A DNA stretch of 64,000 bases from Massilia sp. Root133 (GTDB lineage Bacteria; Pseudomonadota; Gammaproteobacteria; Burkholderiales; Burkholderiaceae_D), in assembly GCF_001426525.1 (NCBI RefSeq), contig NZ_LMEW01000034.1, forward strand, positions 264,190-328,189. Direction: 5' to 3'. Position numbers and translations under genes: made by a program. The notes below the pieces were generated by a model, which did no database searches, was not told the origin of the DNA, and saw only the letters and a program-made list of their open reading frames with translations. Of the stretch, positions 1-64,000 are shown one piece after another. Position 1 is the stretch's first letter. Each line of letters begins with the position of its first letter.

Positions 1-1
1 C

Positions 2-373
2 GTACGCATCGTCGATTCGCCGCTGCTGTCCGTCACGCTCGACGCATCGATGAAACCCGTGCTGCACACGGACGACGGCCAGGATCACGAAGCGGACGTG
101 TTCTACCCGATGCTGGGCGAGAACGCCAGATCGGGCCTCGCCGCGAAGCTGGGCGCGCGCACGGCGCAGTGCGACGAGATCGTCGTCGACGACCACCAGC
201 AGACGGCCGTGCCCGGCCTGTACGCGATCGGCGACGTCGTCGTGGGCCTGAACCAGATCGCCGTGGCGGCCGGCCAGGCGGCGCGCGCGGCCGTGCGCAT
301 CCACAACCAGTTGCCGCCCGCGCTGCGGCCCGCTCGTCCGCACCTGGAGGCGGCGCCGGGGACCAGCGCGTAG
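2..373 (+). CDS. NAD(P)/FAD-dependent oxidoreductase, thioredoxin-reductase-like (3' part only)
   Basis: The reading frame is open to the left edge of the window, so only about the last 123 residues are seen. The segment ending GLYAIGDVVVGLNQIAVAAGQAA is the C-terminal FAD-binding motif (GD plus a following helix) of pyridine-nucleotide disulfide oxidoreductases of the thioredoxin reductase type, preceded by a TxxPGLYA stretch that is typical of the family. These proteins use NAD(P)H and FAD to reduce a disulfide or ferredoxin partner. The redox-active CxxC, which would decide between a true thioredoxin reductase and a ferredoxin-NADP reductase-like protein, lies outside the window. The stop codon is followed at once by the promoter of the next gene. 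Confidence 0.85.
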   Translation, partial: VRIVDSPLLSVTLDASMKPVLHTDDGQDHEADVFYPMLGENARSGLAAKLGARTAQCDEIVVDDHQQTAVPGLYAIGDVVVGLNQIAVAAGQAARAAVRIHNQLPPALRPARPHLEAAPGTSA

Positions 374-374
374 C

Positions 375-380
375 TATAAT
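375..380 (+). promoter_or_regulatory. Perfect TATAAT -10 element, possibly for a leaderless transcript
   Basis: A consensus TATAAT ends seven bases before the ATG of the next gene (387), so transcription would be expected to start at or next to the A of the start codon. No convincing -35 hexamer is visible at 17 bp upstream, and the only purine-rich run (GGGG) touches the ATG too closely to be a normal ribosome binding site. Confidence 0.45.
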
Positions 381-386
381 GCGGGG

Positions 387-803
387 ATGAGAACGCTCGC
401 CCTCCTCCTGCTGTGCGCGTCCGGCGCCGCCTGCGCCGTCGACGACGCCCTCGTGCTGCGCTGCCGCGCCCTCCCCGATACGGCGAGCCGGCTGGCCTGC
501 TACGAAGCGCTGCCCGTGGCACCGCCGGCCGAGCAGCGCTTCGGCGGAAAACGCCTGGAACAGAAGGTCGACGACGAGCCGGCGGCGATCCGCAGCACCG
601 TGCGCGGCAACGTGGATGGCTGGCGCTACGGCACCCAGCTCACCCTCGCCAACGGCCAGGTGTGGCGCGTCGTGGACGACGTCGATGCCGTCCTGCCGGA
701 CCTCGTGGACCCGGCCGTGCGGATCGAACGGGGCGCGCTCGGCGCCTATTACCTGCAGCTGGAAGCCAACAACAGCGCGGCGCGCGTCGTTCGCGTGAAG
801 TAA
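387..803 (+). CDS. Small exported protein of unknown function
   Basis: The 138-residue product starts with a clear Sec signal peptide (about residues 1-17, hydrophobic LALLLL core, cleavage after a small residue near GAACA). The mature part begins with a Cys-Arg...Arg-Leu-Ala-Cys-Tyr-Glu-Ala motif; such CxnRLxCYxA motifs are common in small periplasmic proteins of betaproteobacteria and probably form a disulfide. The remainder is rich in beta-type residues. I do not recognise a named family. It meets the minus-strand lipoprotein gene tail-to-tail with no base between the two stop codons. Confidence 0.75.
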   Translation: MRTLALLLLCASGAACAVDDALVLRCRALPDTASRLACYEALPVAPPAEQRFGGKRLEQKVDDEPAAIRSTVRGNVDGWRYGTQLTLANGQVWRVVDDVDAVLPDLVDPAVRIERGALGAYYLQLEANNSAARVVRVK

Positions 804-1436
804 TCAGCGTTGCGCAGCCAGTTCGATGCGGCGGCGGATGCGTTCCACCGAGGCCGTGTCGCCTGCCGCGCGGGCACGCTGTTCCTGCACGCCCAGCCAC
901 GCCAGCAGCGGCCGGCGCCAGCCCTGGCTGGATGCCGTGTCGACGGCGGCGCCGATGTCGGCCGGCGTGATGCGTCCCGCCTTCAGCAGCGCCCCGGCCG
1001 CGACGAGCCGGGCCAGCGGATCGGCGACGCCGGCCAGCGAGCCGCTCGCGACGACGGCGCGGTGCTGTTCCGGCAGCAGATTCACGTCGAGCCCCTGCCA
1101 GCGGCCGTCCAGGTAGGCGGCATACGCGCGCTGGGCCGGCGTCGACTCGTTCGCGAGCGCCGCGAAGCCGGGGCATTCGTAGTCGAGCGCCGCCGCCTTC
1201 ACGCCGCAGCGCACCAGTTCCGCCTGGGCGACGATGTCGAACCGTCCCGTGCTGGCGCTCGCGCGGCGGGCGCGCGCGAACTCGGCGTCGGCGGCGCCAG
1301 AGTCCCCGCGCAGGAAATCGTCCGTGTAACCGTCCAGGGAACTCTTCGCATCGCCTTCCCAGGCGGGCGGCTGCGGCTTGCTGGCGCAGCCGGACAATAC
1401 GATGAGCGCGGCGGCAATGAGGGATCGGGTCATCAT
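804..1436 (-). CDS. Lipoprotein at the end of an Mla-like operon
   Basis: The 210-residue product begins with two possible ATG codons and a lipoprotein signal peptide ending in the lipobox LSGC (Cys about residue 17), so it should be lipid-anchored. The mature part is alanine-rich and predicted helical; I cannot assign a domain. The first ATG overlaps the stop codon of the MCE-domain gene (ATGATGA), which implies translational coupling and a shared job, plausibly as an outer-membrane partner of the MlaD/MlaE pair, in the way PqiC or LetA/B partners accompany other MCE systems. That role is inferred only from position. Confidence 0.75.
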   Translation of the reverse strand: MMTRSLIAAALIVLSGCASKPQPPAWEGDAKSSLDGYTDDFLRGDSGAADAEFARARRASASTGRFDIVAQAELVRCGVKAAALDYECPGFAALANESTPAQRAYAAYLDGRWQGLDVNLLPEQHRAVVASGSLAGVADPLARLVAAGALLKAGRITPADIGAAVDTASSQGWRRPLLAWLGVQEQRARAAGDTASVERIRRRIELAAQR

Positions 1437-2368
1437 GGCAGCTTCACCTCCGTATCCTGCCTGAACGGCCATTTGCGGTTGATCTCGTCGACGAGGCGGT
1501 TCACCTTGCGCAGGCTCGCATCGACCTCGCCGCGCAGGCGGCCCAGGTCGTCGGTGGCGGTGTGCGCGTTCTTCGCGACGGCCTGCGCCTCGGCCAGCAC
1601 GCCGTCGGCCTTCTGCAAGGTGCCACGCGCGTCGGCCAGCAAGCCGTTCAATTCGCGGATCGCACTCTGCGCATCGTCCATCACGCCCTTCTTGCCGAAC
1701 ACGCGCTGGTCGGTCTTCGCGAGCAGCGCGTCGACGCGGTGCAGGGTCTGCAGCAGCTTTTCCGCCTCGGCGTCGCCGCCCAGCGCGGTGCCCAGCACGC
1801 CGTAGCGGCCGGACAGGCGGCCGGACAGCGCGTCGACGTTGGCCAGCGTGTTGCCGATGTGGGAATCGGCGCGCGTCATCGTCTCCAGGTTTTCCAGCAG
1901 CGTGCGCGCCGTGGCCATCAGGCGCGGGATCTCGGCCGCCGCGTCGCCCCGCAGCACGGGCCGCTGGGCGTGGTCCGGCAGCGGCGGATCCGTCAGCACG
2001 CCGCTGTACGCGCGCAGCCGGGTCTCGCCGACGACGCTGCTCTCGAGCGTGAACACGCTGGTCGTGCGCAGCCATTTCGCATCGTTCTTCGCGATGTCGA
2101 CCAGGATGTTGACCTTGCCGTCCTTGCCCAGCTCCACCTGGCGCACGCGCCCGATGGGGAAGCCGGCGAACGTCATGTCCATGCCCGGGATGACGCCGGA
2201 GGAATCGTCGGCGACGAGCACCAGTTCCTGCGTCTTCTCGAACACGCCGCGGGCATACATCACGTACAGGAAGAACGCGACGATCAGCGCGCCGATCAGG
2301 ACGAGCAGGAACAGCGCCTTCGCTTCCACGTGTTTCGGTTCGTCGGGAGGGGTGTCTTTGTCGCTCAT
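1433..2368 (-). CDS. MlaD-family MCE-domain protein (lipid transport periplasmic component)
   Basis: The 311-residue protein has one N-terminal membrane anchor (about residues 17-37), then a single MCE domain with the typical FAGFPIGRVRQVELGKDGKVNI core, and a long alpha-helical, coiled-coil-prone C-terminal half (residues about 150-300) rich in Ala, Leu and Asp. Single-MCE proteins of this shape form hexameric rings that shuttle phospholipid between membranes as part of an MlaFEDB-type ABC complex. It follows the permease gene by 13 bp and overlaps the lipoprotein gene. It is longer than E. coli MlaD (about 180 residues) because of the C-terminal helix, a shape more like Mce/TGD2 or YrbD variants from other taxa. 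Confidence 0.9.
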   Translation of the reverse strand: MSDKDTPPDEPKHVEAKALFLLVLIGALIVAFFLYVMYARGVFEKTQELVLVADDSSGVIPGMDMTFAGFPIGRVRQVELGKDGKVNILVDIAKNDAKWLRTTSVFTLESSVVGETRLRAYSGVLTDPPLPDHAQRPVLRGDAAAEIPRLMATARTLLENLETMTRADSHIGNTLANVDALSGRLSGRYGVLGTALGGDAEAEKLLQTLHRVDALLAKTDQRVFGKKGVMDDAQSAIRELNGLLADARGTLQKADGVLAEAQAVAKNAHTATDDLGRLRGEVDASLRKVNRLVDEINRKWPFRQDTEVKLP

Positions 2369-2381
2369 CGTTTGAATGTCG

Positions 2382-3188
2382 TTAGATGTATTTGACGGCC
2401 AGCGAACTGGCCTCGATCAGCAGCAGCACGAACAGCAGCCGCAGCGCGCCCGGCTGCACGTTCGTGCGCAGGCGGCGCGGGCGGCGCAGCAGTTCCAGGA
2501 TGGCGGCGCTCGGGATCACGGCCACCGCGAGCCCGAACAGCACCGTCTTGAACACGAAGCCGAGGGTCACGGTCGGATCGAACACGCGGCCCACCGTGCG
2601 CGTGTAGTCCGGCAGGCCCCATGGCGACAGGCCGTACACGTTGAGGTACGCGAACACGAGCACGATGACGCTGCTGACCATCGCGAGGCTCAGCACGGAA
2701 AATGCGTTGGCGATCACCTGCGGCACGAGGTCGCGGCGCAGGCGGCGCAAGGTCTCGGCCGTCGCTTCGCCGGCGGGCATGCCGCTGCGCGCGAGGCCCA
2801 TGGCACCGGCATCGAACGCCATGCCGGCCCGCAGCGCGGCGAACATCGCGGCCGACAGCGGCAGCAGTTCCAGCACGAGCACGCGCACGACCATCTCCAG
2901 CGCATAGCGCGACAGGCCATAGCTCTGCGCCGTGACGAGCACGATGCGGATGATGACGAGACTGACGAGGGCCGTCAGCACCGTGAACCAGGGCAGCACC
3001 TGCCACGTGCTCGCGTAGATGTAGCGCGACGTGGCGAGGCGGTTGGCGCGGTGGTACGTGGACGGCGTCAGCGCCATCACGAGCGCCACGGCGCCCAGGT
3101 GCAGCATCGACCACCAGCTGGCGACGTAGCGCGCGGCCAGGTGGCCCCAGAGGCGCGGTTTGACGTACAGGAGGGAGGTGATGGGCAC
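2382..3188 (-). CDS. MlaE-family ABC transporter permease
   Basis: The 268-residue integral membrane protein has about five to six hydrophobic segments and an MlaE-type core around residues 95-200, including the LxPLSAAMFAALRAGMAFDAG stretch expected of the permease coupling region. It would form the membrane channel with the MlaD-like protein encoded next. The start is GTG: it lies directly after the relA stop codon, and a GGAGG ribosome binding site sits inside the last relA codons at normal spacing. No ATP-binding (MlaF-like) gene is present in this operon, although MlaE cannot work without one. Confidence 0.9.
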   Translation of the reverse strand: MPITSLLYVKPRLWGHLAARYVASWWSMLHLGAVALVMALTPSTYHRANRLATSRYIYASTWQVLPWFTVLTALVSLVIIRIVLVTAQSYGLSRYALEMVVRVLVLELLPLSAAMFAALRAGMAFDAGAMGLARSGMPAGEATAETLRRLRRDLVPQVIANAFSVLSLAMVSSVIVLVFAYLNVYGLSPWGLPDYTRTVGRVFDPTVTLGFVFKTVLFGLAVAVIPSAAILELLRRPRRLRTNVQPGALRLLFVLLLIEASSLAVKYI

Positions 3189-5429
3189 CTATGTCCTCCG
3201 GGCTTGCTGGACACCCTTCACCTCGGCGATCGCCGCGAGCGCCTTCTGCAGCTGCCCGGTCGAGCTGATCTCCGCCGTGAACACCATCTTCGCGGTCCCC
3301 TTGCTGCTCTGCGTGTTCACGCCGATCACGTTGATCTTCGAGATCGCGAGCACTTCCGAGATGTCGCGCAGCAGGCCCTGGCGGTCGGCCGCGAGGATGA
3401 AGATATCGACCGGGAACACGGTCTCCAGGCCCGTCGTGCCCCATTCCGTCTCGAGCACGCGTTCCGGGTTGCGGGCCGCCATCTCGGCGAAGTTCTTGCA
3501 GCTCGCGCGGTGGATCGACACGCCCTTGCCGCGCGTGACGAAGCCCATGATCGGATCCGGCGGCGCCGGCTTGCAGCAGCGCGCCAGCTGCGTCATGAGG
3601 CCTTCCGTGCCGACGACGAGCACGCCCGACTTGGCGCCCTGCTCCACGCTCGACGCGCGGCTCTTGTTGACGACCGCTTCGTCCGGCACCGGGGCCGCCG
3701 GCGCCGCGTCGTGCAGTGCGGCTTCCACGTGGCGCAGGCTGAATTTCTCCTTGCCCACCGCGATGAACAGGTCGTCGACCTTGGCAAACCCCAGCTTGTG
3801 CGCCAGCGTATCCAGATTGACCGCGGTCTTGCCTTCGCGCTGCAGCGACTTTTCGACGAGCGCGCGGCCGTGCGCCAGCGTCTCCGCCAGTTCCAGCGCG
3901 TGGAACCAGGCGCGGATCTTCGACCGCGTGCGGCTGCTGACCGTATAGCCGGGGCTCAGCCAGTCGCGCGACGGCCCCTGGCTGCCGGCCGGGCCCTTTG
4001 CCGTGATGATCTCGCACGTCTGGCCATTCTTCAGCGGCGTGTTCAGCGGCACCATCACGTTGTCGATCTTGGCGCCGCGGCAGCGGTTGCCCACCTCGCT
4101 GTGCAGGTGGTAGGCGAAGTCGATCGGGGTCGCGCCGACCGGCAGCTCGAGCACGCGCGCCTGCGGCGTCAGCACGAAGATGCGGTCGTCGAGGGTCGTC
4201 GATTTCAGCTTCTCGACCCACTCGCGCTGCAGCTCTTCCTGCCCCGTGACGGCACTCGCGACTTCCGTCTTCCACGCCAGCAGCTGGCGCAGCCACGCGA
4301 TCTTTTCGTCGTATTCCTGGCTCTTGAAATTCGAGCCGCCTTCTTCCTTGTAGCGCCAGTGCGCGGCGACGCCGTACTCGGCGAAGTTGTGCATCTCCTG
4401 GGTACGGATCTGCACTTCCAGCGGCCGTCCATCCTCCGCCGTGACGACCGTGTGCAGCGACTGGTAGCCGTTCGCCTTCGGGCGCGAGATGTAGTCGTCG
4501 AATTCCTTCGGGATCGGCGTCCAGATGTTGTGGACGACGCCCAGCACCGTGTAGCACGTCTTGATGTCGTCGACGATCACGCGGAACGCGCGCACGTCGT
4601 ACAGCTCGGAGAAATCGAGCTCCTTGCCGCGCATCTTCTTCCAGATGCTGTAGATGTGCTTCGGCCGGCCGAACACTTCGGCCTTGATGCCCGCCGCCGC
4701 GAGCTCCTTCTGCAGGCGCTCGATCGACGACGCCACGAAGCTCTCGCGCAGCATGCGCTTCTCTTCGAGCATCTTGGCGATGCGTTTATACGTGTCCGGC
4801 TCCATCATCCGGAACGACAGGTCTTCCAGTTCCCATTTCAGCTGGAAGATGCCGAGACGGTTGGCGAGCGGTGCGTACAGGTCGAGCACTTCGCGGCCGT
4901 AGTTGCGCGTGACGTCGTCGAAACGCTTGTGCTCCGCGAAGTAGCGCAGCGTGGTCACGCACGAGGCGAGGCGGATCAGCACGACGCGCATGTCGCTGGC
5001 CATCGCCAGCAGCATCTTGCGCAGGGTTTCGACCTGCGCCATGGCCTCCTGGGCCGCATTCTTGCCGCGCCCGACGGGGGCCTGGGCCGCCGTCAGGTCG
5101 CGCAGGCGGATCAGCTGGTGCACGCCGCGCACCATGTCCGCCACTTCCTTGCCGAAGCGCTCCTCGAGCGCCTCGGACACGCCCGGATCCACGATCGCCA
5201 GCTCGAACAGCAGGCCGGCGATGCGGGTCTCGGCATCGCTGCGCAACAACGCAAGCGTGCCGGCCACGCCCAGCGAGAACTCGAACGCGCTCTGGCCGGT
5301 GCCGGCCGTGCGTTCGACATAGCGCTCGGCCGCGAAGTCGAGCGCGCCCTTCACGCGCGCGCAGTCGTCGGGGCCGAGGCCGTGGACCAGCTGGGTGGTG
5401 GCGTCGCCGAGCGCGACAATCGATACCAT
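3189..5429 (-). CDS. relA: RelA-type (p)ppGpp synthetase
   Basis: The 746-residue protein has the long-RSH layout: an N-terminal HD region (residues about 25-190) that is degenerate, as in RelA; a synthetase domain around residues 240-400; TGS (about 410-475), helical and zinc-finger (CC plus a later C near 600-640) and a C-terminal ACT/RRM domain (about 665-746). The EFDD motif near residue 309 followed by PKANGYQSLHT is the EXDD signature of ppGpp-favouring RelA enzymes; SpoT/Rel enzymes carry RXKD. It makes (p)ppGpp from ATP and GTP/GDP on stalled ribosomes. The gene lies between ridA-like and MCE-transport genes and is probably cotranscribed with both, an unusual setting. Confidence 0.95.
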   Translation of the reverse strand: MVSIVALGDATTQLVHGLGPDDCARVKGALDFAAERYVERTAGTGQSAFEFSLGVAGTLALLRSDAETRIAGLLFELAIVDPGVSEALEERFGKEVADMVRGVHQLIRLRDLTAAQAPVGRGKNAAQEAMAQVETLRKMLLAMASDMRVVLIRLASCVTTLRYFAEHKRFDDVTRNYGREVLDLYAPLANRLGIFQLKWELEDLSFRMMEPDTYKRIAKMLEEKRMLRESFVASSIERLQKELAAAGIKAEVFGRPKHIYSIWKKMRGKELDFSELYDVRAFRVIVDDIKTCYTVLGVVHNIWTPIPKEFDDYISRPKANGYQSLHTVVTAEDGRPLEVQIRTQEMHNFAEYGVAAHWRYKEEGGSNFKSQEYDEKIAWLRQLLAWKTEVASAVTGQEELQREWVEKLKSTTLDDRIFVLTPQARVLELPVGATPIDFAYHLHSEVGNRCRGAKIDNVMVPLNTPLKNGQTCEIITAKGPAGSQGPSRDWLSPGYTVSSRTRSKIRAWFHALELAETLAHGRALVEKSLQREGKTAVNLDTLAHKLGFAKVDDLFIAVGKEKFSLRHVEAALHDAAPAAPVPDEAVVNKSRASSVEQGAKSGVLVVGTEGLMTQLARCCKPAPPDPIMGFVTRGKGVSIHRASCKNFAEMAARNPERVLETEWGTTGLETVFPVDIFILAADRQGLLRDISEVLAISKINVIGVNTQSSKGTAKMVFTAEISSTGQLQKALAAIAEVKGVQQARRT

Positions 5430-5438
5430 CGCGTGTGC

Positions 5439-5789
5439 TTACGCCTGGGCGGCCACGACGACGATTTCGACCAGGCCGGCCGGATCGGCCAGCTTGGCTT
5501 CGACGGTGGCGCGCGGCGGCGTCTGGCCCGGCACGACCCACGCTTCCCATACGGTGTTCATGGCCGGGAAGTTGGCCATGTCGGTGATGTAGATCTGGGT
5601 CGAGATGATGCGGCTCTTGTCGCTGCCGGCTTCCGCCAGCAGGCGGTCGATGTGACCCAGCACTTCGCGCGTCTGGCCGAGGATGTCCTGCGTCGTGTCG
5701 CTGGCGACCTGGCCGGCCAGGTACACCGTGCCATTGTGGATGGCGACTTCGGACAGTCGTTTGCCTACGTGCAGTCGTTTGATTTCCAT
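5439..5789 (-). CDS. RidA-family protein (YjgF/YER057c/UK114)
   Basis: The 116-residue length and the central GTVYLAGQV...D..QT..VL..ID.LL pattern fit the RidA family, trimeric enzymes that hydrolyse reactive enamine/imine intermediates. The C-terminal RATVEAKLADP segment contains the conserved Arg (about residue 93) that binds the substrate carboxylate in active RidA. In many members the motif ends with a Glu near residue 105-110; here VEIVVVAAQA keeps the Glu. It ends 9 bp before relA and probably shares its transcript. Whether it is archetypal RidA or one of the Rid1-7 subfamilies cannot be settled by eye. Confidence 0.9.
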   Translation of the reverse strand: MEIKRLHVGKRLSEVAIHNGTVYLAGQVASDTTQDILGQTREVLGHIDRLLAEAGSDKSRIISTQIYITDMANFPAMNTVWEAWVVPGQTPPRATVEAKLADPAGLVEIVVVAAQA

Positions 5790-5862
5790 GCTTTTCTCTA
5801 GTAATAAAACCAGGCCTTGCGGCCGTTTCGCCCGGCCGTGGAGCCGAACACCTCCGGCTTGC

Positions 5863-6735
5863 TCAGCCGGTCAAAAATTCCCGTGCGATCGCGATCTGCT
5901 CCGGCTGCAGGAACGTGGGCGCATGGCCCACGCCGGCGATCTCCCGCAAGGCCGGCTTCGGACCGCGCCGCGTCATCTCGTCCGCCGTCGCGCGCGACAG
6001 CAGGTCGGAGTGCTCGCCCCGCACGAGCAGCGTGGGGCAGCGGATCGCGTCGTATGCCGCCCACAGCCGCGCCTCGTCCTGCGCCACCTTCGCCGGCGTC
6101 ATGGCCTTGAACGGCTGCGCGAGACCGAGGTCGTAGTGCAGCGCCCATTGCCCGTCCGGCTGCTGCACGAGCACGTCGCGCGCCAGCTTGTCCCACTGGG
6201 CGTCGCTGTGCGGCCCGAACGGCGTCGAGACCATCCGCACGTACGCGGCCCCTTCTGCGAAGGTCGCGAAGCGGATGGCCTGGCCGATGTAGTCGCCGAT
6301 GCGCGCCAGCGCCACCGGGTCCAGCACGGGCCCGATGTCGTTCAGCACCATGCGCCGGATCGGACTGTCCGGCAGCGACGCGAGGGCAATGCCGATCAGG
6401 CCGCCCATCGACGTGCCGAACCACGCGACGCCTTCATCCCCGGCCGTGACGCGGGCGATCAGCGTCACCATGTCGGCCACGTATTGCGGAATGACGTACA
6501 GCGCAGGGTCGCGCAGCCGGTCGGACCGGCCGCGGCCGACGACGTCCGGACAGACGACGCGGTAGCGGTCGCTCATGGCCCGCGCCAGCGCGTCGAAATC
6601 GTCCGCCACGCGCGTCACCCCGTGCACGCAGACGAGCACGTTCGTATTGGCGGGGTCGCCCCACTCCTTGTATGCCATGCGGTGCAGGCCGGCGGGCGAA
6701 CTGCACAGCACGGATTTCAGCTTCGGTTCGCTCAT
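5863..6735 (-). CDS. Alpha/beta hydrolase
   Basis: The 290-residue product has the oxyanion-hole motif CVHGVTR (about residue 36), the nucleophile elbow GTSMGG (Ser about residue 109) and a C-terminal GVGHAP with the catalytic His (about residue 271); the acid is probably the Asp in GEHSD. This is a single-domain alpha/beta hydrolase of the haloalkane-dehalogenase/lipase-like group, substrate unknown. ATG at 6735 is chosen; the frame extends two codons further to a TTG. It is the first gene of the minus-strand hydrolase-ridA-relA-mlaE-mlaD-lipoprotein run, with 73 bp before ridA. Confidence 0.88.
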   Translation of the reverse strand: MSEPKLKSVLCSSPAGLHRMAYKEWGDPANTNVLVCVHGVTRVADDFDALARAMSDRYRVVCPDVVGRGRSDRLRDPALYVIPQYVADMVTLIARVTAGDEGVAWFGTSMGGLIGIALASLPDSPIRRMVLNDIGPVLDPVALARIGDYIGQAIRFATFAEGAAYVRMVSTPFGPHSDAQWDKLARDVLVQQPDGQWALHYDLGLAQPFKAMTPAKVAQDEARLWAAYDAIRCPTLLVRGEHSDLLSRATADEMTRRGPKPALREIAGVGHAPTFLQPEQIAIAREFLTG

Positions 6736-6888
6736 TTTCAAAAGTTCCGACGATCACCATGCATCCGCCGGAACATCAAGGACCAGGCGGCCGCCAACAT
6801 TTTACCCGGTGGAGCGATTAGAATTCTACCAAGTCTGGCCCGGGACCACCCGGCTCTCATAGAAACTGTCCACGAGAAAGAGGAACGA

Positions 6889-7683
6889 ATGAAATCCACC
6901 ATGTTAAGCGGCAAGACTGCACTCGTCACCGGCTCGACCTCGGGCATCGGCCTCGGCATCGCCCGCGCGCTGGCCGAGCAAGGCGCCAACATCGTCTTCA
7001 ACGGCTTCGGCGACGCGCAGCAGATCGAAAAGCTGTACACCGACATCGGCCAGGAATTCGGCGTACAGACCGCTTACCACAACGCCGACATGTCGAAGCC
7101 CGACCAGATCCAGGCCATGATGACGTTCGCGCTTGAGAAATTCGGCGGCGTCGACATCCTCGTCAACAACGCCGGCATCCAGTACGTCGCGAACGTCGAG
7201 GATTTCCCCGTCGAGAAATGGGATGCGATCATCGCCATCAACCTCAGCTCGGCCTTCCACACGACCCGCCTCGCGCTGCCCTACATGAAGCAGAAGAACT
7301 GGGGCCGCATCATCAACCTCGCGTCGGCCCACGGCCTCGTCGCATCGGCACAGAAGTCGGCGTATGTCGCCGCCAAGCACGGCCTCGTCGGCCTGACGAA
7401 ATCGACGGCGCTGGAGACGGCCCCGACCGGCGTCACCGCCAACGCGATCTGCCCGGGCTGGGTGCTGACCCCGCTCGTGCAGAAGCAGGTCGACGACCGC
7501 GCCGCGCGCGAGGGCATCAGCAACGAGCAGGCGAAGAAAAACCTGCTGCTGGAAAAACAGCCGTCGGGCGAATTCGTCACGCCGGAAGAACTGGGCGCGC
7601 TGGCCGTGTTCTTCTGCAGCCCGGCCGCGAACCAGGTGCGCGGCGTCGCGTGGAACATGGACGGCGGCTGGGTCGCGCAATAA
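6889..7683 (+). CDS. bdhA: D-3-hydroxybutyrate dehydrogenase
   Basis: The 264-residue short-chain dehydrogenase has the TGSTSGIG nucleotide-binding motif near residue 15, NNAG near 90, and the Ser-Tyr-Lys catalytic set in the ASAHGLVAS...SAYVAAKHG region (about 140-160). The ICPGWVLTPLVQKQ segment and the PS(G)EFVTPEELG..AVFFCS ending are characteristic of bacterial 3-hydroxybutyrate dehydrogenase, which interconverts 3-hydroxybutyrate and acetoacetate in polyhydroxybutyrate turnover. It fits functionally with the ScoAB CoA-transferase encoded 8 kb away, which activates acetoacetate. A purine-rich AGAAAGAGGAA stretch precedes the ATG; the intergenic region shared with the hydrolase gene holds the divergent promoters. 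Confidence 0.95.
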   Translation: MKSTMLSGKTALVTGSTSGIGLGIARALAEQGANIVFNGFGDAQQIEKLYTDIGQEFGVQTAYHNADMSKPDQIQAMMTFALEKFGGVDILVNNAGIQYVANVEDFPVEKWDAIIAINLSSAFHTTRLALPYMKQKNWGRIINLASAHGLVASAQKSAYVAAKHGLVGLTKSTALETAPTGVTANAICPGWVLTPLVQKQVDDRAAREGISNEQAKKNLLLEKQPSGEFVTPEELGALAVFFCSPAANQVRGVAWNMDGGWVAQ

Positions 7684-8067
7684 ATGTCCATTGACGAACC
7701 CCTGGAGATTCCGGGCCTGCACGACGCCTGCCTGGAACTCGCGCACGTCGTGCTCGCGTCAGGCCAGCCGCAGGTGTCGCGCGACATCCTCGAAACGCTG
7801 GCCGACCGCTTCGAACGCGAAGCGGCCGACTTCGCGCTGCTCGTCGCCAGTGCCGGCCGCGACACCGCGCTGCTGGCCCGCGCCGTGCACTACCTCGTCG
7901 ACGCCCACGCGCTGCCGCTGATGGGCACCGACATGGAATGGTTCCGGCAGGCGCTCGCCTGCCTCGTCGAACTGGCCGTGCCCGGCATCGCGCTGTCGGC
8001 CAGGGGCGCGGCGTCCCTGCATGACGTCGAGACCGGCATCGCGCAGGCGATGCAGGATCTCGAATGA
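7684..8067 (+). CDS. Hypothetical protein directly behind bdhA
   Basis: The start ATG follows the bdhA stop codon without a gap, so the two are translationally linked. The 127-residue product is acidic and almost entirely helical, without signal peptide or membrane segment. I do not recognise a family. Its codon usage is like its neighbours and it has no overlapping competitor of comparable quality, so it is probably real; its position suggests cotranscription with polyhydroxybutyrate metabolism but nothing in the sequence shows a function. Confidence 0.7.
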   Translation: MSIDEPLEIPGLHDACLELAHVVLASGQPQVSRDILETLADRFEREAADFALLVASAGRDTALLARAVHYLVDAHALPLMGTDMEWFRQALACLVELAVPGIALSARGAASLHDVETGIAQAMQDLE

Positions 8068-8077
8068 TACTGTCCGG

Positions 8078-8667
8078 TCAGGGCCGCGTCTGCGGCTCGG
8101 TCGCGTGCAGGTCGTCGATCGCCTTCCGGTATTCCCGCGACGCCTTCAGGCGGTCCAGGTAGCGGATCGGGCGGCGCTTGTCCAGGCCAATCGAATACTC
8201 CAGGCTGCCGCGCACGCCGCAATACGCCCGGCAGCTCGAGACGGCGTCGGGCCCGGCGCGATCGGTGAGCGTCAGCTGGCCGTGCTCCACGCTCACCCGC
8301 AATGCGCATTGCGGCGCTTCCGGCAGCGGCGACGGCGCCGGATCGTGGTAGACGAACGCACCCCGTCATACCGGCCCATGCCGGCGATGTCGCACGTGTG
8401 GCCGTTGTAGAAATCCAGGTGGGCGCGCACGTACACGTGATCGGCATCGTAGGGAACGATCTCGATGACGTCCTCGGCCTGGTAAGGCACATCCGCCTCG
8501 CCGGGCGCCTTGCCGGGCGTGATCGTGGCGCTCATGAAGCGGTGCTTGTACACGCCCGCGATCTTCTGCGTCAATTGCGCGGGTTCTTGCGCGGATGCGG
8601 TGCACGCGCACAGCGCAGCCAGCAGGGCGATGAGGATTTTCGGCGTCATCCGTCCATGATAAGCCAT
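8078..8667 (-). pseudogene. Frameshifted gene for a secreted protein (unknown function)
   Basis: Two minus-strand frames join into one protein. The first, starting at 8667 or 8649, has a Sec signal peptide (ILIALLAALCACTASA) and runs in frame to NGHTCDIAGMGRYDG near 8362; it then turns into arginine-rich nonsense. The second frame picks up exactly there as AFVYHDPAPSPLPEAPQC and continues to the stop at 8078. Adding one G to the GGGG run at 8361-8364 (minus sense) restores one protein of about 190 residues with three further Cys in the second half. So the gene is either inactivated by a one-base deletion in a homopolymer or carries a sequencing error; a programmed shift is least likely. Confidence 0.75.
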
Positions 8668-8722
8668 CCGCCTCTTGCTCGGCTATGATCGCCTTTTCGA
8701 TTCACACGACGAGAAAGGACAC

Positions 8723-10015
8723 ATGATGCGAGCACTCCTGGCGACGCTGGCCCTGCTGGGCTGCACGCTGTCCGGCGCACACGCCGCCGACCAGCGTCCT
8801 GCGCTGCTCACGCCGGATCAAGTCTGGACCGGCGACGGCGCGCCGCACGCCGGCTGGAGCGTGCTCGTCGCGCAGGGCCGCATCCAGGGCGTGGGCCCGA
8901 CCGCGACCCTGCCCGTCCCCGCCGACGTCGACCGCATCGCGCTGCCTGGCAAGACACTAATCCCGGGGCTCATCGACCTGCACTCGCACGTGCTGCTCCA
9001 TCCCTACAACGAAACGACGTGGGACGACCAGGTGCTGAAGGAAGCGCCGGCCTACCGCGTCGCGCTGGCCGTGCGCCACGCGGCCGACACCCTGCAGGCC
9101 GGCTTCACGACATTGCGCGACCTCGGCACGGAAGGCGCGGGCTATGCGGACGTTGGCATCAAGCGCGCCATCGAAGAAGGACAGGTCCCCGGCCCGCGCC
9201 TGCTCGTCGCCACGCGCGCCATCGTCGCCACGGCGAGCTACGGACCGGCCGAACGCAGCTATCGTCCGGACATGGACATCCCGTACGGCGCCCAGCAGGC
9301 GACGGGCGCGGACGAGGCGACGAAGGCCGTGCGCGAGCAGGCCGCCCGCGGCGCCGACTGGATCAAGTTCTATGCCGACTACCGCACGGGCCCGGACGGC
9401 GGCACGCGCCCCACGTTCACGCTGGAGGAAATGAAGGCGATCGTCGCGGCCGCGCACGCAAGCGGCCGCAAGGTCGCCGCGCATGCCAGCAGCGACGACG
9501 CGATCCGCCTGGCCGTGCTGGCCGGCGTCGACACGATCGAATACGGCTATGGCGCCAGCGAAGCGACGTTCAGGCTGATGCTGGAACGCAAGGTGGCGTA
9601 CGTGCCCACGTTGACGGCGCCGGAAGCGATCGGCGAATACTTCCAGCGCCACGTCCGCGGCGGCGCGCCCACGCCCGCGATGCAGCAGGCCGAGCGCGCC
9701 TTCCGCATCGCCCGCAAGCTGGGCGTGACCATCGGCAACGGCAGCGACGTCGGCGTGTTTGCGCACGGCACGAACGAGCGCGAACTGGAGTGGATGGTCC
9801 GCCTGGGCATGAGCCCGACGGAAGCGCTGCGCGCCGCGACGGTCGTCGCCGCCGGCATCCTCGACAGCAAGGACCTGGGCGCGATCCGCAACGGCATGCT
9901 GGCGGACGTCGTCGCGGTCGACGGCGATCCGACGGCGGATATTGCTGCGCTGCGCAAGGTGGACTTCGTGATGAAGGGCGGAATGGTGTACCGGAATCAG
10001 CCAGGAATTCGATGA
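8723..10015 (+). CDS. Exported amidohydrolase (imidazolonepropionase-like metal hydrolase)
   Basis: The 430-residue product begins with a signal peptide (residues about 1-22, ending GAHAAD) and then has the amidohydrolase layout: LIDLHSHV metal ligands near residue 98-103, WIKFYADY with a candidate carbamylated/bridging Lys about 215, AAHASS near 260, TIEYGYG, and a late NGSDVG with the catalytic Asp near 350. This group hydrolyses small cyclic amides or Xaa-Pro/Xaa-Arg dipeptides in the periplasm; the substrate cannot be named. GAAAGGA lies at good spacing before the ATG at 8723. It diverges from the frameshifted gene. Confidence 0.88.
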
Positions 10016-10134
10016 GCGTTATTCACCGATCGGCATGCCTGATATCCGCTACGGCGTTGCGGTTTTCCACAATAGCCGATGCAGATATTTTGCGTGATGA
10101 TGACGGTGTTACCAATAGCGCATGAAGCCTAGCC

Positions 10135-11436
10135 ATGAAAAAACCATTCTATAAAGTCCTTTATGTCCAGGTATTGTTTGCGATTATCGTGGGCGTCCTG
10201 CTGGGTATCTACGATCCGGGCATCGCAACCGCGATGAAGCCTTTGGGAGACGGCTTCGTCAAACTGATCAAGATGATCATCGCCCCGGTGATTTTCTGTA
10301 CCGTCGTCGCCGGTATCGCCGGCATGCAGGACATGAAAAAGGTCGGCCGCGTCGGCGGCAAGGCCCTGCTCTACTTCGAGATCGTGTCGACGTTCGCATT
10401 GGCCATCGGCCTGCTCGTCGCCAACGTGATCAAGCCGGGCGCCGGCTTCAACGTCAACCCGGCCACGCTGGACACGCACTCGATCGCCCAGTACACCGAG
10501 AAGACCAAGGCGCTGACCACCACCGACTTCCTCATGAACATCATCCCGAACACGTTCGTGGATGCGTTCGCCAAAGGGGAAATCCTGCAAGTCCTGCTGA
10601 TCGCGATCCTGTTCGGCTTCGCGCTGTCGATGCTGGGTGAACGCGGCCGTCCGCTGACCCGCTTCATCGACGACATGTCGCACGCCATCTTCGGCGTCGT
10701 GAACATCATCATGAAAGTCGCCCCAATCGGTGCATTCGGCGCCATGGCCTTCACCATCGGCAAATACGGCGTCAAGTCGCTGATCCCGCTGGCCTCGCTC
10801 GTCGGTTCGTTCTACCTGACCTGCTTCCTGTTCGTCGCCATCGTCCTCGGCACCATCGCCCGCCTGACCGGCTTCTCGATCTTCCGCTTCCTCGCCTACA
10901 TCAAGGAAGAGCTGCTGATCGTCCTCGGTACGAGCTCGTCGGAAAGCGCCCTGCCGGCCCTGATGCGCAAGCTGGAAAAAATGGGTTGCCCGAAATCGGT
11001 CGTGGGCCTCGTCGTGCCGACCGGCTACTCGTTCAACCTGGACGGCACCAACATCTACATGACGATGGCCGCCCTGTTCGTCGCCCAGGCCACGAACACG
11101 GAACTGACCCTGACGCAGGAACTGACGATCCTGGGCGTGGCGATGCTGACCTCGAAAGGTGCCTCGGGCATCACCGGCGCCGGCTTCATCACGCTGGCCG
11201 CCACGCTGGCCGTCGTCCCGACCATTCCGGTGGCCGGCATGACCCTGATCCTCGGCATCGACAAGTTCATGAGCGAATGCCGCGCGCTGACCAACATCAT
11301 CGGCAACGGTGTCGCCACGGTCGTCGTGTCGAAATGGGAAGGCGAGCTGGACAAAGAGCGCCTGACCGCCGAGCTGAAGAATCCGAGCCCGGACGACGCC
11401 ACCGGCGACCTGCACCCGGTGCGCGAAGCCGCGTAA
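10135..11436 (+). CDS. dctA: C4-dicarboxylate transporter DctA
   Basis: The 433-residue membrane protein is a dicarboxylate/amino acid:cation symporter (DAACS, SLC1 fold). Diagnostic stretches are [17 protein letters not shown] near residue 50, the serine-rich [11 protein letters not shown] of re-entrant hairpin 1 near 265, and [14 protein letters not shown] near 300, all as in DctA. It imports succinate, fumarate and malate with protons across the inner membrane. No dctBD two-component genes are present in the window, so control must come from elsewhere or be simple. A strong intrinsic terminator follows 30 bp after the stop. Confidence 0.95.
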
Positions 11437-11465
11437 GCCAGGACAGGGAACGATTCCTCGTTCAG

Positions 11466-11494
11466 ACGCCGGGTTCGCCCGGCGTTTTTTTTTT
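11466..11494 (+). terminator. Intrinsic terminator of dctA
   Basis: An 8-bp perfect stem (ACGCCGGG/CCCGGCGT) with a TTCG tetraloop is followed by ten T residues. The T run doubles as the last AAA codons of the relic ABC-transporter reading frame on the other strand. Confidence 0.95.
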
Positions 11495-11881
11495 GCAACA
11501 GCCACAACCGCGCATACACGCCGCTCCTCCGCAACAGTTCCTCGTGCGTGCGAACGTCTTGCCCGCATACGCCGAGACCGTGCTCAGCGTCACGCGCGCG
11601 AACAGCAGGTCGCGCCATTCGTTGAACAGCGTGCTCGCGAAGCGCAGCAGCGCATAGCCCACCAGCAGATACCAGGGCAGCAGCGCCGGCAGCGTCGGCT
11701 GCGAAAACACGTCGATGATGCGCTTGAGCAGCAGCGGCACGGCCACCGTCGCCACTTTCGCGGCCAGCAGCAGGACGACGGACACCGCCACGCGCCCGCG
11801 GTTGGCGCGCATCACGCCCCACAGCTCGGCCGCGAAGCGGCGGCGGGCGGCAAGGTCGGCGGCGGCGCTGTCGGCGGTCAT
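11485..11881 (-). pseudogene. Internally deleted ABC exporter (ATM1/HMT-like) remnant
   Basis: From 11881 the minus strand encodes about 110 residues that look like the start of an ATM1-type half-exporter: a cytosolic leader, then VAVSVVLLLAAKVATVAVPLLLKRIID and LLPWYLLVGYALLRFASTLFNEWRDLLFARVT, the usual first two transmembrane helices, ending at YAGKTFA. Immediately after this (about 11547-11555) the frame turns to nonsense, while the next frame reads THEELLRRSGVYARLWLLQ, which is the familiar extreme C-terminus of the same exporter family, behind the nucleotide-binding domain. The roughly 450-500 residues between, including Walker A, signature and Walker B, are missing. An internal out-of-frame deletion is the simplest explanation. 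Confidence 0.8.
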
Positions 11882-11951
11882 GCCGGGTTTGACCGTCGCG
11901 GCGGCGCAAGGCTCCCGTCCAGCGCCTGCGCTGCCTCAAGCGTTCCTGTCG

Positions 11952-12704
11952 TCAGCGTGTGCGTTTCGGCAGGTTTTCCAGGCGGAAGATGACATCGACG
12001 GGTTGGCGCAGCTTCAGCGCCGGCACGGCCAGCAATTGCTCGCGATCGACGTCCTGCGCGCGCGCCCGGTCCGTGCCGCGGTCGCGCCGGAAGTCGCTGC
12101 GTTCCAGGCCCATCGCCGTGCTGAGGTTCTTCAGCGCTTCCGGCGTGGCGCCCATGAGGCCGCCGACGCGCCGTCCGCCCGCGGCCGCCATCACCTCGGC
12201 CTGGCGGCGCGCGTCCTGGATGGCCCGGGTCACGAGTTCGTCGTGGATGGTGTCCATGTCGGTGCGGTCGAAAGCGGACGCGAAGCCGTCGAGGTTCGGT
12301 TTGCCGAGCAACCCGCCGGCCAGCGCGGCCCAGTTGGCGACATTCCGCACATTGATGTGGACGTCGCAGCGCAGCTCGTACAACGGCCCGCCGTTCGCGC
12401 CCTTTTCCTCTTTGCGGATGCCTTGCCGCACCTCGCGCACGACGACATCGTCGGCCTCGATGCCGAGCTGCCGCGCCAGGTCGCGTACCTCGCCCACGCG
12501 CGCCTCGATGACGGCGCGCGCCGCGGCCGGGTCGGCGTCGGGCGCGACGATCTCGAAATCGAGGCTGGCGAGGTCGGGCACGACGGCCTGGAACGAATTC
12601 CCGGTGACGTGCACGAACGGATAATCGGGGACGGACGACGCACCGGCGCCACTCGACGCCAGCAGGAGGACGAGGGCGCTCGCGCGCACACGGGTTTTCA
12701 GCAT
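11952..12704 (-). CDS. SIMPL-domain (DUF541) exported protein
   Basis: The 250-residue product starts with a signal peptide (about residues 1-22) and contains a SIMPL/DUF541 domain: an N-terminal VHVTGNSFQAVVPDLASLDFEI strand pattern, a central helix with EARVGEVRDLARQLGIEADDV, and a later RAIQDARRQAEVMAAAGGRRVG segment, typical of this periplasmic fold (YggE, BP26). Functions of the family remain vague: oxidative stress and envelope maintenance have been reported. ATG at 12704 is chosen because AAGGAAG lies five bases upstream; a GTG two codons earlier is possible. It is divergent from the BlaI/M56 pair and shares its operator region. Confidence 0.88.
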   Translation of the reverse strand: MLKTRVRASALVLLLASSGAGASSVPDYPFVHVTGNSFQAVVPDLASLDFEIVAPDADPAAARAVIEARVGEVRDLARQLGIEADDVVVREVRQGIRKEEKGANGGPLYELRCDVHINVRNVANWAALAGGLLGKPNLDGFASAFDRTDMDTIHDELVTRAIQDARRQAEVMAAAGGRRVGGLMGATPEALKNLSTAMGLERSDFRRDRGTDRARAQDVDREQLLAVPALKLRQPVDVIFRLENLPKRTR

Positions 12705-12722
12705 GGACACTTCCTTTTATTG

Positions 12723-12738
12723 TAGACAGTGATGTCTA
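12723..12738. promoter_or_regulatory. Inverted repeat TAGACA-N4-TGTCTA, candidate BlaI operator
   Basis: The two 6-bp arms are perfect complements around GTGA. It lies 19 bp before the ATG of the SIMPL gene and 110 bp before the blaI-like gene. A further TAGACA half site is at 12761-12766 and another at 12792-12797. BlaI/MecI/CopY-family repressors bind short dyads built on TACA/TGTA- or GACA/TGTC-like half sites, and the family commonly represses its own divergent promoter, so these are good operator candidates. Confidence 0.6.
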
Positions 12739-12803
12739 TGTTAGTGCCGGACCATCTGCGTAGACAAGCCAGCGCGCCAAAAATAAACTTGTAGACAACT
12801 CGA

Positions 12804-12823
12804 TCTAGACGAGTTAGTCTAGA
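12804..12823. promoter_or_regulatory. Second dyad TCTAGAC-N6-GTCTAGA before the BlaI-like gene
   Basis: Two perfect 7-bp arms separated by six bases lie 28 bp before the ATG of the BlaI-like repressor gene. It overlaps another dyad, AACTCG-N7-CGAGTT (12797-12815). The TAGAC/GTCTA core matches the first dyad (12723-12738), which argues that the same protein binds both. Confidence 0.6.
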
Positions 12824-12851
12824 TTTATCGACCACGTTCCGAGAAACCGCC

Positions 12852-13238
12852 ATGGCCAAATCCCCCACCCCGCCCAAGCCGACGCCCGCCGAACTCGACC
12901 TGCTGCAGGCACTGTGGCCGCTGGGCGCGGCCACGGCGCGCCGGGTCCACGAAGAGATCGTCAAGGAACGTCCGGAGGTGACGTACGCGACCGTGCTCCG
13001 CCTGATGCAGATCATGCACGGTAAAGGTTTGCTGATCCGCGACGAGAGCGAACGGTCTCACGTGTACGCACCGGCCCACGCGCAGGAATCGCTGCAGACG
13101 AATTTGCTGAAGGACCTGATGCAGCGCGCCTTCGCCGGGTCGGCCAAGGCGCTGGTGCTGGCCGCACTCAAGAGCGGCATCTCGAAAAAGGAGCGCGATG
13201 AGATCGAACAACTGCTGAAAGATGGAGACGAACAATGA
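12852..13238 (+). CDS. BlaI/MecI/CopY-family transcriptional repressor
   Basis: The 128-residue protein has the BlaI winged-helix layout: PTPAELDLLQALWPLGAATARRVHEEI (helices 1-2), PEVTYATVLRLMQIMHGKGLL (recognition helix, about residues 40-61) and a wing near RDESERSHVYAP, then a C-terminal dimerisation/cleavage helix with the LLKDLMQRAFAGS pattern. Such repressors are cleaved after signalling by an adjacent M56 peptidase. The stop codon overlaps the start of that peptidase gene (ATGA). No beta-lactamase gene is present, so the pair probably regulates something other than beta-lactam resistance, perhaps the SIMPL and TonB-like genes on either side. Confidence 0.92.
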   Translation: MAKSPTPPKPTPAELDLLQALWPLGAATARRVHEEIVKERPEVTYATVLRLMQIMHGKGLLIRDESERSHVYAPAHAQESLQTNLLKDLMQRAFAGSAKALVLAALKSGISKKERDEIEQLLKDGDEQ

Positions 13239-14641
13239 GCGCCGGGCTCGTCACCGGGCTGTTGTCCGTATTGCTGCCGACGAGTCCGCTCGCGCCGCTA
13301 CCGTCGCACCTGCCTGACGTGCTGACCGGGCTGCTGTCCGCGCTGTCCCAGTCGTTCGTGCCCAGCCTCGGATGGGCGTTGCTGGACTTCGTGTGGCAAG
13401 GCGCGCTGATCGGGTGCACGACGGCGGTGCTGCTCGTGGCGCTGCGCAATGCGCGGCCGGAACGCCGTTATGCCGTCGCATGCGGCGCACTGCTGCTGTG
13501 CTTCGCGTGGCCGGCCGCCGACTTCGTCATGATGCTGCAGGCCGGGCAAGACGCGCAGGCCGCGCACGCCTTGCCCCTGGCGCAGGCATCGGCGGCGGTG
13601 CTGCGCGACGCGGCTGGCCTGCTCGGCTGGCTGCAGCGGCATCTCGACTGGATCGTCGGCGGATGGGCGGCCTGCGCGGCCGCGCTCGGGCTGCGCATGG
13701 CGATGGGCCTGGTGTGGGTGCGACGCGCCACGGGTGGACGCGCCGCATCGGCACAGGCCGGCAGCGCCGCGGAACGCGCCTGGCAATCGAGGCTGGCCCA
13801 ACTGGCCGCCCGCTGCGGCATCGACCGCACCGTGCGCCTGCGCATCGTCGACAGCCTGGCGAGTCCGGTCACGGCCGGCTTCTGGCGGCCCGTCGTGCTC
13901 GTGCCGGCCGCCCTCGTGACGGGCATGCCGCCGCACTTGCTGGAAGCACTGCTGGCGCACGAGCTGGGCCATGTCCGGCGCCACGACTACCTCGTCAACC
14001 TTGTGCAGAACGTGATCGAGACCCTGCTGTTCTACCACCCGGCCGTGTGGTGGATCTCGCGCCGCATCCGGCACGAGCGCGAGCAGATCGCCGACGATTT
14101 CGCCGCACGCCGGCTGGGCGAACCGCGCCGCCTGGCCCGGGCACTGTCGGAACTGGAGCGCCTGCAGTTTTCAGGCCACCATCTGGCCCAGGCCGCGGCC
14201 GGCGGCGACCTGACGGCGCGCATCCGTCGCCTGGTCCGTCCGGATCCGCAGGCGCTGGACTGGCGCGCCGCGATTCCCGTGCTCGCCCTCGTCCTGGCGT
14301 GCGCGGCGAGCGCCCACGCGCTGTCGACCCGCGATAGTCCGATTGCCAGCGCGACGGCCGGCCTGACACGGCCCGCGGTCGCGGATTTCTCGAGCTGCAA
14401 GAAACCGCAATACCCGCAGGCCGACATCGCGGCGGGCCACGAGGGCACGGTCACGGTGAGCTTCCGCGTGGACGCCTCCGGCTTCGTCACGGACTCGACC
14501 ATCCTGCGCTCCAGCGGCTACGCCAGCATGGACGAGGCGGCCCGCGATGCCCTGTACCGCTGCCGGTTTGCACCGGCACTGCGCGATGGCAAGCCTGTTT
14601 CGAGCTGGCAACCGGTCCAATATGTCTGGACCCTCGCTTGA
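13235..14641 (+). CDS. M56-family (BlaR1-like) membrane metallopeptidase with C-terminal TonB-like domain
   Basis: The 468-residue protein has several N-terminal membrane helices (about residues 35-165), then a cytosolic zinc-metalloprotease part with HELGH at about 242-246 and a downstream HEREQIADDFA (the third ligand region), a last membrane helix near 347-365 (IPVLALVLACAASAHAL), and a periplasmic C-terminus (about 385-468) that matches TonB_C: DFSSCKKPQYPQADI...G.V.V.F.VDASG.V. In BlaR1/MecR1 this position holds a penicillin-binding sensor; here it is replaced by a TonB-type domain. It should cleave the BlaI-like repressor when its periplasmic domain senses a partner. Confidence 0.92.
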   Translation: MSAGLVTGLLSVLLPTSPLAPLPSHLPDVLTGLLSALSQSFVPSLGWALLDFVWQGALIGCTTAVLLVALRNARPERRYAVACGALLLCFAWPAADFVMMLQAGQDAQAAHALPLAQASAAVLRDAAGLLGWLQRHLDWIVGGWAACAAALGLRMAMGLVWVRRATGGRAASAQAGSAAERAWQSRLAQLAARCGIDRTVRLRIVDSLASPVTAGFWRPVVLVPAALVTGMPPHLLEALLAHELGHVRRHDYLVNLVQNVIETLLFYHPAVWWISRRIRHEREQIADDFAARRLGEPRRLARALSELERLQFSGHHLAQAAAGGDLTARIRRLVRPDPQALDWRAAIPVLALVLACAASAHALSTRDSPIASATAGLTRPAVADFSSCKKPQYPQADIAAGHEGTVTVSFRVDASGFVTDSTILRSSGYASMDEAARDALYRCRFAPALRDGKPVSSWQPVQYVWTLA

Positions 14642-14773
14642 CGTGACGCCGCTGCGCTGAGCAGCCGGGCGGTCACGCCCCATCATCAACGAAGCATTCG
14701 CGCAAGACGGCGCGCGGCGCCGTCACGTCCTCATGAACTGAAGGTCATCAGTTCCCATCAAAAGGAGATCACC

Positions 14774-15133
14774 ATGTCCCGCATCATCCGCACGACCCTG
14801 CACTGCCTGTTCCTCGCCCTCGCCTGCGCGGCGTCCGCCCATGCGGCACCGCAAGGCAGCAGCAGAGCCAAGCTCGACTTCGACAGCTGCGCCAAGCCGA
14901 AGTACCCGGCCGCGGACGTGCAGGCCAGTCACGAGGGCAAGGTCACGCTCGGCTTTCTCGTCAACGAGAACGGCAAGGTGAAGGGTTCGAAGGTGATAAA
15001 GTCGAGCGGGTTCACGACACTGGACGAGGCGGCGCGCTCGGCGCTGGCGCAGTGCAGCTTCCAGCCGGCAGTCGAACAAGGCAAGGCCGTACAGGGATGG
15101 ACCAAGGTCCAGTACGTGTGGAAGCTGCGCTGA
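14774..15133 (+). CDS. Secreted stand-alone TonB-C-like protein
   Basis: The 119-residue product has a signal peptide (about residues 1-24, ending AHAAP) and otherwise consists of one TonB C-terminal domain (LDFDSCAKPKYPAADVQ...GKVTLGFLVNENGKVKGSKVIKSSGF). There is no transmembrane anchor beyond the signal peptide and no proline-rich spacer, so it is not a working TonB that reaches ExbBD. It strongly resembles the C-terminal domain of the preceding M56 peptidase (shared S/DSC-KP-YP-AD, HEGxV, SSG, LDEAAR, C-FxPA, VQYVWxL), which points to duplication. AAAGGAGA precedes the ATG. Confidence 0.85.
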   Translation: MSRIIRTTLHCLFLALACAASAHAAPQGSSRAKLDFDSCAKPKYPAADVQASHEGKVTLGFLVNENGKVKGSKVIKSSGFTTLDEAARSALAQCSFQPAVEQGKAVQGWTKVQYVWKLR

Positions 15134-15146
15134 AGTAAGAAGATAG

Positions 15147-15170
15147 CGGGCGGCACCGCGGCGCCGCCCG
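15147..15170. terminator. GC-rich hairpin between convergent genes
   Basis: An 8-bp stem (CGGGCGGC/GCCGCCCG) with an 8-base loop lies just after the TonB-like gene and before the scoB stop. It has no U tract on either strand, so it may slow polymerase or protect the 3' end rather than act as a full intrinsic terminator. Confidence 0.4.
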
Positions 15171-15178
15171 GAAGGACA

Positions 15179-15829
<651 letters not shown>

Positions 15830-15846
15830 GTCTGTCTCCCCTGGTC

Positions 15847-16545
15847 TTATGCTTGACGCACGGTGCGCTGTTCGATGCGCTTTTCCGGCGTCGGGTTGTG
15901 AACGATGCGGTGCACGAAGATGCTCGGGGTATGCACCTGGTCGGGGTCGATCTCGCCGATCTCGGCCAGCTGCTCGACTTCCACGATGCAGACCTTGCCT
16001 GCGGTGGCCACGTTCGGGTTGAAGTTGCGGGCCGTCTTGCGGAACACGAGGTTGCCGGCGCGGTCGGCCTTCCAGGCTTTCACGAGCGAGACGTCCGGAA
16101 CGAGCGAGCGCTCCATCACATACATCTCGCCGTCGAATTCACGGGTTTCCTTGCCTTCCGCGACGATCGTGCCATAGCCCGTCTTGGTGAAGAAGGCGGG
16201 GATGCCGGCGCCGCCGGCGCGCAGCTTCTCGGCCAGCGTGCCCTGCGGCGTGAATTCCAGTTCCAGTTCGCCGGCCAGGTACTGGCGCGCGAATTCCTTG
16301 TTCTCGCCCACGTAGGACGAGATCATCTTCCTGATCTGGCGCGTGCTGAGCAGCTGGCCCAGGCCGAAGTCGTCGACGCCGGCGTTGTTCGAGATGGCCG
16401 TCAGGTTCTTGACGCCGGAATCGCGCAGCGCGGCGATGAGCGCCTCGGGAATACCGCACAGGCCGAAACCGCCCACGGCAATGGTCTGGCCGTCCGCAAC
16501 CACCCCTTCGAGCGCCGAGCGCGCATCAGGATACACTTTGTTCAT
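15847..16545 (-). CDS. scoA: Succinyl-CoA:3-ketoacid CoA-transferase subunit A
   Basis: The 232-residue protein begins with the family motif [17 protein letters not shown], the glycine-rich CoA-binding start of 3-oxoacid CoA-transferase subunit A, and carries [23 protein letters not shown] and [13 protein letters not shown] in the middle, as in ScoA/AtoD-like subunits. It is the first gene of the scoA-scoB operon and diverges from the PAS-LuxR regulator gene, with 127 bp between the two starts, which makes that regulator a candidate controller. Confidence 0.93.
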
Positions 16546-16672
16546 ACCCGTCCCTTTAATAATGAGGTTCTATACAGCAGAGTAGAATTGCAGAATAAAA
16601 TAGCGCCCTCCGAAGCACAATACCGTAGAAATACCGGCAAGCCCTCCTGTGGGGACAGTCGACTACCATCAA

Positions 16673-17233
16673 ATGAACGCATCATACGCCATCGATTACG
16701 AGATGATTTTCCAGCACGCGCCCGTCGGCATGTGCATTTCGGTGAACCGCGTGATCCAGTCGTGCAACCACGCCCTGGCGGCGATGTTCGGCTACCAGCG
16801 GACACAGCTCGACGGCCAGTCGTTCTCGGTACTCTACCCGACCATGGACGAGTTCCTGCGCACGGGCGACCGCATCATTCCGATCATGAACGCGAAGGGC
16901 CGCTACTCGGACGAGCGCATCATGCGGCGAGGAAATGGGGAATTGTTCTGGTGCCACGTGACGGGCCGCGCGCTCGACCCGGCCGAGCCGCTGGGCGCCG
17001 GCGTCTGGACGTTCGAGGACGTGAGCGAGAAGCGCCCCGTGACGGCCGAGCTGACGCCGCGCGAGCGCGAGATCGCGGCGCTGCTCGTCGAAGGCAAGAC
17101 GAGCAAGGTGATCGCGCGCGAGACCGATCTGTCGCCGCGCACGGTGGAGATGCACCGCGCCAAGCTCATGCGCAAGTTCTCGGCGTCGACGTCGTCGGAA
17201 CTCGTGCACAAGCTGGTCGGGATGTCGCGGTAA
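16673..17233 (+). CDS. PAS-LuxR transcriptional regulator
   Basis: The 186-residue protein has an N-terminal PAS domain (about residues 5-110: HAPVGMCISVNRVIQSCNHALAAMFGY is the usual start) and a C-terminal LuxR/NarL-type helix-turn-helix: LTPREREIAALLVEGKTSKVIARETDLSPRTVEMHRAKLM (about 128-170). No receiver Asp domain is present, so it senses a ligand or redox cue directly through PAS. ATG at 16673 is the only start giving a complete PAS without an odd N-terminus; the upstream ribosome binding site is weak. It is divergent from scoAB and its stop is directly adjacent to the stop of the thioesterase gene. Confidence 0.88.
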   Translation: MNASYAIDYEMIFQHAPVGMCISVNRVIQSCNHALAAMFGYQRTQLDGQSFSVLYPTMDEFLRTGDRIIPIMNAKGRYSDERIMRRGNGELFWCHVTGRALDPAEPLGAGVWTFEDVSEKRPVTAELTPREREIAALLVEGKTSKVIARETDLSPRTVEMHRAKLMRKFSASTSSELVHKLVGMSR

Positions 17234-17653
17234 TCAGCCGACGGGCAGCATCTCCCGCACCCGCGCCGGCAACGGCACGGACTTCTCGGCCGCGAAGTCG
17301 ATCCAGACGACCTTGCCGCCGCCCTCCGCGGCCACGACGTCGGCATTGCCGTCCGCATCGACCATGCGGATCTCGTGGGTCACCTCGAAACTGGACCGGC
17401 CCGCCGGACCGGCGAACGTGCGGATCTCGATCTCGCCCGGATACTTCAGCTGCCTGATGAAGTTGCAGTACGCCGTGACGATCACGGGGCCTTCGCCCTT
17501 GATCTCGAGGTCGCCCGCCGCCTGTTCGAGGAAGGCGATGCGCCCGCTCTCCATGTACCGGAAATACACCGTGTTGTTCACGTGGCCGAATGCATCCATG
17601 TCGCCCCAGCGGATGGCCTGGCGCATCGTGTGAACCTGTTTCTTGTTGCTCAT
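17234..17653 (-). CDS. Acyl-CoA thioesterase, hotdog fold (4HBT family)
   Basis: The 139-residue product has the 4-hydroxybenzoyl-CoA thioesterase signature: WGDMDAFGHVNNTVYFRYMESGR near residues 16-38, in which the Asp is the catalytic residue of this family, followed by the FIRQLKYPGEIEIRT strand pattern. It hydrolyses acyl-CoA thioesters; the chain length is unknown. It is the last gene of a minus-strand set with an SDR and an alpha/beta hydrolase, 41 bp after the latter. Confidence 0.88.
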   Translation of the reverse strand: MSNKKQVHTMRQAIRWGDMDAFGHVNNTVYFRYMESGRIAFLEQAAGDLEIKGEGPVIVTAYCNFIRQLKYPGEIEIRTFAGPAGRSSFEVTHEIRMVDADGNADVVAAEGGGKVVWIDFAAEKSVPLPARVREMLPVG

Positions 17654-17694
17654 CGTTGCTCTACGTCGTTGCCAAAAGCCGGCATGATACGGCC

Positions 17695-18462
17695 TCAGGT
17701 GCCGGAAAGGCAGCCCTCGTCGTAGAGGATGGACTCGACGATCCGGCAAAAATTCCCCGGATCTTCCAGCATCATCATGTGCCCCGTCTTCGGCTGCACG
17801 CACACGCGGCGCGCCTGCGACAGCACCCAGTCGGGCACGTCCCACCCCGCGCTGGACTGCTCGCCGCCGACAAGGTACAGGGGCGTCGCGCGCGCCAGCA
17901 CGCGGCCGACGCAGCCCAGGTAGTCCGGCGCGCCGGTCGTGTCGAGCACGGACTGCGCCATCTTTTGCACGGTCGTGTACGGCTGATTCGCGAGGATGTC
18001 GCGGGCCCATGCGACGCGCTCGTCGCTCGCCTCGATCCCGCTCTTTTCCAGCCACGCGGCCGGCGCCGCTTCCATCGCGCCGTATTCCGCGGCCCACTCG
18101 GCGTCGGGCAAGGCGGCGATGCGGCCCGTCCAGAACGCGTCCTTCAAGGTGAAATTACCCTCGACATTGATGACGCCACGCACGAGCTCCGGCACGAGGT
18201 CGGCCAGCAGCATCGCGGCGATCCCGCCCACGCTGTGGCCCAGCACCCAGGCGGGACCGCCGATCTCGTCGTGCAGGAAGCGGGCCAGCATGGCGGCCTG
18301 GTCGGCCAGGGTGATGTGGGCGTCTTCGCTGCGCCGCTGGCCGTAGCCGATCAGGTCGGGCGTGAAGAGGTCGACGCCCGGCAGGTAGCGCCGCGGCTCG
18401 AAGTAATCCAGCGAGCCCAGCAGGCCGTGGACCAGCAGGAGCCGCGGCCGGGACGCCCTCAT
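17695..18462 (-). CDS. Alpha/beta hydrolase
   Basis: The 255-residue protein has HGLLGS (oxyanion hole, about residue 13), GHSVGG (nucleophile Ser about residue 94), and a late TGHMMMLEDP with the catalytic His (about residue 233). The layout is that of small soluble esterases or MenH-like hydrolases. The start ATG overlaps the SDR stop codon (ATGA), which ties it to the SDR by translational coupling. Substrate unknown; the thioesterase and SDR neighbours suggest acyl or hydroxyacyl compounds. Confidence 0.87.
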   Translation of the reverse strand: MRASRPRLLLVHGLLGSLDYFEPRRYLPGVDLFTPDLIGYGQRRSEDAHITLADQAAMLARFLHDEIGGPAWVLGHSVGGIAAMLLADLVPELVRGVINVEGNFTLKDAFWTGRIAALPDAEWAAEYGAMEAAPAAWLEKSGIEASDERVAWARDILANQPYTTVQKMAQSVLDTTGAPDYLGCVGRVLARATPLYLVGGEQSSAGWDVPDWVLSQARRVCVQPKTGHMMMLEDPGNFCRIVESILYDEGCLSGT

Positions 18463-19235
18463 TGCGCCGTCATGCCATCGTCGGCCGTGATGATGGCGCC
18501 GTTGATGAAATGGGCTTCCTCCGCGGCGAGCAGCAGCAGCAGGCCGTCGAGGTCTTCCGGCTTGCCCGTGCGGCGGCGCGGCAGCATCTCGATCAGCTTC
18601 TTGCCCTGCTCCGTGTCGAAATAATCCTCGTTCATCTCGGTGGCGATGTAGCCCGGGCAGATGGCGTTCACATTGATGCCGTAGCGGCCCCACTCGACGG
18701 CCATCGCCTTCGTCATCTGCACGACGCCGGCCTTGCTCATGCAGTACACGCCGATCTGCGGCAGCACGCGCAGCCCCGCGACGGACGCGATGTTGACGAT
18801 GCGGTGCTGCTTCTTCGGATCGCCCTTCGCGCGCTGGATCATCCGCTTCGCGGTCTGCTGGGCCATGAAGAAGGCGCCGCGCAAATTCGTGTCCATGACG
18901 TAGCCGTAGTCTTCCTCGCTCACGTCGAGCAGGCGCTGTGTCGTCGACACGCCCGAGTTGTTGACGAGGATGTCGATCGGACCCGCTTCCGTCTCGGCGT
19001 GGGCGATCGCGGCCTTGATGCTCGCGAGGTCCGTCACGTCCAGCGCCACGACGTGGGCGGCGCCGCCGTCCGCTTCGATCTCGGCACGCAATTCCTTCAG
19101 GCGTTCGATGCGGCGCGATGCGAGCACGACCTGGGCCCCGGCACCGGCCAGCGCCTTGGCGAACCGCGCACCCAACCCGCTGGATGCACCCGTGACCATC
19201 GCGATCTTTCCTTCGAAATTGACTTCAATCCCCAC
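18459..19235 (-). CDS. Short-chain dehydrogenase/reductase (SDR)
   Basis: The 258-residue product is a classical SDR: TGASSGLG (about residues 15-22), NNSG (about 90), Ser-Tyr-Lys set (NIASVAGLRVLPQIGVYCMSKAG, about 148-170), and PGYIATEMN. It would reduce a ketone or oxidise an alcohol with NAD(P)(H), for example a 3-oxoacyl-CoA or acyl group. The start is a GTG with AGGGGG seven bases upstream; no ATG is available near it. It diverges from the ETF-QO gene. Confidence 0.9.
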   Translation of the reverse strand: MGIEVNFEGKIAMVTGASSGLGARFAKALAGAGAQVVLASRRIERLKELRAEIEADGGAAHVVALDVTDLASIKAAIAHAETEAGPIDILVNNSGVSTTQRLLDVSEEDYGYVMDTNLRGAFFMAQQTAKRMIQRAKGDPKKQHRIVNIASVAGLRVLPQIGVYCMSKAGVVQMTKAMAVEWGRYGINVNAICPGYIATEMNEDYFDTEQGKKLIEMLPRRRTGKPEDLDGLLLLLAAEEAHFINGAIITADDGMTAQ

Positions 19236-19414
19236 GTTACGCCCCCTATGCCCAAACTAAATTCTGTTGCGAAGTCATAATGATTACACACTTCACCTAT
19301 TTCGCACCGATTAGATTGCCGCGCCTAATAGTTGCCCTACAATGGCGCTCGACGTTGCCAACGAGCGCAAAAAAGTGCACACTCGTGCTTAAATTTTTAT
19401 AACTCACATAAGAC

Positions 19415-21091
19415 ATGACTCAGACCAACACCCTCCTCGAAGAATATGGCCCGCGCGAAGCAATGGAATACGACGTGGTCATCGTCGGCGGCGGCCCCGC
19501 AGGCCTGTCGGCCGCGATCCGCCTGAAGCAATTGGCGGCCGAAAAGGGCCAGGACGTGTCGGTCTGCGTGCTGGAAAAAGGCGGCGAGCTGGGCGCGCAC
19601 ATCCTGTCGGGCGCCGTGATGGACCCGCGCGCTCTGGACGAACTGTTCCCGAACTGGAAGGAACTTGGCGCACCGCTGAACACGTCGGTGACGGAAGACC
19701 GCATGCTGTTCCTCTCCGAAACGAAGGCTTACCAGACGCCGTCGTTCATGATGCCGAAGATGTTGACGAATCACGGCAACTACGTGATCTCGCTGGCCAA
19801 CGTCGTGCGCTGGCTGGGCCAGCAGGCGGAAGCGCTGGGCGTCGAGATCTTCCCCGGCTTCCCGGCCGCGGAAATCCTGTACAACGACGACGGCTCGGTG
19901 AAGGGCGTCGCGACGGGCAATATGGGGGTCAACCGCCACGGCCAGCCGACCGACGCATTCCAGCTGGGCATGGAACTGCACGCGAAATACACGCTGTTCG
20001 CCGAGGGGTCGCGCGGCCACCTCGGCAAGCAGCTGATGGCGAAATACGACCTGAACAAGGGCAAGGATCCGCAGACCTACGGCATCGGCATCAAGGAACT
20101 GTGGGAAATCGATCCGGCCAAGCACCAGCCGGGCCTCGTGGTCCACACGGCCGGCTGGCCGCTGGACAACGACACCTATGGCGGTTCCTTCCTGTACCAC
20201 CTGGAAAACAACCAGGTCGCCGTCGGCTTCATCGTCGGCTTGTCGTACCAGAACCCGTACCTGTCGCCGTACGAGGAATTCCAGCGTTATAAAACGCACC
20301 CGGCGATCCGCCACTTCTTCGAAGGCGGCAAGCGCATCTCGTATGGCGCGCGCGCGATCACGGCGGGCGGCCTGCAGTCGCTGCCGAAGACCGTGTTCCC
20401 GGGCGGTGCGCTGATCGGCTGCGACGCGGGCTTCCTCAACACGAGCCGCATCAAGGGCAGCCACGCCGCCATCAAGACGGGCATGCTCGCAGCCGACGCC
20501 GCCTACGCCGCACTGGGCGCGGGCCGCCAGCACGACGAGCTGCTGAGCTATCCGGTCGCGTTCGAACAGTCGTGGCTGCACGAGGAACTGCACGTCGCGC
20601 GCAACTTCAAGCCGTGGATGAGCAAGGGCCTCGTCGTCGGCACGATCATGACCGGCATCGACCAGATCCTGTTCAAGGGCAAGGCGCCGTGGACGCTGCA
20701 CCACAACCATGCGGACCACGAATGCCTGCGCCCGGCGTCCGACTTCAAGCCCATCGCCTATCCGAAGCCGGACGGCAAGCTGACGTTCGACCGCCTGTCG
20801 TCCGTGTTCATCTCGAACACGAACCACGCGGAAGACCAGCCCGTGCACCTCACGCTCAAGAACCCGAACGTGCCGGTCGAGATCAACCTGGCCAAGTTCG
20901 CGGGTCCGGAACAGCGCTACTGCCCGGCCGGCGTGTACGAATTCGTGAAGACGGACGAAGGCAAGGATCGCCTGCAGATCAACGCGCAGAACTGCGTGCA
21001 CTGCAAGACCTGCGACATCAAGGACCCGACGCAGAACATCGTGTGGGTCACGCCGGAAGGCGGCGGCGGGCCGAACTACCCGAACATGTAA
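19415..21091 (+). CDS. Electron transfer flavoprotein-ubiquinone oxidoreductase (ETF-QO)
   Basis: The 558-residue protein starts with an FAD motif VVIVGGGPAGLSAAIRLKQLA (about 23-43), has the ETF-QO membrane and quinone region (GSFLYHLENNQVAVGFIVGL...PYLSPYEEFQRYKTHP), and a C-terminal iron-sulfur segment (CPAGVYEF...INAQNCVHCKTCDIKDPTQNIVWVTPEGGGGP). The four Cys of the last segment carry the 4Fe-4S cluster. It passes electrons from ETF, loaded by acyl-CoA dehydrogenases, to ubiquinone in the inner membrane. Length and all motifs are normal for bacteria. Confidence 0.97.
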   Translation: MTQTNTLLEEYGPREAMEYDVVIVGGGPAGLSAAIRLKQLAAEKGQDVSVCVLEKGGELGAHILSGAVMDPRALDELFPNWKELGAPLNTSVTEDRMLFLSETKAYQTPSFMMPKMLTNHGNYVISLANVVRWLGQQAEALGVEIFPGFPAAEILYNDDGSVKGVATGNMGVNRHGQPTDAFQLGMELHAKYTLFAEGSRGHLGKQLMAKYDLNKGKDPQTYGIGIKELWEIDPAKHQPGLVVHTAGWPLDNDTYGGSFLYHLENNQVAVGFIVGLSYQNPYLSPYEEFQRYKTHPAIRHFFEGGKRISYGARAITAGGLQSLPKTVFPGGALIGCDAGFLNTSRIKGSHAAIKTGMLAADAAYAALGAGRQHDELLSYPVAFEQSWLHEELHVARNFKPWMSKGLVVGTIMTGIDQILFKGKAPWTLHHNHADHECLRPASDFKPIAYPKPDGKLTFDRLSSVFISNTNHAEDQPVHLTLKNPNVPVEINLAKFAGPEQRYCPAGVYEFVKTDEGKDRLQINAQNCVHCKTCDIKDPTQNIVWVTPEGGGGPNYPNM

Positions 21092-21097
21092 CGAACA

Positions 21098-21117
21098 AAC
21101 GGCGCTGCGGCGCCGTT
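21098..21117. terminator. Perfect hairpin in the convergent gap after ETF-QO
   Basis: An 8-bp perfect stem (AACGGCGC/GCGCCGTT) with a TGCG loop fills the 27-bp gap between two convergent genes. Poly-U is absent except for the stem's own TT, so it is only a plausible bidirectional 3'-end structure. Confidence 0.5.
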
Positions 21118-21118
21118 G

Positions 21119-21778
21119 CTACTTGTGAGCGCGGTTGAAATGCCGCTCCGCGCGCCGCTGCACGGCTTCGAAAAACAGACTCAGCAGCCAATACACGACG
21201 GCCGCCGCCACGTACAGCGGCAACGGCCGGAACGTCACCGAGATCAGTTCCTTCGTCACGAGCATCAATTCGGTCACGGTAATGACCGAGACGAGGGCCG
21301 TGTCCTTGATCAGGCTGATCAATGTATTGCTCATCGCGGGCACGGCCGTGCGCAGCGCTTGTGGCAGGATCACCAGGCCCAGCGTCTGCGGATACGTGAG
21401 GCCGAGGCTGAAGCCCGCATTCCACTGCCCCTTGGCGATGCCGAGGATGGCCCCGCGCAGGCTCTCGGAGAGGTACGCGCCCGCATTCAGCGACAGCGCC
21501 AGGATGCCCGCCGTGACGGGAGTGAATTCGATACCGATGCCGGGCAGGCCGTAATAGATCACGAATAACTGGACGAGCAGCGGCGTGCCGCGAAAGACGC
21601 TCACGTACAGCGCGGCCGGCCAGCGCAGCGGCGCCCACGGCGCCAGGCGCAGGATCGCGGTGGGAAAGCCGAGCACGAGTCCGCCGATCATCGCCGCCAC
21701 GGCGAACGCGAGCGTATAACCCGCCCCTTTCGCCATCACGGGTGCGGCCTCGCGCAGCAGGTCGAGCAGTTCGGTCAC
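21119..21778 (-). CDS. Polar amino-acid ABC transporter permease
   Basis: The 219-residue membrane protein has about five helices and the HisM/GlnP-type loop AYLSESLRGAILGIAKGQWNAGFSLGLTYPQTLGLVILPQALR (about 90-130), which is the EAA contact with the ATPase. It is chosen to start at GTG 21778 because that codon overlaps the stop of the binding-protein gene (GTGA); the longer frame up to 21808 runs inside that gene. It would import a polar amino acid with the binding protein encoded just upstream. The matching ATPase is not adjacent. Confidence 0.88.
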   Translation of the reverse strand: MTELLDLLREAAPVMAKGAGYTLAFAVAAMIGGLVLGFPTAILRLAPWAPLRWPAALYVSVFRGTPLLVQLFVIYYGLPGIGIEFTPVTAGILALSLNAGAYLSESLRGAILGIAKGQWNAGFSLGLTYPQTLGLVILPQALRTAVPAMSNTLISLIKDTALVSVITVTELMLVTKELISVTFRPLPLYVAAAVVYWLLSLFFEAVQRRAERHFNRAHK

Positions 21779-22575
21779 GGTGCGCGGGTCGCGTCGACGC
21801 CGAACCACTTGAGCGACGCCTGCCTCAGGCTGCCGTCGGCACGCGCGTCATCGAGGGCCTTGTCGACGGCCGCATGGAATGTCGGATTGCCCTTGCGGAA
21901 TGCGATGCCCATGCGCTCGACGTCGCCCACGCGCGCGCCGGCGCGGATGGGCAATTGCGAACTCTTGAGCAGGTAGGCCACCATCAGGCTGTCGTTGAGG
22001 GCCGCGTCGATGCGGCCGAACGCGAGGTCCTGCAGGTTTTCCGGCGCGGCCGGGTAACTCTTGACCTCGATACCGGGCATCGCGCGCGCCTGCTGCTCGA
22101 ACACGCTGCCCTGCCCCACGCCGACCTTGCGGCCCTTCAGGTCGGCAAGGCTGCGATACGCCGTGGTCTCGTTGCGGCGCACGATCAGTTGCGGCGCCGA
22201 ATACGTGTAAGGCCGGGAAAAATCGAACGCCTGCTGGCGCCGCGGCGTGATGCCGACCTGGCTGACGATGACGTCGTACTTGCCCGCACCCAGGCCCGCG
22301 AGGATGGCGGCCCACTCCGTCGTCACGAATTCCGGTTTCACGCCCAGCCTGGCGCAGACGAGTTTCGCGACGTCGACGTCGTAACCGGCCAGTTGGCCCG
22401 TCTTCGGATCCTTGAAATTGAACGGAGGATAGGTGCCTTCCACTGCGATGCGCAAGCTGCCGCGCGTCTTGACGGTGTCGAGCAAGTCAGCCGCGCGTGC
22501 CGGCAGCGCGGCGGCCGCGAGAACCATGGACAACAGCAGCGCGCGCCGCGTGGCGGTCGGGAATCGAGTAGGCAT
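21775..22575 (-). CDS. Amino-acid ABC transporter substrate-binding protein
   Basis: The 266-residue product has a signal peptide (about residues 1-28, ending PARAAD) and the SBP family 3 pattern: GSLRIAVEGTYPPFNFKDPKTGQLAGYDVDVAKLVCARLGVKPEFV near the mature start, and DLKGRKVGVGQGSVFEQQ in the middle. It would bind an amino acid in the periplasm; the FKD..TGQLAG(Y/F)DVD form is closest to cystine-binding (FliY/TcyJ-like) proteins, so L-cystine is a guess. It is cotranscribed with the permease. Confidence 0.9.
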   Translation of the reverse strand: MPTRFPTATRRALLLSMVLAAAALPARAADLLDTVKTRGSLRIAVEGTYPPFNFKDPKTGQLAGYDVDVAKLVCARLGVKPEFVTTEWAAILAGLGAGKYDVIVSQVGITPRRQQAFDFSRPYTYSAPQLIVRRNETTAYRSLADLKGRKVGVGQGSVFEQQARAMPGIEVKSYPAAPENLQDLAFGRIDAALNDSLMVAYLLKSSQLPIRAGARVGDVERMGIAFRKGNPTFHAAVDKALDDARADGSLRQASLKWFGVDATRAP

Positions 22576-22656
22576 CGGCTCAGCTCATCGTACGAGAGAG
22601 CTGATTTAACACCGAATCTTGACTACGCGCAAAGGAAATATTGTCGTAAATATATG

Positions 22657-23085
22657 TTAAAACTGTCGCCGGCCATGCCTGCCGAAGTTGTGTCCCGTGA
22701 CGATCAGCGAGCTCTCGACCAGCGTCGACAGGCCCAGCAGCAATTGCACCAGCTTGTCGTCCGGCAGCACCCAGATCGACCCGGCCGGCTGCTCCGCGCC
22801 CGTCGCGGCCATGATGAGGGGGGCGATCCAGCCGGCGTCCGGCTCGACGTCGAGGATGACGGCATCCGCCGCCGTGTGCATGTAGACGTCGCCGCCCGGC
22901 GCGAGGCGGAAGCGCACGCCGACGCCCGTCTCCTGCGGCTTGACCAGCTCCTGCATCGTGCGGTTGTGGTCCTCGATCCACAGTTCGACGTCCTGCGGGG
23001 TTTCCAGCGACGTCCACGGGACGGGGCGGAAACGGGGGCGTTCGCTATCGTTGTTCTCGTTATTCTGGTTGGTGTCAGGCGTCAT
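22657..23085 (-). CDS. Hypothetical soluble protein
   Basis: The 142-residue protein is cytosolic in appearance, with an Asn/Glu-rich tail at the start (MTPDTNQNNENN) and then a compact alpha/beta region with MQELVKPQETGVGVRFRL and DKLVQLLLGLSTLVESS. I recognise no family. It lies 36 bp after the metallophosphoesterase gene and could be cotranscribed with it; nothing more can be said from the sequence. Confidence 0.65.
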   Translation of the reverse strand: MTPDTNQNNENNDSERPRFRPVPWTSLETPQDVELWIEDHNRTMQELVKPQETGVGVRFRLAPGGDVYMHTAADAVILDVEPDAGWIAPLIMAATGAEQPAGSIWVLPDDKLVQLLLGLSTLVESSLIVTGHNFGRHGRRQF

Positions 23086-23121
23086 GGCGGCAATCGATCA
23101 GGCTTGAGGACGGCGCGTATG

Positions 23122-23586
23122 CTACGGCATTTCGCGGAGCGTCACCAGCTTTACTGCGACGGCATCGCCCTCGATGATCAGCTCGGCGGCCGCGATCGGC
23201 AGGCTGAACCGGCGCCGCCCGGCGCTGCCCGGGTTTACGTACAGCACGCCGTCGCGCTCGGTGCATGCGGGCTTGTGCGAGTGGCCCGACACGACGACGC
23301 GCACGCCGGCCGCGCGCGGGTCGATGTCGAGTTCCTTCAGGTCGTGGATCGCGTACAGCGCCACCGTCCCGAAGTCGACGCGGGCCGTCGCCGGAATCGC
23401 GCGCGCCCACGGCGCCGTGTCGTTGTTGCCGCGGACCACCGTCAGTGGCGCAATGGCCGCCAGGCGCACAAGGATCTCCGGGTTGCCGATGTCGCCGCCG
23501 TGGACGATGTGGTCGGACCCCGCGAGAAAATCGAGCGCCTCGGGCCGCAGCAGGCCGTGTGTGTCGGAAATCAGGCCGACCCGCAT
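23122..23586 (-). CDS. YfcE/MJ0936-type metallophosphoesterase
   Basis: The 154-residue protein is a minimal calcineurin-like phosphoesterase: GLISDTHG (residues about 4-11), HGGDIG (about 29-34), RGNND (about 52-56) and SGHSHKP (about 97-103), the metal-ligand motifs of the family in the right order. Members dephosphorylate small phosphodiesters; the exact substrate is unknown. Size is normal. It is the second gene of a short minus-strand run from the DUF378 gene. Confidence 0.9.
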   Translation of the reverse strand: MRVGLISDTHGLLRPEALDFLAGSDHIVHGGDIGNPEILVRLAAIAPLTVVRGNNDTAPWARAIPATARVDFGTVALYAIHDLKELDIDPRAAGVRVVVSGHSHKPACTERDGVLYVNPGSAGRRRFSLPIAAAELIIEGDAVAVKLVTLREMP

Positions 23587-23590
23587 CGGT

Positions 23591-23881
23591 TCAGTGGGGA
23601 TGGTGGCGGCTCATCTTGATCGCCGTGTAGATCGAATACAGGGCCGCGAGGCCGACGACGACATACACGACGCGGCTGGCCGGGCTGCCCGGACCGAACA
23701 GCGTGGCGACGACGTCGACGTCGAACAGGCCCACCATCGCCCAGTTCAGGCCGCCGATGATCAGGAGCGCCATCGCGGCGTAGTCGATCCCGGACATCGC
23801 GGTCGCGCCTTCGCGCACGGCAGCGCGTCGTTCGGGCAGATGCCGGCGTTCCATTGTCGGTGCGTTCATGGTTGCCATCAT
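23591..23881 (-). CDS. DUF378 membrane protein
   Basis: The 96-residue product has two membrane helices in the second half: DYAAMALLIIGGLNWAMVGLF and RVVYVVVGLAALYSIYTAI, the DUF378 (YuzA) pattern with its GGLNW motif. It starts at ATG 23881 where AAGGAGG lies at good spacing; a shorter version starting at the Met before SGIDY would remove the 28-residue charged tail, but no Shine-Dalgarno supports it. The function of DUF378 proteins is unknown. It ends with His-rich SRHHPH and precedes the phosphoesterase gene by 4 bp. Confidence 0.85.
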   Translation of the reverse strand: MMATMNAPTMERRHLPERRAAVREGATAMSGIDYAAMALLIIGGLNWAMVGLFDVDVVATLFGPGSPASRVVYVVVGLAALYSIYTAIKMSRHHPH

Positions 23882-23967
23882 GTCCTCCTTGGGGAAAGGT
23901 TGGTACAACCACGATAGCAAAAACGCGCGAACGCGTGCGCCGCCTATCCGTTCGGGAATCCGGCGGC

Positions 23968-24615
23968 TCAGCCTTTCCAGGTACGGTTGAGGCCCGTGTC
24001 CGTGTGGATCCAGCCGCCTTTCGGGCCGGAGCGGTAGTAGAAGCCGACGCCGCCCTTGCGGAAGCTCTTCACGAGCCCGCCCAGCACTTCCTCGGTGAGG
24101 CCGGCGATACGTACGTCCGCCGCCTTGCCCGACATGTGCAGCGACTGGCGCGCGGCCGGCACGCCCTGTTCGATCAGGCGGTTGTTGGACGCGGGGGTGC
24201 GGTAGCCGGACAGGATCTCCAGCGGCCGTTCGAGGCCGTAGCGCGCAACAAACGCCTGCGACGCCCACAGCGTTTCGATCAGCTTCGGGTCGATGGCGAT
24301 CGACGCCTTGCCGTTCACGTCGCGCAGCAGATGGCACAGTTCCTGGTAGGCGGAATCGATTACCTCGCCGTCCTTCCAGTACAGGACATTGGCGCGTTCA
24401 CCGCTTTGCGGACGAATCACGGACAACGTGCGCGGCTTGACCCAGAAGTCGATGTCGACGACCTGGGCATCGAACAGATCGGGAGGCGGCTCCAGGTCCG
24501 TGCCGGGGGCCTCGGTCTGTGAACGGGCTGCCTGCGCATCGACCAGCGGGACGGCGACGAGCCCCAGCGCGGTCAGGCGCAAGCCGTGGTGAAGAAAATC
24601 TCTACGGGAAGCCAT
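23968..24615 (-). CDS. DUF882/M15-like peptidoglycan peptidase (YcbK/MepK family)
   Basis: The 215-residue product opens with RRDFLHHGLRLTALGLVAVPL, a twin-arginine-like (RRDFL) export signal, and has the DUF882 zinc motifs: SGYRTPASN (about residue 138), SLHMSGKAADVRI (His and Asp ligands, about 157-168) and GWIHTDTG (His, about 203). These proteins are periplasmic peptidoglycan cross-link hydrolases related to D,D-peptidases; E. coli MepK cuts mDAP-mDAP bonds. Tat-dependent export is suggested by the leader and is common for this family. Confidence 0.9.
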   Translation of the reverse strand: MASRRDFLHHGLRLTALGLVAVPLVDAQAARSQTEAPGTDLEPPPDLFDAQVVDIDFWVKPRTLSVIRPQSGERANVLYWKDGEVIDSAYQELCHLLRDVNGKASIAIDPKLIETLWASQAFVARYGLERPLEILSGYRTPASNNRLIEQGVPAARQSLHMSGKAADVRIAGLTEEVLGGLVKSFRKGGVGFYYRSGPKGGWIHTDTGLNRTWKG

Positions 24616-24720
24616 AACGAACTCATCATTGAAACCCGACTACTATAGCGCAAGCGCCAGCAGGAAAAAAGATGAGTTCACGTTGCGTAATGTTACACAA
24701 CGATCAAAGCGGGCCTACGC

Positions 24721-25248
24721 TCATTGGCTGCAATTGCAAAATCTCTTGCGCGCCGGCACAGTTTCGGCGTCCAGATGCTTCCACAGGAAGTCACATTCGA
24801 GGCCGAAACAGGCCTTGTCCTTGCCCGCGTTGACATAGCCCTCGCGCTCGAAAAAGCCGCTCGCCGACTCCGGGCTCTGCATGTGCACCTTGCTGATGTT
24901 CCACGCGCGCGCCTGCGTTTCCAGCGCCCGCAGCAGCGCGCGCCCTACGCCCTGGCGCAACAGGTCCGGGCGGACATAACACAGGGGCACCTTGCCGGCC
25001 TGGTTCAGGAGTGCGAAGCCAACCACGTCCCCATCACGCTCCGCCACGACGGCGAAGTTGCTGGGCGACGACAGCCAGCCCAGCACGTTCTGGGTCGTCT
25101 TGTTGCCGAGCCAGGCTTGCAGGACGTCGGGACGGCCGCCGTGGTCGGGCACGCAGCCCTCTTCGATCGAACGGCGCAGCAGGCGGCATGCGGCCGGCGC
25201 GTCATTCGGTGTTGCGTGGCGAATTTCGATACCCATTGTTTTCAGCAT
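24721..25248 (-). CDS. GNAT-family N-acetyltransferase
   Basis: The product of 175 residues (163-171 if the second ATG, 25236, is used) has the GNAT core: EIRHATPNDAPAACRLLRRSI at the start, FAVVAERDGDVVGFALL (beta 4), and the acetyl-CoA loop CYVRPDLLRQGVGRALLRALETQA (RQGVG, about 105-115). The C-terminal SGFFEREGYVNAGKDKAC segment is also standard. The substrate is unknown. Neither possible start has a clear ribosome binding site. It ends 105 bp before the DUF882 gene. Confidence 0.82.
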   Translation of the reverse strand: MLKTMGIEIRHATPNDAPAACRLLRRSIEEGCVPDHGGRPDVLQAWLGNKTTQNVLGWLSSPSNFAVVAERDGDVVGFALLNQAGKVPLCYVRPDLLRQGVGRALLRALETQARAWNISKVHMQSPESASGFFEREGYVNAGKDKACFGLECDFLWKHLDAETVPARKRFCNCSQ

Positions 25249-25439
25249 CAACCCGGAAAAAACGATGTTTCGGCGAAGGCCGGACTATACCCCAAACGGG
25301 ACATGGCTGCTTTGTGGCGGCCCGTAGCGTATGCATGCCACATACGCCGTCTAAGCATATGATAAAAATGTTCTTTTGTTTTGCTATTTTTTAACGGATC
25401 ATCGACCGTCCCTAGAGAGTCTTTATAAGGAAAAACAAT

Positions 25440-26456
25440 ATGGCGATCCCATCCGTTTCCTCGCTGCGCCGCGCGTTGCTGGCGCTGGCGCTCGGCAGTG
25501 CCGTGGTGCCGTTTGCCGCACAGGCCGCCGACGTGGAACTGCTGAACGTGTCCTACGACGTGGCACGCGAGCTGTACAAGGACATCAACCCGGCCTTCGT
25601 CGCCGAATGGAAAAAGTCGACGGGCGACACCGTCACGATCAAGCAATCGCATGGGGGCTCCAGCAAGCAGGCCCGCGCCGTCGCCGACGGCCTCGAAGCG
25701 TCCGTCGTGACGATGAACCAGGCCAACGACATCGACATGCTGGCCGACCGCGGCCTCGTCGCGAAGGACTGGGCCAAGAAATTTCCGGACAATGCGGCGC
25801 CCTATTACTCGACCATGGTGTTCCTGGTCCGCAAGGGCAACCCGAAAGGCATCAAGGACTGGACCGACCTCGCCAAGCCGGGCGTGAAAGTCGTCATTCC
25901 GAATCCGAAAACCGCCGGCAACGGCCGCTATACCTACCTGGCGGCCTGGGGCTCGGTGATCAAGAAAGGCGGCAATGAAGCGCAGGCGCGCGACCTCGTC
26001 GGCAAGATCTTCAAGAACGTGCCCGTGCTGGACGCCGGCGGCCGCGCCGCCACCACCACTTTCACGCAGCGCCAGATCGGCGACGCCCTCGTCACCTTCG
26101 AGAACGAAGTGAACCTCGTGCGCGCCGAGTTCGGCAACGACTTCGAAGTCGTGTACCCGTCCATCTCCGTGCTGGCCGAGTCGCCGGTGGCCGTCGTGGA
26201 CAAGGTCGTCGACCGCAAGGGCATCCGCAAGCAGGCGACGGGCTACCTCAACTTCCTGTATTCGGAAACGGGCCAGACGATCGGCGCCAAGCACTATATG
26301 CGCGTGCGCAACGAGAAAGTCATGAAGCAGTTCGCCGCGAACTACAAGCCGATCAAGCTGTTCACGGTGGATGATGTATTCGGTGGATGGCGTGCCGCGC
26401 AGAAACGTCACTTCGACGATGGTGGAGAATTCGATAAGATTTACACGTCGAAATAA
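25440..26456 (+). CDS. sbp: Sulfate/thiosulfate ABC transporter substrate-binding protein
   Basis: The 338-residue protein has a signal peptide (about 1-29, ending AQAAD) and the sulfate-binding pattern: VELLNVSYDVARELYKDINPAFVAEWKK, KQSHGGSSKQARAVADGLEASVVTMNQANDID, VVIPNPKTAGNGRYTYLAAWG. These blocks hold the backbone amides that bind sulfate. It delivers sulfate or thiosulfate to a CysTWA transporter, which is not in the window, so it is an orphan binding protein here. AAGGA precedes the ATG and a strong terminator follows. Confidence 0.95.
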   Translation: MAIPSVSSLRRALLALALGSAVVPFAAQAADVELLNVSYDVARELYKDINPAFVAEWKKSTGDTVTIKQSHGGSSKQARAVADGLEASVVTMNQANDIDMLADRGLVAKDWAKKFPDNAAPYYSTMVFLVRKGNPKGIKDWTDLAKPGVKVVIPNPKTAGNGRYTYLAAWGSVIKKGGNEAQARDLVGKIFKNVPVLDAGGRAATTTFTQRQIGDALVTFENEVNLVRAEFGNDFEVVYPSISVLAESPVAVVDKVVDRKGIRKQATGYLNFLYSETGQTIGAKHYMRVRNEKVMKQFAANYKPIKLFTVDDVFGGWRAAQKRHFDDGGEFDKIYTSK

Positions 26457-26484
26457 GACATTTCACAAAAATCTGTTCAAAAAG

Positions 26485-26516
26485 AAGGCCCTGCGGAAAC
26501 GCGGGGCCTTTTTTCT
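26485..26516 (+). terminator. Intrinsic terminator of sbp
   Basis: An 11-pair stem built on AAGGCCC and GGGCCTT with a GAAA loop (one G-U pair) runs into a T tract (TTTTTT then CTT). Confidence 0.93.
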
Positions 26517-26691
26517 TGTAGAATCTTGCCGTTGGACTCGATATTTCACTGAATGACATAGACATATGTCAATCTTTGGTGCTATCGTTCAATTTTGTTG
26601 CTGTATAGCATGTCGCTATCTGCCAACCCGACGTTTTGATGCTCCGCCGCCGTCCGGCGCCCGACCATTAACCGTACCCAGACAACCATCC

Positions 26692-27663
26692 ATGATCAAA
26701 AAATTCCTCGCTGCCGTAGTGATGACGATCTCCAGTGCAGCGGCCTTCGCCGTGCCGTTCGGATCGCAATCAGTGCTGGTGGTCGAAGACGACACCGGCA
26801 AGGTGCTGTTCGAAAAGAACGCCAGCACCGTCGCGCCGATCGCTTCGCTGACCAAACTCATGACCGCCATGGTCGTGCTCGATGCCCACCAGGACATGAA
26901 CGAGCCGATCGAGATCGAAAAGCAGGACGTCGACATGCTGAAGCACAGCACGTCGCGCGTGCCCGTCGGCGCCACCATTCCGCGCCGCGACGTGCTGCAG
27001 CTGGCCCTGATGTCGTCGGATAACCGCGCCGCCGCCGCGCTGGCCCGCACGTATCCGGGCGGCATCGACGCCTTCCGCGCCGCCGTCAAGCGCAAGATCG
27101 CCGCGCTGGGCATGACGCAAACCGTCATCGAGGAACCGACGGGCCTCTCGCCGAGCAACCGCTCGACCGCCGCCGACCTCGTCAAGATGGCGACCGCGGC
27201 ATCGAACTACGCGGAGATCACCCGCATCACGACGTCGTCGAAGGACCTGATCAACATCAAGGGGCGCGACGTTGAATACCACAACACCAACCGCCTCGTC
27301 GGCGCCAAGGGCTGGGACATCGGCCTGTCGAAGACGGGCTACACGCAGGAAGCGGGCCGCTGCCTGATCATGCGCGTGAAGGCGGCCGGCAAGAACGCGA
27401 CGATGGTGCTGCTGAACGCGGGCGCCTCGTCCGTCCGCATCCTGGACGCCCTGAACATCCGCCGCCACGTGCTGGGCGACGCCGGCCCCGTGGCCACGCG
27501 CGCCGTGGCGACGGCCGACGGGTCCCCGCGCGTGCGCGCTTCCGCACGCGGCCCGCGCATCCGCGCCAGCGCGGGCGGTCCGCGCATCCGCGCAAGCGCC
27601 GGCGGCACCACGCGCCGCAGCCACAAGCACGTGACCGTCACGCGTCACCGCCGCCATCGCTGA
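26692..27663 (+). CDS. pbpG: D-alanyl-D-alanine endopeptidase (PBP7/PbpG-like) with repetitive basic C-terminus
   Basis: The 323-residue exported serine peptidase has a signal peptide (about 1-20) and the three S11 motifs: SLTK (nucleophile Ser, about residue 52), SSDN near 108-111 and SKTG near 214. It cuts peptidoglycan cross-links in the periplasm. After the catalytic domain (about residue 265) follows an unusual tail of about 58 residues: three near-repeats of a nine-residue unit (GPRIRASAG) and then a His/Arg-rich end (RRSHKHV...RHRRHR). Positive charge could hold it to the cell wall or membrane phospholipid. The repeats at DNA level have a 27-bp period (about 27540-27605). Confidence 0.92.
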   Translation: MIKKFLAAVVMTISSAAAFAVPFGSQSVLVVEDDTGKVLFEKNASTVAPIASLTKLMTAMVVLDAHQDMNEPIEIEKQDVDMLKHSTSRVPVGATIPRRDVLQLALMSSDNRAAAALARTYPGGIDAFRAAVKRKIAALGMTQTVIEEPTGLSPSNRSTAADLVKMATAASNYAEITRITTSSKDLINIKGRDVEYHNTNRLVGAKGWDIGLSKTGYTQEAGRCLIMRVKAAGKNATMVLLNAGASSVRILDALNIRRHVLGDAGPVATRAVATADGSPRVRASARGPRIRASAGGPRIRASAGGTTRRSHKHVTVTRHRRHR

Positions 27664-27726
27664 GCCGGCGACTCATATCGATACCGATGGCCGGGACGGG
27701 CGACCGTTCCGGCCTTGTCATTTGCG

Positions 27727-28281
27727 ATGCCGATGAACCGTACCCGAAACCTCACCGCCGGCGCCGTCGGCACCCTCCTCGTCGTGGCCGCCACGAGTTT
27801 CGCCAGCCCCTGGTGGACACTGAACCGGCTGCGTGCGGCAGTGGAACGCCATGATGCCGAGGGCGTCTCCGCCGAGGTCGACTTCCCTGCGCTGCGCGAC
27901 AGCGTGAAGAGCCAGCTGCTCGGGTCGATCGCCCGCGACGCAGGCACCAATGCCTTCGCTGCGATCGGCCAGGCCTTCGCACGGGCCGTCGCGGATCCGC
28001 TCGTGGACGCGATCGTGTCGCCGGCCGGTGTCGCGGCCATGGTCGAACACGGCAAGGTATCGATCGCCAAACCCACCCGGGACGCCGGGACGCCCGACGC
28101 CGAGCCGCCACGGGACAAGCCGCCGCAGCACAAGCCGCCGCAGCACAAGCCGCATTATGCGCTGCACTACCGCGGCTGGCGCCATTTCGCCGTGACGGCG
28201 GAGGACGGCGGCAGCTTCGTGTTCAGGCGCGCCGGCCTGTGGAGCTGGAAGCTGGCGGGGATCGAGCTGCCGCGCAACTGA
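27727..28281 (+). CDS. DUF2939-type exported protein
   Basis: The 184-residue product has one hydrophobic N-terminal segment (about residues 13-27: AGAVGTLLVVAATSFASPWW, an anchor or a signal peptide) and a DUF2939 pattern: SPWWTLNRLRAAVERHDAEGVSAEVDFPALRDSVKSQL followed by a helix with GTNAFAAIGQAFARAVADPLVDAIVSPAGVAAMV. A proline- and His/Lys-rich linker (DKPPQHKPPQHKP, about 130-145) precedes a C-terminal strand domain. Function unknown. The start is ATG 27727 or 27733; no clear ribosome binding site distinguishes them. Confidence 0.82.
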   Translation: MPMNRTRNLTAGAVGTLLVVAATSFASPWWTLNRLRAAVERHDAEGVSAEVDFPALRDSVKSQLLGSIARDAGTNAFAAIGQAFARAVADPLVDAIVSPAGVAAMVEHGKVSIAKPTRDAGTPDAEPPRDKPPQHKPPQHKPHYALHYRGWRHFAVTAEDGGSFVFRRAGLWSWKLAGIELPRN

Positions 28282-28285
28282 GAAC

Positions 28286-29146
28286 TCAGCGCGACTTCAA
28301 CTGGCGCACATGGCCTTCCAGTTCGGCGAAGGTCGGGCGCTCCGTGGCCGAGATGACCTTGCGGCCGAATTCCACGGCGATCGTCGGCGCATAGCTGTTC
28401 ATCGAGGCCAGCAGCGTCACCTTCACGCATTGCAGCGCCTTCACGACTTCCTGGTGGCGCCGGTGCAGCAGGCTGCCGAGCGGCGCGACGAGGCCGTACG
28501 ACAGCAGGATGCCGAGGAACGTCCCGACGAGCGCGGCCGCGATCAGGCCACCCAGCTCCGCCGGCGGCCGGCCGATGGACCCCATCGTGTGCACGACACC
28601 CATCACCGCCGCGACGATGCCGAACGCGGGCATGCCGTCGGCCAGCTTGTGGATCGCCTGCACGGGGATGTCGGCGTCTTCCTGGTACGTGGCGATCTCG
28701 TTGTCCATCAGGTTTTCCAGCTGGTAGCTGTTCATCGTGCCGGACACCATCAGGCGCAGGTAGTCCGTGATGAAATCCATCAGGTGATCGTCGAGCAGGA
28801 TGATGCGGTACTTCGTGAAGATGGGGCTTTCGTACGGCGCGTCGATCTCGTTCTCGAGCGCCATCAGCCCTTCCCGGCGCACCTTCGTCAACAGGTCGAA
28901 CATCAGCGCCATCAACGCCATGTACAGTTCGCGGGTGTAGCGCGAGCCATGGAACAGCATCGGCAGGCTCCGCCACGTGAGGCCGATCGCCTTGCGGTCG
29001 TTGGCGATGACGAAGGCGCCCAGCGCGCCGCCGAAGATCATCAGGAGTTCGTAGGGTTGGAACAGCGCGGCCAGGTGCCCGTCCTGCAGCACGAAGCCGC
29101 CGAACACTGCCAGCAGCACGATGACGAAACCCACGACGATCAGCAT
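28286..29146 (-). CDS. motA: Flagellar motor stator protein MotA
   Basis: The 286-residue membrane protein matches E. coli MotA over its whole length: start MLIVVGFVIVLLAVFGGFVL, cytosolic loop with HGSRYTRELYMALMALMFDLLTKVRREG, the DSMPAFGIVAAVMGVVHT-like block GMPAFGIVAAVMGVVHTMG (about 168), and the end GYAPTIAVEFGRK-type stretch YAPTIAVEFGRKVISATERPTFAELEGHVR. It forms the proton channel of the flagellar motor with MotB. ATG 29146 is chosen because GGAG lies nine bases upstream and it coincides with the start of known MotA. MotB normally follows at once; here the next gene is the oppositely oriented DUF2939 gene. Confidence 0.95.
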   Translation of the reverse strand: MLIVVGFVIVLLAVFGGFVLQDGHLAALFQPYELLMIFGGALGAFVIANDRKAIGLTWRSLPMLFHGSRYTRELYMALMALMFDLLTKVRREGLMALENEIDAPYESPIFTKYRIILLDDHLMDFITDYLRLMVSGTMNSYQLENLMDNEIATYQEDADIPVQAIHKLADGMPAFGIVAAVMGVVHTMGSIGRPPAELGGLIAAALVGTFLGILLSYGLVAPLGSLLHRRHQEVVKALQCVKVTLLASMNSYAPTIAVEFGRKVISATERPTFAELEGHVRQLKSR

Positions 29147-29285
29147 GATACTGCTCCGATAACTATTCCCAGAGCGCAACTTTAACATTGTTGCCACATA
29201 GAAAGCAAAGGATGTACGTGAAAGTTGGTCGATGTATTGCGATATAGCAGGTATCGAAGTACGCTCACGTTTTGGTGACGCCGAC

Positions 29286-29843
29286 ATGCCGATGAAATTT
29301 GCCGCGTTCTTTCGCAATCTCAACCTGGGTCGTCCGCCCGCGCCGACCCGGTCCGTGCTCGAAGCGGCCTTCGCGGCGGCCGGCGCCGTCAACCCCTGCT
29401 CGTTCCTGACGAACGGCACGGTGGTGTTCGAAGCAGGGTCGCCGGCCAGTGCCGCGCGCATCCTGACAACCGCGCAGGCCACGTTGCGGCGCGACGGCTT
29501 CGACGAACCCGCCGCGCTGCGCGACGTCGCTGGATTGGCTGCGCTGATCGCCAGCGATCCGCTGGCGGGCGTGGCGTTGGACGACGTCTACGCGCCCTGC
29601 GCCACGTTCGTGATCGGGACGCCGGCGGATGGCGCGTCCCTGCCAGCGGCCAACCCGAAAGGCGACGTGCGGGTGGTGAGCTGGCATGACGGGATGCTGC
29701 TGTCGCTCACCTACAAGCTCGGGACCAGTGCGGGCAGTCCGAACGCGTTCGTCGAACGCACCCTGGACGTGCCGGCGACGACCCGCGTATGGAACACGGT
29801 CGTCCGGCTCGTCCGCAAGCATGGGCCTGGGGCGGCTTCGTGA
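29286..29843 (+). CDS. DUF1697 protein
   Basis: The 185-residue product shows the DUF1697 pattern: FAAFFRNLNLGRPPAPTRSVLEAAFAAAGA at the start (the family motif is 'R(G)INVGG..k....L...l...G'), then SFLTNGTVVFEA and the later WNTVVRLV. The Asn in SFLTNGTV fits the conserved YI(Q)SGNVV position. Function unknown, possibly ferredoxin-like fold. ATG 29286 is used; ATG 29292 is equally possible. It is divergent from motA. Confidence 0.85.
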   Translation: MPMKFAAFFRNLNLGRPPAPTRSVLEAAFAAAGAVNPCSFLTNGTVVFEAGSPASAARILTTAQATLRRDGFDEPAALRDVAGLAALIASDPLAGVALDDVYAPCATFVIGTPADGASLPAANPKGDVRVVSWHDGMLLSLTYKLGTSAGSPNAFVERTLDVPATTRVWNTVVRLVRKHGPGAAS

Positions 29844-29964
29844 CCGATGGTCGGGCGCCGAGCCAGGACGGCAGCCGCGCGGCCGGTCGACACCGATCGA
29901 CCTGCGGCAGCCCGCGGCCACCGCGATCGACATCACGGCGTCTGAATTCGGCATCCTTGCGCCG

Positions 29965-30855
29965 TCACTCCCCCAGCAGGCTGGCCGCGGCCACGCCGAG
30001 CAGGGGCGCGACGTCGATCCGGTTGCTTGCATGCGCGATGGTATTCGTGCAGGCCACCCCGGCGACACCGGCCGCCTGCAGTTCGGCGTACGCGTCGGCA
30101 GCGAACAGCGCGTGGACGGCGATGCAGACGGGTGGGTCCATGCCCGCCTCGCGCACGCGCGCGACGGCGGCGATCATCGTCCGCGCCGTGGAAGCGATAT
30201 CGTCCACGAGCACGGGCGTACGGCCGCGCCACTGCGCGAGCGCCGGAACGGACAGGGTCACGTCGCGGTCGCCGCGCCGTTCCTTGCGCAGCGTGGTGTA
30301 CGGACAGCCGACCAACCGCGCCACGTCACCCACCCACTGGTCGCTCTCCTCGTCCGGCCCGATCAGCAGGGGATTGCACACATGGGCGCCGACCCAGGCC
30401 GCAATGGCGGGCGCGGCGGCGACCACGCGCGTCGGAATGGCGTAGATCTCGTCCAGGCTGTGGATCCGGTGCAGGTGGGGATCGACGGTCACGAGCCAGT
30501 CGCCCGCCATGCCGAGCAGGCGCGCGAAATGCTGCGCAGTGACGCCCTCGCCACCGTGGAAGCGGGCATCCTGGCGCATATAGGCGAGATAGGGGACGAC
30601 GAGGCCGATGCGTGCCGCGCCCAGTTCGCGGGCCACGCACGCGGTCAGGTAGAGCGGGACGGTCTTGTCGTTCGGACGATCGAGGCTGCACACGAGAACC
30701 AGGTCCCTGCCCGCCACGTCGGACAGGAACCGCACATGGCTTTCCCCATCCGGGAACGCGCGCAGTTCCCAGCGCCCCTGTTCCCAGCCGCGCAGCCGGC
30801 ACAGGTCGGCGCCCAGCGTCTCGTTGCCGGGCAAGGCAAACAGCAGGGGCGTCAT
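29965..30855 (-). CDS. PRPP synthetase-like protein (ribose-phosphate pyrophosphokinase family)
   Basis: The 296-residue protein has the Prs two-lobe layout: an N-terminal half with FPDGESHVRFLSDVAGRDLVLVCSLDRPNDK and YMRQDARFHGGEGVTAQHFARLL, an ATP/Mg segment VDPHLHRI (about 124-131), and a PRPP loop VLVDDIASTARTM (about 209-221). Canonical Prs has VLVDDMIDTAGT and about 310 residues; the loop here is altered, so it is a divergent member. It should pyrophosphorylate ribose-5-phosphate (or a related phosphoribose) with ATP to give PRPP. Its ATG overlaps the stop of the AMP-phosphorylase-like gene, which indicates a common pathway. Confidence 0.88.
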   Translation of the reverse strand: MTPLLFALPGNETLGADLCRLRGWEQGRWELRAFPDGESHVRFLSDVAGRDLVLVCSLDRPNDKTVPLYLTACVARELGAARIGLVVPYLAYMRQDARFHGGEGVTAQHFARLLGMAGDWLVTVDPHLHRIHSLDEIYAIPTRVVAAAPAIAAWVGAHVCNPLLIGPDEESDQWVGDVARLVGCPYTTLRKERRGDRDVTLSVPALAQWRGRTPVLVDDIASTARTMIAAVARVREAGMDPPVCIAVHALFAADAYAELQAAGVAGVACTNTIAHASNRIDVAPLLGVAAASLLGE

Positions 30856-32381
30856 TCGTCCTCCACGATGGCGATGATGTCGGGGTGCGTGGCGGCATAG
30901 GCCACGGCTTCGGACAGCGTCCCCGCCGAGGCGGCGTGGATGGTGTACAGCGGTCCGCCCGCCTTCACGGTGCGGCCGACGGGCGCGAGGAACAGTACGC
31001 CGGCCCCGGCATCCTTCGGCGCGCCGGCCAGCTTGGCCACGCGCGCCAGGCGCCGGTTGTCGATCGCCGCGACATAGCCCGCGCGCCGCGCGAGGACATC
31101 ATGCCGGAACGCGCCGACCTCCGGCACGCGCATGCCGCCCTGGGCCGCGCAGATGGCTTCGAACTTGCGCAGGGCGGCGCCGCTCTCGAGCGTGGCACGC
31201 GCCAGCGCAAACCCTTCGCCGGCCGCGGCTTTGCCGCCCAGCTCCAGCACATGGCCGGCCAGCGTAAGTGCCCGTGTGCGCAAGTCTGCGGGAGCATCGC
31301 GCTCGTTGCGCAGGACGGCGAGCGCATCAAGCGCCTCCAGCGCCGGCCCGATGCCGCGCCCGACCGGCTGGCTGCCGTCGCTGATCACGGTCCGGATCGT
31401 GAGGCCATAGGCCTGGCCGACCGCCTGGAACAGCCGGACGAGGGACTCGGCGGCCGCCTGCGAGCGCACCTTCGCGCTCGGCCCGACCGGGATGTCGATC
31501 AGCACGTGGGTGGAACCGGCCGCCAGCTTCTTCGACAGGACGGATGCCACCATCGCGGCTTCGCCGTCGAAGTCCAGCGGGCGCGAAATGCGGATAAGGA
31601 CGTCGTCGGCGGGGCTCAGGTTGACGGCGCCGCCCCACACGATGCAACCGCCCTCCTGCTCGACCACGCGGCGCATGCGCTCGGTGTCCAGGTCCACCGG
31701 CGCCAGCGTTTCCATGGCGTCTGCCGTGCCGGCCGGCGACGTGATCGAACGGGACGACGTCTTGGGGATCGTCAGGCCGCACGCGGCCACGATCGGCACG
31801 ATCAGGAGCGTCGTGCGATTCCCGGGCAGGCCGCCGACGCAATGCTTGTCCACGACCGGCGCCGCTGGCCACTCCAGCCGGGTGCCGGCCTGCACCATCG
31901 CACCGGTCAGCGCGAACGTCTCCTCCACTTTCAGCGGCCGGCCGGCGCAGGCGGTGATGAAGGCGGCGATCTCGATGTCGGAATACAGGCCGGCGGCGAT
32001 GTCGCCGACGATCGCGTTCGCGGCCTCGACGGAGAGGTCGGCCCCGAAGATCCGCGAACGCACGAACGCGAACGAACGGGCGGGCGGCGCGAGGCGCACG
32101 CGCACCGGTTCGCCTTCGGACGCGCCGAGCCGCTGCCAGGTGAGGTCGGACAGCCCGACCTCGCCGTCGGGCACGATGTCGGCGCGGACGAGGTGCACCA
32201 GCGCCGTGACGGTGCGGCGCGCCGTGCTGACCCGCACGCGGGCGCCGGCGGGATATCTCCCCGTCCGGCATGCGCCGCCGCCTGCGGCGAGATACAGGAC
32301 CGCCGCATTGCCGCTGTCGATGCCCAGCCGGCGCGCGCCCGCGACGAACGACGAAGCGAAGGCTTGCGCGTCGTCCTTCAC
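30852..32381 (-). CDS. AMP phosphorylase-like protein (thymidine phosphorylase superfamily)
   Basis: The 509-residue product is longer than bacterial DeoA because of an N-terminal domain of about 85 residues, the arrangement of archaeal AMP phosphorylases. The phosphate/base loop reads VVDKHCVGGLPGNRTT (about 180-195), matching the GxPGNxTT form of AMPpase rather than the GGVGD form of DeoA, and continues with TIPKTSSRSITSPAGTADAMETL, the canonical PKTSSRAI..PAGT block. The expected reaction is NMP + phosphate to base + ribose-1,5-bisphosphate. The GTG start (32381) has GGAGG seven bases upstream and overlaps the preceding stop codon (GTGA). Confidence 0.87.
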   Translation of the reverse strand: MKDDAQAFASSFVAGARRLGIDSGNAAVLYLAAGGGACRTGRYPAGARVRVSTARRTVTALVHLVRADIVPDGEVGLSDLTWQRLGASEGEPVRVRLAPPARSFAFVRSRIFGADLSVEAANAIVGDIAAGLYSDIEIAAFITACAGRPLKVEETFALTGAMVQAGTRLEWPAAPVVDKHCVGGLPGNRTTLLIVPIVAACGLTIPKTSSRSITSPAGTADAMETLAPVDLDTERMRRVVEQEGGCIVWGGAVNLSPADDVLIRISRPLDFDGEAAMVASVLSKKLAAGSTHVLIDIPVGPSAKVRSQAAAESLVRLFQAVGQAYGLTIRTVISDGSQPVGRGIGPALEALDALAVLRNERDAPADLRTRALTLAGHVLELGGKAAAGEGFALARATLESGAALRKFEAICAAQGGMRVPEVGAFRHDVLARRAGYVAAIDNRRLARVAKLAGAPKDAGAGVLFLAPVGRTVKAGGPLYTIHAASAGTLSEAVAYAATHPDIIAIVEDE

Positions 32382-33736
32382 AGCTGTTCCTCCTGCAGGT
32401 GCTCCGGCACGAGGCAGTTCCACCGGAGCTCGTGTTTGATCCGCACGCGCAACGCCTCGGAGGCGGCCGGCTCACCGTGCGTGATGAACGTGCAGCGCGG
32501 CGCCGTCTTCAACGCCGCCAGCCACGCCACGATCTGGTTGCTGTCGGCATGCGCCGACATGTTCTGCACGTTGACCACCTGCGCCCGCACGCTTACCTGC
32601 TGCCCGTGGATGCGTACCGAGTCCGCGCCTTCGACGAGCGCCGCCCCGCGCGTGCCGCCCGCCTGGAACCCGGCGAACAGGATGGTGTTGCGCGGATCCT
32701 CCGCGAACGCCTTGATGTGGTGCAGCACGCGTCCGCCGGTCGCCATGCCGCTGGCGGAAATGATGACCTTGGGCGTGTTCCTGACGTCGAGCGCCTTCGA
32801 TTCGTCCACGGTGTTGATGATGGTGGCCGCGTGGCACATGGCCTCGCACTGGTCGCGCGTCAGCCTGTGGTCGTCGTGGTGCCGGTGGTAGATCGCAGTG
32901 GCATCCTTCGCCATCGGGCTGTCCAGGAAGACGGGCAGGAACCCGGGGATCGCCCCGGACGCCTTCAACTGGTGCACGTAGTACATGAGTTCCTGCGCGC
33001 GGCCCACGGCGAACGCCGGAATCACGACGACGCCGCCGCGCGCCGCCGTGTCACGAATCGCCTGGCCCAGCTCGACCAGCGGATCGGTCGGTTCATGCAC
33101 GCGGTTGCCGTAGGTGGATTCGACGACCAGGTAATCGGTCGGCTCGAGCGGGGCGGGTGGCGGCATGACGGGATCGTCCGGGCGCCCCAGGTCGCCGGAA
33201 AACGTGATGCTGCGACTGCCGTCGTCGAGCGCGACGGACGCCGCGCCGAGGATGTGGCCAGCCCGGCGCCAGGTTGCGGCCAGTCCGGACGCCACGACGG
33301 TATGGACGCCGAACGGCACGGCGACGAACTGGCGCAACGCGACGCGCGCATCCTCTTCCGTGTACAGCGGCATGGCCGGACTGTGCTGCGTATAGCCATG
33401 ACGGTTGGCCGCCGCCGCGTCTTCCTCCTGCAGGTGGCCGCTATCGGGCAACAGGATCTTGCACAGGTCGAACGTCGCTCCCGTGCAAAAAATCTTCCCT
33501 TTGAAGCCGCCCTTGACGAGGAGGGGCAGGTAGCCGCTGTGGTCGAGATGCGCATGAGTCAGCACGACGGCGTCGAGCTTCGCCGGCTCGATAGGCAGCC
33601 GGGCCCAGTTGCGCAACCGGAGTTGTTTGTAACCCTGGAACAGTCCGCAATCGACAAGGATCCTGGCACGACCGGACGTCAGCAGGTACTTGGAGCCCGT
33701 GACGGTTCCGGTGCCGCCGAGAAACTGGATTCGCAT
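32378..33736 (-). CDS. MBL-fold/beta-CASP nuclease-type protein (RNA-processing family)
   Basis: The 452-residue protein has the beta-lactamase-fold zinc motifs THAHLDHSG (about residue 60), GHILGAASV (about 160), SGDLGR (about 180), then the beta-CASP part with SGMATGGRVLHH (about 330) and a final SAHAD (about 395) plus THGE (motif C His). This is the layout of CPSF73/RNase J-like enzymes that cut RNA or act as 5'-3' exonucleases. It is first in the operon with the AMP-phosphorylase-like and PRPP-synthetase-like genes and has an AGGTGG ribosome binding site. A DNA substrate is possible but less likely. Confidence 0.9.
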   Translation of the reverse strand: MRIQFLGGTGTVTGSKYLLTSGRARILVDCGLFQGYKQLRLRNWARLPIEPAKLDAVVLTHAHLDHSGYLPLLVKGGFKGKIFCTGATFDLCKILLPDSGHLQEEDAAAANRHGYTQHSPAMPLYTEEDARVALRQFVAVPFGVHTVVASGLAATWRRAGHILGAASVALDDGSRSITFSGDLGRPDDPVMPPPAPLEPTDYLVVESTYGNRVHEPTDPLVELGQAIRDTAARGGVVVIPAFAVGRAQELMYYVHQLKASGAIPGFLPVFLDSPMAKDATAIYHRHHDDHRLTRDQCEAMCHAATIINTVDESKALDVRNTPKVIISASGMATGGRVLHHIKAFAEDPRNTILFAGFQAGGTRGAALVEGADSVRIHGQQVSVRAQVVNVQNMSAHADSNQIVAWLAALKTAPRCTFITHGEPAASEALRVRIKHELRWNCLVPEHLQEEQL

Positions 33737-33783
33737 GATGCCACCTATTGTTGAGCGAGCACATCGTACAGCTCGCTTTCACA

Positions 33784-33826
33784 ATAGTAAGTCGTGGCAA
33801 AGAACGCAATCCTTGATTTACATCAA
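33784..33826 (-). promoter_or_regulatory. FNR/ANR-type promoter of the MBL-AMPpase-Prs operon
   Basis: A perfect TTGAT-TTAC-ATCAA box occupies 33813-33826. On the minus strand a TACTAT -10-like hexamer lies at 33789-33784, about 33 bp from the box centre. This is the geometry of a class II FNR/ANR-activated promoter (box at -41.5). The predicted transcript starts near 33778 and leads straight into the MBL gene. Confidence 0.8.
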
Positions 33827-33837
33827 GCCACTCTCTA

Positions 33838-34104
33838 TCAGACCGGGTCCTTGACGACCCGGTCGACGTAGCACCAGCCCCACGTCTCCCCGTGCTCCTT
33901 CGAGCGGATCACGGGGTGTCCGGTCGCATGGAAGTGCTTCGTGGCGTGCTTGTTCTTCGACTGGTCGCAGCAGCCGACGTGGCCGCACGTCAGGCACACG
34001 CGCAGGTGCACCCACGTGTCGCCCGTTCGAAGGCACTCCTCGCAGCCGTCGGTATTGCCCTCGCGGGTCACGATGTGATGAAAGTGCGTGCAGTCGTTGC
34101 TCAT
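33838..34104 (-). CDS. UBP-type zinc-finger protein
   Basis: The 88-residue product is one ZnF-UBP domain: Cys5, His7/9/10, Cys21 and Cys24, Cys37 and Cys40, then His53, His57, His59 and His63 with the WVHLRVCLTCGHVGCCDQSKNKHATKHFHATGHPV core (about 31-65). In eukaryotes this fold binds the free C-terminal GlyGly of ubiquitin; bacterial copies have no known ligand. It lies 15 bp behind the recD stop codon with GGGAGG before the ATG, so it is likely the last gene of the recCBD transcript. Confidence 0.92.
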   Translation of the reverse strand: MSNDCTHFHHIVTREGNTDGCEECLRTGDTWVHLRVCLTCGHVGCCDQSKNKHATKHFHATGHPVIRSKEHGETWGWCYVDRVVKDPV

Positions 34105-34119
34105 GCCAACCTCCCGGTG

Positions 34120-36069
34120 TTATTTCTCGACCATCCCCCGCAACCCGCTGGCCCGGTGCGTACGGCGCAGGATCGCCTCGCCCAGCACGGCCGGCGCCGG
34201 CGTCGTCAGGGTGAACTGGCGGCTCGCGCGCGTGATGCCCGTATAGACTAGCTCGCGCGCGAGCACGGCGCCCCCCTCTTTCGGCAGGGCCAGCACCGTG
34301 TGCGCGAATTCCGAGCCCTGCGATTTGTGGACCGTCATCGCGTACGCCGTCTCCACGTGGCGCAGGCGCGTGGCCAGCACGCTGCGCACGTTGTCGCCTT
34401 CCAGGAACCACACGCGCAGCGAACCGGGACGCGCCGGGTCCGGCAACGCGAGGCCGATGTCGCCGTTGAACGTGCCCGTCGGGTAGTCGTTGCGGGTGAC
34501 CATGACGGGGCGGCCCACGTACCAGTCGCCGCGCACGATCAGGCCCGCGTGCGCGAGGCGCAGTTCGATGGCCTCGTTCAGGCCTTCGACGCCCCACTCG
34601 CCTTCGCGCACGGCGCACAGCACGCGGAACGCTTCGAAGCGCTGCAGCACGGCGCGCACCCAGTCTTCGTGGCTGCCATGGCCTCCGCTGCCGGCGCGCA
34701 GCAGTTCGAGATATGGACGATAACCCTCGTTCGCCAGCTGGATCACATGGTGCTGGTGCGCGTGCTCGATCCAGCGCAGCACGCCGGCCGCGTCGGGTGC
34801 GCGCAGCGCGGCGGCGGCGCCGTCGACGTCGCCCGCGTTGACGGCCAGCGCCAGCTTGCCGATCGGGCCGCCGAAGCGGCGGCTGTGGCGCAGCATCACC
34901 GTCTGCTGGGCGAGCGGGCCGCCCTGCCCTTCATATTCGGCGGGGATCGTCTCGCCGCTCGCGGCCCGCACGTACGCGCGCGTGTCGGCGTCGTAGCGCC
35001 CGGCCTGCGCATCGTGGCACAGGTCGCCCAGCACGGCGCCCGCTTCCACCGACGCCAACTGGTCCTTGTCGCCCAGCAGGACCAGCGTGGCGCCCGCGGG
35101 CAGCGCGTCCAGCAGCGACGCCATCATTTCCAGGTGCACCATCGACGCCTCGTCGACGATCAGCACGTCGACGTCGAGCGGATTGCCGCGATGATGCGCG
35201 AAGCTGCGCGTGTCCGGACGCGCGCCCAGGAGGCTGTGCAAGGTGCGCGCGGCGCCCATGCGCGTCGTCAGTTCGCGCAGCGGCAAGGCGCCGCCGACGC
35301 GGTCGGCCAGGTCGGTCAGCGCCTTGTCGATCGACTGCTTCAGGCGCGCCGCCGCCTTGCCCGTCGGGGCGGCCAGTGCGATGCGCTGGCGCGCGGCGTC
35401 CGGCGCCGTCGCAAACAACAGCGCCAGCAGGCGCGCCACCGTGTACGTTTTACCGGTGCCCGGACCGCCCGTGATGATGGCGAACGCGCCCCGCAGGGCG
35501 ACGGCGCAGGCGATGCGCTGCCAGTCGGGCGCCTCGCCCGCGCGCTGGGCGCCGAACAGTGCTTCCAGCCACGTATGCGCCTGGTCGATGTCGACGTCGC
35601 GGCGCTCCTGCGCGCGCGCGCGCACGCACGTGGCGACGAGGGTCTCGTCGCGCCAGTAGCGGCGCAGGTACAGGCGCGTGTCGTCCAGCACGAGCGGCTG
35701 GTCGTAATCGAGGTCGCCCACGCGCCACACCTGGTCGCACGTGGCCAGTTGCGACATCCACCCCTTCACGCCGCGCGGCAGCGGTTTCGCCGCCTTCGCG
35801 AGCGCCTTCCAGTCCTCGTCGGCCCAGCCGAGCAGCGCGGCCGGATCGCCCGCCAGGTCGTCCAGCAGCAGGCAGCTGTGGCCTCGCCCTTCCAGTTCGG
35901 ACAGCACGAGGGCCGCGAGCAGCAGCGGCGTCGACTTGGCGCACGCGGCCTCGCCCAGGCTCGCGACGAAGCGGGCGAACACGCCGGACAGGCGGCGCAA
36001 CCCGCCCGCCTCGGTCAGGCGTTCGACCTCGGCCCAGAAGGCGCCGGTATCGATGACGTCAGGCTTCAT
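34120..36069 (-). CDS. recD: Exodeoxyribonuclease V subunit alpha RecD
   Basis: The 649-residue protein has an N-terminal recD-specific domain (1-170) and an SF1B helicase core: Walker A GGPGTGKTYT (about 205), Walker B LIVDEASMVH (about 305), GDKDQLASVEAGAVLGDLC motif III (about 330), and the late motif VI region YAMTVHKSQGSEF and ELVYTGITRASRQ (about 590-620). RecD is the fast 5'-3' motor of RecBCD. Its start overlaps the last 11 bp of recB. Length is close to E. coli RecD (608). Confidence 0.95.
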   Translation of the reverse strand: MKPDVIDTGAFWAEVERLTEAGGLRRLSGVFARFVASLGEAACAKSTPLLLAALVLSELEGRGHSCLLLDDLAGDPAALLGWADEDWKALAKAAKPLPRGVKGWMSQLATCDQVWRVGDLDYDQPLVLDDTRLYLRRYWRDETLVATCVRARAQERRDVDIDQAHTWLEALFGAQRAGEAPDWQRIACAVALRGAFAIITGGPGTGKTYTVARLLALLFATAPDAARQRIALAAPTGKAAARLKQSIDKALTDLADRVGGALPLRELTTRMGAARTLHSLLGARPDTRSFAHHRGNPLDVDVLIVDEASMVHLEMMASLLDALPAGATLVLLGDKDQLASVEAGAVLGDLCHDAQAGRYDADTRAYVRAASGETIPAEYEGQGGPLAQQTVMLRHSRRFGGPIGKLALAVNAGDVDGAAAALRAPDAAGVLRWIEHAHQHHVIQLANEGYRPYLELLRAGSGGHGSHEDWVRAVLQRFEAFRVLCAVREGEWGVEGLNEAIELRLAHAGLIVRGDWYVGRPVMVTRNDYPTGTFNGDIGLALPDPARPGSLRVWFLEGDNVRSVLATRLRHVETAYAMTVHKSQGSEFAHTVLALPKEGGAVLARELVYTGITRASRQFTLTTPAPAVLGEAILRRTHRASGLRGMVEK

Positions 36070-39000
36070 GCGCGTCCTTTCCCAGCAGGCGATCGAGGCC
36101 GTCCAGCAGTTCCACGTCCGGCTCGATCAGGTAGCAGCCGTGCGTGGCCGGGTTGCCGATCCCGCGCAGGAACAGGAACACGGCGCCGCCCAGGTGCTCG
36201 CGCGGCGAATAGTCTGCCCCGAGGCGCGCGCGCAGCAGCCGGTGCACGGCCAGCATGTAGATGGCGCCCTGGATGTCGTAGCGGTGCCCGGCCATGCCGG
36301 CCGCCATCGCGGCCTGCGTGTACGCGGTGTCGCCCGGTCCCAGCGCATTCGATTTGTAGTCCAGCACCCAGTAGCGGCCGTGGCATTCGAACACGAGGTC
36401 CGTGAAGCCCTTCAGCATGCCGTGCAGCTGACGCTCCGGCAGGATCGGGCGCGGCGTGTTCCCCAGCATGCGCTGGCGGCACAGGCGGTCGAGCGCGGCC
36501 ACGTCCAGCTGGCGGCTGGGGAACCAGAATTCCATCTCGGCCAGCGGCGCATCGATGTCCGCCAGCGCGCAGCCGACGGGCGGCAGCGGCGTGACGGCGA
36601 CCATGCGCAGCCAGGCCAGCGCGTCGTCGAGGCGGTTGCCCCAGCCGGCGCGCTGGATGCGCTGCGCGAGGCGGACGCGGAACGCTTCATCGTCGACCTG
36701 GCCGAAGCCTTCCCTGGCCATCCACTCGAGTTGCTCGTGCAGGAAGTTGCCGGGACCGGCGCCGCGCGGGAAGCGGTGCCACGGCGCGTCCTCGCTGTGC
36801 GTGACCGGCACGACGCCCGGGTCTTCTTCCTCCAGCAGATTCTCTTCCTGCGGCCGCGTCGGCGGCGCGACGGCCACCGTGTTTTTCGTCAGCGACGTGA
36901 ACGAGCCCACCGCCCAGTTGCGCTCGAAGCGCGCATCGAACTGCGGCGGCTCGACGAGCTCCGGCCGCACGTCCTGCCTTGCCAGCCGCGTGCAGCCGTC
37001 CGGGCTCGCCAGCGCATGCAGCTCGATGCCGTCGACGTCGCCGCGCAGGTGTTCCCAGCGCTCGCGCACGGCGGCCGCGGGCACGGGTGCGCCGCCCGTC
37101 AGCAGATAGCCCAGCGCCGATTCGTGCAGCTGGTTCTCGCCCTTCTTGCGCGCGGCGACGGCGGCGACACCGAGCCACAGGAAATGGCGCGCCCGCGTCA
37201 ACGCGACGTACAGCAGGCGCAGGTCTTCTTCCAGGCGCGCGCGGTCGACGGCTTCCAGCGCCGCGTCGGACAGCCCGAGGTCGATGCGGCGCGCGCCATC
37301 GTCTTCCACGTATTCGAAGAACGCACGGTTGCGGCGGTCGGTCTTGCGCGCGGTGACGGCGAACGGCAGGTACACGAGCGGATATTCCAGGCCCTTCGAT
37401 TTGTGCACCGTGACGACTTTCACCAGTTCCGCGTCCGACTCCAGTCGCAGCACCCGTTCGTCGCCGCCCTCGCCCACACCTTCGACCTGTTCCGCGAACC
37501 AGCGGATCAGCGCCTGTTCGCCATCCAGTTCGCGGCTCGCTTCCTGCAACAGTTCCGCGAGGTGCAGCAAATTCGTCAGACGGCGCTCGCCGCCCGGCGC
37601 CGCCAGCAGCTTGGCGGGCAGGCCCAGTTCGTGGATGAAGCGGCGCAGCATCGCCAGCACGCCCTGCCGCTGCCACGCCTGGTGCAGCGATTTCAGTTGT
37701 TCGACGCGGACTTCCCACGCCAGTTCGTCGCTGGCGAGCTGCGCCAGTTCCGCCAGCGGCAGCGCGCACGTCGCGGTCGCGAACGCGGCGCGCGCGAGCG
37801 TGACGTCCAGCGGGTTCGCCACCGCCTGCAGCCAGCGCAGCACGTCGCGCGCCTCGTCGGTCTCGACGACGGAATCCTGGTCGGACAGGTACACGCTCGC
37901 GACCTTGCGCTGCACGAGCGCGCGCCGCACGGCCGCCGCCTCGCGCCGGTCGCGCACGAGGATCGCGATATCCGCCGGCATCAGGCGTGTCAACGTCCCG
38001 GCTTCGTCTTCGAAGCCGACGCGCGCATCGTTCAGCAGCCGGACGATGTGCTCGGCGCAGTGCTGGGCGAAGAATTCGCGGTAGTCGTCCGCGCGCAGGT
38101 CGTCGATGTCCGCCAGGCCGACGGCCAGCGCCTGGAACGGTCCGTCGACGCCGACCAGCTGCTGCTTGCGCCCCGCCGCGTCGACCGCGTCGAACGGCAG
38201 CGGATTCTCGTCGCCCTTGCGGAAGCGGAAGGCGCCCGCCGCGTAATTCCCTTCCGCGTGGCGGAACAGCTGGTTGACGGCGGCGACGAGCTGGCGCGTC
38301 GAGCGGTAGTTCGTGCCCAGCTGGTAGTGGCGGCCGTGCGTGGCCCGGCGCGCCGACAGGTAGCTGTGGATGTCGGCGCCGCGGAAGCCGTAGATCGACT
38401 GCTTCGGGTCGCCGATGAGGAACAGGCCGCGCGCCGGATCGTTGTCGGCCACGCGGTACAGCAGGTCGAAAATGCGGTACTGGTCGGGCGACGTGTCCTG
38501 GAATTCGTCGACCATCGCCACCGGATACTGGTCGAGGATGCGGCGGCGCAGCGCCTCGCCGTTCGGCCCCTCCAACGCATCCTTCAGGCGCGCCAGCATG
38601 TCGGCGAAACCGAACTGGCGGTTGCGGCGCTTCAGTTCCGCCATGCGGTGCGCGATGGCGCAGGCGGCGTGGCGCAGCAGCGCGTGCGCTACCAGCGCGA
38701 TCGCATCGAGTCCTTCCTTGAGCGCGGACGTGTGCTCGAAACATTCGGGAATCGGCGCGGCGTGATCCTTGCTGAACGCATCGAGGATGCCGTCGGGCGT
38801 CAGGCGGGTCCACAGGGCGTCGGTGAGTTGCGGATAGTGGGCTTGCGGGTCGTCCGCCCAGCGGCGCAGCGCATCGAACGCTTTCGCCAGCGAATCCGGA
38901 CGCATCTTGTTGCCGTTGAACGCTTTCGGATTCACGCTGCGCTGCGCCGCGATCCACGATTCCATCGCGTCGGCGCGCGCCTGCCAGCCGTCCTTCAGCC

Positions 39001-39709
39001 GCTTCAACGCATCGCGCTGCTCGCGTTCCGCCTCGGCGATGACGGCGCCCAGCGGCCGCTCGCCCAGGTTGCCGATGCGGTCGTCGATGCGGCCCGCGCG
39101 CTGCACCAGCTCGCGCACGGAGCGCTTCAGCGCGTCGACGTCGCTCCAGCAGGACAGGAGACTCGTGAGCGCCGCGCCGGACAGCGGGTACACGTGCTGG
39201 CGCCAGTAATCGTGCGCGGCATCCTCGAACAGCGCGCGCTCGTCGCTGACGAGTTCTTCGTCGAACAGGCTGCCGCTGTCGAACGCGTGCTCGCGCAGCA
39301 TGCGCTGGCACCACGCATCGATGGTGAAGATCGCCGCCTCGTCCATCGTCTCGGCCGCGAGGACCAGCCGGTGCGCGGCGACGAGCCGCGACGCCTCGTC
39401 GTCATACGCGTCGGCCAGCGCTTCGAGATAGGGATCGTCCGGCTCGATCTCGCCGCGGAAGCATGCCGCCGCCTGCACGAGACGCTCGCGCACGCGGTTC
39501 GACAGCTCGCGCGTGGCCGCGCGGGTGAAGGTCATGACGAGGATCTCGGGCGGCATCAGCGGACGGGTAAAACCGTCGTCGCCGCCGTGGCCCAGCACGA
39601 GGCGCAGGTACAGCGCGGCGATGGTCCACGTCTTACCCGTGCCCGCGCTGGCCTCGATGAGGCGCGAGCCGTGCAGCGGGAAGCTCAGGGCGTCGAGCAG
39701 CTGGCTCAT
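36059..39709 (-). CDS. recB: Exodeoxyribonuclease V subunit beta RecB
   Basis: The 1,216-residue protein begins MSQLLDALSFPLHGSRLIEASAGTGKT (Walker A, about 20-27), has the Walker B DEFQDTSPDQY (about 400) and ADxxILVRDRREA-type motifs, VVTVHKSKGLEYPLVYLPF (motif V/VI, about 760), and a C-terminal RecB nuclease domain with the catalytic Asp-Tyr-Lys motif VLDYKSNALG (about 1,120). It supplies the 3'-5' helicase and the nuclease of RecBCD. The ATG overlaps the recC stop (ATGA). Confidence 0.97.
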   Translation of the reverse strand: MSQLLDALSFPLHGSRLIEASAGTGKTWTIAALYLRLVLGHGGDDGFTRPLMPPEILVMTFTRAATRELSNRVRERLVQAAACFRGEIEPDDPYLEALADAYDDEASRLVAAHRLVLAAETMDEAAIFTIDAWCQRMLREHAFDSGSLFDEELVSDERALFEDAAHDYWRQHVYPLSGAALTSLLSCWSDVDALKRSVRELVQRAGRIDDRIGNLGERPLGAVIAEAEREQRDALKRLKDGWQARADAMESWIAAQRSVNPKAFNGNKMRPDSLAKAFDALRRWADDPQAHYPQLTDALWTRLTPDGILDAFSKDHAAPIPECFEHTSALKEGLDAIALVAHALLRHAACAIAHRMAELKRRNRQFGFADMLARLKDALEGPNGEALRRRILDQYPVAMVDEFQDTSPDQYRIFDLLYRVADNDPARGLFLIGDPKQSIYGFRGADIHSYLSARRATHGRHYQLGTNYRSTRQLVAAVNQLFRHAEGNYAAGAFRFRKGDENPLPFDAVDAAGRKQQLVGVDGPFQALAVGLADIDDLRADDYREFFAQHCAEHIVRLLNDARVGFEDEAGTLTRLMPADIAILVRDRREAAAVRRALVQRKVASVYLSDQDSVVETDEARDVLRWLQAVANPLDVTLARAAFATATCALPLAELAQLASDELAWEVRVEQLKSLHQAWQRQGVLAMLRRFIHELGLPAKLLAAPGGERRLTNLLHLAELLQEASRELDGEQALIRWFAEQVEGVGEGGDERVLRLESDAELVKVVTVHKSKGLEYPLVYLPFAVTARKTDRRNRAFFEYVEDDGARRIDLGLSDAALEAVDRARLEEDLRLLYVALTRARHFLWLGVAAVAARKKGENQLHESALGYLLTGGAPVPAAAVRERWEHLRGDVDGIELHALASPDGCTRLARQDVRPELVEPPQFDARFERNWAVGSFTSLTKNTVAVAPPTRPQEENLLEEEDPGVVPVTHSEDAPWHRFPRGAGPGNFLHEQLEWMAREGFGQVDDEAFRVRLAQRIQRAGWGNRLDDALAWLRMVAVTPLPPVGCALADIDAPLAEMEFWFPSRQLDVAALDRLCRQRMLGNTPRPILPERQLHGMLKGFTDLVFECHGRYWVLDYKSNALGPGDTAYTQAAMAAGMAGHRYDIQGAIYMLAVHRLLRARLGADYSPREHLGGAVFLFLRGIGNPATHGCYLIEPDVELLDGLDRLLGKDAHEA

Positions 39710-42700
39710 TGTTCGCCTCCCTCGAAGCGGGTCACCGTCACGCTGTCCTTCAGCCATGCGACCAGCGGACCGTACAACGCTTCCGCCACGAGCGGCCAGC
39801 CGCCGGCGGCGCGCAACAATGCGAATTCGGGCCACAGGCGCGCGAGGCACGGGTCGGTGACTTCGCCGTCGATTTCGAAGCCGCCGTCATACGTCTCGCG
39901 CGCGTCGCCGCCGGAGAAGTGCGCGAGCGCCGTCTTGCACGCGACGGGCAGCGGCCGGTCGAGGTTCGAACGCCACAGCGCCACCAGCGTCTCCAGTTGC
40001 GCGAGCGCCGCGCCACGTTCCAGCGGCGCCATCGCGAGGCTCGCGTCGCGCGCGACGAGCACGCCGCCCACGCGCTCGCCCATCGCGGCGGCGGCCAGCT
40101 GGCGCAGCCACGGGCCGATCAATTTGTCGCCGCGCGGCTCGCCCTTGCGGTCCAGCACCTTGGACGACATCTGCAGCAGCCACACGGTGTCCTCGTCGTT
40201 GCTGCGCAGGCGGTCGATCCAGTCGTCGATACGCACGCCGCCCGCCTCCACGCTGACGACGAGTTTCGGCGCCGGTGTCGGATAACGCGCGCCCAGCGCG
40301 AGCCAGGCGCGGCGCACGGGCACGAGGTCGTCGACGAGCTGCTGCTGCCATTGCCTGCCCACGAGGCCGATCGGCAGCACGCCTTCGCGCGCGAGCCGCG
40401 CGGCGCGCGTCTCCAGCACCTGGCGCACGTCGTCCGGCGCTTCCGGCGTGCCGCTGTCGTCCAGCAGCGTGTCTTCCAGGAAGTAGCGCTCGAGCGCATC
40501 GAGCGAGAACGGTTCCTCGTCCTCGCCGACGACTTCCAGGTCCGTGAACGTCACGCCGAGGCGGCGGCGGAAGAAGAAGCGTGCGGGCTGGCGCAGGAAG
40601 CTCGCCAGCTCGCCCAGGGTGAGACGGTAGTCGGCATCCAGTTCGAACGGCGGCAGCACGTCGTCACCGACGCCTGCAGCTTCGGCACCGTGCGCCGACC
40701 GCCATTCGCCCGCATACGTGAGCAGGCCGCCGCGCTCGAAATAGCGGCGCGAGAACGGCTGCAGCGCGTGCACGGTCGTGCGCTCGGCGAGGTCGAGGTC
40801 CCAGCCGGCGGCGAGATAATCGCGCAGTTGCGACACGAGCACGGACGCCGGCTGCTCCGTGTTGTCGCGCACGTTGCGGCCCACCCAGCTCACGTACAGC
40901 TTGTCGCGCGCGGCCAGCACCGCTTCGAGCATCAGGTAGCGGTCGTCGTCGCGGCGCGAGCGGTCGCCCGGGCGGCTCAAACCCGGCAGCGCCAGCAGGT
41001 CGAAATCGGACTGGTGGCCGCGGCGCGGGAAATCGCCGTCGTTCATGCCGAGCAGGCAGACGACGCGGAACGGCACGGCGCGCATCGGCATCAGCGTGCA
41101 GAACGTGACGCCGCCGGATACGAACTGGTGCGACAGCGCCGGCTGGTCGAGCTGGCCGAGCCACGCCTCGCGCATCACGGCGAGCGGCACGGGTTCGTCG
41201 AACAGCGCGTTCTCGCAGATCTCCAGCCAGCATTGCAGCGCTTCTTCCAGCTGGTGCAGCATCAGGCGGTCTTCCTCGTTCGTCGCGCGGAAGAACCTCG
41301 CCAGCAGCGCGCGGGCGCAATCGCCCCAGGCCATCGGGGTTTGCACCCTGTCGAGGTCTTCGCGCCATGCGAGCAGCGCTTCGACCAGTTCCGCCAGCGA
41401 GCCCGCGAGCGCGGCATCGAGGCCGCCCACTTCCGGATACGGTTCGATATCGCGGAAGCTGGCGCCGTTGCCGGTCGCATAGCCGAGCAGCATGCGGCGC
41501 ACGCCGAACAGCCAGGAATTCTGTTCGCCGGCCGAGCCGAGGCCGAGTCCCGCGCGGTGGCGCTGGTCCAGGCCCCAGCGCACGCTGGCACCCTCGATCC
41601 AGTGGCCGAGGATCGGCAGATCGGCTTCTTCCAGGCCGAAGCGGGCGGCCAGCGCGGGCACGTCGAGCAGGTCGCGCACCTCGCTCTGGCGGCAGCGCTG
41701 CTGCGGCAGGCGCAGCAGCCATTCGAGTGCGACCAATAAAGGATTGACGCTGCGGTCCTTGACGTCGCCGATCTCGAACGGGATGTAGCGCGGGTCGCTG
41801 CGCTTGTGCTGGTCGAACACGGCGTGGACGGCGGCCGAGAAGGTCTCGATGTCCGGCACCATCACGACGACGTCGCGCGGACGCAAGGGATCGTCCCGCT
41901 CTTGCGCGAACCACGACAGCAGCTGGTCGTGCAGTACCTCGACTTCCCGCTGCGCGCTATGGGCGATGTGGAACTCGATCGACCGGTCGTCGAGCGGAGG
42001 CGGCGTGTGCGGATGCTCCGACAGCGGCAGCAAATCGCGTACGGCGGCCTGCACCTGGCCCAGCAAGGTCTCGCCTTCCTCGTCGGAGAACAGGTCGATG
42101 CGCAGGTTGCCGAATTGCGCGCCCTCGCCGTTGTCGAATTCGTCGAGCATGCGCACGAAGTCGCGGCCCTGCCGTCCCCAGCTCGCGAGCAGCGGGTGGC
42201 TGTGCGCGTGCAGCTGCTCGACGGGGATGTCGGACAGGTCGCTGCCGTTGCGGTGCTGTTGCCGTTTATAGGCCGCGCGCAGCAGTTCACGGCCTTCGAT
42301 GATGTCGCCCCAGTAGAACCGGCACGGATTCGGCACGGCCAGCAGCACCTGCGTGTGGCGCGACAGGCCCGCCATCGCCTGGATCGTCTGGTACGGCAGG
42401 GTCGACATGCCGAACAGGATCACGCGGCGCGGCAGGCGCAGCACGGGTTCGCGGTCTTCCATCACCGCCGCCATGAATTGCTGGTGGATCGTCGCGCGGC
42501 CGGACCAGCGGCGCTCCGGCGGCAGGCTCGCGTGGATCTCGCGCCAGAGTTGCGCCTGCCAGCACTGGTCCGGCGCCAGCGGGATCGGCTCGCCTCCGGG
42601 GCGGCGCAGCTGGTCACGGTCTTCCGCCCAGTCGGTGAGCCAGTCGGCGCGGTAGACCTGGTACTGGTCGTACAAATCCGCGAGACGTTCGGCCAGCTGC

Positions 42701-43095
42701 AGGCGGCGCTCGGCGTCGCCGTCGGAGAGAAAATGGCGCAGCGGTTCGAATTTATCCTTTTCCAGCAGCTCGGGCAGCAGGCGCATGAGGCGCCACGTGA
42801 GCGCGTCCTTGTCGAACGGCGAGCGGCGCGGCACCCGCTCCGGACCCAGCATGCCGCGGTACGCCTCCCACTGGAAGCGCGCCGGCAGCGCCACGCGCGT
42901 GGCCGCGCACACGCCCAGCTCTTCCGCCAGCGCGATCTTGAGCCACTCGGCGACGCCGTTGGACTGGACGAGCATGATCTCTTCTTCCAGCGGACCGAGC
43001 GGATTGTCGCGCAGCCAGTCGAAGACGGCGGCGCGCAACAGCTCCATCTGGTTGCCGTGCAGGATGAGGAGGCCGGGGCGGATCGGGGATGGCAT
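39706..43095 (-). CDS. recC: Exodeoxyribonuclease V subunit gamma RecC
   Basis: The 1,129-residue product matches RecC: start GLLILHGNQMELLRAAVFDWL, SFDKDALTWRLMRLLPEL, a QVLLAVPNPCRFYWGDI segment (about 230) and an inactive nuclease-like C-terminal domain. It holds the complex together and recognises Chi. It is the first gene of the recC-recB-recD-UBP zinc-finger block, the common order in betaproteobacteria, where ptrA is absent as it is here. It begins 70 bp behind the hybrid kinase gene. Confidence 0.95.
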   Translation of the reverse strand: MPSPIRPGLLILHGNQMELLRAAVFDWLRDNPLGPLEEEIMLVQSNGVAEWLKIALAEELGVCAATRVALPARFQWEAYRGMLGPERVPRRSPFDKDALTWRLMRLLPELLEKDKFEPLRHFLSDGDAERRLQLAERLADLYDQYQVYRADWLTDWAEDRDQLRRPGGEPIPLAPDQCWQAQLWREIHASLPPERRWSGRATIHQQFMAAVMEDREPVLRLPRRVILFGMSTLPYQTIQAMAGLSRHTQVLLAVPNPCRFYWGDIIEGRELLRAAYKRQQHRNGSDLSDIPVEQLHAHSHPLLASWGRQGRDFVRMLDEFDNGEGAQFGNLRIDLFSDEEGETLLGQVQAAVRDLLPLSEHPHTPPPLDDRSIEFHIAHSAQREVEVLHDQLLSWFAQERDDPLRPRDVVVMVPDIETFSAAVHAVFDQHKRSDPRYIPFEIGDVKDRSVNPLLVALEWLLRLPQQRCRQSEVRDLLDVPALAARFGLEEADLPILGHWIEGASVRWGLDQRHRAGLGLGSAGEQNSWLFGVRRMLLGYATGNGASFRDIEPYPEVGGLDAALAGSLAELVEALLAWREDLDRVQTPMAWGDCARALLARFFRATNEEDRLMLHQLEEALQCWLEICENALFDEPVPLAVMREAWLGQLDQPALSHQFVSGGVTFCTLMPMRAVPFRVVCLLGMNDGDFPRRGHQSDFDLLALPGLSRPGDRSRRDDDRYLMLEAVLAARDKLYVSWVGRNVRDNTEQPASVLVSQLRDYLAAGWDLDLAERTTVHALQPFSRRYFERGGLLTYAGEWRSAHGAEAAGVGDDVLPPFELDADYRLTLGELASFLRQPARFFFRRRLGVTFTDLEVVGEDEEPFSLDALERYFLEDTLLDDSGTPEAPDDVRQVLETRAARLAREGVLPIGLVGRQWQQQLVDDLVPVRRAWLALGARYPTPAPKLVVSVEAGGVRIDDWIDRLRSNDEDTVWLLQMSSKVLDRKGEPRGDKLIGPWLRQLAAAAMGERVGGVLVARDASLAMAPLERGAALAQLETLVALWRSNLDRPLPVACKTALAHFSGGDARETYDGGFEIDGEVTDPCLARLWPEFALLRAAGGWPLVAEALYGPLVAWLKDSVTVTRFEGGEQ

Positions 43096-43165
43096 GACGG
43101 GACGTGGAGAAGCGACTCGCGCAGCATACTACTTCCGGGGCTCCAGCGGTAGAGCTGACCGGCGC

Positions 43166-45763
43166 TCAGGCCTGGTGATCCTGCTGGCGCGTGTCCATGC
43201 GGCCGAGCGCGCGCGCGATCGTCGCGATCAAGGCCTCGGGCGCCGCCGGCTTCGTCAGGAATTCATCCATGCCGGCCGCGAGGCAACGGGCCTGGTCTTC
43301 GACCCCGGCATTCGCCGTCATCGCGATCACTTTCAGGCCGGCCAGCCGCGCATCCGCACGGATGCGGCGCGTGGCCTCGTAGCCATCCATCACGGGCATC
43401 TGCACGTCCATCAGGACGCAGTCGACAGGCCCTTCCGCCAGCCGGTCCAGCGCCTGGGCGCCATCGTCCGCGACGACGACGCGCGCGCCGGCATCCTCCA
43501 GCAGTTCACGCGCCACCAGCTGGTTGAACGCATTGTCCTCGACGAGCAGGATCGTGCAGCCCGCGAGCGCCGCCGGTTCCGACTGCGGGGCCGGCACCGC
43601 GGGTCGCGGGGCCGTCAACGGCCGCAGGCGCGCCGTGAACCAGAACGTGCTCCCCTGCCCCGGCACGCTCGTCGCACCGGCCTCGCCGCCCATCAGCTCC
43701 GCCAGCTGCTTGCTGATGACGAGGCCCAGGCCCGTGCCGCCGTGCACGCGCGTCGACGACGGGTCGGCCTGGTGGAACGGCGTGAACAGCTGCGCCAGGT
43801 CGTCCGCGGCGATGCCGATGCCGCGGTCCTCGACCTCGAAGCGCACGAGCACGTCGGTCCCCACCGTCCGTTCGACGCGGGCCCGCACGTGAATGGTGCC
43901 CTGGTCGGAGAACTTGATGGCGTTGCCGACGAAGTTCAGCAGCACCTGTTCCAGCCGCAGCGGATCGCCGCGGACGGGCCACTTCAGCTCGGACGCCACG
44001 TCGAACACGAGTTCCAGGCCCCGCGCCGACGCCTGCGCGCCCAACTGGCTCTCGACGTTGCGCTTCAGCGCGTCGAACGTGAAGTCGCGCAGTTCCAGCT
44101 CGACCTTGCCGGCTTCGATCTTGGAAAAGTCGAGGATGTGGTTGATGATGCCCAGCAGGTGCTGCGCCGAATGCTGGATCTTGCCCAGGTAGTCGCGCTG
44201 CTTCGGGTCTTCCGCGCGCTTGCCCGCCAGGTAGGCCATGCCGATGATGCTGTTCATCGGCGTGCGGATCTCGTGGCTCATGTTGGACAGGAAGTCGCTC
44301 TTGGCGCGGCTCGCCGCGTCGGCTTGCGCCTTCAGCGCGTGCAGTTCGGTCACGTCCGTCGACACGCACAGCACCGCCCCGGCGTCGCCATCGCCGGCGA
44401 AGCGCACGGGCACCTTCACGCTCCACACCTGGCGCGCGACGCCGTCGCTGCCGGCAAAGGCGTTCTGCACCGCGCGTTTTTCGCCCAGTTCCAGCACGGG
44501 CTGGTCCAGCGCCCACAGCGCGTCGGCCTGCGCGGGCGGCATCACCTCGCGGTCGCGCCGCCCCACGATCTCGTGCGCCGGCAGGCCGCAGGCGGCGGCC
44601 ATCTTCGCGTTGACGTAGCGGTAGCGGCGGTCGCGGTCCTTCAGGTAGACGTAGGCGTCGACGTTGTCCAGCACGAGGTCGAGCAGCCGGCGCTGGTCCA
44701 CGGCCGTCTTGCGCGAGCGGGCCAGGTTGAGGAACAGCGCAAACGCAAGGAATGTCGCGCCGAAGCCGCCGGCGCCGGCCAGCCAGGGGAAAACGCGGCC
44801 GAAACCGTCGACGAGGTCGGCGCGGCGGGCGACGAAGCGGGCTTTCCACAGGTTGTCGTCGAAACGTACGGGCAGCACGGTTTCCATCAGATCGCCGGCA
44901 TTGTTCAGCGCCGCGCCGGCGCCGTCGTACAGCAGGTTGTCCGCCTCGTTGACGTGCAGCGGGCCGGCCGCCCGGCTGTCGGCGGCCGCATACAGCTGCA
45001 GCGCGACCGGTTGGTCGCCGCCCGGCAGCGCGCCGCGCACGAGGGCCGGCACGGAAAAGCCGATGCCGACCGAGCCCGCGTACGCGGCGCGCCGGCCTTC
45101 GACATCGGGCGGAACGGCGCCGTCCGTGCGGTACACGGGCATGCGCAGGCCCAGGCCGAGATGGCGCACGGGGTGCTCCACGACGATCGGCTTGCCGGAT
45201 GCCGTCATGCGGCCGCTGTCGCGCGCCCGCTCGAGCGCCTGCGCGACCGCGGGCGCGCCGCCCGCAAGGTCCGCACCGGCCTTCTCGGCCAGCCACGGCT
45301 CCAGGTAAGTCAGCACGGTGTGCGCGGGACGCCGCACGGCGGGCCGGATCGTGAAGTCGGGATAACCGGCCGGGTCGAGGCTGCGGTCCGCGCGCACGCC
45401 CGCGACGAACGCGTCGCGCGCGCCGGCCTCCACGTACGCTGCGTAGTTGACCGATTCGAGCGCCGGATAGTGCTCGGCCACGCCCAGCGTCTGGACGTAG
45501 CGGTGGAATTCCAGCCGCGTGACGGTGCCGCTTGCCTGGAACAGGCCGGCCAGGCCCCGCACGACGTCCGCATAGGAGTGCACGGCGCCGGCCAGTTGCT
45601 GGCGGCCGGTGCGCGCCAGGTGGTCGAAGCGGGCCTGGGTCTCGATGTCGACCGCGTGCGCCGCGCCCAGATACAGCCCGGCGCCGGCCAGCAGGGCCAA
45701 TGCGGCCCCGCCGGCCCAAAGCGCGGCCGTCTTTCCCGTGTTGCGCGTCGTGATGTCAGCCAT
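43166..45763 (-). CDS. CHASE-domain hybrid sensor histidine kinase
   Basis: The 865-residue protein has an N-terminal membrane helix (about 15-35), a periplasmic CHASE domain (about 60-290: HRYVQTLGVAEHYPALESVNYAAYV is typical), a second helix (about 320-345), a PAS domain (about 355-480), a HisKA (SNMSHEIRTPMNS, His about 499), HATPase_c (about 600-720, GGTGLGLVISKQL), and a C-terminal receiver (LLVEDNAFNQ...VLMDVQMPVMDG, Asp about 786). CHASE domains sense small molecules such as peptides, aldehydes or cytokinin-like compounds. No partner output protein is encoded next to it. It is divergent from the prolyl oligopeptidase gene and reads toward recC. Confidence 0.93.
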   Translation of the reverse strand: MADITTRNTGKTAALWAGGAALALLAGAGLYLGAAHAVDIETQARFDHLARTGRQQLAGAVHSYADVVRGLAGLFQASGTVTRLEFHRYVQTLGVAEHYPALESVNYAAYVEAGARDAFVAGVRADRSLDPAGYPDFTIRPAVRRPAHTVLTYLEPWLAEKAGADLAGGAPAVAQALERARDSGRMTASGKPIVVEHPVRHLGLGLRMPVYRTDGAVPPDVEGRRAAYAGSVGIGFSVPALVRGALPGGDQPVALQLYAAADSRAAGPLHVNEADNLLYDGAGAALNNAGDLMETVLPVRFDDNLWKARFVARRADLVDGFGRVFPWLAGAGGFGATFLAFALFLNLARSRKTAVDQRRLLDLVLDNVDAYVYLKDRDRRYRYVNAKMAAACGLPAHEIVGRRDREVMPPAQADALWALDQPVLELGEKRAVQNAFAGSDGVARQVWSVKVPVRFAGDGDAGAVLCVSTDVTELHALKAQADAASRAKSDFLSNMSHEIRTPMNSIIGMAYLAGKRAEDPKQRDYLGKIQHSAQHLLGIINHILDFSKIEAGKVELELRDFTFDALKRNVESQLGAQASARGLELVFDVASELKWPVRGDPLRLEQVLLNFVGNAIKFSDQGTIHVRARVERTVGTDVLVRFEVEDRGIGIAADDLAQLFTPFHQADPSSTRVHGGTGLGLVISKQLAELMGGEAGATSVPGQGSTFWFTARLRPLTAPRPAVPAPQSEPAALAGCTILLVEDNAFNQLVARELLEDAGARVVVADDGAQALDRLAEGPVDCVLMDVQMPVMDGYEATRRIRADARLAGLKVIAMTANAGVEDQARCLAAGMDEFLTKPAAPEALIATIARALGRMDTRQQDHQA

Positions 45764-45778
45764 AAGGAAATTACTGCG

Positions 45779-45798
45779 AAATTTCCGTGCGGAAATTT
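45779..45798. promoter_or_regulatory. Perfect 9-bp-arm palindrome in the kinase/peptidase divergent region
   Basis: AAATTTCCG-TG-CGGAAATTT has fully complementary arms. The core GGAAATT recurs at 45766-45772 and 45830-45836, and a second dyad GTCCGA-A-TCGGAC lies at 45817-45829. The sites lie between the starts of the two divergent genes (45763 and 45862), so they are good operator candidates. Confidence 0.6.
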
Positions 45799-45861
45799 TT
45801 CGATGTTTGTTAGTATGTCCGAATCGGACGGAAATTGCGAGCTTAACAATAAGGAATGCAT

Positions 45862-47901
45862 ATGCGTGAAGCGGATAATGGACACTTTGACCACTGGTTG
45901 TGGCTGGAAGACGTCGATTCCGGCCGCGCGCTCGGCTGGGTGGCCGAACGCAACGCGGAGACGGAGCGCGAACTCACCGCCCTGCCCGGCTACGCGGCCT
46001 TGCGCACGCGGCTGAAGACGATCCTCGATGCGCGCGACCGCATCCCCTACGCCGGCCACCACGACGGCCGCTTCTACAATTTCTGGCGCGACGCCGACCA
46101 CGAACGCGGGATCTGGCGCCGCACGACGCTGGCCGAATACCGCAAGCCGGCGCCCGCCTGGGAAACGGTGCTGGACCTCGATGCCCTCGCCCGCCTCGAA
46201 AACGAGAACTGGGTGTGGGCGGGCGTGACCTTCCTGGAACCGCACGGCACGCGCTGCCTCGTCTCGTTGTCGCGCGGCGGCGGCGATGCCCACGTCGTGC
46301 GCGAGTTCGACGTGGCGACACTGTCCTTCGTCGACGGCGGCTTCACCTTGCCGGAAGCGAAGTCGAGCGTCGGCTGGGTCGACGCGGACACCCTGTTCGT
46401 CGCGACGGACTTCGGGCCGGACTCGATGACGGAATCGGGCTATCCGCGCATCGTCAAGGCGTGGAAGCGCGGCACGCGCCTGGAAGACGCCGCGCTCGTC
46501 TACGAAGCGCAGGAAGACGACTTGTCCGTCTCCGCCTGGCACGACCCGACCCCGGGCCACGAGCGCCAGTTCGTGCTGCGCCAGATCGATTTCTACAGCA
46601 GCGAGCTGTTCCTGCGCGATCCCGCGAGCGGGCAGCTCGAGCCCATCGACAAACCGCTGGACGCGAACGCGTTCGCGCTGCGCGACCAGTTCATCGTCGA
46701 ACTGCGCTCGGACTGGACGCTTGGGGACCGCACGTGGCCGCAGGGCGCCCTGCTCGCCATTGCCTTCGACCGCTTCCTGGAAGGCAGCCGCGATTTCGAC
46801 GTGTTGTTCGAACCCTCGCCGACGACGTCGCTGGACGGCATCGCGGCGACGCGGGGCGCGCTGTTCCTCACGATCCTCGACAACGTCAAGAACCGGATCA
46901 TCGAATGGCAGCGCGCGGATGGCCGCTGGCAACGCCGCGACGTGGACGCACCCGGCATGGGCGCGCTGCACGTCGCCGCGGTCGACGAGTACGACGCCGA
47001 CCATGTGTTTCTCACCGTGACCGACTTCCTCACGCCGAGCAGCCTGTATCTGATGGAGGCCGGCCGCGACGGGCGCGAACTGTTGAAGTCGATGCCGGCG
47101 TTCTTCGACGCGTCGCCGTATGCCGTCAGCCAGTTCACGGCGCAATCGCCCGACGGCACGCACGTGCCGTATTTCGTCGTGATGCGCAAGGACGCGCCGC
47201 TGGACGGCACGCATCCGACCCTGCTGTACGGCTACGGCGGCTTCGAAGTGTCGCTGACGCCGTTTTACAGCGGCACGACGGGCGAGGCGTGGCTGGCGCA
47301 GGGCGGCGTGTATGTGCTCGCGAACATCCGCGGCGGTGGCGAGTTCGGGCCGCGCTGGCACCAGGCGGCGCTGAAGGAAAACCGGCAAAAGGCGTTCGAC
47401 GATTTCCTCGCGGTCGCCGAGGACGTCATCCGCCGCGGCATCACGACCCCGCCCCACCTGGGCATCATGGGCGGCAGCAATGGCGGCCTGCTCGTGGGCG
47501 CGGCATTGACGCAGCGGCCGGACCTGTTCGGCGCCGTCGCCTGCCAGGTGCCGCTGCTGGACATGCGCCGCTATCACGAGCTGCTGGCCGGCGCGTCATG
47601 GATCGGCGAGTACGGCGACCCGGACGATCCCGACGAATGGGACTACATCGCCCGCTACTCGCCGTACCACAACGTTTCGCCGGACAGGCAGTATCCGCGC
47701 GTGCTGTTCACGACGTCGACCCGCGACGACCGCGTCCACCCGGGCCACGCGCGCAAGATGGCGGCGCTGATGCGCGACCAGGGGCACGACGTACTGTACT
47801 GGGAAAACACGGAGGGCGGCCATGCCGGCGCGGCGAACAACGAGCAGACGGCGACGATGTGGGCGTTGACGTATGCATTCCTGTTGAGGCAACTCAAGTA
47901 A
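45862..47901 (+). CDS. Prolyl oligopeptidase family (S9A) serine peptidase
   Basis: The 679-residue cytosolic protein has a seven-bladed propeller (about 20-400) and an alpha/beta hydrolase domain with the nucleophile GGSNGG (Ser about 538), the Asp/His region with DDRVHPGHARKM (Asp about 620) and GGHAG (His about 652), the standard triad of S9A. The YGGFEVSLTPFYS and ANIRGGGEFGPRWHQAAL segments are typical. It cleaves short peptides after Pro. ATG 45862 is chosen because AAGGA lies six bases before it, while the ATG at 45856 touches that site. Confidence 0.93.
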   Translation: MREADNGHFDHWLWLEDVDSGRALGWVAERNAETERELTALPGYAALRTRLKTILDARDRIPYAGHHDGRFYNFWRDADHERGIWRRTTLAEYRKPAPAWETVLDLDALARLENENWVWAGVTFLEPHGTRCLVSLSRGGGDAHVVREFDVATLSFVDGGFTLPEAKSSVGWVDADTLFVATDFGPDSMTESGYPRIVKAWKRGTRLEDAALVYEAQEDDLSVSAWHDPTPGHERQFVLRQIDFYSSELFLRDPASGQLEPIDKPLDANAFALRDQFIVELRSDWTLGDRTWPQGALLAIAFDRFLEGSRDFDVLFEPSPTTSLDGIAATRGALFLTILDNVKNRIIEWQRADGRWQRRDVDAPGMGALHVAAVDEYDADHVFLTVTDFLTPSSLYLMEAGRDGRELLKSMPAFFDASPYAVSQFTAQSPDGTHVPYFVVMRKDAPLDGTHPTLLYGYGGFEVSLTPFYSGTTGEAWLAQGGVYVLANIRGGGEFGPRWHQAALKENRQKAFDDFLAVAEDVIRRGITTPPHLGIMGGSNGGLLVGAALTQRPDLFGAVACQVPLLDMRRYHELLAGASWIGEYGDPDDPDEWDYIARYSPYHNVSPDRQYPRVLFTTSTRDDRVHPGHARKMAALMRDQGHDVLYWENTEGGHAGAANNEQTATMWALTYAFLLRQLK

Positions 47902-47949
47902 TTGCACTTGGAAAACTCTGGACATGACCCGTTCCGCCGGTAACCATCA

Positions 47950-47963
47950 GTTAGCAAGCTAAC
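47950..47963. promoter_or_regulatory. Perfect dyad GTTAGC-AA-GCTAAC
   Basis: A 14-bp perfect inverted repeat 49 bp behind the peptidase stop. It is too short and lacks a U tract to be a terminator; it stands 25 bp before the lux-box-like dyad and may be a second regulator site of the small HTH gene. Confidence 0.4.
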
Positions 47964-47987
47964 GCAACCGGCACATTCGATATGAAA

Positions 47988-48003
47988 CTAGCAGGGTTGC
48001 TAG
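47988..48003. promoter_or_regulatory. Lux-box-like dyad CTAGCA-GGGT-TGCTAG
   Basis: Two perfect 6-bp arms around GGGT. The sequence fits the CT-N12-AG pattern of LuxR/LasR-type binding sites exactly. It is centred 71 bp before the ATG of the small HTH gene, which leaves room for a class II promoter (site near -42), and a LuxR-type autoinducer receptor is encoded right next to that gene. Confidence 0.6.
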
Positions 48004-48066
48004 GACGCTAAATGAATGTTGCATGGAATACTTGTTTCTCACACATCTTTCCATGGAGGAGCGGCG

Positions 48067-48342
48067 ATGGCTAATGATTTCGTTACCGAAGCAAGCCTGC
48101 GGGAACCGTCGGCAGGCACCCTGATGATGAAAACGCCCGCATCCCTGGCGCCCTCCGTCAGCGACCTGAAAAAATACCGGATCAGCAAGCGCGAAAGCCA
48201 GGAAAAATTCTGGGGCAGATTTGGCGTCACGCAATCCAGCGGCAGCCGCTTCGAAACGGGCCTGGCCATTCCGGCCCCGGTCGCGCTGCTATTGAAACTC
48301 TATGTCAACGGCAAGCTCAACGATGGTGATCTTCTGGGGTAA
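48067..48342 (+). CDS. Small HTH-like (XRE-type) regulator candidate
   Basis: The 91-residue product has a disordered start (about 1-35) and then a helical segment (about 36-82: LKKYRISKRESQEKFWGRFGVTQSSGSRFETGLAIPAPV) that resembles a Cro/CI-type helix-turn-helix with the motif Q-x-x-FW-x-R-F-G-V-T-Q-S-x-x-S-R-F-E-x-G. It lacks any effector domain. GGAGGA lies seven bases before ATG 48067. Its last 26 bases overlap the last 26 bases of the LuxR gene on the other strand. The lux-box-like dyad upstream suggests control by that receptor. Confidence 0.75.
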   Translation: MANDFVTEASLREPSAGTLMMKTPASLAPSVSDLKKYRISKRESQEKFWGRFGVTQSSGSRFETGLAIPAPVALLLKLYVNGKLNDGDLLG

Positions 48343-49048
48343 TCAACCCCAGCGAGATGGCCCGCACGACCGCCTGTTGCCGGGTGTTGACGTTGAACTT
48401 CTGGCGAATATTGCCCATATGGAAGTTCACCGTCGCCTCGGAACAGCCGGTGATTTTTGAAATTTCCCACGACGATTTGCCCACCATGACCCAGTTGAGC
48501 ACCTCCAGCTCGCGCGGGGTCAGGCGCGGCGCCGCCTCCTGCGCGGGCGGCGGACAGAAACGCACGCCCGACGCGTACGCATAATCCCGCACCAGTGCCA
48601 GATCGGCCAGCATGCTCGACACGTCGCGCAGGAAGGCGCCATCCGCCGCCGTGTCGACGGCAAAACTCAGCAGGCCGAACTCCCCGTTCGGACCATGGAT
48701 CGGAAACGTCACGCCGGCGCGGATACCGTACGTGCAGGCCTCTTCATACAGCGCGCGCTGGGCCGGGCTGCGGAAGATTTCCGGCTGCCAGATCAGCGGC
48801 AAGGTGGTGGCGAGGCAATGGCTGACGACCGGATCGACATAGGCGAACCGCTCGGCGTCATAACGTTCACGCCATTTTGTCGGGTAATTACTCTGTATAA
48901 ATGCGTTCTCGAGCCGCGCGTGGCGCGAGCCCGACATGCCGAACAAGACCTTCTCGAACCCATAGTGGCGGCCGAGGGCGAACAGCGCTTCGCCCCAACT
49001 GGACGCGGTGTCGGTATGTAACAACTCGTCCAAATCGACGGTCTTCAT
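48317..49048 (-). CDS. LuxR-type quorum-sensing receptor (solo)
   Basis: The 243-residue protein has an autoinducer-binding domain (about 10-165) with the conserved set W...Y (KWRERYDAERFAYVDPVVSHCL: Trp, Tyr, Asp-Pro) and a later Trp (LIWQPEIF) and Gly (GIRAGVTFPIHGPNG), as in AHL-binding LuxR proteins, and a C-terminal GerE helix-turn-helix (LTPRELEVLNWVMVGKSSWEISKITGCSEATVNFHMGNI, about 180-220). ATG 49048 is preceded by GAGG. No luxI-type synthase gene is present in the window, so it is a solo or its synthase lies elsewhere. Confidence 0.92.
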   Translation of the reverse strand: MKTVDLDELLHTDTASSWGEALFALGRHYGFEKVLFGMSGSRHARLENAFIQSNYPTKWRERYDAERFAYVDPVVSHCLATTLPLIWQPEIFRSPAQRALYEEACTYGIRAGVTFPIHGPNGEFGLLSFAVDTAADGAFLRDVSSMLADLALVRDYAYASGVRFCPPPAQEAAPRLTPRELEVLNWVMVGKSSWEISKITGCSEATVNFHMGNIRQKFNVNTRQQAVVRAISLGLITPEDHHR

Positions 49049-49070
49049 GGATGCCTCGCGCTGTTTGAAT

Positions 49071-49088
49071 GGGGTGTAATGACACCCC
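49071..49088. promoter_or_regulatory. Dyad GGGGTGT-AATG-ACACCCC upstream of luxR
   Basis: Perfect 7-bp arms around AATG lie 23 bp before the LuxR-gene start. It may be an operator or a 5'-UTR hairpin; a T-rich tract is absent on the minus side. The rest of the 393-bp gap (49049-49441) is AT-richer than its surroundings and holds no gene I would support. Confidence 0.45.
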
Positions 49089-49441
49089 GCTATGCTAGTT
49101 GAGTTGTAACCAAAAAGCACGAAAAATTGGTCTTTTATTCATTATGGCAGAGCCCTGACATTGGATCAGTTGTCGTTCCGATACATGTTGAACATCGTCC
49201 GCCATCGAATCGTGCGCCAGTCTTTACGATTTTCGAATATCCTCGCGCGAATTGTCCATTTAAAATTTCAAAAATGCAAGTTTATGGTGGATTTGAAACA
49301 ATCCTGTCGGCCTGGCCATATGCATGCTTGACTCGACCGAACACGGGTGTATCGTTGCGTTTCCTTAGCATTTAACAATGCGCGCTGCCTGAAAACCATG
49401 CGCCAGCCCCCTTCCGCTTTCTCTTCGAGGATCTTTAGTCA

Positions 49442-54354
<4,913 letters not shown>

Positions 54355-54355
<1 letters not shown>

Positions 54356-55209
54356 TGGTGTCTGCGACAAATACCTGGACCGGCCTCGCGGCCGGGCTGG
54401 CGGTCGAGGAGCTGGAAACGGAGCTGCTGCTGGAGGCACTGTTCCAGCGCTACGGCCACGAGTTCCGCGGCTACGACCGGGCGTACCTGCGCCGGCGGCT
54501 GGGCGACGCCATGCGCGGTCATGGCGCCGCCACCTTGTCCGGCCTGCAGGAAAAGGTATTGCACGCCCCGGCCGCGGCGTCCGCGCTGCTGCGCATGCTG
54601 GCGCCGCAGCCCGTCGACCTGTTCGAGAACACGGGCCACACGCAGCGCCTGCGCACGGTGCTGGCGCCGTCGCTGCGCGCGTGGCCACTGCCCCGCGTCT
54701 GGCTGGCGGAATGCGCGGGCGTCGGCGAAGCGTGGGGCCTGGCCATCGTGCTGGCGGAAGAAGGCGTGCTGGGCAAGCTGGACATCCACGCGACGCTCGC
54801 CAACGAGGAACTCGTGGCCGAGATGCAGGACGCGTGGCTGCCCGTGGCCGCGCTGGACGCCGCGCAGACCCGCTACGCCGCGAGTGGCGGCCATGCCGCG
54901 CTGTCGACGTACTTCGAAGTGCGCGACGGCCAGGCGCGCCTGCAGCCGCAGCTGCGCCGGCGCATCACGTGGTCGCAGTACAGCCTCGTGACGGATGCGT
55001 CGTTCAACGAATTCCAGGCGATCCTGTGCTGCGGCGCGCTGTCGGACTTTGGCCCCGTGCTGCGCCAGCGCGTGCTGCGGCTGTTCCACGACAGCCTGGC
55101 GCGCTTCGGCGTGCTGTGCCTGGACCGGCCGCTGGCCGTGTCGGATGCGTATGCGGGGAGGTACCAGGCGATCGAGGGGGATCGGCCCTGGTACAAGCGG
55201 GTAGGATAG
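54355..55209 (+). CDS. CheR-like methyltransferase-fold protein, probably inactive
   Basis: The 284-residue protein has the CheR layout: an N-terminal helical domain (RYGHEFRGYDRAYLRRRLGDAM, about 30-52) and a Rossmann-type C-terminal part with LPRVWLAECAGVGEAWGLAIVLAEEG (about 115-140), WSQYSLVTDASFNEFQAILC (about 203-222), and QRVLRLFHDSLARFGVLCLDRP. Catalytic CheR has GEE and SDI(D) in the SAM site; here these read GEA and ATLA, so key acids are missing. It may act as a scaffold or binding partner of the kinase. The start overlaps the kinase stop (TGATG). Confidence 0.82.
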
Positions 55210-55217
55210 CATTTGAA

Positions 55218-55303
55218 CGTCGCCCCTGCGAAGGCAGGGGCCCAAGTCGCACGCGCCATCGCTACGCATGCAAGATTGGGTCCCCGCCTTCGCAGGGACG
55301 ACG
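55218..55303. repeat. 86-bp inverted-repeat element with 28-bp arms (REP/BIME-like)
   Basis: The left arm (55218-55245, CGTCGCCCCTGCGAAGGC...) and the right arm (55276-55303) are complementary except for about three positions, with a 30-bp spacer. GC-rich arms with a GCGAAGGC core are typical of repetitive extragenic palindromes. It sits exactly between two convergent genes and could also end transcription. I see no second copy in the window. Confidence 0.85.
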
Positions 55304-55319
55304 ATGCTTGCTGTACCGG

Positions 55320-55943
55320 TTACGTCACCTGCGCGCTCGGACGCTCGGCAATCCTGTCCCGCCACGCCTGCAAATTCGTCAGACCCTCGTCCGACGGCCT
55401 GAACTTCATCAACCCGCGCGCAAACTCCAGCGCGCAGAACCCCGTGATGTCGGCGATCGTGAAGCGCTCGCCCGCCAGGAAATCGCGGTCCGCCAGCACG
55501 CCGTCGAGCCAGCGCGCCGTCTCGCGCACCCTGGCGCCCTGCGCCGCGCCGAAGTCGGGAAACTGCGGCTGTTCCAGCGGCGCGAGGCCCGGATGGGTGT
55601 GGCGCACGCAGTTGGCGATGCGCAGGAACAGCTGCAGCTCGCAGCGGCGGTCCATCATCTCGATGAACGCGCGCTCCTCGAAGTCCTCGCCCATCAGGTT
55701 CGGGTTCGGATACATCCCCTCCAGGTACGTACAGATGGCGCGCGTCTCGGCCAAGGTGCGGCCGTCGGGCAGTTCCAGCACGGGCACCTGCGCCATCGGA
55801 TTGAGCTGGGCAAACGCCTCGCTGCGGTGCTCGGCCTTGCCCAGGTCGATCTGCACGGTGGTGATGTCCGCGATGCCCTTCTCGGCCATGAACATCAGGA
55901 CGCGGCGCGGGTTCGGCGCGCGGGTGCTCGTGTACAGTTTCAT
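55320..55943 (-). CDS. Glutathione S-transferase
   Basis: The 207-residue protein has the GST layout: an N-terminal thioredoxin-like domain (1-80: LYTSTRAPNPRRVLMFMAEKG, NPMAQVPVLELPDGRTLAETRAICTYLE, with the cis-Pro VP and Glu-Thr for glutathione binding) and a helical C-terminal domain (90-207: LAGERFTIADITGFCALEF). A Ser/Thr at the start (STRAPNPRR) is in the catalytic position of many bacterial GSTs. Reaction partner unknown. ATG 55943. Confidence 0.9.
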   Translation of the reverse strand: MKLYTSTRAPNPRRVLMFMAEKGIADITTVQIDLGKAEHRSEAFAQLNPMAQVPVLELPDGRTLAETRAICTYLEGMYPNPNLMGEDFEERAFIEMMDRRCELQLFLRIANCVRHTHPGLAPLEQPQFPDFGAAQGARVRETARWLDGVLADRDFLAGERFTIADITGFCALEFARGLMKFRPSDEGLTNLQAWRDRIAERPSAQVT

Positions 55944-56102
55944 CCAGCGTCTCCTCGGTCGTTGGTCGACGCCGATCATAGCGCATCCTCTCCTTTTGCT
56001 CATTTGACAGCGCGCGCAGGTTGGCCGTAGATTGCCGGATTGGCCGCGCGCGTCCATCCGACATCACGCGCGGGTCCGACATACATACACGATAGGATTT
56101 CC

Positions 56103-58793
<2,691 letters not shown>

Positions 58794-58802
58794 AAAAGCG
58801 CT

Positions 58803-60350
58803 CTATTGCGCGGCGACCGTGCTGCGGCGCCGCGCCGTCAGCCACGCATCGAGGCGCTGGGCCGCGCCCGGCGCCACGTGCAGGCCCAGCTTCGTGCGGC
58901 GCCACAGGATGTCGTCGGCCGCCGTCGCCCATTCCTGGCGCACGAGGTAGTCCGCCTCGACCTCGTACAGGCCGGCCACGATTTCCTCGCCCAGGTCGGC
59001 ACGCGCGCGGCAATGCGCCAGCAGCGTGGCCAGGCGCGTACCGTAGCTGCGGGCATAGCGTGCCAGCAGGCCGTCGGGCAGCCAGGCGAACTGCTGGCGG
59101 CGCGTGCGCACCCACGCGTCGTACTCGAGCACCGCGCGCGCGACCGGCTCCTTGCCATACAGGTCGCCGCCCGGCAGGCAGGCATGCGCCGTCCACGCCG
59201 GCACCTGGCGGCCCAGCACGGGCCCGATCCAGTCGACGGCCTGTTCCGCCAGCTTGCGGAACGTCGTCACCTTCCCGCCGAACACGGACAGCAGCGGCGC
59301 GCCGCCGGCCGTGTCGTGCTCGAAGCGGTAGTCGCGGCTGACGGACGACGCGCTGCCGCCATCGTCCGCGATCAGCGGCCGCACGCCCGCATAACTCCAC
59401 ACCACGTCGTCCGGCCCGATGCGCCGCTCGAAGCAGCGGTTCACGGCGTCGCACAGGTACGCCGTCTCGGCGGGGCTGATGGCGATGCGGTCGACGTCCT
59501 GCGCGTCGCAGTCGACGTCGGTCGTGCCGACCAGGGTGAACGCGCCCTCGTACGGCAGCGCGAACACGATGCGGCCGTCCGGCTGCTGCAGCAGGAACGC
59601 CTGGTCGCCGTCGAACAGGCGCGGCACGACGATGTGACTGCCCTTCACGAGCCGCAGCGGACGCGCCGGGCCGGCACCCGTCGCCTGCAGGAAGCTGCCC
59701 GCCCACGGCCCGGCCGCGTTGACGAGGCAGCGCGCGTGCACGTGGACGGTGCCGTCCGCACCCTCCAGGTCGGCCTCCCACCGCTTGGCATCGCGCCGCA
59801 CCCGTGCGCAGCGCGCGCGCGTGAGGATCGTCGCGCCCCGTTCGCGCGCATCGAGCGCCGCCAGCACGACGAGGCGCGCGTCGTCGACCCACGCATCCGA
59901 ATACGCGAACGCCTGCGTGAAGCGGCGCTGCAGCGCGGCGCCGGCCGGATGGTTACGCAACGCGACCGTGCCTGACGCCGGCAGGAAGTCGCGCCGGGCC
60001 AGGTGGTCGTACAGGAACAGGCCGGCGCGGATCATCCAGGCGGGACGCTGCCCCGGCGCATGGGGCATCAGGAAACGCAGCGGGCGGATGATGTGCGGCG
60101 CGCTCTTGAGCAACACTTCGCGCTCCGCCAGTGCCTTGCGCACGAGCCCGAAATGGTATTGCTCCAGATAGCGCAGGCCGCCGTGGATCAGCTTGCTCGA
60201 CGCGGACGACGTGTGCTGCGCGAGGTCGTCCTTTTCACACAGCACGACGCGCAGGCCGCGCCCGGCCGCGTCGCGCGCGATGCCGGCGCCGTTGATGCCG
60301 CCGCCCACGACGAGGACGTCGCACTCGATTCGTTTGCCGTGTTCACCCAT
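58803..60350 (-). CDS. glpD: Aerobic glycerol-3-phosphate dehydrogenase
   Basis: The 515-residue flavoprotein begins with CDVLVVGGGINGAGIARDAAGRG (FAD motif, about 9-31), followed by EKDDLAQHTSSASSKLIHGGLRYLE (about 40-65), the GlpD signature, and ends with a conserved DAAx C-terminal domain (GGDLYGKEPVARAVLEYDAWV...EEIVAGLYEVEADYLVRQEWATAADDILWRRTKLGLH). It passes electrons from glycerol-3-phosphate to quinone. No glpK, glpF or regulator is beside it. It ends 9 bp past the M1 aminopeptidase stop, convergent. Confidence 0.95.
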   Translation of the reverse strand: MGEHGKRIECDVLVVGGGINGAGIARDAAGRGLRVVLCEKDDLAQHTSSASSKLIHGGLRYLEQYHFGLVRKALAEREVLLKSAPHIIRPLRFLMPHAPGQRPAWMIRAGLFLYDHLARRDFLPASGTVALRNHPAGAALQRRFTQAFAYSDAWVDDARLVVLAALDARERGATILTRARCARVRRDAKRWEADLEGADGTVHVHARCLVNAAGPWAGSFLQATGAGPARPLRLVKGSHIVVPRLFDGDQAFLLQQPDGRIVFALPYEGAFTLVGTTDVDCDAQDVDRIAISPAETAYLCDAVNRCFERRIGPDDVVWSYAGVRPLIADDGGSASSVSRDYRFEHDTAGGAPLLSVFGGKVTTFRKLAEQAVDWIGPVLGRQVPAWTAHACLPGGDLYGKEPVARAVLEYDAWVRTRRQQFAWLPDGLLARYARSYGTRLATLLAHCRARADLGEEIVAGLYEVEADYLVRQEWATAADDILWRRTKLGLHVAPGAAQRLDAWLTARRRSTVAAQ

Positions 60351-60504
60351 GAAGCCGCACTCCGGATTGCCGGGCCCCCGCCCGGCCGCAGCCTACTCTA
60401 CACCGCGAACGGGGCCCTGTGTTCGGCCATGTCAATCCGGCCGGGGTCGGCCGGCGCGGCCGTGTAGAATCGGTCCATGCCCACCGTTTCATACCACTGC
60501 TGAC

Positions 60505-61143
60505 ATGGCGCCCGACATGCGCGCCTGGGTCCGCATGCCATCCGGCAAGCGTCTCGACCTGCTGAATCCGACACCGTTCGACTGGGACGACAGCGACCTC
60601 GCCCTCGGCCTCGCGCGCACCTACCGCTGGGGCGGGCACTCCGCGTGGCCGCTGCCGCTGTCCGTGGCCCAGCATTCGATCGCCGTGATGCTGCTGCGGC
60701 GCGCGGCGTCGCTGGCGCCGCTCGCCCCCGTCGTCGAACTGCGCGAACTGTTGCACGACGCGGAGGAAGGCCTGCTCGGCTTCGACGCCGTCGCGCCGAT
60801 CAAGCCATTCCTCGGCGAGGGCTTTCGCGCCCTCACGCGGCGGCTGGAACAAGCCGTGTTTCTGCGCTACCGCCTGCCCGCGTGGACGCCGGCCGAGCAC
60901 CAGCTCCACAAACGCGCCGACCGCCTGGCCGCCGCCAGCGAAGCCGTGCACGTGGCGGGCTGGTCGGCGCAGGAAGTGCGCACGACGTTGAAGATCCGGT
61001 CCGCCGTGCTGGCGCACGATCCGCTGGTCGACGTGTATGACTGCGCGCCGTGGGAACCGTGGCCGCCTGGCCTCGCCGCCGAACGCTTCCTGGATGCACT
61101 GGAGCATTTGCAGCGCCGCATAGACGAAGGAGACGGCGCGTGA
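60505..61143 (+). CDS. HD-domain phosphohydrolase
   Basis: The 212-residue protein has an HD fold: LSVAQHSIAVMLLRRA (first His, about residue 55), ELLHDAEEGLLGFD (HD pair, about 85-90) and a later KRADRLAAASEA (Asp ligand). It also carries an N-terminal RMPSGKRLDLLNPTPFDWD strand segment as in the YfbR-type and phage-type HD hydrolases that act on nucleotides. Substrate unknown. ATG 60505 is used; ATG 60517 is an alternative. It overlaps the SIR2 gene by GTGA. Confidence 0.85.
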   Translation: MAPDMRAWVRMPSGKRLDLLNPTPFDWDDSDLALGLARTYRWGGHSAWPLPLSVAQHSIAVMLLRRAASLAPLAPVVELRELLHDAEEGLLGFDAVAPIKPFLGEGFRALTRRLEQAVFLRYRLPAWTPAEHQLHKRADRLAAASEAVHVAGWSAQEVRTTLKIRSAVLAHDPLVDVYDCAPWEPWPPGLAAERFLDALEHLQRRIDEGDGA

Positions 61144-61955
61144 GCGCCGCCGAACTTTCCCGGGCCGCCGCGCTGCTGCGCGCTGCCGACGGTCTCCTGA
61201 TCGGCGCCGGCGCCGGCATTGGCGTCGATTCCGGCCTGCCCGACTTTCGCGGCGACCACGGCTTCTGGCGCGCCTATCCACCGCTGGCCGCGCTGGGCAT
61301 CCGCTTCGTCGAGATCGCCAATCCGCACAGCTTCGACGCGAACCCGGAACTGGCCTGGGGCTTCTACGGCCACCGCCTCGCCCTGTACCGCGCCACGGTC
61401 CCGCATGCGGGCTTCGCGATCCTGCGCGACCTCGGTGCGCGCCTGGAGCACGGCGCCTTCGTTTTCACCAGCAACGTCGACGGGCAGTTCCAGCGCGCCG
61501 GTTTTGGCGACGACCGCCTCGTCGAATGCCACGGTTCCATTCATCACCTGCAATGCACGCGCCCGTGCAGCGATGCGATCTGGCCTGCCGATGGCGTCGA
61601 TCCCCGCATCGATCCCACGACCTGCCTGATGACGCCGCCGCTGCCGCGCTGTCCACGCTGCGGTGCGCTGGCGCGGCCCAACATCCTGATGTTCGGCGAC
61701 GGCCGCTGGCTGGACGCCCGCACGGAAGCGCAGTACGCCCGACTCGAGCGCTGGCGCGCGCAGGTGTCGAACCTCGTCGTCATCGAACTGGGGGCCGGCA
61801 CGGACGTGCCCTCCGTGCGGCGCATGTGCGAAGCGCAGGGTGCGCCGCTCGTCCGCATCAATCCGCGCGAGCCCGACGTACGTACCGGCCGGGGTGTCGG
61901 GGTGCCGCTGGGTGCGCTGGACGCCTTGGCGGCGCTCCGTGCATCGCTCGGTTGA
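61140..61955 (+). CDS. SIR2-family NAD-dependent deacylase-like protein
   Basis: The 271-residue product has the sirtuin NAD-binding motif GAGAGIGVDSGLPDFRG (about 22-38), SNVDGQFQRAG (about 105-115), the catalytic His in ECHGSIHHLQC (about 128), and a zinc-finger with Cys in CTRPCSD and CPRCG (about 138-180). An Asp in place of the usual Ala at GIGVDSGLPDF, and the Val-Asp in SNVDGQF (usually QNIDxLHxxAG), mark it as a divergent SIR2. It starts at GTG 61140 (AAGGAGA upstream), overlapping the HD stop by GTGA. It could deacylate proteins or hydrolyse NAD. Confidence 0.85.
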   Translation: MSAAELSRAAALLRAADGLLIGAGAGIGVDSGLPDFRGDHGFWRAYPPLAALGIRFVEIANPHSFDANPELAWGFYGHRLALYRATVPHAGFAILRDLGARLEHGAFVFTSNVDGQFQRAGFGDDRLVECHGSIHHLQCTRPCSDAIWPADGVDPRIDPTTCLMTPPLPRCPRCGALARPNILMFGDGRWLDARTEAQYARLERWRAQVSNLVVIELGAGTDVPSVRRMCEAQGAPLVRINPREPDVRTGRGVGVPLGALDALAALRASLG

Positions 61956-61963
61956 CTTGATCC

Positions 61964-62238
61964 TTATCGACACGAAAATGCTCGATGCGGCATCAAGTCC
62001 GCGACCTAAGGCATTGATTCGACGGGATTAATTTTAATATCCACAAGAAATGTGGATAACTGTGTGGACAAGCGCCTCTTGACAAGCCGGAAGCCCAGTA
62101 TTGATGCGGGTTTCAACAAACTGCCCATTGAACGGGCAAAATCAAAAACCAATGAAATCAAAGACTTACTGTTGCTCGTGTTTTAAGCAAGCACTGGAAA
62201 TGCGGCAAATTCCTACAAAATCGACCCAGCGTGGATAA
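61964..62238. promoter_or_regulatory. Cluster of DnaA-box-like sites
   Basis: One perfect TTATCCACA (minus sense, 62051-62059) and four one-mismatch copies lie within 275 bp: TTATCGACA at 61964-61972, ATATCCACA at 62037-62045, TGTGGACAA at 62063-62071 (minus sense) and CGTGGATAA at 62230-62238 (minus sense). The sites at 62038-62058 also form a perfect 8-bp-arm inverted repeat. The 337-bp gap (61956-62292) is AT-rich compared with its flanks and holds no gene. It could be a DnaA-titration or regulatory site. Confidence 0.55.
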
Positions 62239-62292
62239 CTTTGTCACAGTGTTCCGATTCTGCCCACTTTTGCCGTCATCTTGCCGTTATTT

Positions 62293-64000
62293 TCATTTCC
62301 AGGCGTTGCGGGCGCGTTCGCGCACCATCATCCGCACGCTGTCCGGCATGGGCTTGCGCACCTGCAACGTTTCGGCATTCGTCCAGACGCATTCCTCGAA
62401 GTGCTTGAGCATGACGGGCGTGACGAAGCGCGTGCGCTGCGCATAGACGTGGCGGTCGCCCATCTGCGCCTGCTGCTTGATGAAGAAACGGTTCGGGACG
62501 ATGAGGTGCAGGTGTTCCTTGGCGCGCGTCATGGCCACGTAGAGCAGGCGCCGCTCTTCCTCGATGTCCTCGGCACTGCCGGTCGCCATGTCGGACGGGA
62601 TGCACCCGTCGACGACGTTCAGCACGTGCACGGCCTTCCACTCCTGCCCTTTGGACGAGTGGATCGTCGACAGGATCAGATAATCCTCGTCCAGCAGCGG
62701 CGGGCCCGCGCGGTCGCTCGTCGCTTCCGGCGGGTCGAGCGTCAGTTCGGTGAGGAAGTTTTCGCGCGAGCCATAGCCGCCGGCCAGCGCCACCAGCTGG
62801 TCGAGGTCGGCCGCGCGGACCGGTGCGTCGTCATGCAGGCGCTCGAGGTGCGGCAGATACCAGTCGCGGACGAGCTCGATTTCCAGCGGCCAGCGCAGGC
62901 CCGTCGTGCGCAGGGTGCGGAACAGCGCGGTAAATTGCTCCCACTCCCCTTGCGCGCGTGGAGGCGCGGGAAACGCGTCGACGGCCGCAACGGGGTCGAG
63001 CGCCTCGGCCACCGCATCGAGCAGGCGGGCCGCCGTCGCCGGGCCGATTCCGGGAATCAGTTGCACGACGCGGAAGCCGGCCACGCGGCCCGCCGGATTC
63101 TGGGCGAAGCGCAGCATGGCGAGCACGTCCTTGATATGCGCCGCTTCCAGGAATTTGAGGCCGCCGAATTTCACGAACGGGATGTTGCGCCGCACGAGTT
63201 CCAACTCCAGCGCCGCGCTATGGCTGGCGGCGCGGAACAGCACGGCCTGCTGTGTCAGCTTGATGCCCGCCTCGCGCTGTTCCAGCACACGGTTGCACAC
63301 CCAGCGCGCCTGCTCGGCCTCGTCCGGGATCAGCACGAGCTGCGGCTTGCCGGTGGCGACCTTATCGGTCCACAAGGTCTTCGCGTGGCGCTCCAGCGCG
63401 GCGGCGATGACGGCGTTCGACGCGTCGAGGATGGGCTGCGTCGAGCGGTAGTTGCGGTCCAGCGTGATCAGGCGCGTGTGCTCGCCGAACTGCTTCGGGA
63501 AGTCGAGGATGTTGCGCACCGTCGCGCCGCGGAACGAATAAATGGATTGCGCATCGTCGCCGACGACCATCACGCCCCGCCCGTCCGGCTTCATGCCTTG
63601 CAGGATCGCGGCCTGCAGGCGGTTCGTGTCCTGGTATTCGTCGACGAGCACATGGTCGAACAGCGCGCCCAGTTCCGGACCGAGTTCCGGATCGGACGCC
63701 ATCTCGGCCCAGAACAGCAGCAGGTCGTCGTAGTCGAGGACGTTCTGTTCCTGCTTGGCGTCGACGTAGGCGCCGAACAGGCGCTTGAGCTGTTCTTCCC
63801 ATTCGCTGCACCACGGGAACGTCGACTGCAGCACGTCGGCCAGCGGCTCGCGGGCATTGACGACGCGCGAGTAGATCGCGAGGCACGTGCCCTTCAGCGG
63901 AAAGCGTTTCTGGCCAGTGGAGGCGCCCAGGCCCACGTCTTGGCGCACGAGGCCCATCAAGTCTTCGGAATCGGCGCGGTCGTGGATCGTGAACGAGGCT
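62293..64000 (-). CDS. UvrD/Rep-type ATP-dependent DNA helicase (N-terminus beyond the window)
   Basis: The frame is open to the right edge, so about 569 C-terminal residues are seen. Helicase motifs in order: LVDEYQDTNRLQ (Walker B, motif II), VVGDDAQSIYSFRGA (motif III), LDRNYRST (motif IV), an inserted 2B domain with LIPGIGPATAARLLDAV (helix-hairpin-helix type), STIHSSKGQEWKAVHVLNV (motif V) and EEERRLLYVAMTRAKEHL (motif VI). The Walker A Q-motif and GKT are outside the window. It is like UvrD/PcrA family helicases that act in repair. The stop is near 62293, next to the DnaA-box cluster. Confidence 0.93.
   Translation of the reverse strand, partial: ASFTIHDRADSEDLMGLVRQDVGLGASTGQKRFPLKGTCLAIYSRVVNAREPLADVLQSTFPWCSEWEEQLKRLFGAYVDAKQEQNVLDYDDLLLFWAEMASDPELGPELGALFDHVLVDEYQDTNRLQAAILQGMKPDGRGVMVVGDDAQSIYSFRGATVRNILDFPKQFGEHTRLITLDRNYRSTQPILDASNAVIAAALERHAKTLWTDKVATGKPQLVLIPDEAEQARWVCNRVLEQREAGIKLTQQAVLFRAASHSAALELELVRRNIPFVKFGGLKFLEAAHIKDVLAMLRFAQNPAGRVAGFRVVQLIPGIGPATAARLLDAVAEALDPVAAVDAFPAPPRAQGEWEQFTALFRTLRTTGLRWPLEIELVRDWYLPHLERLHDDAPVRAADLDQLVALAGGYGSRENFLTELTLDPPEATSDRAGPPLLDEDYLILSTIHSSKGQEWKAVHVLNVVDGCIPSDMATGSAEDIEEERRLLYVAMTRAKEHLHLIVPNRFFIKQQAQMGDRHVYAQRTRFVTPVMLKHFEECVWTNAETLQVRKPMPDSVRMMVRERARNAWK

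Follow-up and report, generated by a model that had tools for sequence, protein, structure and literature searches.

The window, 64 kb out of a genome of 7.1 Mb, contains three successive genes for an MBL/beta-CASP nuclease, an AMP/NMP-phosphorylase-like enzyme and a Prs-like enzyme, which on balance we read as a module for RNA degradation at low oxygen. The trio is real, conserved and functionally coherent, and its type of pathway is already known from archaea. Judged from its family and residues, the nuclease would convert RNA to 5'-NMPs; the phosphorylase, as we strongly infer, splits NMP with phosphate into free base and ribose-1,5-bisphosphate (R15P); the Prs-like enzyme would take over R15P and, by an uncertain mechanism, link it to the R5P/PRPP pool. 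FNR, or FixK in rhizobia, would turn on transcription under oxygen shortage, with ribosomes as a large store of ribose.

The layout described in the initial annotation, with three genes, GTGA and ATGA overlaps, an FNR box and a -10-like element, is present in full on the minus strand (Table 1). The GTGA is shared by the MBL stop and the phosphorylase start, and the ATGA lies at the junction of the phosphorylase and Prs-like genes. An ORF for a UBP-type zinc finger is also found in the window.

Table 1. Positions of the trio, its upstream elements and the sequence loops discussed in the text.
Feature	Position in window	Strand	Remarks
FNR box TTGATGTAAATCAA, perfect TTGAT-N4-ATCAA	33813-33826	minus	upstream of MBL gene
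-10-like element TACTAT	33784-33789	minus	23 nt after FNR box
MBL/beta-CASP/RMMBL nuclease gene (TTHA0252-like)	32378-33736	minus	452 aa
AMP/NMP-phosphorylase-like gene	30852-32381	minus	GTG start, 509 aa
Prs-like gene, subfamily PRK07199	29965-30855	minus	296 aa
GLPGNRTT loop of phosphorylase, residues 184-191	31809-31832	minus	invariant in 14 alignment rows
Altered loop GPDEESDQW of Prs-like protein, residues 166-174	30334-30360	minus	replaces PDxGG/PDxGA of other Prs
Altered ribose-5-phosphate loop DDIASTART of Prs-like protein, residues 218-226	30178-30204	minus	R225 in 45/68, S222 in 67/68

Gene neighbourhoods were compared in the best 80 of 583 confirmed phosphorylase loci. The Prs-like gene lies adjacent and downstream of the phosphorylase gene in 70 of these 80 loci, and an MBL gene ends less than 600 bp upstream in 38; a 4-base overlap is possible at 48 of 69 phosphorylase–Prs-like and at 30 of 37 MBL–phosphorylase junctions. 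This arrangement occurs more often than by chance. The order in the window is MBL, phosphorylase, Prs-like; Sulfitobacter faviae and Paracoccus sediminicola have the same order followed by XFP, Bradyrhizobium septentrionale has phosphorylase, Prs-like, MBL, and Pseudorhizobium flavum has Prs-like, XFP, MBL, phosphorylase. The gene set is therefore retained although its order differs between lineages. Searching other proteobacteria, as the initial annotation had proposed, revealed the trio there and also in Pontibacter. The trio, or the phosphorylase–Prs-like pair where no MBL gene is seen nearby, forms the core, and the pair occurs in about a tenth of the sampled Pseudomonadota species and on many plasmids. 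No adjacent Prs-like gene was present in 10 of the 80 loci, in one of which (L015) the contig stops 124 bases further; 8 of these 10 were read, and no common replacement gene appeared among the matches listed. In L013 and L064 a flavodoxin/quinone-reductase-like gene, identified by eye, stands in the place of the Prs-like gene.

Homologues of the middle gene product are elsewhere labelled 'thymidine phosphorylase family protein', and its nearest named relatives are from Massilia. An archaeal AMP/NMP phosphorylase matches the protein along its entire length, and the closest structure, for the N-terminal domain likewise, is that of AMP phosphorylase. The GLPGNRTT loop has its counterpart in the GVPGNKT of 4ga5, and the loop insertion is absent from the two thymidine/pyrimidine phosphorylases with alignments shown. 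The extra N-terminal domain and the GxPGN loop of AMP/NMP phosphorylases are thus both found, and together with the full-length fit they back the AMP-phosphorylase-like enzyme of the initial annotation. The score against the AMP/NMP phosphorylase model TIGR03327 was 497 bits, below the cut-off of 535. Cut-offs were likewise not reached for T_phosphoryl (165 vs 570.7), Y_phosphoryl (198.8 vs 409.05) and PRK05820 (207.2 vs 269), while PRK04350, whose name is likewise thymidine phosphorylase, was passed. As the scores stay below these three thymidine or pyrimidine-nucleoside phosphorylase cut-offs and a separate DeoA-like gene sits elsewhere in the genome, a plain thymidine phosphorylase was rejected, and the middle gene very probably encodes a different enzyme. 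With a threshold of E 1e-80, NF003338 detected the phosphorylase in 45 of 398 Pseudomonadota genomes; the match in G255 is partial and has an internal stop.

The product of the phosphorylase is indicated by fusions. In 4 of the 45 genomes (G249, G308, G382 and G392) a single open frame encodes both the phosphorylase and a PhnN domain, and in the three fusions that were rescanned both domains exceed their curated cut-offs; on plasmids of Variovorax sp. SRS16 and Pacificitalea manganoxidans, genes annotated phnN span the phosphorylase match. PhnN is described as converting R15P to PRPP (PMC9700705, PMC11452294). Because homologues are fused to this R15P kinase, the phosphorylase probably yields R15P, a product that the initial annotation had implied. 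Four of the six fusion contexts read adjoin nadC, and the fusion clade may therefore serve a different base and make PRPP. The five phosphorylase genomes without a Prs-like gene are the four with PhnN fusions and G255, and a fused PhnN and a Prs-like gene never occur together in any of the 45. This mutual exclusion hints that R15P may be the substrate of both. Free PhnN over its cut-off accompanies the Prs-like gene in nine genomes (G035, G111, G123, G159, G262, G285, G304, G335 and G366); therefore it is the fusion alone, not PhnN itself, that excludes the Prs-like gene. A link between PhnN and thymidine phosphorylase was not found in open-licence papers. Continuation through R15P isomerase was rejected, as none of the 45 genomes has a match over the TIGR00511 cut-off; matches in 22 of them reach 139-187 of the 314 bits, and the window's own genome has no TIGR00511 match.

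The first protein of the trio combines MBL, beta-CASP and RMMBL domains (Pfam PF00753, PF10996 and PF07521), and its best PDB match is 2dkf, Ribonuclease TTHA0252 (E 6e-69). Each of the residues H61, H63, D65, H66, H161, D182, H396 and H420 is conserved in at least 42 of the 43 sequences compared. With the three domains and the metal and motif residues all present, the beta-CASP nuclease named in the initial annotation is well founded; the protein is probably an RNase, and by analogy with its family it would release 5'-NMPs. A type VII Cas14 identity was also considered and rejected at 372.9 bits against a cut-off of 800.

Measured to the first base of TACTAT, the centre of the FNR box is 30 nt upstream, which corresponds to about -41.5, the class II spacing. 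Exact FNR boxes occur 10 times in the 7.1-Mb genome and the reversed control pattern not once. Other exact boxes precede ccoN (cbb3 oxidase), a UspA pair, PHA synthase, MCP and FtsH, all named by eye, and 4 of the 10 have no such recognisable target neighbour. For Herbaspirillum seropedicae, fixNOP, uspA and PHB genes are reported as Fnr targets (PMC5934665). The window's genome has an FNR orthologue, 76% identical to the query protein from locus L005, in which the Fe-S cysteines were seen. A class II box, an FNR orthologue and further boxes at known kinds of target, with target names assigned by eye, are what an FNR regulon would comprise, and they support the FNR control first proposed from the box.

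Conservation of the box in relatives is not wide. Exact boxes were found in 5 of 72 upstream regions and boxes with at most one mismatch in 12 of 72, the relatives in this count not being independent; the corresponding values for 4000 random 330-base segments, mostly coding, were 0.35% and 2.6%. Eight of the 80 loci, including L007 with an exact box, had been dropped from the count for short or misplaced upstream regions. All five exact-box cases fall among the 31 MBL-led operons.

Published data from Bradyrhizobium diazoefficiens bear on the same question. The genes bll3115, bll3116 and bll3117, which we equate with the trio by names and gene order, are listed in the core microoxic proteome with log2 values of 2.9, 4.4 and 2.1, and the same table marks them '-' for direct FixK2 targets and has no bacteroid entry for them (PMC6515984, Table 2). 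In a fixK2 mutant, bll3115 and bll3117 are tabulated as lower, bll3116 having no row of its own; an operon bll3117-3116-3115 is predicted, and phosphoketolase and acetate kinase are likewise listed in the mutant table (PMC9104804). The oxygen effect that the initial annotation had proposed to look for is thus on record, in these tables, for likely Bradyrhizobium relatives. Low-oxygen control is supported by the genome-wide boxes together with this FixK2-dependent microoxic induction, and the trio is probably switched on at low oxygen.

The Prs-like protein scored 390 bits against NF005537 (cut-off 322), and a separate canonical Prs gene is present in the same genome. NF005537 was found in 41 of the 398 Pseudomonadota genomes, 40 of which also have the phosphorylase (the exception being G383), and in 37 of these 40 the two genes are at most 250 bp apart. 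We aligned the window protein with 67 of the 69 locus proteins, two having been dropped by length. K191, R193, R94-Q95-D96, D168 and D219 are present in 68/68 sequences, D218 in 67/68 and H127 in 67 or 68/68; the catalytic KxR and the acids that bind R5P/ATP in Prs are therefore retained. The canonical PDxG(G/A) loop and the GGT/AGT loop end were not found, the sequences having PDxES in 68/68 and R225 in 45/68. Within the altered GPDEESDQW loop, G166, P167, D168, E170, S171 and W174 are kept in 68/68 sequences and Q173 in 67/68, while all three PDB chains aligned to the protein have PDxGA or PDxGG. A second motif, PHLHR (68/68), stands where the genome's own canonical Prs has DLHAD. These invariant changes, and the co-occurrence with the phosphorylase, support the view that the protein differs from ordinary Prs. 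The altered PRPP loop pointed out in the initial annotation, with its arginine in 45/68 sequences, is less constant than GPDxESxxW and PHLHR, and Ser222 is no sign of new function because the archaeal Prs 1u9y and 4twb have it too.

In E. coli Prs, D220, D221, T225 and T228 are reported to bind R5P, and D170, the aspartate of PDxGG, to contact it together with residues of the R5P loop (PMC9232217). The structure predicted for the Prs-like protein has a confident mean pLDDT of 92.8. The PDxGG loop presumably also binds the terminal phosphates of ATP, and Glu-Ser in place of the glycines could remove one phosphate site, which would fit R15P/ADP instead of PRPP/ATP. The enzyme may thus handle R15P; ordinary Prs activity is also conceivable, since the catalytic residues are kept.

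Genes for a catabolic outlet recur next to the trio in some lineages. A phosphoketolase gene is near the trio in L017 and L078, and in a Thiobacillus MAG (L056) acetate kinase and phosphoketolase genes follow that of the phosphorylase. The acetate kinase gene of this MAG starts with the apparent first codons of a Prs-like gene. In G076, phosphorylase, Prs-like and phosphoketolase genes lie on one strand, and in G123 the phosphorylase and Prs-like genes are followed by acetate-kinase-like, phosphoketolase and MBL genes within 20 kb. Classical phosphoketolase and phosphorylase are found together in 11 genomes against 5.8 expected, a weak excess (p 0.017, uncorrected). In 3 of these 11 genomes the two lie within 20 kb of each other (a simple estimate with random positions gives about 1e-4), and closeness on the contig is a stronger sign than genome-wide co-occurrence. 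No phosphoketolase of either kind was found within 20 kb in 39 of the 45 phosphorylase genomes, and neither kind was found in the window's genome at the thresholds used.

The divergent phosphoketolase (Pfam XFP), mostly annotated 'xylulose 5-phosphate 3-epimerase', occurs in 12 of the 398 genomes, 9 of them without the phosphorylase; in G003, G154 and G293 all four copies lie within the trio cluster. It is also present in 15 plasmid records, many of them close relatives, and 14 of the 15 hold the phosphorylase, at distances of 2 kb or less in 12, 9 kb in one and 58 kb in one. In an Alteromonas record it stands beside an acetate/propionate kinase, with no phosphorylase within 8 kb. The catabolic outlet is thus an addition to the core in certain lineages. 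Phosphoketolase beside the trio speaks more for RNA ribose being broken down to gain ATP than for salvage to PRPP alone, and the phosphoketolase and acetate kinase neighbours would fit a route that yields pentose phosphate and acetyl phosphate.

The simplest chemistry for the Prs-like step would be the reverse Prs reaction with R15P replacing PRPP: AMP would accept the 1-phosphate to give R5P and ADP, from which adenylate kinase would then make ATP. Gene order suggests that in some lineages the pentose phosphate would pass through phosphoketolase and acetate kinase to ATP, whereas in the window's host it would go into the pentose phosphate pathway. As a tentative proposal, possible rather than probable, an undescribed enzyme of Prs ancestry would use R15P as donor of its 1-phosphate and AMP (or ADP) as acceptor, yielding R5P and ADP (or ATP). 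With NMP phosphorylase, phosphoketolase and acetate kinase it would make up a full pathway of substrate-level ATP formation, in which the cell burns its own RNA once oxygen is exhausted.

The initial annotation, largely right on enzymes and regulation, had let the same route from RNA through NMP to R15P end in PRPP, made by the Prs-like enzyme in the manner of PhnN, for base salvage at low oxygen. Such an end point would agree with the retained Prs family and catalytic residues and with the four genomes in which a PhnN fusion, leading from R15P to PRPP, occurs without a Prs-like gene. However, phosphoketolase recurs as an extra partner of the trio, as does acetate kinase, a second R15P-to-PRPP enzyme would be redundant in the nine Prs-like genomes with free PhnN, and PRPP spent on the base just released would make a futile cycle. 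PRPP as the end point is therefore doubtful, and we consider this reading rather unlikely. Taken literally, the annotations (PRK04350 'thymidine phosphorylase', PRK07199 'ribose-phosphate diphosphokinase') would mean two ordinary enzymes, a thymidine/pyrimidine-nucleoside phosphorylase and an additional PRPP synthetase, that are induced along with an RNase to scavenge nucleosides, but DeoA-like and canonical Prs genes elsewhere in the genome, AMP phosphorylase as the nearest structure and N-terminal domain, PhnN fusions that make sense for R15P, and the invariant changes of the Prs-like protein with its tight co-occurrence with the phosphorylase make this improbable. About as improbable is a non-catalytic Prs-like protein, acting as a regulatory subunit or R15P/AMP sensor for the phosphorylase: its loops are altered and a preprint on Prs classes describes pseudoenzymes as recurrent, chiefly in eukaryotes (PMC13252144), but K191, R193, D168, D218, D219, H127 and RQD are kept in 67 or 68/68 sequences.

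The low-oxygen RNA-degradation module, our preferred reading, resembles the archaeal NMP shunt, or pentose bisphosphate pathway, of Thermococcus kodakarensis, in which NMP is described to undergo phosphorolysis to R15P (PMC9700705); the enzyme for this step is homologous to the phosphorylase of the trio and has its N-terminal domain in common with it. That pathway consists of NMP phosphorylase, R15P isomerase and RuBisCO; in contrast, R15P isomerase exceeds its cut-off in 0/45 of our genomes, which have the Prs-like enzyme instead, and the bacterial trio has FNR/FixK control and links to phosphoketolase and acetate kinase. With ordinary Prs (EC 2.7.6.1) the Prs-like protein has the family and the catalytic KxR, RQD and DD residues in common, but it differs in its invariant GPDxESxxW and PHLHR, its altered R5P loop and its almost exclusive occurrence with the phosphorylase, the window's genome having a second Prs. 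Bacterial Prs classes II and IV-XI are given in a 2026 preprint (PMC13252144). The PhnN route of phosphonate breakdown (R15P + ATP -> PRPP) likewise consumes R15P and is fused to the phosphorylase in four genomes, whereas the trio is without PhnN, for which its own genome has only a match of 49 bits, below the cut-off and on another contig. Knowledge of bacterial R15P metabolism comes mostly from phosphonate use, and that of NMP phosphorylase mostly from archaea. Among the FixK2-dependent genes of B. diazoefficiens the trio is co-induced in microoxia, and the tables give no pathway for it. Another low-oxygen locus, lxa of B. cenocepacia, is reported to include a metallo-beta-lactamase superfamily protein of 51 kDa as well as a phosphate acetyl/butyryl transferase (PMC6127331). 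In open-licence papers, literature joining NMP/AMP phosphorylase with phosphoketolase or with bacteria was archaeal only, and no description was found there of a bacterial version that combines a Prs-like enzyme, regulation by FNR/FixK and outlets through phosphoketolase.

If this reading is true, about 11% of the sampled Pseudomonadota species (45/398) would carry a mis-annotated NMP phosphorylase, nearly always accompanied by a Prs-like enzyme whose function is new; in several lineages the pair would be tied to oxygen shortage. It would offer a concrete route for ribosome loss in hypoxic or dormant cells, with ATP gained from stored RNA, and would account for an unexplained part of the FixK2 response.

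Six contexts were read of phosphorylase homologues fused in one open frame to a PhnN domain, the kinase converting ribose-1,5-bisphosphate (R15P) to PRPP. In four of them (see table) nadC lay immediately 5' of the fusion; by eye, none was seen ahead of it in the remaining loci, L135 and L136. Inspection by eye also placed transporter genes close to the nadC-fusion loci or, at L134, nicotinate-dehydrogenase-like and monooxygenase-like genes. Together, nadC and the fusion could form a PRPP-recycling cycle leading from quinolinate to nicotinate: NadC would produce NaMN, the phosphorylase would release nicotinate and R15P, and PhnN would regenerate PRPP. In Variovorax, bug27 is adjoined by nadC and phnN according to PMC11452294, in which the term 'phosphorylase' does not occur.

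Among plasmids, the phosphorylase or a distant homologue was present in 125 records; conjugative or mobilizable types accounted for 62 of these. In the seven plasmid regions read, frequent neighbours were genes for Usp, P-type ATPase, FtsH, cardiolipin synthase and type II GAPDH, and these surroundings perhaps represent a mobile stress island.

Features discussed, with locations
Feature	Sequence	Position	Strand	Remark
PhnN-phosphorylase fusion, nadC ahead	L133 (genome G249)			
PhnN-phosphorylase fusion, nadC ahead	L134 (genome G308)			
PhnN-phosphorylase fusion, nadC ahead	L151 (Variovorax sp. SRS16 plasmid)			
PhnN-phosphorylase fusion, nadC ahead	L152 (Pacificitalea plasmid)			
Acetate kinase	L056	5244-6470		First ~25 residues resemble Prs-like N-terminus (by eye)
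FNR box ahead of PHA-synthase-like gene	G000 (genome of the window), also L121	C4:128206		
88-aa ORF	Window	33838-34104	minus	C/H pattern resembling UBP zinc finger (by eye)

The arrangement at L056, another phosphorylase locus, looks as if a phosphorylase-Prs-acetate kinase-phosphoketolase operon had lost most of its Prs gene. In the window's genome, an acetate kinase match (42% identity) lies a few kb from the PHA-synthase-like gene with the FNR box, and this region is perhaps a second low-oxygen cluster. The 88-aa ORF stops 11 bases ahead of the FNR box of the trio.

Type VII CRISPR Cas14 may have originated from the nuclease family of the window's MBL protein, because the Cas14 model matches this protein over residues 1-445 (372.9 bits, below the cut-off).
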